Shown in pieces: positions 1 to 64,000 of a DNA stretch of 64,000 bases. The position numbers were made by a program, and so were the translations under genes. Position 1 is the first letter of the stretch, and every line of letters begins with the position of its first letter. Below the pieces are notes generated by a model. That model saw only the letters and a program-made list of their open reading frames with translations. It was not told where the DNA came from and ran no database searches. Source of the stretch: Antedon mediterranea (taxonomy: Eukaryota > Echinodermata > Crinoidea > Comatulida > Antedonidae); NCBI RefSeq assembly GCF_964355755.1, contig NC_092673.1, positions 3,353,001-3,417,000 of the forward strand, in the 5' to 3' direction.

Positions 1-3000
1 AAACCAAAACATATACTTTCCTTGGTGCTAATTAAGTTATTGTTGATATTTCGATACATATATTGTTTTACATTTTCCCATATTTTCTTTACCAGATCAC
101 ATTCAAAGAACATATGTAGCAGTGTTTCCTGCTTTTCCTGGCAAAAACTACACATTGGTGAATCGACCTTTGACATCTTAAAGAGCATTGTATTTGTATA
201 AATTATACGAAGAATAAATTTAAATTGAACATTTTTGAGCTTAGTGTCATTTGTACAGCAGGCGTGTAAATTTGAGAAAAGGTTTTTCCAATTAAGTTCG
301 TTGTCAAACTCCTTTTCCCATTTTGATTCAATTCCAATTGGCTCTTCACCATTTTTTAATATAATGTGTTTATAGATATAATGACAATTTCTCGTTTTCA
401 CAGAAATGAATGTCTGTAATTTAGATTCAACTTCATTCGTTGTGTTTACACCTTGTTCAATTAATTTCTGTTTCCAGAGCTTTGGAATTGAATTTACAAT
501 CTGGTGATATAATAAGAAGTCTGGTTTAAAATTATATTTTTGGTTAAATTCGTCTAGTTCTAATATTTTCCCTTCTTTGTTCACGATATCTTTTACATAG
601 TTTACATTTTTAACCAACCAATTTTTTTCAACTTTAAATTCTCTTTTATCAAAACATGAGTTGTTCCATAAAGATTGATTTAAGATGTCCTCTATCGTAT
701 ACGGTTCTACAAAATTGTATTCACTCCACGCAGAGAGTATATCTTTATGGAACCTTTCAAATTGTTTTAATATTTTTGAAGATTTAGAAAAGTTGGTTTC
801 GAAAACAATATTTCCTCCAACCTCTTTAATCTTACTTTTTAAAAACACTTTCCACTTGGATTGATTTCCATCAAGATATCTTTTCACCCAACATGATTTG
901 AGAGATGTACAGTAACTCTTAATATGGGGAATTTTTAACCCTCCTTCGTCAAAATTGTTAAGCATGACTTTTCTTTTGACTTTATCGGGCTTTCCGTTCC
1001 ATATAAATTTAAATATTTTACTTTGAATATCTTGAAGGAAACAATCGGATGGGTCTGGTAAATTTGAGAAAACATACGTGAATATAGGGAGAAACCGTGA
1101 CTTAATAATAGTTGCTTTTCCAAACAAAGTAAGTGAGCGTTGTTTCCACATATTTAATACATTTTTAGCTTTATCTGGAAAGTTGAGTCTGAAAATATCA
1201 TTAAAATTACAAGAAATATTAACACCCAAGTATTTTACTGGGCCTTTGGTCCATGAAATACTTTTCTCAGATGGCGTTTTATAGTCGCAGTTTCTTAACG
1301 ATCCTATTCTCATAATGTTACTTTTTTAATTCTGAGTCCAGAATATATAAAAAATTCATCCAGTATATCTATAATTGGTCTTTGAGAAAAAACACAGTGT
1401 CATCTGCAAATTGGCTAATTCTTATGTCTACATTATTGTACTCTACCTTTAAATGTGTCTGACGTACCATTACCTAGTGTTTTTGCACAAATTATAAAAA
1501 GATATGGGGATAAATAAAAAAATTGAAGAATTTTGAGGTTACCCCGTTATTTATAACACAACTAACAATGTCTTTATATAATATTTTTATCCAATTTATC
1601 ATATTTTTACCAAAGCCAAATCTCTTAAGAGACATATCAAGGAAGTCCCATTTCACCTTATCGAAAGCCTTTTCGAAATCTACAAAAAATAGTAAGTTTG
1701 GCTTGTTGTGCATTTCTGCATATTCTATTACATCATAACTAATCTTATGTTGTCTCCAATCTGCCTTTAAGAAAGCCCGTTTGATCAGGATTAATTACTT
1801 ATGGCAGCACACATTTTAAACGAGTCGCAATGGCTTTTGCTAAAATGTTATAATCCACATTTAAAAGCGAGATGGGACGCCAGTTTTTCAATAATAGCGG
1901 AGATTTATCTTTTTTCGGTATAAGTGATATCACCCCTCGTTTCTGGGAGATACTTAAAAACCCGGATTGGAAAGAATAATGGTAAGCGTTAATTAGCGTA
2001 TCTTTTATATCATTCCAAAATAGTTTATAAAACTCGGCAAGAAAACCATCTGTCCCAGGGGTTTTATTGTTATCCATCGTGCATGTTTAATGCTTCTAAA
2101 CATTCTGTATCTCTAAAGGGCTGGTCACATATAGATTCATCATCTTTATTGATTTTATCTATGCGTATCTTGTCAAAAATATCAGCAGGGTTGACATTGT
2201 TATTTTCGCCTTTAAAACTATATAATGATTCATAGAATCGTTTTTCTTTATTTATTATATCGTCGGGGTTAGTTATGTCTCCATTATCTGTTGTAATTTT
2301 AGTTATATGCTTTTTATTATAATTCCTCCTCTCTAAATTAAGAAAATATTTCGTGATTTTTTCTCCTTCTTCTATCCAACGGGATTTGGATCGAATCAGT
2401 GAGCCACGTGTTCTAATTTCATAGATTGATTCTAGTTCGTTTCTTTTAATTTGGACCATTTCAGTTATTTTTTCATTAACTGTTTACGCAATATTGCTCT
2501 TCTAAGGTTTTGATTTCATTGTTTAATCGATCCACGTCTTTTTTAATTGTTTTATTTAGTTTACCAGAATACGACATTGATGTTCTCCTTGTATTACATT
2601 TTATCATTTCCCATACAGTATGTGGGTTATTTTCTAAACATTCTTCTTTTGTGTTTTTTATGGTTTCTTTAATTTCTTTAACGTATTGTGGGTCACTTAA
2701 AAGGCTTGTATTCAGTTTCCAGAAACCTGACCCTCGTTTACTCGTTATTCCATGTATTGATAACGTAATCAATGAATGGTCACTTTTAAAACCTGGTTAT
2801 ATTAAAGTTTTTTTCAACTTGAGACCAAAGTTCATAGGATATAAGAAAATAATCTAACCTACAGAACACTTTTGGAGATTGATTGGAGTGCCATGTAAAT
2901 TGGGTTTTAGTTGGATTTTCCTGTCTCCAGATGTCAATTAAATTATAATTGTCTTTTATACTATTTATTTGTTCTACAGATCTCGGGTGAATTTGACCTC

Positions 3001-3470
3001 TTCTATTTTTCTTATCCAGATCAGGTTCAAGAATTGTATTAAAATCTCCGCCTATTATTAGAGAGTACTGTGCGAACTCCTCAATTTTATTATTAAATTG
3101 TTCAAAAAAGAAACTGTTGTCATCATTTGGTCCATATAAATTTGCAATTGTAATATGTTTATCCTCTATTTGTATATTCATAATAATAAATTTTCCATTT
3201 TGATCATTGTAAATTTTTCCTATTTTATAGCTGACATTTAATTTTAAGAGAATACAGACTTCAGCCGAATTATTCTTTCCATTGCTAAATTTAATCTCAG
3301 AATCCCGGTCATTACGCCACGCAGTTTCCAGCTCATGTGTGCAGTGGGTTTCTTGTAGGAGGTATATGGAGAAGGGTTGATCCCTTAGCCAATTAAATAC
3401 GGTTCTGCGTTTAAAAGGGTTTTTAAGCCCCCGTACATTTAAACTACATAAATATCTATGCTACCCATAT
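1..3470 (-). mobile_element. L1/Tx1-like LINE, ORF2 (endonuclease + reverse transcriptase) remnant
   Basis: Non-LTR retrotransposon ORF2 read on the minus strand in several frames. From 3,470 downwards: an AP-endonuclease start (SLNVRGLKNP, LLQETH), then NLYGPND and IIGGDFN (2,786-3,181); a linker (2,070-2,770); RT motifs KTPGTDGF and NWRPISLLNVDYNILAKA (1,799-2,077); NPDQTGFLKGR near 1,775; FFVDFEKAFDKV (1,492-1,713); and the catalytic FADD at 1,399-1,410. The 3' part (1-1,300) encodes the usual LINE C-terminal region with a zinc-knuckle-like CSFC...H...C near 100-160. The order and the NWRPISLLN..YKILAK-type motif resemble the L1/Tx1 clade. Frameshifts and stops between blocks mean it is dead. 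The element runs off the left edge. Confidence 0.9.
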
Positions 3471-3569
3471 TTATTTTTTATTGGTTTTATTACTGTCTGC
3501 GTTATTATTATACATTTAGTTATATCAGAGAGATCATAACAATTGAAATCATAAACGTCGTTATAGATA

Positions 3570-4196
3570 CATTCATTCATTCAGGCTTATCGCCTGAATT
3601 TATTTACTTTAGGTCTCTGGCCCCTAGTAAATAAATGAAAATGAAATGAATTAATTAATTTCGTTCTCTAAGCAAAACATATATCTTAACTTATAAGCAT
3701 GATAAATATATTTAGATAGATTATCAATAATTATTGGATCCTGTGATGACATTAAACGGCAGAATTTAAAAGTATTTGGATTTTCAAAAAATAAAGAAGG
3801 TATACATTTTTTTCTGATTTCCTTGTAACGAGAGCAAACCGTAACAAAATGATATTCATCTTCAACTTCATTTATATTACATATCCTATTGCTGCGCTCT
3901 ATTCTTTTCCATCTTCCCTTTTCTACCTCTAGTTGAAGTGTGCCCAGTCTTAGTTGACTTAAAGCTCGCTTATATCTAGTATCAAGGGTCTGTAGTAAGT
4001 ATCCATCTACTCCGAAATTGTTTTTGAACATTTTATAGTTCATTATATATTTCCTACATCTGTTATCTGATGGAAATAAAAAGTATAAGTTAAGAATGCA
4101 AATAATTAGCGGGGTCCGGTTTTCTATAGCCGTTTTCATTACCGTGGGTAAAAAAACATACACATTTAATAGTACATTATAAAATGCGATACTCAA
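3570..4196 (-). mobile_element. 3' end of a second LINE, inserted between ORF1 and ORF2
   Basis: A 181-aa open frame (3,651-4,196, minus) has a LINE C-terminal look: RALSQLRLGTLQLEVEKGRW, then VEDEYHFVTVCSRYKEIRKK, the His/Cys pattern at the end of many CR1/L2/I-type reverse transcriptases. Its stop is followed by a short 3' UTR ending in TGAATGAATG repeats (3,575-3,590), a tail style known from L2/CR1-like LINEs. No RT domain precedes it, so the copy is 5'-truncated. It sits between the ORF1 stop (4,435) and the ORF2 start of the flanking LINE, so it probably inserted into that element. Clade assignment is inference. Confidence 0.65.
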
Positions 4197-4434
4197 AATT
4201 TTAAAAAAATAAAATTAAAGATAACATTAACATTAATTACAATTGCGAACATCAAATACAAATATGCGTAGCATTGAATAACCATCGCTATCTGCGAGTA
4301 GCTATCATGTACATGTACATTGATATAAAACATATCTAGATTTGCAATGCCGTAGTAATAGATAAACAAAAAGAATAATAAAAAATGTTCACAGTCCCTA
4401 GGCTCAAAATACCTTTTGTTTACACCCTGGTAGT

Positions 4435-5060
4435 TCATTTGCTGTTTTGTCCAGGTACGAATGATTCAAAGCGGCCATCTTGCTTCTGGTATCTAATAAC
4501 TGGAGGCACACAGAACGGGATAAACGCGAACTTAACGTCCGATCGCCGTCTTATTCTTTCGATGTGATTTTGCCTCAGCATTTTCCGCTGCTCTCTCACC
4601 TTCTTTGAAACATCGTCGCTAATATATATAAGATTGGTGTCCAGTGGATTGTTCTTCAGCGTTTTTGCAGCATTCCTCAGTACAAATTGACGATCAGTGA
4701 AGCGGAGTAACTTAACATTAATCAGCCTGACGTTTGTTTGCGTTTTGTTGATCCTTTATTATGCAAATAGCCAGGTGTTCTATGGGCGCGTTCGATCTCG
4801 ATGTGTTCGCCATCTTCCAATTTCATATGGGAGGTTAATATATATTTCACTAATTCTTCGCATGTTTTATTTTCCTTCTTTTCATAGCATTCCGGTACAT
4901 TGTGAATTACAAGGTTATTTCTTCTGGACCTGTTTTCCAGGTCTTCAACTTTATTTTGTAAATATTCCGCTTTGAAACTATTGAAATAGGACAATGTTCG
5001 CCGTTCGTGGTGAGGTAAGGCTCTATTCAACATTTTGAATGTCCAGTTACATATTAACAT
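4435..5060 (-). pseudogene. LINE ORF1 protein remnant (L1 ORF1p / transposase-22 type)
   Basis: Minus-strand frame with the L1 ORF1p signature: a coiled-coil-like stretch, then LENRSRRNNLVIHNVPE, then ERAHRTPG. After a frame change near 4,730 it continues as VRLINVKLLRFTDRQFVLR, DDVSKKVREQRKML and a stop at 4,435-4,437. L1 ORF1p is an RNA-binding trimeric chaperone; the LE(N/D)RSRRNNL block belongs to its RRM-containing core. It lies upstream, in the same orientation, of the ORF2 remnant at 1-3,470, so the two are probably one element interrupted by the LINE tail at 3,570-4,196. The single frameshift makes it non-functional. Confidence 0.8.
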
Positions 5061-5319
5061 TTAGTGTAGGCCTACTGTTTGTTCGAAATCAGTACCAATA
5101 ATAATAATATTAATAATAATGATCTTAGGCCAACAATGTTTTGCTGTAGGCCTAGGCCTAGTGTTATGGCGTCTGGCAATATATTACAGAATTCCTAGTG
5201 GATAGCTAGACGCACCCTGGTAGGCCTACCTAGGCGACATGGTCACGTACGTATACAATATTAATTGATTACCGTATATATTAATGTTCCTACACTAAAA
5301 TAGGCCGATATCATTTTGA

Positions 5320-6338
<1,019 letters not shown>

Positions 6339-6413
6339 CCTATCACGAACTTGAGTAAAAACAATCACATTGAACCAGTTGTACTGCACGTCATCAGTCT
6401 CGTGTCTAAATAT

Positions 6414-6649
6414 AGTTTATATATATATTCGGAAGACGACAAGTATGACGAATCGGAAGGTGGTTCGGAAGACAAAGTTCATTCGGAAAACGACCGATAT
6501 GCCGAGTGGGAAGTTGAATCGGAAGACGACTGGTATAACGAAAGTCATTACCAGCATGAGGACCATTCGGAAGAGCACCGCTATGATGAGTCGGAAGTCG
6601 AGTCGGAAGTCGAATCGGAAGACGATCGTAGTACGTGTAGTATATCGTG
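6414..6649 (+). CDS. Acidic-repeat extension of copy A (possible further exon)
   Basis: The open frame continues the acidic repeat of copy A (SEDDKYDESEGGSEDK, SENDRYAEWEVESEDDWY, HYQHEDHSEEHRYDESEVES) and stops at 6,648-6,650. A possible acceptor (aatatag) lies at about 6,407-6,413, but its phase does not fit the clear GT in the preceding exon (at 6,255), so splicing is unresolved. An AATAAA signal follows at 6,672. It could be the true tail of copy A or a relic of a duplicated tail exon. Confidence 0.4.
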
Positions 6650-6671
6650 ATATTAGATACGTTTGAATCAA

Positions 6672-6677
6672 AATAAA
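6672..6677 (+). terminator. Candidate polyadenylation signal of copy A
   Basis: AATAAA about 20 bases after the stop of the acidic-repeat frame. Consistent with the end of a plus-strand transcript; not proof of use. Confidence 0.35.
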
Positions 6678-6679
6678 GT

Positions 6680-7290
6680 GTTTACATAATATTCCTTCGT
6701 TTTATATTTATTTTATTATGAATCATAAACTGTAATGCATTCTCAAAAACATAGTTCAAAATGATTTAAGAACTTGGTTATCTTCGTTATGAATTAATAC
6801 ATAATATGATTAGCTCATAAAGTATAAAGTAACGTATTCTGTATACGGACCGTCACTCATAGGCCCTAATGGCAATACATTTCAACACTTAACGTTTTGA
6901 ATTTAATAATCTAAACATTAGACTCAGAAAGCGACGATAGTGACAATTACAGCATTTTACAAATAGCTTATACAATTTCACCGTGGGGACTGTGGATAAA
7001 AATAGGGGGTTTTCAACTCTTCATTTTACGCTGTCCGTTTGAACGACTGGAATAAAAAAAAAAGACATATTATTGTATTATAAGGCCTGGCGACTACCAT
7101 CATATATCAGGAAATGTTTTAATTATTAATACAAGGTAGCTCCTATGTTCTCTCGCATAAATATTGTTTAATATTTTATCTAGGCATAGGTAAAATGTTT
7201 TTAAATGGACACGGTGGTACTAATGGGCTTGATATTTCTGTATTCGTTGTATAGGTTATCATGTATCATTTTGGTTTATAGAAAATGTTA
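6680..7290. other. Intergenic, AT-rich
   Basis: No gene recognised. At about 6,919-6,950 a short frame reads DSESDDSDN after an acceptor-like ttag, resembling the acidic tails of the neighbouring 3CxxC genes. It is probably a relic. Confidence 0.4.
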
Positions 7291-7294
7291 ATAA

Positions 7295-7558
7295 AGCTTG
7301 TTTCCCACCAGAACGCAACGCAGCGACACATCGACACAAAGTGCTGTATTGCGTAAAACGTGGTTTCCACCAGCGACGCAACGTAACGCAATGCAGCGAC
7401 GTATCGACGCAAAGTGCTGTATTGCGTAATCACAAGTGGAAACCGACGACGCAATAGTGCTGCAAACATCGTCGCAGGTTTGATTTGACGCAGGCGGGGA
7501 CAAACATAATTATTAGAAGGGCATTTGCTTAGGTTGCGTCGCTAGTGGGAACCAAGCT
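7295..7558. mobile_element. MITE family 2 (GCGTTGCGT type), copy a
   Basis: Ends are AAGCTTGTTTCCCACCAG and its inverted counterpart CTAGTGGGAACCAAGCTT, flanked by TAA and TTA. The inside contains a partial self-duplication (GTGCTGTATTGCGTAA occurs twice). No coding capacity. Open frames here on the minus strand are only repeat sequence. Confidence 0.75.
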
Positions 7559-7563
7559 TTACA

Positions 7564-8378
7564 TTAACATGCATTATGAGGTAACAATGTCATACCTGGA
7601 GAACACCCCGTGTTACATTTGTTGCACCTTTGCTTCTTTGTTGACGACGTATTGAATTTAGCCCATTTGTGACCACATTTAGGACATTTAAATGTTTGCT
7701 TTTCTTCTTTGAGATTCATACAGTTATAACCAATTTCCTCACATTTACCGCAACGTTCCTGATCGTGCGCTATTTTATATCTTTTTTTTCTTTCCCCGCC
7801 TTTTCCACTAAAAAAAGTAAAACATTGGAATTGTGGCGATGTTATGGTTTTATTTGATACCGACAACCGATAATAGTTAAGATGTGGCCATGAATTAGAC
7901 ATTTGTTTCTTCATGATGTGCACGTGACTAGAAGGACGACTATGTGACGGGGGAGATGATGCCAACGGCAATAACGAAGGTGAGGTGTAACGATAGTGAT
8001 GAGAATAATGATCAGAAAAAATTAATGTTAATATCCCTCGTATAATGGAAATCGATCAATCAATCAAACAAACATTTATTTATAAACCTACACCCCCGCC
8101 AATCCCCCCACCCCCTCCTCCCCGAAAAAACCCCACATTCAATGTTATAGGCCTACCATACGAAGTGCAGAGAGGTAGACAGTTAACGAGTATTTATCTT
8201 GACGGTTCAATTTGATTACCTGGTGTATAGGGAAGACCTCGTCTTCACATTCCTGACAAGTTTGATGCGTATTGGCCCACGAGTACGCACTAATCCATTC
8301 GTTACCACACTCGCAATGAAATTCACCCATCGCACGATGAGAACCCTGGTAGGGCGTCTTTATATTCTTTCCCTTCTT
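7564..8378 (-). pseudogene. 3CxxC zinc-finger gene, copy C, frameshifted between exons
   Basis: Exon 8,220-8,378 (53 aa, phase 0) reads KTPYQG, then MGEFHCECGNEWISAYSWANTHQTCQECEDEVFPIHQ, the first zinc-binding half. Exon 7,564-7,807 follows acceptor ttttttag and carries HDQERCGKCEEIGYNC, the second half. It then continues with a second zinc-like unit, FKCPKCGHKWAKF..QRCNKCNTGCSP, not seen in the other copies. The second exon is 244 nt where the splice needs a multiple of three. Counting one A fewer in the eight-A run near 7,782-7,789 restores continuity, so this is either a +1 frameshift or a homopolymer error. There is no acidic tail. A MITE copy lies just upstream (8,425-8,577). Confidence 0.65.
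8080..8140. other. C-rich tract in copy C intron
   Basis: C-rich run (8,090-8,133) inside the intron of copy C; low-complexity sequence with no recognised function. Confidence 0.4.
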
Positions 8379-8424
8379 CTGTAAACAAATTAAAAATTCT
8401 GTGTTTGTAATTTGCTCTATCTAT

Positions 8425-8577
8425 GTGTAAATCTACACTATCAAATGTTATGACAAAAAATGTGATGTGCCCATATGGACATGTCGTATCACTGCCATAT
8501 TTGGGCATATCATCACCATATTTGAGAACATCACACTTTGTTTGTCAAACTAGTTTGATAGAGTAGACAGAGCTTTA
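8425..8577. mobile_element. MITE family 1, copy 1
   Basis: Family 1 has termini AGCTCTGTCTACACTATCAA and a GTGATGTGCCCAAATATGG core. This copy has a worn left end and an intact right end (GTAGACAGAGCTTTAA). Confidence 0.7.
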
Positions 8578-8579
8578 AA

Positions 8580-9660
8580 TAATGATGAACAATCTTTCCT
8601 AAAAATACAACGAAATAGTAATAATGACATCAGATTCACGAGTGGAGTGAAGAGCATCATGACATGACACCCTGTGCCATTTTCTTCAGCAAATTCAGAA
8701 CAGTATTAACTATTGTTAATTATATCAAATTAATGAAAGTAGGCCTACCACACTCAGAACCATGTTATAGTCTGTTCCTCTCTTTAAATCCAAGTGCACG
8801 AAATTTAATCACGTTTGAAGCATCATATTTGAAGTATTAAAACGAATGTTTTGTATATCTAAGGTGGGCCAATCTGATTTATTTATTAGTGATTATTGTT
8901 CTGATAACGTAGGCCTACTAACCTTTACGTCATGAAAATGAAATACTGGTAGGCCTACTACCAGAAAGCGACGATAGTGATAGTGACAATTAGTTTGAAT
9001 AAAAAATTCCTTATTATTTGTATTAACATAAATTTATATGTTATTAATGTTATGTTAATTGGAAAATCTAAATAATGTTTTTACAATGTAGGCCTCTTTT
9101 TAATTAATTACGTTTGTTGTTAAAATAGAGCTAGACGAATTGATTTAGTAGTAATATTGAAAGTGGAAAAATAACAGTATAGGCTACATGACAAGCCTAT
9201 ATAACACTAGGACTACATTTACGCAGAATGAGATAACCACTATATTAGAATAGCACAATAATAAATGTTTTGTAGTATTGCAATCAACCTCATGTTTTTA
9301 ATGTTAGTGTTATGAGCAACATAATCGATGATATCATGCAATGATTAAATGACTTGCAATATATCGAACTTTATGATTTCTCTTGCTTGCTTGATCTAAA
9401 GATAGAATCTACATCAATGTCACACAACATGATTCAGACTTTGGGCCGACAATTAGCCTACCCTCATAATCGATTTTCAGCGTTTTATTTATTCAAACTG
9501 AATGTTGTTATTTTTAGTAGGCCTGTGTTGGTGATTAATTATAGATATTTCCCCACTACGGATTCGCGATATTGGAGCCTCAATCCGGCACATGCTTGTT
9601 TTTAATATTAATTTCATTGGCCAAAACACTATCATAAATATTGATGTCGTATAAACCATT
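8580..9660. other. Intergenic, AT-rich
   Basis: No gene recognised. A short acidic frame ending ESDDSDSDN and stop at about 8,960-8,992, followed by AATAAAA, looks like a relic 3CxxC tail. The tRNA-like fragment AACCATTAGACCATTGTAAC occurs near 9,655. Confidence 0.4.
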
Positions 9661-9668
9661 AGACCATT

Positions 9669-9951
9669 GTAACATTGCACTGCCTATTTATAGAAATGCA
9701 TGTTAAATTTAGCCACTGGAAAATTCTGCACAGAGTATAAAATATTTCGAATCTGATTATCTCAGCTACAACCGTGAATTTCTTCACATATGTACATCAT
9801 TTTGTACATATAAACGATTGTAACATTGTAATGTCTATTTATAGAAATACATGCTAAATTTAGCCACTGGAAAATTCTTCACAGAGTATAAAACATTTCG
9901 AATCTGATTATCTCAGCTACAACCGTGACTTTCTTCACATAATGTACATCA
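9669..9951. repeat. Two tandem copies of about 151 bp upstream of copy B
   Basis: GTAACATTG..CTATTTATAGAAAT, TTTAGCCACTGGAAAATTC and TCTCAGCTACAACCGTGA each occur twice with a spacing of about 151 bp. They end about 70 bp before the start codon of copy B and so fall in its likely promoter region. Confidence 0.8.
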
Positions 9952-10019
9952 CAGGTTCGGCTATAAGTGCAATATTAATATAAATTCACAGGCAGCCGCA
10001 TAATATTATAACAGTTACA

Positions 10020-11266
<1,247 letters not shown>

Positions 11267-12478
11267 GTAACAAAAACCTTGTTCGCACCGGACTTGAAAA
11301 ACTGATAAATTTAACCACGGCAGATTTACCAAATGCCATTGGAAGATTTGATCATCGTTCGCACGTTCGATATTTTCACGCAGTAATTTTACCGACATTT
11401 AACCGTGGTGTTAAAAACAGCGATTGACTCATAATGTGTATTAACATGAATCGCGAGTTCGGATTAAACCGAACCGCGTGGTTAGCTTTAACCATTAAGA
11501 CCATTGTAACACTGTTAGTTACCGTAGGCCTATTTCTTGTGAGACTTAAAGTGTAGCAAGTGCTCACTACACGTGGAGAACCGTTTATATACCGATAATG
11601 TATTATGGGGCAATGATTGGAATAGAATGCAGAATCAAGTGTTAGACTTAGTATTTTGATTATGAATGTGGTACAATAGATAAATGGAAAAGTTGTGACG
11701 AAGATACTATATAAGTAATATATATAAGTACTATATAAATATAATATGTTTTTTTCTACGGAAGTGATTAACAATTTATTAAAACTGCAAAATTGTCTAC
11801 CGTTACTCAAAGTCTGATTTTATTTATCTTCATTTTTTGCATTTAAGCAATTCAATTCAATTCGTATTTATTAGTAGGACTACTCCTTAATGTTATAATT
11901 AATAAAATGCTTGCTGGTTCTGTTTTAACATGCAAAACTCATGTATTAAAATGTCATAGGGCCTATATTAATCATCTTCTGATTCTTTTACAATATTCCA
12001 CTAAGTTGTTTCCCTTTGATGTCCTTCCGGTGCCGTCGACACTTTATTTCTAACCTGAAACAATGAAATTGATTGATTTAGCCTACACAGTCAGGGGGAA
12101 CATGACAAAAGGCTTCCTACTTTCTAGGTGTTTTATGTACATAAAATTAATAATCGTATAAGATAACAAGTGGAAATGGATGCTTGTCTCACACAACATT
12201 TAAAAAGTTAGGCCTACGGAAGGAAATATTAAACATTCGATAACATTTCATAATTAACAAGTTCCAATCTGCATCTAGTTTTCTAATCCAAATTTATGTA
12301 TATCGTATAATTAAACATCTCTTTGTTCTCGCGATTTAAAAACTAAACTGGTATGGCATCTATGAAAACTGTTAGGTAGGCCTATACCTCCTCTTCAGTG
12401 ATTTATCAACATACAGGCCTACCCTACCGCCCGGCCTAACCATATCCCTTCTACTGATTTCACGAATGTAATTCTTAC
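11267..12478. other. Intergenic between copies B and D
   Basis: No exon recognised; in particular no KPDGLD-type second-half exon that would complete copy D. ATACATGAATCGCGAGTTCGG-like and ACCTTGTTCGCAC words occur at 11,277-11,470. A small AT-rich frame at 11,376-11,810 shows no homology I recognise. Confidence 0.4.
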
Positions 12479-12646
12479 CGTCTGTTTGTGTGGATAGACA
12501 TAAACTCCACACCTGATACATTTTTGTCCCACATTGGCCTTGCTAATAGAATGCCACGTCTCATTGCAATCACTGCAGTAGAACTCTCCGTACAACGACA
12601 TGTCTTCATCACCTTGATACGGTGTCAACTCAGTCCTCTTTTTCGT
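12479..12646 (-). CDS. Exon D (3CxxC first half)
   Basis: Acceptor aaaatag, donor after ACG at gtaaga; 168 nt, the same length as E, 185 bp downstream of it. Four zinc-ligand Cys are kept. Confidence 0.7.
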
Positions 12647-13583
12647 CTATTTTCAAACAAATTTTAAATTCAATTTATTTAATTAATGATTTTTTAGTAA
12701 TTGTATGTATATTAATTATTGTTTTAATTTCAAGGCCAGCCTGAGTCACCCGTTTTATAGGCCTATATCACATTCACGCGAGTCACCAATAAGTGTTGTC
12801 AACCACCCTGACTGATTTTAGAAATCCTACCGTTTGTTTGCGTGGATCGACGTCAACCTTACACTTTGGACATTCTTTCCCCTGGTAAGCCCATGTATTA
12901 TTAACACTGTACCAAAGCCGATCGCAATGACTGCAGTAAAACTCTCCGAACATCATTGCTTCGCCTTGATATGGTGGCAAGTTGTTTTTCTTTTTTTTCT
13001 AATTCAAATAAACATCATTTAAATGAATTAGTGATAAAATGTAGATGATTCTAATAAAAAATATTTATCTCTGGAATATTATTACATTAGGGTTGTTGTT
13101 GTTTGTTATTTTAATTTCCTCTTTCGTTAGAGTATGATAAATAGTTTAATTACATTAAATGTTCTCTATAATGTGTACATTGCTGCCGATTTTGAGCAAA
13201 AGCGCGTTCTGTAGTTTTACAGTCGTTTTTTAGTTAGCTAAAAGTAGTTGCATTTTATAATCTGTTCATTGAAATTGATAATGACCTCATGATGGAGTCG
13301 GAACGTCGTTCTTTTGTAAGCGTTATTAACTAAAATGTTTATATATGTAAATACCGTATATAATGACGAGGAAGAAGTACATTTTTAGTTGGATTGTTTG
13401 ATTTTGGTATAGGCCTACTGTATTTGCAATTTCTTACCAACAGCCTTCTAGGGGGGACGCGTCTCTGTTGCGCTCCTCTCGTTACAACCCGCCACGGACC
13501 AATAATAGTGGTTTCATGCTTGAAAAGTGCTGGCAATACCTGTTTATTACGGTACAACAAAACAAGTAGGTACTATCTTGATC
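12479..13583 (-). CDS. 3CxxC locus D/E: two first-half zinc exons in series
   Basis: Minus-strand locus read from 13,583 down. A 5' exon candidate (13,438-13,583; donor gtaagaaatt) contains NKQVLPALFKHE, homologous to the 5' exon of copy F, but its frame meets TAG near the acceptor. Exon E (12,831-12,998, 56 aa) reads LPPYQG, FGEFYCSHCDRLW..TWAYQGKECPKCKVDVDPRKQT. Exon D (12,479-12,646, 56 aa) reads [44 protein letters not shown]. Both are phase 0 at both ends, so E spliced to D would give two consecutive zinc halves. D lacks the aromatic W of SWA. No second-half exon follows before 11,266. Either a remodelled gene or a decayed duplicate. Confidence 0.6.
12831..12998 (-). CDS. Exon E (3CxxC first half)
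   Basis: Acceptor gaattag, donor after ACG at gtagga; 168 nt. Compared with A, B and F, the donor lies one codon later (KQT). Starts with a run of Lys codons. Confidence 0.7.
13438..13583 (-). pseudogene. 5' exon candidate of locus D/E, disrupted
   Basis: Homologous to 15,463-15,607 (shared NKQVL and the gtaagaaat donor) but 146 nt against 145, with a TAG in the donor-compatible frame close to the acceptor. Using an AG just after that TAG would bypass it. Confidence 0.45.
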
Positions 13584-13589
13584 CTAAAA

Positions 13590-14895
13590 AACATCTGAGC
13601 ATGCGTGAAATGAAAATAACATTGTCAACTATTCGCCGAATTCTCTCTATCACAATAAGTCGAACAAACCATTACACCGTCAGATATTTAGCAAGGAAAT
13701 CTAACAATTTTATTAACATAGGAAGAAGCTAAGAAGCAGAATGGTCATTACAAAAGAAGGCCTCTATGTCTACTAGCAGTAAACGTGATTGTATTATCAG
13801 GCCTACAATCTTAATTCCCAGAACATCTTCAGATTTTGAAAGCGACAATTTCCAACACTGTTAATATAAAATTACCATTTTGGATGAAAAAAATGTAATT
13901 AAATTAAAAATAGCAACTTACCCTGCGAAGCATGATCTGAATTTGGAAGGAAATTTATAGATTTTAAACCATTTACAGCTCATAAAGTTTGGAATATTGT
14001 ATATAAAATCAGTACGTTGCGTTATTCTCTGCTGGGATTTTCCAGCGGATTTCAAGAATTAGTGGGAGTTCCTGTTTATGTTCACTTTCATAGCGTCCTC
14101 TGTTTGATTCATGTTCTGGTTATGAATCGACCCGACATATACGATACAACGATCAAACCAATATACGTTGTTAACTTTATATATGATAGGCCTATATATT
14201 TTTATTTGTTTTAGAAATAACATTTCCTGGATTTATTGTATGATAATTATGATATTTAATAAAGACATGCAACTCTGGTGGTAATATATTTTACATGTTG
14301 AGATATACAGTTTGCGGTGGTGTACACATTTTATATCAACATATTGATTTCGCCATCCAAACCTTAACAACATATATTTTAATCTAAAACTTGGCTTGGC
14401 TTATGTTGTATGTCAGGGTTCACCGCAGACAGGCAGTTCTATCAATCTGTTAATTGCAACAGTAAAGAATGTCACAATTGAGAGGTTGTCAATTTTGTAA
14501 ACTTTTAAGAATTAACAATAAAGTTTGTAGCAAAGCCTATATCCAGGTCTGTAAAATATGGATACACTTCTTTAATGGAAAAATCAATTCATTTGGGCCT
14601 AGGATATTACAAAACGGTATACGATACACCTTTAAATAAATGTCATTTGTTACATTAAAAAATATATATATAGACCTATAAGCATTATTGCATAAAGGAC
14701 ATTGATAGCACCACTTTAGTAATTGTTTTCTAGTTATAGAGAAAAACTGAAACTGAGAAATTAATTTGTGGACAATACAGTATTTTAGACAAAGACAAAA
14801 ATGTACGTAATATAATTTCATTGATCCAATCGTTTACGACTATTCACGGCCGATGTTTATATGTAAAGGTAATTGAATCCAACAAGTCGCCATCG
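13590..14895. other. Upstream region of D/E and tail side of copy F
   Basis: No further exon recognised. 13,910-14,110 is homologous to 16,070-16,280 upstream of copy F (ACCCTGCGAAG/ACCCTGCAAGT, GGGATTTTCCAsCGGATTTC, then a TAGCGYCCTCT block). The rest is AT-rich. Confidence 0.5.
14034..14043. promoter_or_regulatory. NF-kB-like site upstream of locus D/E
   Basis: GGGATTTTCC matches the kB consensus GGGRNNYYCC. It lies about 450 bp upstream of the 5' exon candidate of D/E and in the same duplicated block upstream of copy F. Confidence 0.35.
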
Positions 14896-14898
14896 TCG

Positions 14899-15607
<709 letters not shown>

Positions 15608-15609
15608 CT

Positions 15610-16660
15610 AAAACGTGTGTGAAATGGATGTCTATCGGTATTGGAACGGTCAACAACATCTCGTCAAACTTACTATTACCATGGAGAAATAACTCCATGC
15701 TATTACGGATATGAAATATACATTGTTGTTACCAATTTAAAGAGTAAAAGTAAAAGAAAAGATTGGTGGTCAAAGAGACTAATAGACCAAGAAATTCCTA
15801 CAATAACATACTGTTAAGGCCTATATTTAATAGGCCTATGAGGCCTTTATCTTATAGGCTTTTATAGACATAACTATACTAGCACAATCAATCATATTTT
15901 GTATAGTTACGATGCACCTCCAGTGACAGGTTCAACAAAAGGACGTAGCGCGCCGCAGGGTAATTTTACCAATCATAAGCGTCAACTCACTTGTGTTACG
16001 CCTTTGTCGTTGCGTTCAAGTTGGAACCAATTGCTTGTTATAAACTCAATTACCATTTTAAATACAAGAATAAAAATGAGAATTACCCTGCAAGTACGTC
16101 CGAACATGATCCGTTTTTTAAAATGAAATCAATTTACCATTTTGCTACACATTATGGGAATCATGAATAACATGTCAGTGCGTTGGGATTTTCCACCGGA
16201 TTTCAAAAAATTAGTTTGAGTTCCTGTCCTGTGTGTGTGTACATGGTTACTTTTATAGCGCCCTCTCTGTCTGAGAAGTCGCGAAGTAATAACATTTAGA
16301 AGTTACATGACAATCGACAACGTTACATGAAATTTTTTATTGTTTTGAACGAATTTTTCTTGATATGATTGTAACATTTATACAAAATACATTTATATCT
16401 AAATAAAAAAACGAATAGTGTTCATTCGACTTTCATGCAAACTAATGTATTATTATACTGTCATAAAAACTCCAAACTTAGCTAATATAATGTTCTCTTG
16501 AAAACAACTGATAATTTTGCATCATTTTACAAACATTACAAATCGTTTAGTTTCTTAAAACCGTTGAAATATACAGCTTTTTGCGAGAAAATATTTGACT
16601 AAAATGTATATTTATTAAATTGCATTCAATCAATACTTTACAAGCCCGGATGTTCTTGTA
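15610..16660. other. Upstream region of copy F and downstream of G
   Basis: No exon recognised. Contains the duplicated upstream block (16,070-16,280) shared with 13,910-14,110 and partly with 17,430-17,540. Confidence 0.5.
16185..16194. promoter_or_regulatory. NF-kB-like site upstream of copy F
   Basis: GGGATTTTCC followed by ACCGGATTTC, in the block shared with the upstream regions of D/E and G. Confidence 0.35.
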
Positions 16661-16666
16661 AAACGT

Positions 16667-17157
<491 letters not shown>

Positions 17158-17159
17158 CT

Positions 17160-17628
17160 ATATATAAATAATGTTTATTATTATACAGCCGGACTTATCG
17201 ACCTTTACTTAATTTACAAAGGTTGTAAGCATGCTGTAATTTAAATGCAAAAATTATGAAAAAATTACCCTTCCACCACCTGGCATGACTCCCTTATATT
17301 ATTTCTAATGAAAAACCGAGTTCCACATCAATTAACCAAACCAATGTAATAATAATAATATATCAATTGTACAAAACGTAGTAGATCTAATCCTGTTAAT
17401 ATAGTCAATTGAACTTCCGTAGGTTTTTCCGTAGGATTTTCCACCGGATTCACGACGCACGTAACGTCATAGTGACGTCACACACTCGGTGGACAGCATG
17501 CAGTACTTTTCAAAGCGCCCTCAATTTCTGACAGCAATCAAAAACTAAAAGTACATACAGGGGGCGGAAGGAGTTTGAGTGAGAAGGCTTTTAGAGGTTT
17601 GGATATTGTAATGGAGAAATAATAAAGG
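17160..17628. promoter_or_regulatory. Divergent promoter region between copy G and ABRAXAS1
   Basis: The 470-bp gap between two divergent genes. It holds AGGATTTTCCACCGGATT (17,433-17,450), matching the kB-like block upstream of D/E and F, and a GC-richer stretch with ACGTCA words. No TATA box is obvious for ABRAXAS1. Promoter activity is inferred from position. Confidence 0.5.
17473..17480. promoter_or_regulatory. CRE palindrome
   Basis: TGACGTCA, the full CREB/ATF palindrome, with half-sites ACGTAACGTCA beside it, 150 bp upstream of the ABRAXAS1 start codon. Confidence 0.45.
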
Positions 17629-17703
17629 ATGGCAAAAATTAAGATCAATGGTACTACTTGGGGAACATTGTTCTTTGATCATGTAAATAGCCTTGGTGAT
17701 CAG
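17629..17703 (+). CDS. ABRAXAS1: ABRAXAS1 exon 1
   Basis: Start codon and 25 codons; WGTLFFDHVNS matches the first MPN strand. Donor gtaatg. Confidence 0.93.
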
Positions 17704-20700
17704 GTAATGTTTATTGGTGTTTTACGCTTGCTATGTAGTCGCTATCCTAGCCTAGGCCCTCCCTGTAGTACTTGCTCGATACTTCTTGCCTTCCACATGT
17801 CACCCTTTCCAGGGAACATTCTGTGTTGCATTGCATAACAATCTGAAATGGTAGGCCTACAAAACGTAGGTCATTATATCACACTGTGGATCTATGACTA
17901 CTATGACCAATTTCTTAAATTTAAATTTCACATTATTATAATATGAGCCCACATACTTATTTTTTAATAATTAATATAATTTATAATAATTATATTAATA
18001 ATTGATTACAATAATTAATAAATAATAAATATAGCCTAGACCTAGAGGCCTAGGCTATATTATATCAGGGAGTTGTTAATTAAAAACTCCCTGATTATAC
18101 TATTAGTTATTACTATATCCTACTACTAGGCAGGCTACTAACTTCGCCTAGTTGAGGCCTAGCTAATAAGAAGCATATTGCTAGGTAATTACACTCACTA
18201 GTTTACACTATCACACCATTTTATTGTTTAACTTCCTAAAATTGTATACAGTATATTTGAGATTCATCTAAATTAATTATTTATTTTTTTAATTTATTGT
18301 ATGACCATTGTCTTTTTATATTTATCTATAGGAGGGCTTCTTGATTGGTGATGTGACAGAAAATGTAACATCAAACATCAGTGACTCGCAATTAACCACA
18401 TATAAGAAAGATATATGTACAAGTAAGGTTAAAGAAAAAGTGTCATGATAAGAAATTAATTTTAAAAATCGTAATATTAGTGTAAACTTTCCAAATATCT
18501 TTTGGTAGTAAAGGCACTTTTAAAGTGACAATGGTTTCTACACAAACAAAGGATGAATCATGTTGTGAATCCTTCTATCTGTATTCATTTTATCATGGAG
18601 TAATTAATTATTTTCTTATTTTACAGTCATCCAATCAACTTATGCATGTGAGAGAACTGGCAGGTATGTACTGTACAGAGACAATACACTTTTTTTTATA
18701 TACTTAATATTATTATATTGTACTTAACACATTTTATTACATTCTAGTTTTTATAATAGAAGCGGACATGTGAACATTGCTGATGTCCAGTCTGTTCTGC
18801 AAGATAAACACACAGTAAGTATTTTAGTTTTTTAACATGCACTCACTGTATTAACATGGGACCAACGCCTTTATGTTCTATCCGAAGGGGTGAGACAATG
18901 TGAGTAAAGCATTTTGCAAGCATTAAAGGATACAAATAATATGTCACAAATAGACTTGTTCTTATTCCTCTAACATGCTATTTCAGTACCTTACCATTAT
19001 TCCATATTTTCTTTGTTTACAGAAAGTTGTAGGGTGGTATAAATTTCGACGCAACACACAATCACAGATTTCGTTGCGAGAGAGGGCTGTGCATCAAAGC
19101 TTAGAAAAAGCGTTAGGTAAAGGTCTGATACTTGCAATATTTACAGCTCAACAGACATGGAATCAGTCTACACACACATTTGGGTATCAGTTATTCTCCT
19201 TCAAAAACAAGTAAGTTTATGGTCTGTGCTTGATAGTATGTCTCACCAAGGCAATCTAACAACAGGACACTGAGCTTGCCTTGCCAAGATAGGAACTCGT
19301 AACAGTCTTTTGATCTTATGTCTGGCTGCAACAAATACCAACAGTACTGTACTATGTACATATTCTCTGCAGCGCGCGTTGTCTGTTAAATGGGTGTGGA
19401 ACTGATCATGTCGCAGCCACTGATAAATCCTTTGATCTCTGGAGCTCAGTATCCTGTTGTTCGGTACGGCCTCTAGGTCATAGTAGAACTAGAAAATGTC
19501 AACATCATTTTTTATTTGTCGTTCAAAGGGTTGCTTATAACTTTTCAAATTTGTTTATTTCTAGAAAATTTGTGCCTTTACCTATTGAAGTAATTAATCT
19601 GGGAGACACATCACAATCAGATTATAAAAGAGCAAGTGAAAGTGTGCCCTCTATAGGCTCCACATATGATACCATACTTAATAAATACAAGTAAGTAGCC
19701 ACATACCTTGTTCGCACGTTATCATGGTTTTACCACATAGATTAACAGAAGAGTTGAACTTCAAGATAGCACGGTTATAATTGTTTTTGTATGTTCTACT
19801 GGGTAAGCATTGGTCGGCAAAAGTAACCACTAGACTTAGGGAATTGTGGCCAACATTCAAATTCAAACTTTATTTTTGGAGAATTAAATAATATAAATAA
19901 TAAGGTTATTAGAAAGTTATAAAATAGTTTTCTACAATTAAATAAATTAAAATGTTTTTAGGAGTGTGTTTGTAGATAATAATGATAAGAATAGAAAGTC
20001 TGGTGTGCCTTTGATTTAGGACAAAAAAGTGAATGAAAGAAAATGATTAACCAATTAAATAAAATGTGTGTGTTTTTATTAAAAGGAGTGTTTTTGTAGA
20101 TCCAAGTGGAAAATCAATAGCTTTAGTCAAAATGGAAGAAATGAATAACACAATGCAGTCAGAATTAGAGGTAAGATGATAAAGCTTCAATAAATGGTCA
20201 TTTCATTAATAAAGGTAAAACTTATTTACTATTTCCTCAGAGCCCTGTTTCTGTACTTAGGACTTTACAAAACAGGACAGTTAGCGGAGGACGACGAACA
20301 TCCTGTGTTTGCTAGAGAATAAAATCGACATAGCCGGGGCCCTTCTGAATTGCTTGGCTCTGGTGATGCAGCATAAGCCTTCTTAGCTAGGGTCCTCTCA
20401 TTCAAACTACATTCAGACTACCAACACCACTTTTGGTTTGTGTAATACCGTCTTTGATGCAAATACGATTTTGACAAGTCCAATCACATGATTTCATCAT
20501 CAATAACAATAATAAAATTGTTGCATTCCATACAAATGCTTTATTTAAATAAATAAATAATTTATTATTTATGTCAATGTGTAGAATATTAGTCAGGAAC
20601 TTCTGAGAAGTGAGGCGAGTGTTAGCAAGCTGAGACTGGAGGTTGAAGAACTTAGACGGAAAGCGGCAGCAAAAATACCAAAGAGGTCTGAAGAAATTGT

Positions 20701-22912
20701 CAAACCTGATGAAAGTGTAAAAAACAATACAAATGAAGAAACAGATGAGAAATTGCAGGAGAATATTAAAAGAAGTGTAGTGAATCACTCATCACCAATA
20801 AGCCCTAAAGGTATGTAGTAGACGTTGTCTAGTACTAGTCCAACAATGTTCAATAAGCCCTAAAGGTATGTAGTAGATGTTGTTTAGTACTAGTCCAACA
20901 ATGTTTAATAAGCCCTAAAGGTATGTAGTAGACTTTGTTTAGTACTAGTCCAACAATGTTCAATAAGCCCTAAAGGTATGTAGTAGATGTTGTTTAGTAC
21001 TAGTCCAACAATGTTCAATAAGCCCTAAAGGTATGTAGTAGATGTTGTTTAGTACTAGTCCAACAATGTTCAATAAGCCCTAAAGGTAGGTAGTAGACGT
21101 TGTCTAATACTAGTCCAACAATGTTCAATAAGCCCTAAAGGTATGTAGTAGACTTTGTCTAGTACTAGTCCAACAATGTTCAATAAGCCCTAAAGGTATG
21201 TAGTAGATGTTGTTTAGTACTAGTCCAACAATGTTCAATAAGCCCTAAAGGTATGTAGTAGATGTTGTTTAGTACTAGTCCAACAATGTTCAATAAGCCC
21301 TAAAGGTATGTAGTAGATGTTGTCTAGTACTAGTCCAACAATGTTCAATAAGCCCTAAAGGTATGTAGTAGATGTTGTTTAGTACTAGTCCAACAATGTT
21401 CAATAAGCCCTAAAGGTATGTAGTAGATGTTGTTTAGTACTAGTCCAACAATGTTCAATAAGCCCTAAAGGTATGTAGTAGATGTTGTTTAGTACTAGTC
21501 CAACAATGTTCAATAAGCCCTAAAGGTATGTAGTAGATGTTGTTTAGTACTAGTCCAACAATGTTCAATAAGCCCTAAAGGTATGTAGTAGATGTTGTTT
21601 AGTACTAGTCCAACAATGTTCAATAAGCCCTAAAGGTATGTAGTAGATGTTGTTTAGTACTAGTCCAACAATGTTCAATAAGCCCTAAAGGTATGTAGTA
21701 GATGTTGTTTAGTACTAGTCCAACAATGTTCAATAAGCCCTAAAGGTATGTAGTAGATGTTGTCTAGTACTAGTCCAACAATGTTCAATAAGCCCTAAAG
21801 GTATGTAGTAGATGTTGTTTAGTACTAGTCCAACAATGTTCAATAAGCCCTAAAGGTATGTAGTAGATGTTGTTTAGTACTAGTCCAACAATGTTCAATA
21901 AGCCCTAAAGGTATGTAGTAGATGTTGTTTAGTACTAGTCCAACAATGTTCAATAAGCCCTAAAGGTATGTAGTAGACTTTGTCTAGTACTAGTCCAACA
22001 GTGTTTATTATGGGTATGTTCAGATCCATGGAGGTATGCTTTCGTATCGCAATGTCATATTATAATTAGCGTTGTAACAGCAAAGTGTTCAGATTTGGTT
22101 AACACTTTTGTTTGAAACTGAATTGTCACCGATTCGGGCGAACATCTGGTATGCAGGAAATTAAATTTGATTGGTTAGATGTCAAAATCGTTAATGCATG
22201 ACTTTTGTATTGTAAGCATCGTTCACTAATCTTGTACCTGGTGCGGTTGTAACAAACAACAATCAGTGTCTTAAGAAGTGGCTTCTACTAATCTTTTCCT
22301 GGTTCAGACCTATGGATTTGTATGCTGCGTATGATACAAAAGCATAACTCTGTAGGTCTGAACAAGCCCTAAAAGACACTCTGAACTAACTTACTTGCCT
22401 CAAGTGGTCTAGCACAATAGCATGTGAACAGTGAAATTGTATGGTTTACCTTGGATAGTTGTTTCTAATGATTTATAAACAATTTTACTAAATTTCTGGT
22501 TGTTATTTTATTTTTAGGAGATTTCAGTTTGGACGAGCTAAAATCCGGTAACAGAAAATTGTCAAATGAAATATCAATGGATCATGAAAGTCCTGAAGTC
22601 GTAAAGGAAGCTAAAGAAGACATTACAGACCCATTTGCTGGTCTCCTATCAGAAATGAAAAACGCTTTAAAAACTTCACCAGGGTTTGTGAAAAGTAGGC
22701 AGCGGTTAAGCACTGATGAAGGGACCGCAAAAGATTCTAATAGATATCGTGCGTTCAGTGATCCACCAAAAAACATATCAAAGAGAAATCAGATTGATAA
22801 CAATTTAGTAACGAAAGAACAAAATTTAAAGAAGGCACATGACGACAGTGATGTAACCAGTATTTCTGATAAAGATGAATCATTTTGCCAGTCAGACTCA
22901 CCCACCTTTTAG
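17629..22912 (+). CDS. ABRAXAS1: BRCA1-A complex subunit Abraxas 1, nine exons, 429 aa
   Basis: Scaffold of the BRCA1-A complex, which brings BRCC36 deubiquitinase and BRCA1 to K63-ubiquitin at DNA breaks. Exons: 17,629-17,703; 18,332-18,422; 18,627-18,663; 18,748-18,814; 19,023-19,210; 19,565-19,690; 20,086-20,170; 20,585-20,810; 22,518-22,912; every phase joins. Residues 1-170 form the catalytically dead MPN domain: EGFLIGDV, ISDSQ, SFYNRSG, KVVGWYKFRRNTQ. There is no JAMM HxH motif, as expected. From about 223 comes a heptad-rich coiled coil (LLRSEASVSKLRLEVEELRR), the part that pairs with BRCC36. The acidic, low-complexity tail ends SPTF, the phospho-SPxF ligand of BRCA1 BRCT repeats, which separates Abraxas 1 from Abraxas 2. 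Human Abraxas 1 is 409 aa. Intron 8 is a minisatellite that repeats the donor site. Confidence 0.96.
18029..18095. repeat. Two adjacent hairpins in ABRAXAS1 intron 1
   Basis: ATATAGCCTA/TAGGCTATAT (18,029-18,060), then ATCAGGGAGTT with loop GTTAATTAAA and AACTCCCTGAT (18,064-18,095). Perfect arms; function unknown. Confidence 0.8.
18332..18422 (+). CDS. ABRAXAS1: ABRAXAS1 exon 2
   Basis: EGFLIGDV and ISDSQ; acceptor ctatag, donor gtaagg, ends phase 1. Confidence 0.93.
18627..18663 (+). CDS. ABRAXAS1: ABRAXAS1 exon 3
   Basis: 37-nt exon (IQSTYACERTG); acceptor ttttacag, donor gtatgt, ends phase 2. Identified from flanking phases. Confidence 0.85.
18748..18814 (+). CDS. ABRAXAS1: ABRAXAS1 exon 4
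   Basis: FYNRSGHVN, equivalent to human SFYNSSGEVN; acceptor attctag, donor gtaagt. Confidence 0.93.
19023..19210 (+). CDS. ABRAXAS1: ABRAXAS1 exon 5
   Basis: VVGWYKFRRNTQ, the most conserved block of the family; donor gtaagt. Confidence 0.95.
19565..19690 (+). CDS. ABRAXAS1: ABRAXAS1 exon 6
   Basis: FVPLPIEVINLGDTSQSDYK, end of the MPN domain; acceptor tttctag, donor gtaagt. Confidence 0.92.
19962..20019 (+). pseudogene. Duplicated, decayed copy of ABRAXAS1 exon 7
   Basis: Acceptor gttttta-g followed by GAGTGTGTTTGTAGAT, nearly the same as the start of exon 7 (GAGTGTTTTTGTAGAT at 20,086) and with similar upstream intron sequence. Its frame reads SVFVDNNDKNRKSGVPLI and stops at TAG (20,017-20,019). 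If spliced in, it would truncate the protein before the coiled coil. Confidence 0.65.
20086..20170 (+). CDS. ABRAXAS1: ABRAXAS1 exon 7
   Basis: SVFVDPSGKSIALVKMEEMN; acceptor attaaaag, donor gtaaga; start of the helical part. Confidence 0.9.
20585..20810 (+). CDS. ABRAXAS1: ABRAXAS1 exon 8
   Basis: Coiled coil (LRLEVEELRRKAAAK) then a Ser/Lys/Glu-rich linker ending SPISPK. Its last 15 bases and its donor gtatgt are the first unit of the 55-bp minisatellite. Confidence 0.92.
20796..22005 (+). repeat. 55-bp minisatellite, 22 copies, each with a copy of the exon 8 donor
   Basis: CAATAAGCCCTAAAG followed by gtatgtagtaga starts at 20,796 and every 55 bp to 21,951. Copies differ at a few positions (gatgttgttt, gacgttgtct, gactttgtct). 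The first copy spans the end of exon 8 and its splice donor; the other 21 are intronic. 55 is not a multiple of three, and in the exon frame each unit reads through to TAG seven bases past the junction. Confidence 0.97.
22012..22369. mobile_element. TIR element in ABRAXAS1 intron 8
   Basis: Imperfect inverted ends: GGGTATGTTCAGATCCATGG on the left, and on the right the inverse of GGGCTTGTTCAGACCTAC; inner parts also pair (GTATGCTTTCGTATCG against TATGCTTTTGTATCAT). 358 bp, no coding capacity. Abuts the minisatellite. The GTTCAGACC terminus resembles the 47.6-kb element. Confidence 0.65.
22518..22912 (+). CDS. ABRAXAS1: ABRAXAS1 exon 9 (last)
   Basis: Acceptor atttttag. Acidic, Ser-rich tail ending CQSDSPTF and stop. 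Confidence 0.94.
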
Positions 22913-22938
22913 TAGGAATTTAATTCTACTTGATATAA

Positions 22939-23074
22939 ATCTCTGTTTACACTATCAAACTAGTTTTAAAAAAAAAAGTGTGATGTGCTCAAATATTGTA
23001 GTGATATGACATCATCGTTTCCATATATGGGCATTTTTTTGTCACAAAAGTTTGATAGTGTAGACAGAGCTTTA
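22939..23074. mobile_element. MITE family 1, copy 2
   Basis: Begins 26 bp after the ABRAXAS1 stop codon, so it probably forms part of the 3' UTR. The inverted ends would let the transcript fold. Confidence 0.8.
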
Positions 23075-25134
23075 TACAAGATATGGCTACATCCTTCTAT
23101 TTCATAGTCAACGTCACACCAACATCTATATACGCAGAGTCTTGCTGGAAATGTCCATGTGATGTTTAACATTTAATATAACAGTTATTTAATATGGAAA
23201 TATTACAAATGTTAAATCTGTTTTGGTTGAGAAAACATAACATAAAAACGGAAGGAAGAAGATTTTTAATTAATCTTGTTTTTGGCATTGCAAAAAAGCT
23301 AGCTTGACATTTTGTTATATACAGTATCCCACAATGCAATACACAATGTTGACATGTCTATTTTTGTTCTGCCACATTGTGAAATGTGAGAATGAATGAA
23401 CATTGTCAGGGTTGAAATGAACAAATTTGGTATATAAAAGGTCTAAAATGACAACATTATAGTTATTTCTATAATTTTTTAATTAAAACGTTTTAGTAGT
23501 GGTTTACATTTTACAAAAGGTTATATATATTTATTTTTTACATTGAAAACTATTGTTAATAATAACTGTGTTCTAAATTTCATTGTAATGTTTCTATGAA
23601 TTTAACAAAACAAACAAGTAAAGAGGTTAGAGACTATTGATGCATGATAAAAATTGGAAGATTTGATATGAAAAATAGTGTCTATAGTTTTGTTTTATTA
23701 TTACAGTATTTCTAGTTATTTTTTATCAATCTTAGTAGGGAGCTATATATATTTATATGATTTTATAAATTGTAATCTCATGTTTTTCAAAACAATATTT
23801 CATAAATATTGTTTTGCTAATATAATACATAAACAATCATCACTAGGCTAAATTTCTCAATTATGCGATAATTTATTAATAAATATGAGCTTATATAGCA
23901 TTATCATAATTTTATGGAAGTCATAAAAACCTTTATGTAAAATAAATAAATAAAAGGTCAAATTTTGTTGATTTAAAACAATAACATGTAAAATAAATAA
24001 AAGGTCAAATTTTATCCATTAAAAAAATAAATAAAAGGTCAAATTTTGTCTATTTAAAAACAGACAAAATATGGCCTTTTTAAAATCCAATTGTCATGCG
24101 ATAATACTGCTATATATGTGCATTTGTCCTTATAGTCATAGTAAACAGTTGCATATAAAAACTAAAAGGGTCATATTTTGTCCATTTATAAAAAGAGTCC
24201 CTTATCACGCTGCTGCTCTAGCCCGCTACGTCACTCACACGAGATGACTCATTAATTAGATGAAATCAAGCAGCAGTTATAGTACTACACTTTGACATTT
24301 TTGCTAAAATGGAAACTCCACTATAATTTATAGGTAGCAGCTGCATTTCTGGTATTTATGAGTCCCATGATAATACTGTATTTCGCTGTCAGATAATCAT
24401 TGAATTATTATCAAAACAGCCCATGAAAGTTTTTGTTTGTAATATGATACTTCACACTTGAAGTATCTAAGGCATGATGAAGTGACCCCCAGACTTGACC
24501 TTAGCAATAAAATAAACTAAATTGAGTCTGTTTCATATCAAAGTTATTCACTTCTGTAACAAAATTCACATTATAGAAAGAGAAAAGAAACGTTTAACTC
24601 AAAAACCACATTGTCTGACAGACAATTGAAGTATTTTTTGCATTTTTTTCAGGTAAAATAACTATTATGTGACAATAAAATGACACATTCAAAAACAAAT
24701 TTGAAATAAAAAATATTTTTCAGAGGGACAGTATATCTTTAAAACTGTTACGTCAATAAGCGAGCAGCGTTTTTTGTAAGAAATATTTCTTGTTTTTTAT
24801 TCTATTTTAATTCAAATTAAAAAAAAAAAAAATATGTGCACAATATTGTGTTATTATCATTTGATTTGTGTCATGTTTAAATATAGGAGTTGAATTTGAC
24901 ACTTATTTGAGAAATTTTTTGTACCATAGTACAGGGATTTTAAAATGAAAGTTCACAATATATGAGATTGGATTTTGCACATTTAAGATATAGTAACAAG
25001 TTTATGCGATTATGTGCATGTCAATTTATATTGAGGTAATATTATTATGTACGAGTGTATGTGTTATATATTAGTATACATTGCATTATCACATGGAGAA
25101 AAGAATCATTATCTCTCGCAGATATAGACATGAA

Positions 25135-25260
25135 AAGGTCCAAGATCTCGTCAACGTAAGTAAAGTATCTTGCCTAAGGATACAAGCAATGCGGCGGGAG
25201 TTGGATTCGAACCTTGATATCACCACATGCCCTATAATGCTCTCTAATAATCTCTTATAA
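25135..25260. repeat. Possible SINE relic
   Basis: AAGTATCTTGCCTAAGGATA followed by TTGGATTCGAACCTTG resembles a B-box-bearing repeat common in marine animals. No full structure is visible. Confidence 0.35.
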
Positions 25261-26927
25261 TTTTTATTTATAGAAAGATAAAAAGACTGCAGACACATAC
25301 TGTACATTGTACATTTTATTCCATAGTTACAGACAGTGGCACAATATTGCAACTACTAAATTCATCAGGGGTGTAGTACAATTCTACAAAACACAATACT
25401 GTTATTGTATTATCTAAAGTGATCAAATATTAACAAAAGGCGATACAATCAAATCAACATTTACAGAATAATTATCAATGGCATCGAATCAAACAAATAA
25501 TCTACATTTTTTTTTTCATTCAAATATTTTATTTTTTAATTAACAAAAGATTTAATTACGAAAAGAAAACAACATTTTTATTGTACAACAATCATTCAAA
25601 TTTAGAAATAATTTTTATTCTAAAGCAAATGGATTACTTTAATATTTAATATATACGCAACAATTGGTATTTTACGTCCGTAAAATACCATCAGACGTCC
25701 CAAATAAAAATAATTTATATTTGATTAATGTGGCAATTATACACAGCAAAATCTAGCTCATCAATCATTGTGAATCTACAAAGTTGCAATACTGCTTTTC
25801 ATCAAAACTTGTGAATCTATCTGATATCATTTGAAAAAAACTGATGAGTTACTAAAAATAAAAAAATTTGTTAAACTAAAAGTAATAATAATGAATATTC
25901 TTTATGGTACTGTACTTGTTTTGTTGCTAGCTCCAAGTCCATAATGTGGTAGTCTACAAAATAGTGGACAAAATTTAATTGTTTAAGGTTTTGAAAGAAA
26001 GCGTTTTAAGCCAAGGAAACCTTATGTTGTAAGCTTGCTAAGGCATGAACTTTTTTTCAGCACATTTACAGCACACACGTTCGAAAACAAAGCACAAAGT
26101 GTATACTCAAACAGTCTAATTAGTTGAAAATTACAATAAGAATCCACACGGTGTCCGGGGCAATTCAAAGCTGTGACTAAATGTATTCACGGTACATTGG
26201 GGTATTAAGAAGCCAAGTACAGAATTCATAAACATAATCAAAACGGAATATCAAAGCACTAAGAAATAAAAACCTTACATTTTACATGAACTATCTTACA
26301 TTTTCAATTTTTACAATAATTATGTGAATCAACTACTAAAATTGTTCTTAAATTGATATAAAAAATAATATATAGCTAAACAAATAATTATAGTTGATTA
26401 GAGCTAAATTTATTTAATTTATTACATTAATAAAATTATCAAAAACACATGTCTGTGACTCATAACCATGGACAATTTTAAGGAATAATGAAACAAAAAA
26501 ACGATGATAGGTAATCAAATACTATTGTTAATAATAGGCGTGTATATATTGGTAATAAGGGGCAGGTTTCTACATGCAAATTTACTATGTATAAGTGTAT
26601 TATTCTAATTAACTAGGGTTTTATATAAGTGTATGTAAATACTTATTTACCCACGTTATTTAAAATATATTAAATACATATTAAAACATACACTTTTTTA
26701 TTAGTGGGAAATATTGAAAGCGCATAATTGTTAGTAAGAAAACAGAAATTTGATGTTGTTGTTGACGAATCATAATCTTGATACTGTAACATTTACCTTT
26801 CGAATTTATACCATTCATGTCATTTGTGACTCTTTTACAATGATTTTACATATAAATATGAATCACATCTGTCATTATTCAATATACTATTTACACTTTT
26901 AAACTGCACTTCAGTAAATAAACCTCT

Positions 26928-26985
26928 TACACACACACACACACACACGCACATTTCCACACACACACTCGCGCAAACACTCAAT
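26928..26985. repeat. CA microsatellite
   Basis: Interrupted (CA)n tract. Confidence 0.85.
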
Positions 26986-28674
26986 AATTTTCAATATTCC
27001 CGATTCTCTTCATATGCCTCATCGTTTATTTCTACACGTTAAAAGTCAACAACGTATGTCTACGTCATTCACAAAACTACAACTGCATTGGCAACCGTAA
27101 TTCTGAGAACACGACTATTTGCAAACAAAAACACCAAAATTGAAAGTTCACAGCAAGCCAGAAATTAAAAGAAGACAGAATGTTAACATTTCTACAAATA
27201 TTTTCCTCAGAATAAAAACAAATGAAAAGATATAAAGCCAGTGGCGTAACAGCTATGACTGATTAAACCCAGAAGCCCCAGAGCTCAAGGGACCCCAGAG
27301 CATAAGCAGTCCAATCCAAATACCAAGCGTTGGAGGGCCTCTTAAGAGTGCTAAACCAGGGGGTATGCCTTGTGTGTTATGCCACTGTATAAACCAGTGA
27401 AATTATATAAAAAGTATCAACAACTATTTGTTTTGTAACAATTGAATTACAGATATTTACATAACAGAACACATAGGTTGGCCTATTTTAAGCAAGTTAT
27501 TCTTCGCATGGGACTTATAAATCAATTAATTATTAATCAAAATTTGATAACATTTTTATATTTATTTTATTATTGGTTTAATTTATCATAATATTCTAAC
27601 CAACAATATTTTATCAATTTTCTACATATAAAGAAAAATACAAATTTTATATCTCCATGGTTACTCTATTACTCTTTGGCTAAGGTTATGTTTTTAAAAT
27701 AAACTTTTAAATCCACATCATATTCTGCTAAAATAAAAATCAATGAATCCCTCCCTTTAAAAAAAAAACAAAAAACATTGATTTATTTGAAATCACATCC
27801 AATAGCAGTACCCCACCACTCACAGCATATTTACATAATTATGAATACATTTACTAAATTTAATAGAATATAGAATTGTTATCTTAATGGTCATATATAA
27901 CGCCAACTAATATATGTCAAAATTATTATATTATATTATTAATGTTATGTTCAAGTTGATGTTACATAATATATGAAACCTTTTATCATCTATATCAAAA
28001 CACACCATTTGGTACATTTGTCCATTTTTGTGTTCATCTAAACAAATTAGACATTTTGAAGTCTAATTCCTAGATAAATCACTTTATACAAATTGATAAC
28101 AATTAAAATCAATGATCCATACATTCATTTTACATTTTTAAAATTATCTATTATTATAATTTTCGTTCAAAAGTTTGTTAGACAAGCTTGAAGCAAGGTT
28201 ATGCTCAAAATGTGTCGGCCATCTTTATTTATATCTACAGCTAGTTCTAAAAACTGCCAATATGATCAATAAAATATTATCTAAAAAATCTGATTTTATC
28301 CAAATGTTAAAATTCACTAAATTGGAACAACAATGAATGGAGTTCTGAATCGAGCATAGAAACAAACATACCTTATGCAGATTTACTTTTGTAATTTCAA
28401 CCAATCACATACCACTTTGATTTGAATTCAACAAATCACAGATGAAATATCAATCATGGATACAATCATGGATTTAAATTCAACCAATCATCAGCTACGT
28501 ACGACAGACATACATAACTATATGGGCCAAATATAGTTTAATTATAGATCTGATTGTACTATTTATGTTTATCTGCCTTCATATGCTTGATTCAGATATT
28601 GTACAAAACATCCCACTACCATAAAAATGTTTTGAAATGTTTTAAACTTTACACTAAACGAACAGACAACGTAT

Positions 28675-28931
28675 TTAAAATCCAGCCGCTGCTTTCTCTG
28701 CCGCTGCAGCTTTCTCCTTTTTCTCTTTTTTCTTTTTAAGGAATGATGGTGTTCTGAATTTTTTCTTGCCTTTCTTGCTGGGTGATGCGTTTTCTTTGGA
28801 TGGTGATACCTCTACGTCGCTTGTGCTCTTCTCGACCGCATCCTCCGCTGCCGATGACGCATCTTCCGATCTGTTTCCATCTATTGTTGTTTCAATTTTT
28901 AGACTTTCTGTAACTACGGTTACTTCTTGAC
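28675..28931 (-). CDS. ADD: Adducin last exon, MARCKS-like tail
   Basis: Acidic Ser-rich stretch, then [20 protein letters not shown] and an Ala/Lys-rich end. Acceptor gtttcag. This basic segment binds calmodulin and is phosphorylated by PKC in vertebrate adducins. Confidence 0.96.
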
Positions 28932-31900
28932 CTGAAACAAAATGAACAAATGTATTTTCAAAATTCATGAAATATTATAAATTAGAGAACAACAATTTTG
29001 CAGAAAGACAAAAGCACCAAACAGAAACAGGGACAAAATACACATGAAATACAGAACGAGAATATGATAAAGTGACAAGAAACATGAGGACACAAGAAAC
29101 ATGGACACAAACGTGAAACACACCAAATGCATGCAACAGTGTGATATGGAATTTGCAGAAACAACGTATTTAGCCTGATCAAATTTGTAACAATTAAAGC
29201 GTTTTTCTTTCTTTATGATTTTGGTTTTGTAATGTGAAACAGCATTGCACACCCTATAATGTCAATATAATAACTTAAGAATAGATATGAATCTTGTAAT
29301 GTAATAGAAATATCTCTATAAAATAAAAATGCATTTATTGGTTGTCAATATCATAAATATAAAATAGATATGGATTAATAAAATAGTGTACTGTAATGTG
29401 TTGTAGAAATGTCTATTTAAACTAAAAATGCATTTATTTGTTGAAAATGAAATAGAATGTAAAAGGTTGCAAAATAAACAGATTATCTAAGCTTGTATCA
29501 ACTTTATTGTAGAATGTTTATTTTGCCCGATGACCTAACTGTCACCCTAAAACAAACAAACAAAACATGATATTTTGTATATAGAGCAACAAAATAATAT
29601 TTCAAATAATTTCATTCTTCCTTTATTAAGCACTTAAAAATTAAAGCATTTTGGAAATTGAAAGTTTATAAAAACTGGAAGCAAAATGAAATATAGGCAG
29701 GAGCTTTTAAAATAAATATTGTTATTAATAGAACTTGTAGAGAGACTTTTTCTCCCTATTTTATTATTAAAAAAATGAATACATAAACACAAATTTGTCA
29801 ATGACTACTTGATAGGTATTATCGTCACTAGCATGCCACATATTGTTCTGTTTTTTTTTTAAGAGGCGGGGAGCAATTTTGGACATGCTGTGTTTTGTCT
29901 TTTACCTGGCGTATTCGAATAGTTTTTCCTTCATTTTTTTTCAAGGAAATAAAGAACAAAGAGGTTAACCAGACAAACAAATGAAAAGTATTTAATGTAA
30001 AAAAGTATAATAGCAATTCATTGTAATTTAACATGAATTAGGAACATAGTAATGATTATTCATCAGCAGAAAAAACAGAAATAAATTCGATGAAAATATT
30101 TTCAACTTATATTTAAGGTCGTAGATAGTGATATTGAGTCACTCGGCCTAATTTTTACCCGTTTCCGCTACAAAACTCCTACCCCAACAACATCAAATGG
30201 TAATCGCAACTTTTCAAAACTCCATTTTTTTACAAATACCAACTATTAAAAAATTGACAACATGTACGACGACACAACATGAAAACAACATAATCAGAGA
30301 GTGTAAACAAAAACTAGAAAGAATAACATAGAATAACATAAAATGACATTCACCCAGATGACAAAATTAAGTGAACAAAAATAAATATAGAAATTTAAAT
30401 AAATAAATATTACGATATTATTATTGTTATTAAAGGTTATAATATCGACCATGCAATTAATTAATGCACCATTCAATAAAAAATTATATTATTTTAATAC
30501 CCCAACAGTAAGCAATATTAAAACAATATGATAAAACTTCTGTTGCTTTTACGCATTAAATTCTTTCCATTGTAATGTTCAATAAAGGGGAAGGGGGTAG
30601 GGGGCGGGGAAAGGGGGTAGGGGATTGATATATCATGATTTATTTTGATAACCCCGTATATGATAATGCATATTGGGGGTATTTTAACGAGTAATAAATT
30701 TGTTTTCTATTAATTATAGAAAATGATACAAAAACAAAAATTTGGAATTAAATTTCATACAGATAATTCACATACATGAACATAGATGGCTAAAAACAAA
30801 GATGAAAAAAATGATGACAATTTAAGAAAGACCAGATTGACTTGTTGAAAAGCTGAAAAAGAATTGAAGTTAAATAGATGCTGCTGCTAACTACTGGACT
30901 AATTAATATCTAATTATAACAAACTAATGTAATTAAGTAAAACTAATTAGAACTTCTACAACTAGTCATTTTAAATGCTCCAAAACCCATTAGATTTGAC
31001 TAAATATTAGTAAGTTGTTACTAATACTGTAAATGTATATTTTAATTTTGTTAACTAAAATAATTCAATAATAAAGAATTGTTGTTTTCCAGTTAGTAAA
31101 TTAGTTCTTTATTTTCAAAAAGCTTAATTTTGTCCTCTATGTTAATAGAAGGGTTGTGAGGTGAGTAGAATTAAGATGAGGAAACAAATGCACAAACTAA
31201 TTTGCATATATGAAATAATGACCAATGAGAATTAAGTATAAAAACTGATATAAATATAGCAATGATTATGAATAAGATAATTTCCTCCTTGCCTCTGCGT
31301 GTCCGCTCGTCATGCTACAACCGCGTGTAGCCGCGTGTATAGAAATACGTACCTATAATGAAATAAGTAGTGACGTGATCAAAAACATCACAGTGAATTG
31401 TGCAATTGATGTCGTGGACTGATCCAATATGAGATGAAATGTGTGTAGTGTTCAAATGCAGCCCCAATTTTAATAACATAAGCCATAATCATTTTGTAAT
31501 ATAATGCACCCCAATTTTAATAACATAATCATTTTGTAATATATTGTAGGGATAAAATTGTATATAATAGAAATTGTAATAAATTATTGTTAACATTTAT
31601 AAGGATAAAATGAACAGTCAAGTTAAAGAGAAGAGAATTGGAATATTAATTTGATCAAAAGATGAAAATAGAATAATTAAAAGATGGTTAAAATATCAGC
31701 AACAATGATATGCATAGTAATTAAATTTAATTTATTTGCACATGCTTACAAACCAACCTACGTTCTGATAGCTCAACCAACTATGCCAAACGTAGTAGTT
31801 GCAGGAATTATCACAACATGAATTGCTTTGTAAGTATGTCCATATATTTTTTACATCCTTTTTAAAAATGCGTTCTTTGGTGAAACAATCGAAAAGACTC

Positions 31901-34900
31901 CTAGATTGGACTAGATTATTTTAAATTATAAACTTTCCAAAAAATAATATGGCAAGATGATTAATGGCAAGAAATGAACGATAAATCTAGCATCGCATTC
32001 ATTAATACACAATCCATAACATGAGTAATTTTATCACCAAATAATGAGGTAACTATGCTAGTATTGGAAACAGACATTGCAATGAAATGCTAAATATACA
32101 TGTTACATAGAAAACACATTATATTATTTAAATGCAGTGAAAACTGTGGCCTAACAACCAGACCCTCATACAGATGTATAGGTTAGTTGGTCAGAAAGCC
32201 CAGCTTATACTGGTTAAAGTCATATCGGACACTCATAGAGATGTATCGCTTAGCTGGTCAGAAAGCCTAGCTTATACTGGTTAAAGTCGTATAGGACCAT
32301 CATCGACATGTATAGCTTAGCTGGTCAGAAAGCCTAGCTTATACTGGTTAAAGTCGTATAGGACCCTCATAGACATGTATAGCTTAGCTGGTCAGAAAGC
32401 CTAGCTTATACTGGTTAAGTCATATCTGACCCTCATAAAGGTGTATAGCTTAGATAGATAGGAAGCCTAGCATATACTATATGCCAGGTTCAGAACTGTT
32501 TACCACAATACCTCCCTCTTGTGATACATTCATCTTTAAATAAGTTTTGATGTTTGTGACTTAATCAGGAATTGTGGAGAAAAATGAAAGACAAATGAAA
32601 TTGGAAGAGAAATGATCATGCATCGTTAGCGAATAAAATGGAAGCAAGCCAGGGATAGATGCGTGAAAGACTCATACAGATTAAATATGTCTATAAAAAG
32701 AAATCTAGGATCAACAAAACAAATGCACAGGCATATGAAATCAAATTAAGTTTTAAAGTCAAAGAATATTAAAGTAAAATTAAATAGAACAGCTTAAAGC
32801 AACAGATTCACTAAAGCTCTGTCTACACTATCAAATTAGTTTGGTGTGTGATGTGCCCAAATATGATAGTGATATGACATCATCATGTCCATATATGGGC
32901 ACATCACATTTTTTTTGTCAAGTTTGATAGTGTAGACAGTGCTTAAGATAAATTCAGAAAATAGAGAAAAGGGAAAATAAACAAGATTACAGTAGCAGTT
33001 ATCAAATAAAAATAAACTATAAATGTTGATATATTATAAATGTGTAGGATACCAGTAGGTTTGGGTATATGATATTTATGTCTGAACTAGTATGTGTAGG
33101 GTACTGCTAGGTGGGGGTTTAAATAACTGGTGCTTATGCTTAGAGTGTATAACGTAATCAACATGTGTGCATAATGTGAGTTTTTGCAGTATGACTATGT
33201 GTGGGTTAACATTTTAATGTATCAAATATTATTTACACATTTAAAAAATAACTTCTGGTGCCACGCGTTTTCTGGTCAACTTTATAAACTACAAATATGA
33301 CAGTTTTGCTATCAAACTACTACTACTGGTACTATACTATTACTAGGCAGAGCATGCGTGCAAAAGGGTTGCGAGAGAGCAACAGAAGACACGAGAAACA
33401 TTAAAATTACAAATGCTACAAACACTTTGTTTACACTTCCAAGCTCATTTTCTTCCCTTCACACTTCTTTTCCTACGTTATTTGTTTTGGACATAAATAG
33501 AAGGAAACTATTTGGACAAGCAAATCTACCCAATCTAAAGCTCTGTCTACACTTACCAACTAGTTTGACAAAAAAAAGTGCCCAAATATAGTAGTGACAT
33601 GACATAATCATGTTCATATTTAGGCGCATCACATGTTTTTGTCACATAAAGTTTGATAGTGTAGACAGGGCTTAAGGATTTTTAAATCCTCCCGCCTTTT
33701 TGACAAAACCATTTTTTCAAGGCTTAACTACCATGTATGATTATAAACTGTAATACGTACCCTCTGGACCTTCAACTCGGCTCACATTGTTTACAACTGT
33801 GGCATCGTCTACTTCTTGTACTATCAGCTCTATCTCTTTTACATCTACATATTTTTACAAAATACAGAGTATTCGAATTATTACACCACTAACAATTTAA
33901 TTAGTTGCTGTTATGGATGTTTCTGATATGCTATTTTACATATTATTTGCATGCATTTCTTTCAGAATATTTACGTTTTGTTCATTTACTTTTCAAGTAT
34001 TAAGATCAGTCACTGTGGGAATGATAAAAAGTTGCCCCAACCGTGATTCGAGTCAGAACCTTCTGCTTGATATGCAGATGTACTAACCATTAGACCATTC
34101 ATAGTATTGTTCAAATTTGATTGGATAGCGACTCTTTCACAATCTCGGCGTGGTACTTGTACGCACGCACACCAGAGATCAAATTGATACGCCCTCATCT
34201 TTCAGTGTATATATATAATATTGTATGGTATCCATAAGAATAGATCTCGCACTGTATCTAGCTTTCACAATGATACTCTCATGGGATTCACGTTGAAGTT
34301 ATATTTACCAATTGTAAGGGTCAATTGTTATTATACTATTGTTCATACATAGGTACAAATTAACTTTTATGGAGCCCGTGAGACATGAACTACTAAGAAA
34401 TCCTGGTAGGTATAACATTTTATCTATGCTATATGGCTAAAAATCACTTCTTTCCGTGATAATCAAAATGAACATAATTGTTGTTGAAGACAAACCTTGA
34501 CCGGTTTTCTCAGCAATTTCTTTCTTGTATTGTAGAATATCTTTCTCGGTCATCTTATCGAATGGGTTGGGGGTGTACGACGTGTACAAGACTGCGTCTT
34601 GTTGGTAGTCTCGTTGAATTATGCCTTTTGATGCAGCTTTGACGTTGTCACTTGATGGGTTTCCTTGCTGAGAAAACAAACACGAAAAACAATATTATTT
34701 ATACATAAACAAAATTTGTATATAACAAAAATGTTTTTATTTAAAAATTCCATCAGACTCCCAAACACATAACATATACAAAATTAAATTACTTATTCAA
34801 ATAATAATTCACTTCTTTAAAATCTAACCATAATATGTAAATTCTTTCACAATAGTTTTAATTTACATTTAACCATAGGAACATTATATTAGTTTAGAAT

Positions 34901-37900
34901 ATACAGATTAAAACAAAGAAAGAATTAAATGTTAATATTATTTTTATTATTTCTAATGTTATTAAATGTACTTTTTAAAGTTAAATTAGTACTAGTTCAT
35001 CCATATATTTACCAAATTTAATACTTATTTACACCATTCAATACGAAGCCAATGTACTTTATATAGACTAATTATCGTCATAAGAGGTGATTACATAAAG
35101 ATATTAATAACTTAAACCGAGTAATATTTCCATTTTGACATAGTTTCAATACAATATGATATGTAATAAAGTTTATTGATTGTTGAACATGGGACCAGAC
35201 GACGAAACACAAAAAGCAGACGGCTTTGTCTTGCCCATCACCAAAGATATAGGAATATGAAATTATTAATTTAATAATTAGCAATCAACTAATATTTTAA
35301 TAATCAGCTTTTAATTAATTTATCTTAGATAATAACATTTCGGATATTCGGATAAACTGCAATTTATTATACTTTCAATAGACTTTAAAATAATGTTGTT
35401 GGTTCAATATAATAGAGAATTCAGAGAGATAGGATAGCATAGACATTCAACAACCAGTACACATGTAGTACAATATAAGCAACATAAATTTAAAATCCAG
35501 TAAAACCTATATATTTTCTTAACATTTTGCTGTGACACCATTTAAGCAGGCATAGATTACAACACACATCATAAGCTAGACTCACAAAACGAGCATATTT
35601 TCATCAGAAAGTAAAAATGTAAAGCAACATATATTCGATTTATTTTCATAAATTATATGATTCTTATATTCTTCTTCAAAAGAATAAGTATTAAATTAAT
35701 GTATGGCTATTGGCCAAGTTGATGATCCCTTACCAAGATCGATAAATCCAGAATCAAATACACGATGAATAAATGATGTGAAACGAATCGTGTTGTGGAT
35801 TCTTAGAAGAATTACGTTTACATAAAATCACTAAAACATTCAATCTAATATTAACGATGTTACAACACCCACACGATACAACATAAATTGATTAAATAAG
35901 GATGGTGTACACATTATGGGTTGATAAGTCTTCCTGGAAAAATGGACCATGTTTGGGACTGACATTTTAGTGTTCATTAGACTAAATTTACCAATAGTTG
36001 ACACACCAGGACATGTGTCTTTAAGGATAATTACAACATAGTGTTTCATGATGCAAAACTAAAAGTTGAGATATTGATTTAAAAACAGAAATGTTTCCAC
36101 TAAGTTGACTTACAACATCAACAAGAAAGAATATGGTGGTGATATGCCCAAATATGGTAGTGATATGTCCATATATGGGCACATAACATTTTTGTTGTCA
36201 CATAAAGTTTGATAGTGTAGACAGAGCTTAATACATATGTGTAGATATACTGTAGTGCCAGGAAAGATTTTATAGATGAAAAATATATACTGTAATGCAG
36301 CTAGTGAAAACGTATGTTAGTATGCGTTAGTGAGTAATGACTGCTAGGACACAGATTTGTGGGTGGTACAACACATTTGTTACACTTAATACCTTGCGAT
36401 CGTCCTCAAGACAATCCGAGGAGTTGGACAACGGTGCATCACTAGAAAACTACGAGAAAGTACAAAATACACAAATGGGAAAAAATGTATCAATCTAAAG
36501 GAACAGCACATCATTATTTCCAACGCGTGCGAGCAACGTGGATTACACGCGGCGTGGGACACACGCAACATGTATTACACGCAACGCCAAATGTTGTTAC
36601 GGTTACACCACTGCAACAACACGCCAGTATGAGCATGCAACTCATCTTAATGTGACTCATTTCGCTACAATTTTGTTATACCGAATGAGTCACATTCGCC
36701 ACATTTTCACGTTATAAACAAACTACTAAACATACAGTGATAATTAAGCGTTAGTTGAAACAATTAAAATAATAAATGTTTGTAATTTGAAAATGATTCG
36801 ATTACTATCAGATAATTACACAATACACTATTATGATTGATTAGGTGAATTCAATAAACAAAAGCATTTATTATATATTATATAAAATCAATATTTTAAT
36901 CTATCATGCCAACTAAAATGAATTTGTGTGAATGTTATTATAAATAAGCTTTTTAGTATTTTAAAGTTAATAATGCAATAAGTTGGACATCATAAATAAC
37001 CCTTATGCAAATCAGCATCTTGGGTACAAATCATAAGAGATATGGCACCATAATAAAGACATATGTCAATACTATATATAAATTGTAAAAATTAAAAAAT
37101 AATCAGAAATTAAACATCAAAATAATATGAATGTGCATATTAATCATAATAATGATGAATATTCACATAAATATAATTATAAATATTGATATTAGTAAAG
37201 TTAGTGAATGCTAACCTGCGGTGGTTTCTGCCATGTAACTCCAGACAAAACCTCCGATATTGGACCAGCAGACTTCTTGTCATCATAGAAATCATTCTTC
37301 AACTAATTAGGTAAAAATTTAAATAATGAGGAATAAAATTAGTCAAAAGATTCAAAATATTTTCTATATTCCATTATATACACTATATGTGTTTACAGAA
37401 AAATGTGATGTGGTCAAATATTGGACATGATTATGATGATATTTGGGCATATCATTACCATATTTGGGCACATCACACTTTTTTTTGTCAAACTAATTTG
37501 ACAGTGAACAGCACAGGACACAGTGGTAGGAAGATGTTCATTTTGTTGTAATGTAGAAGAGCAGGGAGATGATATAATCTCTTTTGTACAAAATATACAC
37601 ACAGAACTAGCGGGTTATGATACTTTACCTCTTTTCTTTTGTTCTTAAATTCTTTGGGGTTATCTCCCTGTTTAGCAAACTGCTGCGGATCCTGGATAAC
37701 AATTGAATCTCCACACGTCCCATCTTCTGATGTAATCCACTAGTAATACAAACATACGCATTATATGATTAATTGAATTGAAATATATATTTATACTGGG
37801 TAACCTCTTCAGTCAAAGACTGGTCTCCCAGAGGGCCCAGTTGGTGATCAGTGGCTGTGATGTACTACTACACCGGGGTAACCCCCTACTCGTCTCGAAA

Positions 37901-40900
37901 GATGTACTAGGTTCTTTAAAGTGCACACGAGCAAGTTGTGTACACTGGACCTACGGTTTATAGTCCTTATCCGAGAAGACTCGTTCTACCACCAGAACCA
38001 TGGAGTGAGTGAGCCTCGAACCCCTGCCGATGTTATGGCTACGTGATTACGGTTCCACTGTCTTAACCGCTCGGCCACTCACCCCATTAAGAGCACGTTT
38101 AAAATGATAAAGCTTGGATACGTACAATACTGTTGTTAAGCTCTGTCTACACTACAAGTTTGACAAAAAAAAGTGTGATGTGCCCAAATATGGTAGCGAT
38201 ATACCCAAATATGGTACTGATATGACATCATCATGTCCATATATGGGCACATAACATTTTTTTTGTCACATTCAATTTGATAGTGTAGACAGAGCTTTAA
38301 ATTATAGCTACTTAATTTAAACTAATCCCATACTCTCCCCTTTTACCCATACTATGTTTATTGATTCAGAATTGAAGCTATTGACAATGACAAACAAACA
38401 TAATATTATTGTAAATGATACTATAGTTATTATAACTGTGAATATAAAATACTAAATACTGTTAAGCCGTAAGAAAAATCAATTGAATTGATATAAATTA
38501 TTACTAAAAGTGTTGAATTTTAAATGGTAAGCCAATATCTGAAGTATCTCTTGAGCTTGTATTCTCATCAGTTTTATCATTTTAATATGCAGAATCCATT
38601 ACTAGTTGAATTTATGAATCAAGATGTCCGATTGAATTTTATTATTATAAAGCTCTGTCTACACTATCAAACTTTATGTGACAAAAAAATGTGATATGCC
38701 TGTATATGGACATAATGATGTCACACTACTACTATATTTGGGAATATCACTACTATATATGGGCACATCACACATTTTTTTAAAGCGTAGACAAAGCTTA
38801 AAAATTTGCATCTGGCGGTTTTTACTCACTTTGGTTTTTGTCTTTGGACTTGAATCCCCGTCTTCCTGTATTGTGACTTCCATCTTAGTATATTGGTTTG
38901 GAGTATTCAGCCATTTTGTCTTCTCCTTCTGTTGTCGTTTATTCGCCAGTTTGAGTGGGGACACATACTTGCTACCGTCCACGTCATCGTCATATACGTA
39001 GGTGAAGTTAGTAGAGATGGGCGGGTGGGCGACCTCACTGCGTGGCTTAGGCTCATGCTGGACAACAGGTTGGTGATAAATATAACCTGTCTTGTAGCCC
39101 TATAGTTGAAATAATAAAGAAATATTTCTTACAAAAACATCGCTTATCTCACGGTAACTACTGTCTACATGCATCTCAATATTTATCAGCAAATGTTTCA
39201 TATACTCTCTTTTCCCAGACGTGCTTTGGGGTATACACAGTCCGAGTTTCCAAATACCTATTTTTTGAAGCCGTAGTAAACTATAAGCTACCGTATGGTA
39301 ACCGTTTCTTAATGCTTCCGTTCTCTTAAATATAACTGCCTAAAAGAGCGGTGCGATAACAGTAAAATGTTACGAGGAAACAAAGGTAGTAGTAGTAGAC
39401 ATTATTTTGAAATATACAGTAAATTTCCCATATACACACATTATGAAGTTAGTAGGAACATTATAATGTGGTACAACAACTAGGCCATAATAGTTAAATA
39501 CTGAAACAGCTATTGACCAGTCAATAATATGGTAATAAAATCATTATATATATTTTTCTTGGAAAGTTTATCTGCACTGACAGGAAGCAATTACAGTTCT
39601 AGAACCAGACAGATTGCTATTAGGCGGACTACTGTAAGCCATTATAGGAAATATTAAAATCATTATTGCTTTATCCAAGCATAATATGTCTCATCTATGC
39701 AGATTAAACTTTCTTTTCTATTCAGAGATCTTGTTAAATGAGACAATGTGAAACGGTGGGCTAGTATTACATCGTGTAATGACATTATATTCATTGGCTG
39801 AATTATGTGGTTGATCTAGCCTACAGTATGCTTCTTTCACTCTTTCACAAGATCTTTCAGTCAGCAATCACCCTAAAGGCCAATTTACACAGATAACCAT
39901 AATAGATACAGATTCTATGTGGGACAAGCAGTTTTCCGTTACCACTTGTCTGTGTAAATTGGCCTTAAGAAGCCTCTTTATAACTTCCTTTACTATAATG
40001 TCCTTTCCAGCTAACACTCATGCTAAGTTTATTGTAGCTCCATACCTTAATGTTATATGGACATTACAGTGAGTGAGTGGCTAAGCGTTTTAAGACAGTG
40101 GAACCGTAATACCTTGTCATTGGCAATGGTTCAAGGCTCACTTGCCGCATGGTTCTGGTGGTAGAACAAGTCTTTTCAGATAATGACTAGGTCCAGTGTA
40201 CACATCTGGCTGACATGTGCACTTTAAAGAATCTAGTACACATTTTGAGACAAGTAGAGGGTTACCCTGGTGTACTAGTACACACACATCCACTGTCACT
40301 CACAGAGACTTGTCAGCATACAAGGTTTAGGGTCACCCTCTATAAATAAGTTGAAATAATAAAAGAAAATTACAAAACATACCATGTTGTCTAACTGTCT
40401 CATCATTGCCTCAAATTCCAGCTCTCCAACCTTCCACTTCTTAGTATCTCCAACACCACCAGAGCCACGTACAGCAAATTCGTGCGTCTTTTTCCTCATT
40501 TCTTCAGGAAGGAGGACCAGGTTGTCCATACCAGCAGCCATAGACTTTACCTGCAGACAAATTATTGTACTTTATTAAGATCTGGTTTAGATTGATTTTG
40601 CATCTAATTGCACAAAAGGAAACAAGCAAGCTTGGACAAAACCAACCATCAGTTAGAAACGGTATAAGAAAATATGTGTATACTAATGCACACTCATTAT
40701 TTATGTAAATGTTATTGCTCGGGAATTCATTAAACTTCATCTATCATAGTGCAATAGCAAATTATTCTTTATTATTAATTAATATAAGTCATTGATATAG
40801 TAAGTTTACAGATACACCACTCAACATTCCAATAAAGATGCCTCCATTAATCCTAAAACTTGTTTACAATTGTCTATGCCTTTTTCATAGGTAGTAATAG

Positions 40901-43900
40901 CAGATCATATTTCCTTTAAATTCACAGGCTAGGTAGCTATGTCAGGGGTCAGTATGGATGAACTTGAAAATCCCAAGTGTAAAGGTAATGTAAGATGTTG
41001 GAAATGCAACCCATTTGTGCACAGTACATTCCAGGGTTTTAGAATTCCCACTGACACAACATAAATCAAGTTATGAAAGACATGCTTGTTAATTCTAAAG
41101 TTTTTTTTCACATATTTATTATAGCACATTTGTTGATTCTTTGAAGAAAAGTTCATAAGAGTTGAAAAACATCTCAGCTCATTTTAGGTAGTCATCTATC
41201 CACAGAATAATTTAAGAAGACTTTAATAATTATCAATAAAGCCCATAGCCAAGATTTTTTTTATAAAGGTGGGAGGCGGAAGGTGTGGGTGGCAGTGGCG
41301 ATTTTGAAAGGGACCCTTAGTTTGGTGTCATCACTTTTGCATTACAATTTGCGGCTGACCCAGGCCCCTGGAATTTTGATTCTGAAATCTATTCAGATCA
41401 AAATTATTCAAAAGTTATAAATCAAGTTTCAAATTTTAGAAGCTCATATTGAATTTTTTTTCAAAATTATTCTTTACCTCAACAATTTATCAGTAATCGC
41501 TTTTCAAAATTATTTAAATTCAGGATTACTAGCTTGTCTTATGGTTACATCAGTATAATCCAAAGAGATTAGCAACCAGTAGGATGTGGATTACCTGTTA
41601 ATCCCACTTATTAAAATTCATAAAGCATACAAACATAGTAGATAAGTGATGTTATTTCTCTATGGATCTTAGGAAAATGGCGGTCTCAGGACTGCTAAAG
41701 TATAAAGCTTTGTCTACAAATCAAACTAGTTTGACAATAAATGTGATGTGCCCATATATGGACATGATGCCATATTTGGACATATCGCTACCGTATTTGG
41801 GAACATCACACTTTTTTGTACACATAAAGTTTGATAGTGTAGACAAAGCTTTAATGCAAGTTTCTCATACTAGAGACAATAGATCTTTATAACATAGCTA
41901 TGTTGTTCTGTCTAAAAAAAAGAGTTTGCTTTACCTAGACTGTGAACACTTAATTCCTGAAACAAATGTGAGGTGTTAGTTACCCTTACCTGTATTTCGC
42001 AGGCGGCCATAACTGTGAATAGGTAGAAATATGCTTCTTCAATACTGGCTCCGCAACACACTACACCATGGTTACGCAAAAACATAACCTATAAAGAATA
42101 TAAAAATATGAACATTTAAGTATACTTTATTTAAGTTTACTTTAACAAAATTGATGAAGAGAACTGCAATTGAAAGGTAATTTTAACATGGAGAAGAATA
42201 TTTGAAATGAATAGCTTATTTTGTAATTTTTTATAGTATAAATGAAGGTGGTTTTAGAGGTGCGTGTGATGCACCACTTCCCACCTTTCCTAGATGAACT
42301 TTGTGGAATTGTTGCTAGTAATTTACAAATATTCATCACAGGGAATTTACTAACCCATACTACCCATATGCCATGCTAGTCATAAACATTACAAAACTGT
42401 CGTGTGTGAAACAGCATCAAGTTTTCCCAGAAATAAAGACAGTCACTAAAGTACTAAAATATATAGATTACAAACTGTATTACTGATGTACATTGTGTAA
42501 ACAAAATGTCCCCATATAAATTGATTCCCGCTATATGAACTACAACCGAATAATGCTTCATGTAATAACACAACCCGTATAATTTAATAAACCGATTAAA
42601 CTTTATTATCAAATAAGATGTTAATTTAAAGACAGTTGTTTTTGGCAGGAGGGATGTGGTATTGAATTATACATAGATGTACGCATCGTACGCATGATAA
42701 TCCAAATATTTTTAACTTACTTTACTTACTTTAGTGATGTAGAGACGTATTACTTATCATCAATCAATTAAGGTTAATAAACATGTACTAAATTCAGTTC
42801 TGAACTGTTTATAGATTATAGGTTTACCTAGTCTTTTGACAAATTCATCTTTTCATTGTATCACGTCAAACTAACATGACATTGTAATCATAGGCAAGGG
42901 TTCGAGGCTCACTCTGCTTAATGGTTCTCGTGGTAGAACGAGTCTTCTCGGATAAGGACTATAAACCGTAGGTCCAGTGTATACATCTCGCTCATGTGCA
43001 CTTTAAAGAACCTTAAGTACTCTGGTGTTCTATTATACACACAGTTATCATAACTCATCATGAGTGCCCCTTGAATGTCAGCATATGCTGTTTGAATAAA
43101 CAATAACTGGATGCATTGGCAGATCCAGCCACCACCCCCATAATCCATAGGTTCCAAGATGTGAACCTCTCCCTTGTGAACATAAAGGTTACAACCCAAT
43201 TGGGTCATGCGCCACTTTATGAATCACTAACAAACACCGCTAATTATATCAAAACCGATTTCAACGCAACAATTACTTAAATAGGTTATTATCAAAACAA
43301 TTCATTTCTGTTCTTTCCTTTTCAGAACTGTTATTCTTTAATCTCTACCACCGGATCTTCTATACATCATTTGATACTTTGCAAACATTGTCACATAGAC
43401 TTATCAAAATGCATAATACATAATATTTTTCAACCATTAGTTTGCAATCCCTAGGCCTAGAGGCTATAATATATTACTTATTGTATGATTTTAAACCACT
43501 GCATTAACCCAGAATATTGCACTCAATCAATCCCTAGTATACTTCCATTTTAAAACTCAACCTTAGGGCAGTAGGCAAATACCAGACTATAAGTATTACA
43601 TATTGTTGTGAGAAATATAAAGTAAAACAAATTGACTAATGGTACAAATGGCTGGAGGTATTTTTTTTTTATTATTTGCCCTTTTTGTGACATTGTTAGG
43701 AATGAATTTTTACCAGAATTACCTAAAATTAGAATTTTAATTCTTGCGGTTTTTACATTAAACCTTATTAATAACTGCAAGCGAAAGTATCTTATGAACT
43801 TTTGACCACTGGCTGACCTATTATTATATTTAGATTCTTTTTAGTACTTATTCATAATGTATACACCTGGACTAAGATATTTAAATTAGTAGGGATTACT

Positions 43901-46900
43901 TACTGTACTATCCATTATCTTAAGTTCAAACTAAGCATACTCTTCTCTGTACACCCAGATTTAATAAGACTATTAAAGAACCACTGATATTTCACGATTT
44001 AAAAATCAGCTTTAAAAGCAAGCATTAGCTATTACTATAAGAAAATTCAAACCTGGAAAAAAAAAGTATTGCCATTGGAAATGTTTCTTCCGAATAATAC
44101 CACATTGATTTGAAGCTATGTTTACATACTTTTTTCTCTAATAGAGTGAAATTGCCGTTTATTGAAGCTAAATTGCGGTTTATCTTTGTTCCGCAGATGT
44201 ACCAAAACCTATTGAAGTTACACGGTCAGTGTTATATCAGTGTTAATGACAAAGAGGTATAACAGAGTAATCTGATCATGCGAAATTGGCTGTAACTTGG
44301 ATATGATTCGGACCAGCACACGCAAACGTGCATAGAACAACTCTAGTGCGTGTAAAGATTGTTTGCTTTCTTGCAACAGTAAATCTAAAGCTGGGTTCCC
44401 ACTAGGACGTAACGCAAGGGCGTATACACAAGCGTGTTGACCAATGACAAGCGACAGTTCGAATAATTCATCCTTTGTGATTGGTCAACTAACTTACGTT
44501 AGTTGCAAGGGTCCCAAGTCTACCGCTACTCGCGGTAGTCTACCGCTTTTAGTACCCATCTACCGCGCTACCACCCATCTACCGCGCTACCGCTATCTCG
44601 ACGTTTTCTACCGCATTTTTATTTTTTTAACGCATTTTCAAATTTCCCCATATTTTTGGCGAAATTGATTTACGGTTACACCCAGGCTCAGCCCATGTCA
44701 ACAATAGTCAATAACCAGACAAAAGTGAGGCAGGATGTTGAGAACAATGTCTATTCATGCAGTCTCCGTGGTCTATTATTGTATTTTTATTTGTATGCAC
44801 TGCCTTTTGTTAAACCGTAACAATAATATAAACATGCACGGTACTACACGCCGGACGTAGAAAAAAAGAAGCGTGCAACCAACCGTGAATCAATCACGTG
44901 GTAACCGGAATACGCGATTATTATTTTTGGGAGCATCCAAGTTTTAACTAAATAAACGCTTTGATTACACAGTGGTTGAGACACGTTTTTAATAGTTATT
45001 ACATTTTTAAACACCCTCATAATTAATGGACTCTACCAATGTTGATCCGCTGGAAAGAACAACAGATCGCACATCGCACGAGGTTGTTGAGGCGGTGTTT
45101 TATTTGGTTTTACTGTACGATCCGATAATACGAACATGTTAAATGGATTCGCTAAGCAAGTACTGTAGGCCTACGTTTAATAAAAATTTACCTAAGATTG
45201 TCGTAAGCTCTTTTGTTCAAACTTGTTATTTATAGCAATAACCCACCCATTCCGGCATGCACGCTAGGCCTCCAGCCTAGGCCTACTCCTCGATCGATCG
45301 ATGTCGCTGGTGGGGAATTTCCCAGCGATAAGAAATCGGCGAAATAGCTCATAAACGGCCTACATTTTAATGTTATATCTTTAATGCCAGTGTAATTACG
45401 TATGGATAAAACAATATAAAACTCAATGTTTTTCATCTGAAATAATATGTTAACTCGCGTAATGAAGCATAAGACGGATTCGGAATAGTTTTGGGGTTTA
45501 AAAATGGTAGCTAGCTAGGCTAGGGCCTAGATTCTAGGCCCTAGCCTAGCTAGCTAGTAGAAGCCCTAGGCTAGGCCTGTGCCTACAAAAAATGAGTAAA
45601 TTCTATTGGACAATACTATCATGTGTAAATATTGTACATTATGTAATTAAGTTAAATTATGTTATATACTGAATTTTAGTTAAAATACAGTATATAATAT
45701 ATTTTTTAAATTCTTTATACTGAGGATGTATCCATAAAAAAAATAAGAATGTAAAAATACTGATGGATAAACCTATGTAAAAATTAAGCCAACTTATAAA
45801 TATTGTATATGTAACATATTTAGTTAAGAGACGTAAAACAACACGCGTGTTGATTTTCGATTCCCCGCGCGTTAACTTTCGACGCCCCGACGAATTGAAT
45901 GTGATTCACGACAAAATCTCCTGCGAATGGACTTTCCCAAGTTGGGACCTCTGTAGTTGCGTCTTTAGTGGGAACCAAGCATTACTATCAAGCCACATAT
46001 AAGAGATGGCACTTTTATCCAAATGCTGTCCTTGGCTATTATACAAGATGACCTTTTTAGGCAAGATAAAAAAAATGCTACTTAATAGCTATCATTATTC
46101 ACAATCAATTTATTGACCATTTTGTTTGGACTCTACTTTTAATGGACTGAGTCACTGAAAGACATTTTAGATGATTAGCTGGAAGCTAGGTCAAAGTTGA
46201 AGTCTAGTGAGTCACCCTACATTATAATAACATACGGATTATACTCAACAGTAACGATCTACAGTTGTTATGTTTAGTTTCCTAATTGGCTCTCAGCTCA
46301 TCAACTTACAAACGTTACCCTTTGTGTAATTGTTAATGTTAGAATTACAAGAGTTGAAAAGTTACTTGGTGAATGACATGCTTTTGGGTGTTAGGTTCTA
46401 AGCCTCTAATGCTTGTAACAATCTTGCATGATTAATGTAGCTATCATTGATAAACCTCTATCGTAAATAAAGCACCCAATAATTATCTTACTTTTTTTTG
46501 CAAAGTCTATCCAAACGTAAATCGCATCCAATTAAAACATTATCTCGTGTTTCAGATACGCAAAACATCTAGAGTTTCAACTCTTTGTAACTGTAGATAC
46601 TGAACACAGCTAAAACCTTTCAGAAAGATGTGTCAAAAAACTGTGTACAACACCTTTTTAACTTCCTCTAAAAATAAAGGAGCATTTCACCTGAACACTA
46701 CTAGTGGCATTGTTTCATTTTTCTTCCCAATCATCGAGCAAAAGTACATATGTATACGCCCATTTAACTTGTCTGTGCGACGCCCATAAAACTTGTCTGT
46801 GCGACGCCCATCCAACTTGTCTGTGCGACGCCCATCGAACATGTCTGTGTGCGATGCCCATCCAACTTGTCTATGCGACGCCCATCCACTATGTCTGTGT

Positions 46901-49900
46901 GCGACGATCATCCAACTTGTCTGTGCGACGCCCATCCAACCTTTTCTGTGCGACACCCATCCGACCTTTTCTGTACGACACCTATCCAACTTGTTATCGA
47001 GTCTGACTGATCCGATTACATTGAATGTATGCAATTCATATTTTAACAGCGCTGTTGTGGATATCATGCCTTAGATGACGATGACGCCCACTTACCTTGT
47101 TATCTGATTGATCGTATAACTTAGTATGAATGTCTGTATAAATCCAACTGTTAACAGTAATTCCCGTGAAATTGAACACATTTGGGCCTCCCCAATTATC
47201 CCCTTCCCAGCGATGCCCACCAAGCTTACCTTGTTATTGGGTCCAAGAGATCTGATTACTTTATCCTTATCTTCTTCTTCTACCAGAATACCTGTGTAGT
47301 CCATATAGGATACTTCACCTACAATCAAAGATTCTTGTGAAATTGGTAACAAACCGCATTTCATTGAAGAAACCTAAAAAAAACACACAACAAACAAATA
47401 ATGGAATATCATTTGCAAATAAATCAAATATTCAAATTGTTCATAACCACCATTCCTGACATAATTTCCATACTCTTTAAATAAACTTGAAAAACATGAA
47501 TCTTATAGATTAGGAGTAACTGACGTTAATATGTCAGTCAGGGGGAAAAAGGCAAAAGGCATCCTACTTGTTATCAGATAATCTATGGTTTTGACAAATC
47601 TTGTAACATGATTGTTATTTAAGGCCCTGTTCAGACCCATGGCGTTAGACCGTTTTAGCGTACGACGCTAAAAGAATGTGTGTTTGAACAGTTGGAGATT
47701 AGCGTACAACGCGTCGTACAACGGTTGTAGCGGAAAACGGTTGATAGTACCGTTTTAGCGTACAACGCTACTGTAAGTCAACGTTGTATCCAATCAGAAC
47801 GTTTCCTGTTATGACGCGAAACAAGGTTTGACCTAGGCTGACATCTTGTATCGTCAATGTGTAAGATTGATTTCAATAACAAAAAGGCCAGAATAAATAA
47901 GGCCTAACTACACTACAAATACAACTGTTACAAAGGCTACAAACTATTATCAACTGATTACCATTATATTTTCTAACAAATGACATAAATACATGCACCT
48001 TGTATTTAAACATAGGGACTACGATCCCATCCGCTTTTAGGCCTAGCTAGGCCTAGAGCCATTCACGCATTTCATTCAAGCTAAAAACTAGCGTGGGACA
48101 TCAAGTCACTCATTCATACAAGGCAGACTAGACGGGACAAGTTTAATGCTGAAAACCCCCTAACTCCTAAAAAAATCAGTAAACAAACAAGGGGAGCTGT
48201 GTCCCTTTTATTAGCAAGTTAAGGGTTATTTTCAACCGACTGGACCAAATAATATATATCTTTGACTGGACTGGATAGACTAATCACAATCATTTTTTTC
48301 TTCATCATTACGAGGCCTGCTTTATTTTCGTAACACAAGAGCCTGGGGAAAATGTTTTTTACTACAAAATAAAAACTATAGAAACAGAAATTTGGCTTTA
48401 CTATATTTTTCTTAAATAAATGCTGAGGTATGTTTTATTTACGGCAAATTTTGTCATAATTGTACTTTAGGGCTGAGATCTAGGCCTATATACAGTGGAA
48501 ATAATTATGAAAACACGTGGGTAAGAGCACATGAATATGCAACTAGAAACAACCTGGATGACGTACTTCCGTTGTAACGATAATCGTACGCTATGGGTCT
48601 GAACACCTCATTTTTTTCTCTGCGGTTTGTAAGGTGACCTTGATAGTAACGTTGTACGCTAAAACGGTCTAACGCCATGGGTCTGAACAGGGCCTAAATC
48701 ATAGATTTTAATTTTGAGGAGTAATTACAATTTGACTTAAAGCTCAGGTACAGGCATGAATTTTAAATATAACATTTGGTTAATTGTACATAAATCAAAT
48801 ATTTGTAACAGAAATCAAGACGAAAAAACATGAATTTCCCTTATTATGGTGAAATACAAAATTTGGCCAAATTCTTCCATAAAAACCAGGAAGACTTTTT
48901 TAAAGTAGTTAGGTAGTTAACCTAATGTAATAACATGTCTGGTGACTCCCTAGACGGTGAAAAAAGGTGGTGGATATACGGGGGGATAATTTTTTCTATA
49001 GCATGAAAATAAAAATCTGAAGTTGAATAAAAATATCAGAAATGTAATATTCAAGTTATAATAGCTATATTTAGTCATCTGATAACATTTTTTACCACAC
49101 CGTTTATTTTTCATAGCTTTTTAAAATGCCTCTCTATTTACAAAATTTGTGTACAAAAGAATAGAGATTTTACTGTGTAATTTGAACTATTCCCCCACTG
49201 ATAAGAAAGTGCTTATTTTTAACAAGCTTGTGTAACACAAATAAAATCCCAAAAATTATGAAACATAAGGGAAACTATAGATCGATAATTATTGGAATGT
49301 ATGATCAATAGAAATTTTTTGCCCGCACCTGGCCTTTAAAATTCTAATCTTTCAACATCAAATTATTTGCTATGTGAACCCATTTTAAAAGTAGTACAGT
49401 ATTATTAGTATCTAAACTATAATTAAATTGCTTTTATTGCCATTGGTGTTGATGCATAACAAATTTATACAATAAATACCCTGTATTGTATGTAAATGAT
49501 TTTATTCTTTGACAATATAAAAGTGGAATAGTCACAGTTGGTATATAGGTTAGGACGTTTCTTTGTTAATGTTAGACCCCATTTAGGCCGGCCCTGGGTC
49601 GGCCCTGGGTCGGCAATTGATAAGTGTAAATACTCCAAAAAGTTAGGCCGGCCCTGGGCCGGACGCAGATCTGGGCCACCTCTCCAGGTAGGTTCAGGAG
49701 CGGCTTTTACGTTTGGGCCGGCTTACGCAGTGAACCGTGAACAACGTTTGACCTTTTTATGAGGTTGTTGTTATGACGATCCGACATTCTCAGTACATAC
49801 CTTCCTCCTTTTCGGGCGACAATTTGTTTTCTTCATTATATAGTTAAATTTATTTTCAGACATCTTCTTTCAATAAAGTATTCCTCCGCTTGTTTCGCAT

Positions 49901-52900
49901 ATACATAAAATATAGCCATATTATATATAAAACAGTGGGGTTCATTTTGTTTTTAATGGGACAAAAAACAACAATACAGTACTATAAATATAAAACGGTC
50001 GGTTCGCGCGGAGAGTTGAATTGACGATCGAGAGAGAAAAATGTAAACAAACTGTACTTCGTATCCCAGCATGCAATGGTACTTCCGATAAAATTATTTA
50101 CGACCAGTAATCTGCGTCGGTAGTGTAAACGCTCTGGGCCGGCCTAAAAAGTAAATATTTGCAACCGGCCCAGGACCGGCCCTGGACCCAAACGAAAGTG
50201 TAAATGGGGTCTATGTTGCTACAGAATTTCTCCTTTATTATTTATTATATTTACACTCATTTCCTTTAGTAAAGTGCCACGAAAGAATTTGGAATTGTTT
50301 ATATTCAATACAACCATTACCTACTGTATCTAAATATAACACACCACCTTATCCAGGTCATTTGAGGCAACTTTTACCAAGAGGTCCTGAATGAGGTCGA
50401 GACACGATTCATTCGGGATTGCATTTTAGCAACTAGTATTACATTAATATTTTTGTAAAGCTCTTTCTAAATTATTAAACTATAGCTTGACAAAAAAAGT
50501 GTGATGTGCACAAATTTGGTAGTGATATGCCCAGATATGGTAGTGATATGCCCAAATATGGTAGTGATATGACATCACATTTTGTTGACAGTCAAGTCAC
50601 AAAGTTTGATAGTGTAGACAGAGCTTTAGCAATGTAAAATAAAATTACCGCTGCAGCACTTGGTGTGTGAACGTGAATAACGCATCTGATGTCCGGTCGT
50701 GCAGCGTGGATGGCAGAGTGTAGTGTGAATCCTGCAAGGTTCGGGCCATAGGTTGATGTTCCATGGTCAATGATGTTACCAACGTTGTCAATTTTGATGA
50801 GTGACGATGCAGAGACCTCATGGTACATCAAACCAAACGGATTGATGAGAAAATGGTTCTGGTCATGAGATACTCTTACCTGAAAAAGTAATTAAAAAAC
50901 TGTAAATGTTAGAATTTAATTGTCGGTTTGTCCAGGTAAAGCTAGACAAGAAATAGTCACAATGCATTCAAGATTCAAGAAATTTTATTGGTCCACTTTA
51001 AAATGGAAATTTGTTTTGCTTGGCATAAAAGACAATAAAACAACAAAGCAAAAATACATATCTCAAATGACACACTGTGTTTATATGGGCAGGAACAAAA
51101 AATATCTAAAATTAGACAAGGGTTTGAACTATGTATTTAACCCATAATGCCAAATATTTAACAAAAATATGGCATATGAAATAGTATTGATAAAGAGACT
51201 TAAACCTATTTAATAGCATTAATACTATAATATAGAAAGTATGACAAACACTAATTTCATTAGTAAGAGAAAAAAAAACTAAGCATTTATTATTTTATAT
51301 AAGTTACATCCCTACATAGCAAACATTGAACGAGCTAAAACAGAGAGTTTCACACGATTCTTGAATAAAAATGCACTTGGATTTACTATGAGTAATGGCA
51401 GTAAAACTACAAGCACGCAACTAGGGTCATAAAATGTTACAACACTTTGCAAATGGGATGCTGCCGGCAGCCCAGTACCTAACAATAACTCATCTATCAA
51501 GAGCTCTCATTATCCAACTGTACAGCATCAAGCCCTGATGTTTATAACTACTAATTAAAGCCTAAATAATCAACTTAACTAAGTTATAATATAAAGCTCT
51601 GTGATGTGGCCAAATATGGTAGAGATATGCCCAAAAATGGTATTGATATGACATCATCATGTCCATGGCCACATCACTTTTTTTGTCACTCTCCAATTTG
51701 ATAGTGCTTTAGATTGTATATTTTTTTCTTTCCCTATATAAATAATATTCAAGATTATATCTTAAAATTTGTCCCTTCCATTGTATTCATTTGTGTTTCA
51801 TGATCTTTTAAACGTGTTTTTTAAATGATTTTCCTTATCATCTTTTTAATGTATTTTTCTACATCTTCTGCTAAACTGTATGCTTATTTAAATGCACAAG
51901 ATTGAAGGTTACATCGCACAGACATTCCAACTTTTTGCTCTATAACATTTAACAACTGATTCCCAATGTACAGTTCTATAATTCAAAATAATGGTAGTCA
52001 GTCTTGTTTTGAAATAGTGTATGTATTGTACTTTATGATGTAACTACACAAGGCTCTGAGACCCATCACTTTCAATTACTATTAAAATCACTGTGATAAC
52101 ATACTGCCACAGGATATCTGGCTGCAAGGTACTGGAATATTTACAAAATGCATATAGTTTTATTAACTATTATGCATTCCTAGATAATTCAAAGGCTAAT
52201 TTGTAAAGTGGGCTTATAAATGAATATCAAAATCAAGTGATTCTAGGTGGGGTAAGTAACTAGACTTAAATTGTTCTGGTCAATGGAATTTATAACTATC
52301 CATAGCAATTGCTATGACACTATTGTAAAAACATATTTTATCATCCAATATAGGAAATAATGTATGTTTAATTTCATACTGTATGAACAGTAATTACTGT
52401 AAAAAGGACGGCCAGACAAATTAATGTTCAGCAACCTGGACTCATTTTCATTCACATAATTAAAAGTACTTCGTTCATCGCCACAAGTTATAGGTTATTA
52501 AAAATAGTTCAACATAACTGTGTTGGTGATAGTTGACCTAGTTCAATCAACACTTTGAGTTTGGTTTAAATATTTCTACGGTTCCCACCAAAATAAGTGA
52601 TGTGGGTCTCAGATTCATAAATTTGGTGATCGAGAAATATTTGGAATAGAATACAGTATTTACAGTTGACCTCTCGGGATATACAAATAAAGGGGACAAT
52701 TTCTCATTTAGGGCCTGTTTCTATTGAAAAATAAAAAAAGAACGGTTTTTTGGAAACCGGTTTCGGCTGTTGTTTATAAATAAAGATCGCGTTGCAGCTC
52801 AATTTTTTCTCCAATAAAACCGGTTCCGTCCATGTGCGTTCGTTATGAATGACGTCATTATATACACCACAATGCAGTTCGTTAGGCGGAAGCGCGATTT

Positions 52901-55900
52901 GATCGAGGTCATGTTTAATTTTTTTCGCATAGCGCGATCCCCAAGAAATAGCATCCATTTCATAATAGAAGCGGGAATTACTGTATACCTGAAACGTTAT
53001 TGTGGTCCTTAGTTAAAGTATAGGTACGTCGCACCCTCTGATATTGTCAAGTTGAACTCGTCTATTTTTCACACGCTTTACAATATTCTTAAAAACATGT
53101 AGGCGCGGCCTATAATACGTGAGTCTTTCTTCCGACTCCCGACAAGTCCCCTCATCTTCTTTCCTTCACATATTTTTTACGAACCTCGTAATGGCATCGG
53201 TCAACATTTTTTAGTTAAATAAAATACTCACTATCTAGAGAAATAAAAATGACTTAGGCCTAGGTCCTATCGCGCGAGTTTGACTGCGAGTTGACCGCAA
53301 TCATCCCAGTGCAGCAGACTGCACAGTTCAGTTTTTGGGGTCAAATTGAGACCGCGATTGTGTTGCAGCTAAAAATTGCTCCGCGGAAACCGGTTTCAGA
53401 ACGGTTCTTTGCGATCGAGACCGCAATCAATTGGGGTTTTTGAAACCGTTTTTAAGATCGGTTCTTTTTTGTGGTTTTTTGTGGGGACCCATTTCTGCTG
53501 GCAAGAAAAAACGGTTCTTGAAAAGAACGGTATTCAAAACCCTATTCTCTGCTCTATAGAAACAGGCCCATAGAGCAAATAAGGGGAAATGTATCATGTT
53601 TTACTATGACCAAAATCCCTATTCAAAGGATACTCCTATTATATTTTTTCCCTTCCTTTTCGTTTCTCTACAGCTTTGTCTACAATATCAAACTAGTTTG
53701 ATAAAAACAAAGTGTGATGTGCCCAAATATGGTAGTGATATGCCCAAATATGGTAGTGATATGACATCAACTTTCTCCCTAATTTCTCAGAAGAGATGGT
53801 TAAATATTCAAGGCACATTACTTATTATAAAATGAAAAAAAAAAGTATGTATGCAAGATAAACAATTCTGATTAAGAACATCCATGACATTTACATTAAG
53901 ACATCTCTGGAGAGAGAAACTGAAAACCGACTTTAAAGTTCACCATGAATACGTTAGTCAGTTTACTAACGCCTTGCATGAATAAAGAATGAATAGGAAG
54001 GAAAAACAACATTAGATCTTGCGAAATTTGGTAAGTTGATAATTAACTAATAATCAGATATCCAACCACCATATTTATTCATTTTTTTTTTCAATCGCAA
54101 TGATGTCACAGTTTTAATTATTATAAAGAAATTAATACGAGAGTGATGTGACACGTTTTTGTTAGTTTTTTATTTATCTGTTTTTGTATATCTCGGAGAA
54201 AACTTAATTGTTATGTATATTTCATATGCAAATGACAATAAATGCAAGTAATTTTCCAATGACGAATTAATAATTGAGAAAATTTCCGTTATTAATTTGT
54301 TTACTGTAATTGTATATAATATGTAATTTTATCATTCTTCTTTAGCGATATGATTTTGTCATAATTAGTAAGACAATTAATTAAGTTTTATTACTACAAC
54401 TCATTTATTTCTAATTATAGACAATATTAAGAATAAGGTTTCCTTTATACTCGTAAAGAAACACAATTTAATTTCACCATTGTATTATCTCATACAAAAT
54501 ATTTTCAATATTAACATTAATGCTAGACACCAATATTAAAAATGGATAGCATTAGCAGACATAATCTATTTTTACAATTTCATTATTCTGGGATAAACCA
54601 AAATGCATACATAATTATTGCCATGGCAACCAGTCGCATCTTAATAACTATGATTATTATACTTGCCGTATATAATAATATGGATATTCACTCATCTATG
54701 AATTTATGAAATTAATCTTCTGAAGTACAATCAACTTTCAAGAAGATCCCAAAGTGCAGCTTTAATATTAAATTTTGTTTCCCGTACTATCTAATTTTTC
54801 AAGGTGATCCCAATGTCTTAATATAAATATAGAAATAATAATGTGCCCAGGCGCTTAGCAGATAAATCATGTCCAATGTTGACAAAGTTTTAAAATATTA
54901 ATAAATCTTAAAAAATTGTTTTTAAAATCTGTTATATTTTTTCTTCAGATGGATTTCTCCCACCTTCATGATACACTAACTTACTATACAGGTAGTAAAA
55001 AGACACTATGACTAAAAATAGCTGTTTTATTATATTTTATAAATAATAATCAATATTGAGTGTCATAAAGTTTATGCACAATAACATATATATTTCTGCT
55101 TCTTATGAATAATCATGTTATTGAAAATTTATTTTTTAATTTGAATATTTATTCAAATTTTTAAATGTACAAATTTATGTTAAATTTCTACTTTATCCTT
55201 ATACTTAAGTACTTGTCTCTAATCATGAATTATTCATGAGCCAAAATACATTATTGATATTTAAGCAAAGACCATCTTACACAGTCAAGATATTATTATT
55301 TTAATACAAAAAGTACAATTATTTTAAGTGTAAATAGACGCAAGCTACACCGCCTTAAATAAATAATGAGTATACTAATCAAGGATGTACGTAATACGAT
55401 GATGATCAGCAATAGAAATATCTCAAATTAATTTTTTTTTTTCATCGAGAGTAGACAGAAATACTGGACAGATAAATCACATTTTACAATTAGTAAACAC
55501 CTTTACTGTTTTTTTGTAATGCGAGGGAAGAACAGAAGATAGTTGGCACTATATAAGTAGAGATTTGAATCATGAATGAAGAAATGATAAAGTAAAAGAA
55601 TGAAATGATGATATATAGATCGAATTTTGTGAAAAAAAAGGAAGACATACATACATTTGAAAAGACCAATTACCAGTAAGAAGAGAAGAGAAATGAATTA
55701 AAAAACATGGTATGTAAATAATAACAAGATGGAGAATTTAAAGTATTTTAGTAAAATGAAGAGATTAAAACAGTGGATTATCATAGATTAGGGAAAGTTC
55801 TAAATGGGATAGATAAATCGAACGAAAATTCTAGAATAACATAATAATTTCATATTGTCATATTCATTTACATTTGAACAAACTTCTCTTCTACTTAATG

Positions 55901-58900
55901 TTATAATGTCGCTCCAGGGATGGACAATTCCATTATTTTGTCCAGGGGTGTTCCTCTAGAGAAAAAAAAATCCAGGTAAACTTTAAAAGAAAAGAGAACT
56001 CACCGAGATATGGTTGTATATAAGTTGAGTCCATCCATGCAAGTCTAGTAGTCGGTACAGAGATGCTAATTTACAACGCATTAGCTTCTCTCCTTTTGTG
56101 TAGTTTTGGGAATCTACGCCACGGATGTCCGCTACTGGGGTCACATGGTGAGTATATGAACCTAAAAATAAAGAAAATCAGGATTTTATTTTTAAGCCCA
56201 AATAACAACAAAAATCGTCTAAATAGATTTTAAAATTTAATAAAAAGATGCAACATTTATAATAATTTTACTAAAATTTGTTTTAAATTTAATATTAATT
56301 TTTTCTTTTATTGAATAGAGCCAAATAAAAAAAGGACCAATTATGATTTCTTCCGAACAAATCTGAAAAACTACCAGTATTATATATACATGTAATTATA
56401 ATTATACGTTGTTTTTTATCAAACTAAATATATTAATGTTATTATTATAAGAAAATAATAATGTTTAAAACGTGTAAAGCGAAAGCTGACAGCCAAACGA
56501 TGATCTCTAAATCCAGTATTAAATAACATTATAATAATAAACAAAGTAGGCACCTTTTACTAATTTGTATACAATATACCAAATCATAACAAACAACATT
56601 GAGTAATACAAAATAAAAACATGGATTCGTCAATAAAGAACAGGTTGGGAGCTGCACATAAACATTGTAATGAACACTTTATCTGTCACCACCTATGGTG
56701 TTCTTTGAAATGATACCTTCTTCAAAGGTGACATCACATTCAACATGGTTGGAATCATATTTACAACATTCTACTCAATCAGCCACATGGAACAAAATGT
56801 CGGTCTTCTTAACATGGGTGTAGTCTGACAGAGATGGGTTGGGTCACCCTACTGTAAAGCTCTGTCTACACTATCAAACTTTATGCGACAAAAAAATGTG
56901 ATGTGCCCATATATATGAACATGATGATGTCATATCACTACCATATTTAGGCATATCACTACCATATTTGGACATATCACTACCATATTTGAGCACATCA
57001 CACTTTTTAAAAATCAAACTAGTTTGATAGTGGATAGTGTAAACAGAGCTTTAGACGATGGAGGGAATGATTAGATCCTTCCATGTGAAGAGCGAGTCTC
57101 TGGAGTTAAAGTATAAACAGTTTTATTAATATTTTTAATTAAGACGAACACAGGCCAGTAAAAGTCGGTCATTTTCTTTGACTTATAAAGCACACAATAC
57201 ACAGTTGATGGATTTGGTGCATTCCTAATATCATACCTTCCTTTGATTGCTTCCAGCCTATGCACATAATCAAATTTAACCAATTGAAATAACAATCTAG
57301 AACTAAGAACTGCCTATGACAACTTCTGTAGCTTCTTATATTACGCATCTATTAAACACATTATTTTGCATGAATACACGCCAAGACATTCCAAATGGAT
57401 ATACAGTAGTTTGTAGTACATGTGTCATAGGACCGCTAACGACACTATGAATTCATTTCAGAAGGATGGCAAAACAAATGTTTTTAGAACTTGTTTATTG
57501 TTGAAATGCATCCTTTCCACTACCAATAAAATAAGACGTCCAAACATCTTGCGATTTGAACTTTTAAAAATGTATCGCACATCTGTTAAGCTCTGTCTAC
57601 ACTATCAAACATTATGTGACGAAAAAATGTGATATGCCTAAAATATGGACATGATGATGTCATTACTACCATTTTTGGCTATTTGGGAACATCACACTTT
57701 TTTGTCAAACTAGTTTTATATTGAAGACATGCTGGTAAACACACCTGATTTGTGTTTTTAACCATTATTTTGAGAATATAATTTAACTGGTGGTATTCAA
57801 ACATTTATATTGTCAAGAAAAAAGAAATTATTCACAGTAAAAACAGGCCCTATACGATCACAACAAACTGCCAGATCTTGTTTACTTTGATTACTGAAGG
57901 TTGTATTGGACAAGGTGGATAAATACAATAATATCACAGATCATCAGGGATAAATCAGATAATCCAATATGATATATCCAAAGTCATGCTGTCGTAAGGA
58001 TTGATACCTTAATCTGACAATAACAAGTAAAGCTATTAACACTATAACTAAAGTTTGTGAAATCTTTCGACAATAAAGGTTATAGGTAGAAAAGTAGACA
58101 AGGCCATTAACTTTCCATAAAGAATGTGGTTGAGTAATGGTGTTATTTTATTTATGATATGTTTACATCTATGAACTACAAAACAACTTTGTGCTGTTTA
58201 CCAAAAATACATTAATATATTAATTACACAGAAAAAATCCTTGAATTTGATTCGGATACAGTTCTATGCTTTAGCAAGAATGAAGGATGTTGGGAAAGGA
58301 AAGAGGGCCAAATGGGAAGCTTCCTAAAGAAAAAAAAGAGCCAACCTCCTTCCTCCTCCACTAAAATAATGGCCAAGATCTACCTAGTTCAGTGGCAGTA
58401 TGGACATAAAGCTCTGTCTACACTATCAAACTAGTTTGACAAAAAGAGTGTGATGTGCCCAAATATGGTAGTGATATGCCCAAATATGGTAGTGATATGA
58501 CATCATCATGTCCATATATGGGCACATCAAAATTTTTTTCACATAAAGTTTGATAGTGTAGAGTTTTAAAGAGAGATGTGTAGCAAGTTGTTCCAAGATG
58601 AATTGATCTAGTATCAATATGGTCGTGTGTTTATCATTACACTGCAATATGGTATATTGTGTGGGTACAATTACTATATATCCAACCTGTGTATGATATA
58701 CCTATGTAAGCTGCCTGTGATGAATTACATTATTCATTCAATAGCAGCCTGGGTGCTGATGAATATTAATTATTATACAAATATTTATTTAGTTTCATTG
58801 AAGCTGCATATCTATTTACTATGATGATGTTTTACTGGACTTTGTTCTTATTTACACTGGGCTCTACAATGTTGTTTGCAGTATTTTACATTTAAATGGC

Positions 58901-61900
58901 TTGCCTACTTTGAATTTAAACGGCCAAGCTTGTGTCTCACATCATCCTGCAGTTCTAATTGCATACAATTTTTTAGTGGTTCAAAAAAACAAAAAAAACA
59001 TTACCGTATATTAGTTTCTAAAATGTTGGTTTTAATTTAAACAATAATGTAAAACTTGAGTGTAACTGATTTCAGTAAAATGCACATTATATAATTATAC
59101 CCAGAACCAGGTAGACCAGTATATGACACCATAGAGATAGACAGATGTGCTGAACAAACCAGCTTACCAATATTATTGAAAACAGGATTGTATAGAATGA
59201 GTCTATCCATATTTGGGTTTATCCCGGACTATTAAGTAATTTTATTTTTATTTTATTTCATACTCATCCAACAGCGAGTAACCCGCCAATTACAGGATGG
59301 ATAAACTATTTAATAATTTCACAAGACAAACATATACACTTTAAGACCCACTTTAATAAAACATTGTGCATTTAAAATAAAAATATTAATTTAATCATCA
59401 TCAGCACCATGGTAGGACTAAATGAGGTAGGAGTCAGGACTAAATGAAGTAGAAAATAAAGAAAACATGAAATAAAATCAATAATGAACATTATCTTAGA
59501 CATTTATTAAATAATGTTAAGGTTAATTTGTTTCAAGGTTTTCACAAGCGCCTTGAGAACTTTTGTGGATATGTGCGCTGTATAAATCTTATTATTATTA
59601 TTATTTATCTAACATAAGGCGTGGCCTTTGGAACACATCAATATCTAGGTCCGTCTCCGTCAATAATGTAAATTGCTTTTCAAAATGTAGACAAAATGTT
59701 CCCTATAAAATAATTCAAATATTGTATTTCAAAGCTGCATTTGTGTTTTACAGTAATTATGTTGAAACAGATCTTGTAAACAGGCTCTCAACTACTGTCA
59801 TGCAAATTTTTAACTACCCATAATGTTCATCGCTATGGTAATGTATGTTACCGTGGCAATAAGTGGTACGACTGGCTATTGACGGTTTGTCTGACATGCA
59901 ATCTTGGAAACAATAACAACCCACTTTCACATTTTACTGTCTCTCTGTCTGCATGTTTTATTTAGCTATGGGGAAGTGAACTCGTTCTATTAGTATGGAA
60001 GTGTTTGTTACTCAATAATTTACAACTACTAATGTGTTTTTCCAGGATGGCTTGACATCATCTTCAGTTTTTATAATATTTATATGACTCCGGTATTAAT
60101 ATTATGTGCTCATAAAACATGGTATTATAAATATTGTACCATTAAACAGGGTCGTAGCCACCAGTAAGGTTAGTAAGGGTTCAACCTGACCACTTTTTCA
60201 CAGAGGCCTTTGACAACCCAGTAGCTTGAAAAGAGATTGTTCCCTTTTCTTGCGAAAATCGAACCACTTTATTTCTTGTGGCTAAACATCACTGATAAAT
60301 AATTAATGCAATCCTAAAATAGGAAATTTATTTCAGCACATTGGTACATAAAAGCTATTATTAAATATTAGACATTAAGCTTGGTTCCCACTAGAACGTA
60401 ACGCAAGGACGTAAACGCAACGCAAGCGTTTTAACCAATGACAAGCGAAGTTATAGACAGTTAGCAATCACAAGCGAATAAGTCATCGTTTGTGATTGGT
60501 AAATTCACTTGCGTTGCGTTACGTCCTTGCGTTGCGTCGCTAGTGGGAACCACGCTTTAGCAGTGACCATGTGGGACAACTTTAGCACTATAGAATTAAG
60601 AATTAAAACTTTATCTCTAAAGCTTGGCTCCCACTAGAACGCAACGCAAGCAAATTGACCAATCACAAGGAACGGTTTGAATATTCCATCACTTGGATTG
60701 GTCAATTCGCTTGCGTTGCAGCTTACGTCCTTGCGTTGCGTTCTAATGGGAACAAGGCTTTTAAGGATTTTCTAATTGGACAATCATAGGTCTCCCGCCA
60801 AATGTAGAATGCTTACAGTGTAGCTTTGTGTACTTGTTGACACAATGATGTACCACTACCTCATAATGTATAGCCTTCGAGAAGATGCAAATAAGAGATC
60901 TTAATATGATTACTTTAATTGCATTGCTTTGTAATTATGAGAGGATGCCATTATAATTCATTGATAATAATGAGGGGATGCCTACAGAATGATAACAAGA
61001 TGTGCCTTTCAGGTCCCAGGCACTGTCACGCATAAACAAATTCTCTAATTCAAGGTTGAAATATTTTAATGATCAATGAAATTAATTGAGTTCAACTGAA
61101 TTACTTAATTTCATGCTTATATTCCTTATTATTTACAATATAATATATTATTATTATTATTATTATCAATGGCTACTCTATATCATAAGAATCTAGATAT
61201 TAAAAATTTATAATATATCAATTAACCTTATAAACCATTTGATGTCTTATACTATTAAAGAAACTAAATATTGCTGTTATTAAAATATAATTTCTATAAA
61301 TAATTTATAATTAGCCTGTTAAGTGGTATGATTTTTTTATTGCATTTATTTTAATACAGTACTCAATCTTTAAATAATAAATTGCATAATATTCCTGTTA
61401 ATAATGTGGTTGACAAACTACTTGACCTTCGCGTAATGTTGTTCAGAAGTGTTAATTTGACCTTTAGATTTAGGCCCTGGTAATGAAAAAAGGTGCTTTG
61501 ATATGCAAAGTTCGTCAAAGCCTAATTGAATGTTTACACTGTAGAATGTGAAGTGGGGACTGGCATCTACACGTCATTAATAAATGCGAACTTATCAGGA
61601 TGTTGGCATTATCCCATTCACACTCTGAAATTCACATAAAGCATCTTAAAGCTCTGTCTACACTCTCAAATTAGTTTGACAAAAAACGTGTGACATGCCT
61701 AAATATGGTAGGGATATTCCTAAATATGGTAGTGATATGACATCATCATGTCCATATGGGCACATTACATTTGTTGTTGTCACATAAAGTTTGATAATGT
61801 AGACAGGGCTTTAGATTACATTCTTCATCTGGATGTTACACCACTACTGTTACATATCTATCAGACCCATGATTAAATCAAAAGTACTGTTTTACTACTA

Positions 61901-63765
61901 TCATCAATAAACTCAAGTGACAAAAGTCATTCTATAATAGTTTTTATAATACCAAAAATAATTTTTTTACAGCATATACAGTATTCTTCTTTTTCTTGAA
62001 ATATTGAAATTACTTTATTACTACAGGAAAGAATTTTTAATTCAAACTGACACCAAAAGAGTATCAAGTGACTATATCAACAATCAATGTGATGTTATGG
62101 ACAATACCCCCCTAGGCGAAGCACTTTACAAATTGTTGTACCCAATCAAGGGAGTCGTATTACCATAGAACTTGACCCTATCCCATCATCCCTCATTTAT
62201 TGTGACATCATCAACAAACCATCTGTATAACCAGAGAAAAGTGTGTATAAACACCACTACAAACAAAAATATGACCAGATTTGACAAACTCCCTAACAGA
62301 GCAGTATAGTTCTTATAGTTGTGTAGGAAAAAAATTTATGAAAGAAAAACAGTACTTTCTGGAATTGTCTTAGGTTGATTGAAATTACTGTAGGCTGGAT
62401 AAAGACTTTAAAATAAGCTTTATGGTGATGTAGGAGACTTTAAAAAGGCCCCATGCACCCAAAAAAATTACATCCCTGCCCACAATCTCCTGACTATTGG
62501 TTAAATGCATGACAAATGAGGACAATCCTATGACAGCAGCAAGCCTAGCTCATCAACATATTACACACTTCCAGAAATTGAAATCTCCATGGAGGCATAA
62601 ATAATTGCACACTCTAGCTAATCATCTTAAAATCAAACTACTTCCCTAAAGACCTACTAGGAAAATTGAAACAAACACTGGAAAGTAAAATAATAAGTCA
62701 TAAATAATATTTTGTTATGAGGTAAAGGTAAAATACAATAATGAATTATAGTTGTTGATGACTAGTAAAATAATTATATTATGTACAATAAATATTATAT
62801 CACCAGGTGGAAATTGAAATTAGCAGAAGGAAATGGAAATGGATTGGTCACACACTAAGGAAACCAAAACACAACATAACTAGGCATGCCCTAACATGGA
62901 ATCCCCAAGGAAAACGAAAAAGAGGACGCCCAAGGAACACATGGAGGAGGGAACCGGATAAGGAGGTGAAGGATGCTGGCTATAACTGGACAGAGGTGGA
63001 AGGAATTGGAAGGAACCGTGTGAGATGGAGATGTGTAATTGATGGCCTATGCACTGCTAGGTGTAACAAGGCTTAAGCAAGTAAGTAAGTAAGTAAGGTG
63101 GTTTATATAATTTACCTCCACCAAGGAGGTATATGTAATCGGTAGCGTGTGTTTGTGTGTTTGTTTGTTTGTTTGTTTGATTGTTAGCAGGATTACTCAA
63201 AAAGTAATTACAAGATCTTTACCAAAATGAATAGACAGATAGGTATGTGGTCAAGGACCATTCCATTAATTTTTTTACCGGAGAAATCTTATGTAGGAGA
63301 ATTTACAGTAGGCGGAGGTATGCACTCTCGGAGTGTCTTTCTAGTTTATTCTGTGCCTGTTCATTAATGTATTAATAATATTAACAATCTGGAATAATTA
63401 AAAGATGGTATGCTATATGTAAAGCTCTGTCCACACTATCAAACTAGTTTGACAAAAAAATGTGATGTGCCCAAATACGGTAGTGATATGCTTAAATATG
63501 ATAGTCCTATGACATCATCATGTCCATATATTTGTTCCATAAAGTTTGATAGTGTAGACAGCTTAAGGATGGGTGTTTTTGATTAATTTAAAGAACAAGG
63601 GGACTTAAATTATTCTTTCAATTAATAGCTTTTGCTTCGGGACGGTAGAGGGAGACACAAAAACCTACCTGCTCTTGATCCAGACGATTGGTTGAATCTC
63701 GAATGTGGCAGAATTAAATCTGTAATTTGTTGTAATGCCAACAGGCTTGCTGGGTGGGGGCCAGT
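28675..63765 (-). CDS. ADD: Adducin, 13 coding exons visible; 5' end beyond the window
   Basis: Adducin caps actin barbed ends and recruits spectrin at the membrane skeleton; invertebrates usually have one gene (hts in flies). Exons, 5' to 3': 63,669-63,765; 56,004-56,161; 50,649-50,879; 47,230-47,373; 41,990-42,088; 40,383-40,550; 38,830-39,099; 37,629-37,739; 37,216-37,302; 36,393-36,449; 34,496-34,667; 33,761-33,844; 28,675-28,931. All phases join (1,935 nt, 644 aa). The class II aldolase-like head is marked by [50 protein letters not shown] and LRNHGVV; the neck and tail by [24 protein letters not shown] and NPFDKMT. The end is the MARCKS-like [11 protein letters not shown] with a PKC-type Ser. 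About 90-130 N-terminal residues are missing. Confidence 0.97.
30587..30628 (+). repeat. G-quadruplex-type tract
   Basis: Five or more runs of 4-5 G separated by 1-4 bases (GGGGAAGGGGGTAGGGGGCG and onward). G-rich strand is plus, the template strand for adducin. Confidence 0.8.
32163..32490. repeat. 67-bp tandem repeat, about five copies
   Basis: Units contain TTAGCTGGTCAGAAAGCCTA and TTATACTGGTTAAAGTCGTA, recurring every 66-67 bp with divergence at both ends. Confidence 0.9.
32814..32944. mobile_element. MITE family 1, copy 3
   Basis: Nearly full element flanked by TAA on both sides (a TWA target duplication). Confidence 0.85.
33539..33672. mobile_element. MITE family 1, copy 4
   Basis: Full element flanked by TAA on both sides; 90 bp from an adducin exon end. 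Confidence 0.85.
33761..33844 (-). CDS. ADD: Adducin tail exon
   Basis: 28 codons, acidic ([15 protein letters not shown]); phase 1 at both ends, so it can be skipped in frame. Acceptor tatgtag, donor gtacgt. Confidence 0.85.
34010..34110 (-). repeat. tRNA-like sequence, probably a SINE fragment
   Basis: On the minus strand: ATGGTCTAATGGTTAGTACA (A-box-like) and, 40 bases on, GGTTCTGACTCGAATCACGG (B-box-like). No complete acceptor stem, so not called a functional tRNA. Related words occur at 9,650 and 11,490. Confidence 0.45.
34496..34667 (-). CDS. ADD: Adducin tail exon
   Basis: [13 protein letters not shown] and [20 protein letters not shown], like human KAIIEKEYQ and GPNPFTTLTDRELEEYRREV; ends phase 1. 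Confidence 0.95.
34668..36392. other. Adducin intron
   Basis: AT-rich, with a truncated MITE at 36,133; nothing else recognised. Confidence 0.5.
36133..36230. mobile_element. MITE family 1, copy 5 (left-truncated)
   Basis: Core and right terminus only. Confidence 0.75.
36393..36449 (-). CDS. ADD: Adducin candidate cassette exon, 57 nt
   Basis: 19 codons ([18 protein letters not shown]), phase 0 at both ends, acceptor tctcgtag, donor gtatta. Skipping it leaves the frame intact. A second AG eight bases further in would give a 49-nt exon with TGA as its first codon. Confidence 0.6.
37216..37302 (-). CDS. ADD: Adducin tail exon
   Basis: 29 codons: [19 protein letters not shown], equivalent to human TAGPQSQVLCGVV. 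Confidence 0.94.
37396..37508. mobile_element. MITE family 1, copy 6 (worn)
   Basis: Core in reverse order (ATATTTGGGCATATCA); both termini degraded. Lies in a short intron between two adducin exons. Confidence 0.65.
37629..37739 (-). CDS. ADD: Adducin tail exon
   Basis: 37 codons: [20 protein letters not shown], equivalent to human IKIEDPNQF..NTNPNEV. Confidence 0.94.
37795..38086 (-). mobile_element. tRNA-derived SINE, copy 1
   Basis: The minus strand starts GGTGAGTGGCCGAGCGGTTA (A-box of a Leu/Ser-type tRNA), then GGGGTTCGAGGCTCACTC (B-box), then a body with GTAGAACGAGTCTTCTCGGA and AGGTCCAGTGTACAC. Two more copies lie at 40,066 and 42,875. Confidence 0.8.
38139..38296. mobile_element. 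MITE family 1, copy 7
   Basis: Full element; TTA on both flanks. Confidence 0.85.
38651..38797. mobile_element. MITE family 1, copy 8
   Basis: Full element with TAA on both flanks, 32 bp from the donor of adducin exon 38,830-39,099. Confidence 0.85.
38830..39099 (-). CDS. ADD: Adducin exon (neck/tail)
   Basis: 90 codons: [11 protein letters not shown], then [13 protein letters not shown] and SSPKTKTK; donor gtgagt. A MITE copy begins 30 bp beyond the donor. Confidence 0.95.
39877..39965. mobile_element. 89-bp MITE with TAA target duplication
   Basis: Termini AGGCCAATTTACACAGA and TCTGTGTAAATTGGCCT are perfect inverse copies, flanked by TAA on both sides. Nothing coding inside. Confidence 0.85.
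40066..40325 (+). mobile_element. tRNA-derived SINE, copy 2
   Basis: GTGAGTGGCTAAGCG head, GGTTCAAGGCTCAC B-box, TGGTTCTGGTGGTAGAACAA body; same family as 37,795. Confidence 0.75.
40383..40550 (-). CDS. ADD: Adducin exon (end of head, neck)
   Basis: 56 codons: [31 protein letters not shown]. The neck drives oligomerisation in adducins. Confidence 0.97.
41704..41851. mobile_element. MITE family 1, copy 9
   Basis: Full element with AGCTTTGTCTACA and TGTAGACAAAGCT ends. Confidence 0.8.
41990..42088 (-). CDS. ADD: Adducin exon
   Basis: 33 codons: [26 protein letters not shown]. Confidence 0.97.
42875..43095 (+). mobile_element. tRNA-derived SINE, copy 3 (5'-truncated)
   Basis: Starts inside the tRNA part (GGGTTCGAGGCTCACTC) and continues with the GTAGAACGAGTCTTCTCGGA body. 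Confidence 0.75.
44520..45934. mobile_element. Nested insertion of unknown type
   Basis: Starts with a dense TACCGC-rich stretch (44,520-44,630) and includes a 49-bp palindrome. No long terminal inverted repeats or ORFs seen; the 8-bp flank would fit a hAT-type insertion, but no hAT termini are visible. Confidence 0.4.
45508..45556. repeat. 49-bp near-perfect palindrome
   Basis: Left arm 45,508-45,531 (24 bp, TAGCTAGCTAGGCTAGGGCC and on) and a perfect inverse arm 45,533-45,556, separated by one base. Confidence 0.95.
46757..46995. repeat. 24-bp minisatellite, about nine to ten units
   Basis: Units of the form ACTTGTCTGTGCGACGCCCA, with 24- to 26-bp spacing and degrading at the right end. 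It produces long open frames on both strands that are not genes. Confidence 0.93.
47230..47373 (-). CDS. ADD: Adducin exon
   Basis: 48 codons: [38 protein letters not shown]. Confidence 0.97.
47623..48694. mobile_element. 1.07-kb PIF/Harbinger-like non-autonomous element
   Basis: Long inverted ends, GGCCCTGTTCAGACCCATGG continuing through GCGTTAGACCGTTTTAGCGTAC, and the inverse at 48,652-48,694, flanked by TAA on both sides. TWA duplications with GGCCCTGTT-like tips fit PIF/Harbinger. No transposase frame seen inside. A second internal copy of the tip (GCTATGGGTCTGAACA) is at 48,590. Confidence 0.8.
49575..50211. mobile_element. 637-bp TIR element, GGCCGG-rich
   Basis: Ends GACCCCATTTA and TAAATGGGGTC, flanked by TA; subterminal arms rich in GGCCGGCCCTGG, inverted relative to each other. 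A 74-aa frame in the left arm is not a gene. Confidence 0.7.
50458..50626. mobile_element. MITE family 1, copy 10
   Basis: Core unit AGTGATATGCCCAAATATGG is present three times; lies 23 bp beyond the donor of adducin exon 50,649-50,879. Confidence 0.8.
50649..50879 (-). CDS. ADD: Adducin exon (aldolase-like core)
   Basis: 77 codons: [47 protein letters not shown]. The HVH pair aligns with aldolase metal ligands, though adducins have no known enzyme activity. Confidence 0.97.
51593..51711. mobile_element. MITE family 1, copy 11 (worn ends)
   Basis: Core with GATGTGGCCAAATATGG and ATGACATCATCATGTCCAT; termini shortened. Confidence 0.7.
52711..53569. mobile_element. 859-bp TIR element
   Basis: Ends GGGCCTGTTTCTAT and ATAGAAACAGGCCC. 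Subterminal AACGGTT and AAACCGGTTTC motifs recur in both orientations. Open frames inside are repeats. No convincing target duplication. Confidence 0.75.
53670..53770. mobile_element. MITE family 1, copy 12 (right-truncated)
   Basis: Left terminus and two core units only. Confidence 0.75.
56004..56161 (-). CDS. ADD: Adducin exon (head domain)
   Basis: [20 protein letters not shown] and [13 protein letters not shown]; starts phase 1, ends phase 0; donor gtgagt. Confidence 0.96.
56856..57051. mobile_element. MITE family 1, copy 13 (longest)
   Basis: About 195 bp because the core unit is present three times, in reverse orientation to copies 7 and 15. Confidence 0.85.
57589..57731. mobile_element. 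MITE family 1, copy 14
   Basis: Left terminus intact, right terminus degraded (TTGAAGACATGCT). Confidence 0.8.
58411..58566. mobile_element. MITE family 1, copy 15
   Basis: Two core units; a short deletion in the right terminus. Confidence 0.85.
59535..59605 (+). repeat. LINE/SINE 3' tail
   Basis: GCGCCTTGAGAACTTTTGTG, GCGCTGTATAAATCTTATTA and an ATT microsatellite: the 3' end of L2/CR1-mobilised repeats in many animals. Confidence 0.6.
60378..60556. mobile_element. MITE family 2, copy d
   Basis: AGCTTGGTTCCCACTAG to CTAGTGGGAACCACGCT with TTA on both flanks. Inner CCAAT/ATTGG words are inverted. Confidence 0.9.
60621..60760. mobile_element. MITE family 2, copy e
   Basis: Shorter copy 65 bp from copy d, termini AGCTTGGCTCCCACTAG and AATGGGAACAAGGCT. 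Confidence 0.85.
61651..61809. mobile_element. MITE family 1, copy 16
   Basis: Full element with two core units. Confidence 0.85.
62795..63105 (+). mobile_element. 3' end of a non-LTR retrotransposon
   Basis: An 89-aa frame (62,807-63,076) reads [33 protein letters not shown] and RNRVRWR, the characteristic C-terminus of RTE/Jockey-like reverse transcriptases (W.GH..R; GKR.RGRP..TWRR). It ends at a stop followed by (AAGT)n. No RT precedes it, so it is a 5'-truncated insertion, antisense to adducin. Confidence 0.85.
63112..63352. repeat. Widespread CCTCC..CAAGGAGG interspersed repeat
   Basis: ACCTCCACCAAGGAGGTATA, then TTTGTTTGTTTGTTTG, AGCAGGATTACTCAAAAAGT, and near the end GGCGGAGGTATGCACTCTCG. 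I recognise this arrangement as a repeat met in many marine animal genomes; its class is not settled here. Confidence 0.65.
63423..63562. mobile_element. MITE family 1, copy 17
   Basis: TAA on both flanks; inner right part deleted. Confidence 0.85.
63669..63765 (-). CDS. ADD: Adducin exon (first in window)
   Basis: [12 protein letters not shown] matches human LLALQQIADFM; acceptor ttcttcag, donor gtaggt, ends phase 1. The correct frame has no ATG and is easily missed. Confidence 0.85.
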
Positions 63766-64000
63766 CTGAAGAAAACAAAATTGAAAAAAAAAACCCAATT
63801 ATATTACTAATATTCTGTACAATTATAATTATGTGATTTGTAATGTGATGTGTTGATCGCAAATAGCGTGAGCGATGCATGATGGGAACGAATTGGGAAC
63901 AATAGAGTTTGATTAGATTGCTATTGCTCCCAATTCTGTCCCATCATCAACACCTTATTTTGGATTAACTTGAATCTAAGGCCAGGGTAGGCTATACCTG

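Follow-up and report, generated by a model that had tools for sequence, protein, structure and literature searches.

The original description of a mirage, in the lancelet Adh gene, reportedly appeared in Nucl Acids Res in 2002. Lancelet mirages are minisatellite-like tandem copies of exon-intron boundaries, named in Adh3 and found in the globins BflGb6 and BflGb9, troponin C and PGBD5; they are reported to combine length instability, homogenised interiors and diverged edges with undisturbed regular splicing (PMC3087553, PMC3902484). In humans, the exon 18 donor of ABCA7 lies within a VNTR of intron 18. About 2% retention of a single unit was seen there whatever the VNTR length; blocking NMD raised the level of transcripts with premature stops, and skipping of exon 19 grew with length (PMC5954066). 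Tandem duplication of exon segments bearing AGGT has also been described as a route of intron gain (PMC4974935).

The array described here, at the junction of exon 8 and intron 8 of an Abraxas gene, which belongs to DNA repair, is a further case of the mirage kind, known but seldom described. Its units span the boundary (15 exonic and 40 intronic bases), all 22 contain the splice signal, and its interior is homogenised with diverged edges, 15 of the 22 units being identical. Lancelet mirages, which lie at the donor or the acceptor side, are likewise tandem boundary copies, many of whose units carry splice signals, and there too the exon-joined copy is the canonical one. The Abraxas array differs from them in its 22 nearly identical donor units and in the gene affected. 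Mirages have been reported in cephalochordates; in the present genome, searches for the GFP family and for a lancelet EF-hand protein, run with no positive control, gave no match, and COX1 is absent from the assembly. As in ABCA7, each unit holds a donor and retention of one unit leads to a premature stop, but the ABCA7 unit is 25 bp long, intronic and starts at the donor, whereas the Abraxas unit also copies 15 exonic bases. Duplication of AGGT segments resembles the array in being a tandem duplication that copies splice signals, yet it creates a new intron, while the Abraxas array lengthens an existing one.

The gene lies on the forward strand of the window, the whole 64-kb stretch of DNA that was analysed. 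Tracing by splice signals and frame gave nine exons, at 17629-17703 (with the start codon at 17629), 18332-18422, 18627-18663, 18748-18814, 19023-19210, 19565-19690, 20086-20170, 20585-20810 and 22518-22912, which join into a 429-aa ORF (17629-22912) without a stop and with the C-terminus SDSPTF. Exon 8 (226 nt, ending in phase 1) had its acceptor and donor read directly; its canonical donor, GTATGT at 20811-20816, is of the same form as that of exon 3. Exon 9, the last exon, ends with the SPTF codons (22898-22909) and the stop. In human Abraxas the phosphorylated SPTF tail binds the BRCA1 BRCT domains (PMC4747905). At 1707 nt, intron 8 (20811-22517) is longer than any other intron of the gene (84-628 nt), and 1155 nt of its length comes from the 21 extra units.

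In Pfam, residues 6-168 of the ORF match PF21125, the MPN model of Abraxas 1, at 2.2e-42. A coiled-coil region follows the MPN domain, and PDB chains of Abraxas 2 and Abraxas 1 align over residues 5-258. Together with the SPTF end, these matches bear out the exon and reading frame proposed in an earlier note on this DNA. The note's assignment to ABRAXAS1 holds as far as the tail and the Abraxas-type MPN domain go, but among PDB chains Abraxas 2 (144 bits) outscores Abraxas 1 (122 bits) for the MPN part, and the gene is single-copy in the genome, where no paralogue or haplotig lacking the array was found. ABRAXAS and ABRO1 arose by a vertebrate split of one ancestral scaffold (review, PMC7692841). 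Given the single copy and the higher Abraxas 2 score, the gene is therefore best named Abraxas with an ABRAXAS1-type tail rather than ABRAXAS1 in the strict sense. Elsewhere in the window, 7500-17200 contains a cluster of small ORFs on both strands with CxxC zinc-finger-like motifs (LTPYQG...YC..C..W...S..WA..GQ.C..C).

Tandem Repeats Finder reported 22.0 copies of period 55 at 20796-22005, with 97% matches and no indels; the repeat score of 2294 excludes chance. The unit consists of the last 15 nt of exon 8 and the first 40 nt of intron 8. Units run head to tail, the exonic part of unit 0 coincides exactly with 20796-20810, and in each unit a donor follows the final 15 bases of exon 8, which end CCCTAAAG. 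Repeat finding and a unit-by-unit split thus agree with the earlier note on the 55-bp unit, its content and the 22 copies. Donors start at 20811+55n (n=0-21), and although there are 22 of them, as the note's phrase of a donor copied 22 times implied, they comprise one real donor and 21 decoys (n=1-21, 20866-21971) rather than 22 decoys. Each unit also has two AG sites 6 nt apart, at unit offsets 37 and 43. Right behind the array, at 22006-22019, TATTATGGGTATGT looks like the remnant of a 23rd unit, including GGGTATGT, which is similar to a donor. Near 22364, AAGCCCTAAAA shares 10 bases with the unit, perhaps by chance.

The repetition had been called exact. A donor does recur at every 55 bp, with an AAAG-GTA boundary in 22/22 units, but the donor reads GTATGT in 21/22 and GTAGGT in one (n=5, 21086-21091), and only 15 of the 22 units match the consensus exactly. 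Most variants fall in units 0, 2, 5, 6 and 21, and units 9 and 17 have a single one apiece; 15 units identical to one another and variants mostly elsewhere form the pattern expected from homogenisation by repeat turnover. The exon and donor bases, 21 of the 55 bp, hold 2 of the 7 variable sites of the unit. Because variable sites neither avoid nor favour these bases, comparison across the 22 units gave no signal of selection on the decoy donors, either for their destruction or for their maintenance.

AAGGTATGT had no further occurrence in the 64-kb window. A search of the 354-Mb genome, to which short-word limits apply, returned no further copy of the array unit, and a query made of the exon and the junction matched one place. 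A different tandem motif of 21 bp, GTGATATGCCCAAATATGGTA, occurs in the window at 36130, 38183, 50501, 53714, 56931 and 58450, as well as at several loci, apparently within a dispersed short element.

The consequences of using each donor were read from the gene model. Only the first donor (20811) is in frame to exon 9; its exon 8-exon 9 junction reads ...SPISPKGDFSLDE... and keeps SPTF. Explicit translation of donors 1-4 gave in each case a 300-aa protein ending SPISPKGM*, owing to an in-frame TAG at 20816-20818 that is read if any donor except the first is used. Every donor after n=4 must include these same three bases, so the stop is the same and the SPTF tail is removed, as the earlier note had it. 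Skipping of exon 8 also truncates the protein, to 230 aa by translation of the model. With n=1 the TAG stands 47 nt ahead of the exon junction; with n=2 the distance is 102 nt, the minimum for all decoys with n>=2. The usual rule for NMD, which is based on vertebrates, requires a stop 50-55 nt before a junction. At 47 nt, the stop of the nearest slip falls under this limit and would escape NMD. A slip to the second donor, the likeliest one, is therefore predicted to yield truncated protein more probably than decay. Human ABRAXAS1 truncated ahead of SPTF acts dominantly (PMC10192442), which, together with the predicted escape from NMD at n=1, makes truncated protein a likelier source of harm from any leak than loss by NMD.

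The decoys appear competent for recognition. Genomic U1 copies have the canonical 5' end ATACTTACCTG, to which the GTATGT decoys and the real donor can pair equally well, with the same duplex energy. Only about 1% of the remaining intronic GT sites in Abraxas match this pairing. Predicted local RNA accessibility was 0.030 for the first donor and 0.002-0.029 for the decoys. We set aside RNA structure as a means of hiding the decoys, because this measure is uninformative when real donors of the other exons span 0.001-0.115. At C5:15.665-15.753 Mb, the U1 snRNA genes include a tandem cluster of at least 42, spaced mostly about 1.86 kb apart.

Equal U1 pairing is also what would be expected if the decoys served as an intronic enhancer, with many downstream U1 sites strengthening the definition of exon 8. 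The exon 8 acceptor, the lowest-scoring of the eight (1.5, against 4.1-15.1, by a leave-one-out matrix), would fit such a need, but the matrix was built from eight sites only, and the decoy donors bear no sign of constraint. We regard this reading as very improbable.

Another reading takes the units as in-frame microexons, in which an internal acceptor at one of the two AG sites of a unit, TTTAG or TACTAG, combined with the unit donor would produce exons of 33 or 27 nt and VLVQQCSISPK-like repeats. Both cassette frames are open and keep SPTF, and the TACTAG score of 5.6 lies between those of the gene's weakest and strongest real acceptors. Open in-frame stretches of 27-33 nt are nevertheless common by chance, TTTAG scores only -3.7, and introns between single units would measure a mere 22-28 nt, which leaves this explanation slightly less credible again than an enhancer.

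Arrays of this type recur elsewhere in the genome. One sample covered kinase and DEAD-box exons in 60 loci (209.5 kb), among which one gene stood out. This gene, DDX54 (PDB DDX54 match 5.5e-88; C1:41.229-41.2365 Mb, loci L060/L077/L083), has a donor array after the exon ending ...FAKE (5 x 78 bp, exon end plus GTAAGT, 100% identical), a second donor array at the next exon, ending ...FDEADR (22 x 55 bp, exon end plus GTGAAT, 96%), and further downstream an acceptor array (2.6 x 39 bp, 98%). The first is in frame and open, so that extra units would insert 26-aa repeats; in the second, later donors add an immediate TGA. A second sample took in five more stretches, from kinesin genes (14.7 kb), two of which had acceptor arrays: a kinesin-2 gene with KIF3B as its best PDB match (L085:1289-2723, 20.5 x 70 bp) and a KIF18-like gene (L088:1315-1866, 11 x 50 bp, 100% identical). 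Both arrays end inside the exon start, and in kinesin-2 all tested upstream acceptors gave early stops. In each DDX54 and kinesin case, comparison with the homologous protein fits the exon-joined copy and supports it as the canonical site.

As a rough figure from a small sample, about 4 in 100 exon edges carry such arrays, two of the four lying in one gene; the roughly 100 edges belong to 30 DEAD-box exons and about 22 of kinesins, all chosen independently of any repeats. For further arrays in these loci (L041, L066, L070 and L075 among them), no link to an exon edge could be made. At C7:26147400-26149000 (L082), an AAA-domain exon judged katanin-like by eye occurs as two neighbouring alternative copies, which are possibly mutually exclusive.

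The other junction arrays also bear on whether the Abraxas array could be an assembly or sequencing artefact that inflated a short duplication. Long near-identical arrays are error-prone, but these units bear ordered private variants, the array sits at a single place in a chromosome-scale contig, and independent arrays of other sequences stand at other junctions. We give an artefact no better chance than the microexons.

The earlier note had proposed that changes in array length tune the loss of Abraxas transcripts through NMD. In its fullest form, this account holds that use of the decoys rises with array length, that the resulting TAG leads to NMD or to a dominant truncated Abraxas, and that length thereby sets activity. 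In its favour, all decoys give the TAG and lose SPTF, those with n>=2 place the stop far enough ahead of the junction, the dominance of truncated human ABRAXAS1 supplies a possible effect, and ABCA7 expression drops as its VNTR lengthens (PMC5954066). In ABCA7, however, unit retention is unchanged by VNTR length, and it is exon 19 skipping that changes (PMC5954066); the low, length-independent retention of one unit there weakens a regulatory reading here. ABCA7 skips the next exon, which Abraxas cannot do in the same form, exon 9 being terminal. The nearest decoy, at 47 nt, probably escapes NMD, lancelet mirages are reported to leave splicing undisturbed, and the presence of similar arrays at donors and acceptors of unrelated housekeeping genes argues against a device special to Abraxas. 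The proposal thus found no support, and we consider length-tuned splicing unlikely, though less so than the enhancer, microexon or artefact readings.

We favour instead, with good but not complete confidence, a mirage-type minisatellite that has recently expanded and is tolerated, the exon-joined donor being used and the copies leaving with the intron. On this account, a 55-bp stretch across the exon 8/intron 8 junction of the single-copy gene would have been duplicated head to tail and expanded to 22 units, probably through unequal exchange or slippage; every added copy lies downstream of the first donor, in the intron. Most splicing would be expected at 20811, because exon 8 would be defined by its acceptor together with its usual length, and the array would be excised within intron 8. 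Should a few transcripts slip to the next donor, they would encode the 300-aa Abraxas, with the MPN and coiled-coil part but without the BRCA1-binding tail. Such arrays most probably grow as tolerated intron DNA, with the choice of exon-proximal splice sites protecting the mRNA.

The nine-exon gene ending in SPTF requires the first donor, which counts for a tolerated mirage, as do the lancelet and ABCA7 precedents, both of which come with RNA data. Against it, when identical donors compete in minigenes, the intron-proximal site can win, a preference that here would put the last unit ahead of the first. Nor is the modelled accessibility decisive, as it gives the first donor an advantage of at most a few-fold. 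Donor use, leak level and any effect of length at this locus are inferred from the described systems, and neutrality and the mechanism of expansion are inferred as well.

The finding of greater interest, and the new one, is that such arrays recur within one genome, at donors as well as acceptors. The lancelet cases in the literature (Adh, the globins, troponin C and PGBD5) concern single genes, whereas several sampled genes here have arrays, at both ends of exons. We tentatively suggest that junctions, donor and acceptor alike, may be preferentially struck by tandem amplification, leaving a few percent of exon edges with 5-22 duplicated splice sites. The Abraxas locus offers a natural experiment on splice-site choice, with 22 donors (21 of the same sequence), of which a single one, the first, preserves the BRCA1-binding tail; with the other arrays in the genome, one RNA data set could show whether exon-proximal choice is close to absolute, how leak varies with copy number and whether such arrays give rise to new introns. 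If junctions are indeed so affected, intron growth across the genome would depend on the spliceosome picking the exon-joined copy every time, and junction amplification would be a source of decoy exons ready for intron gain.
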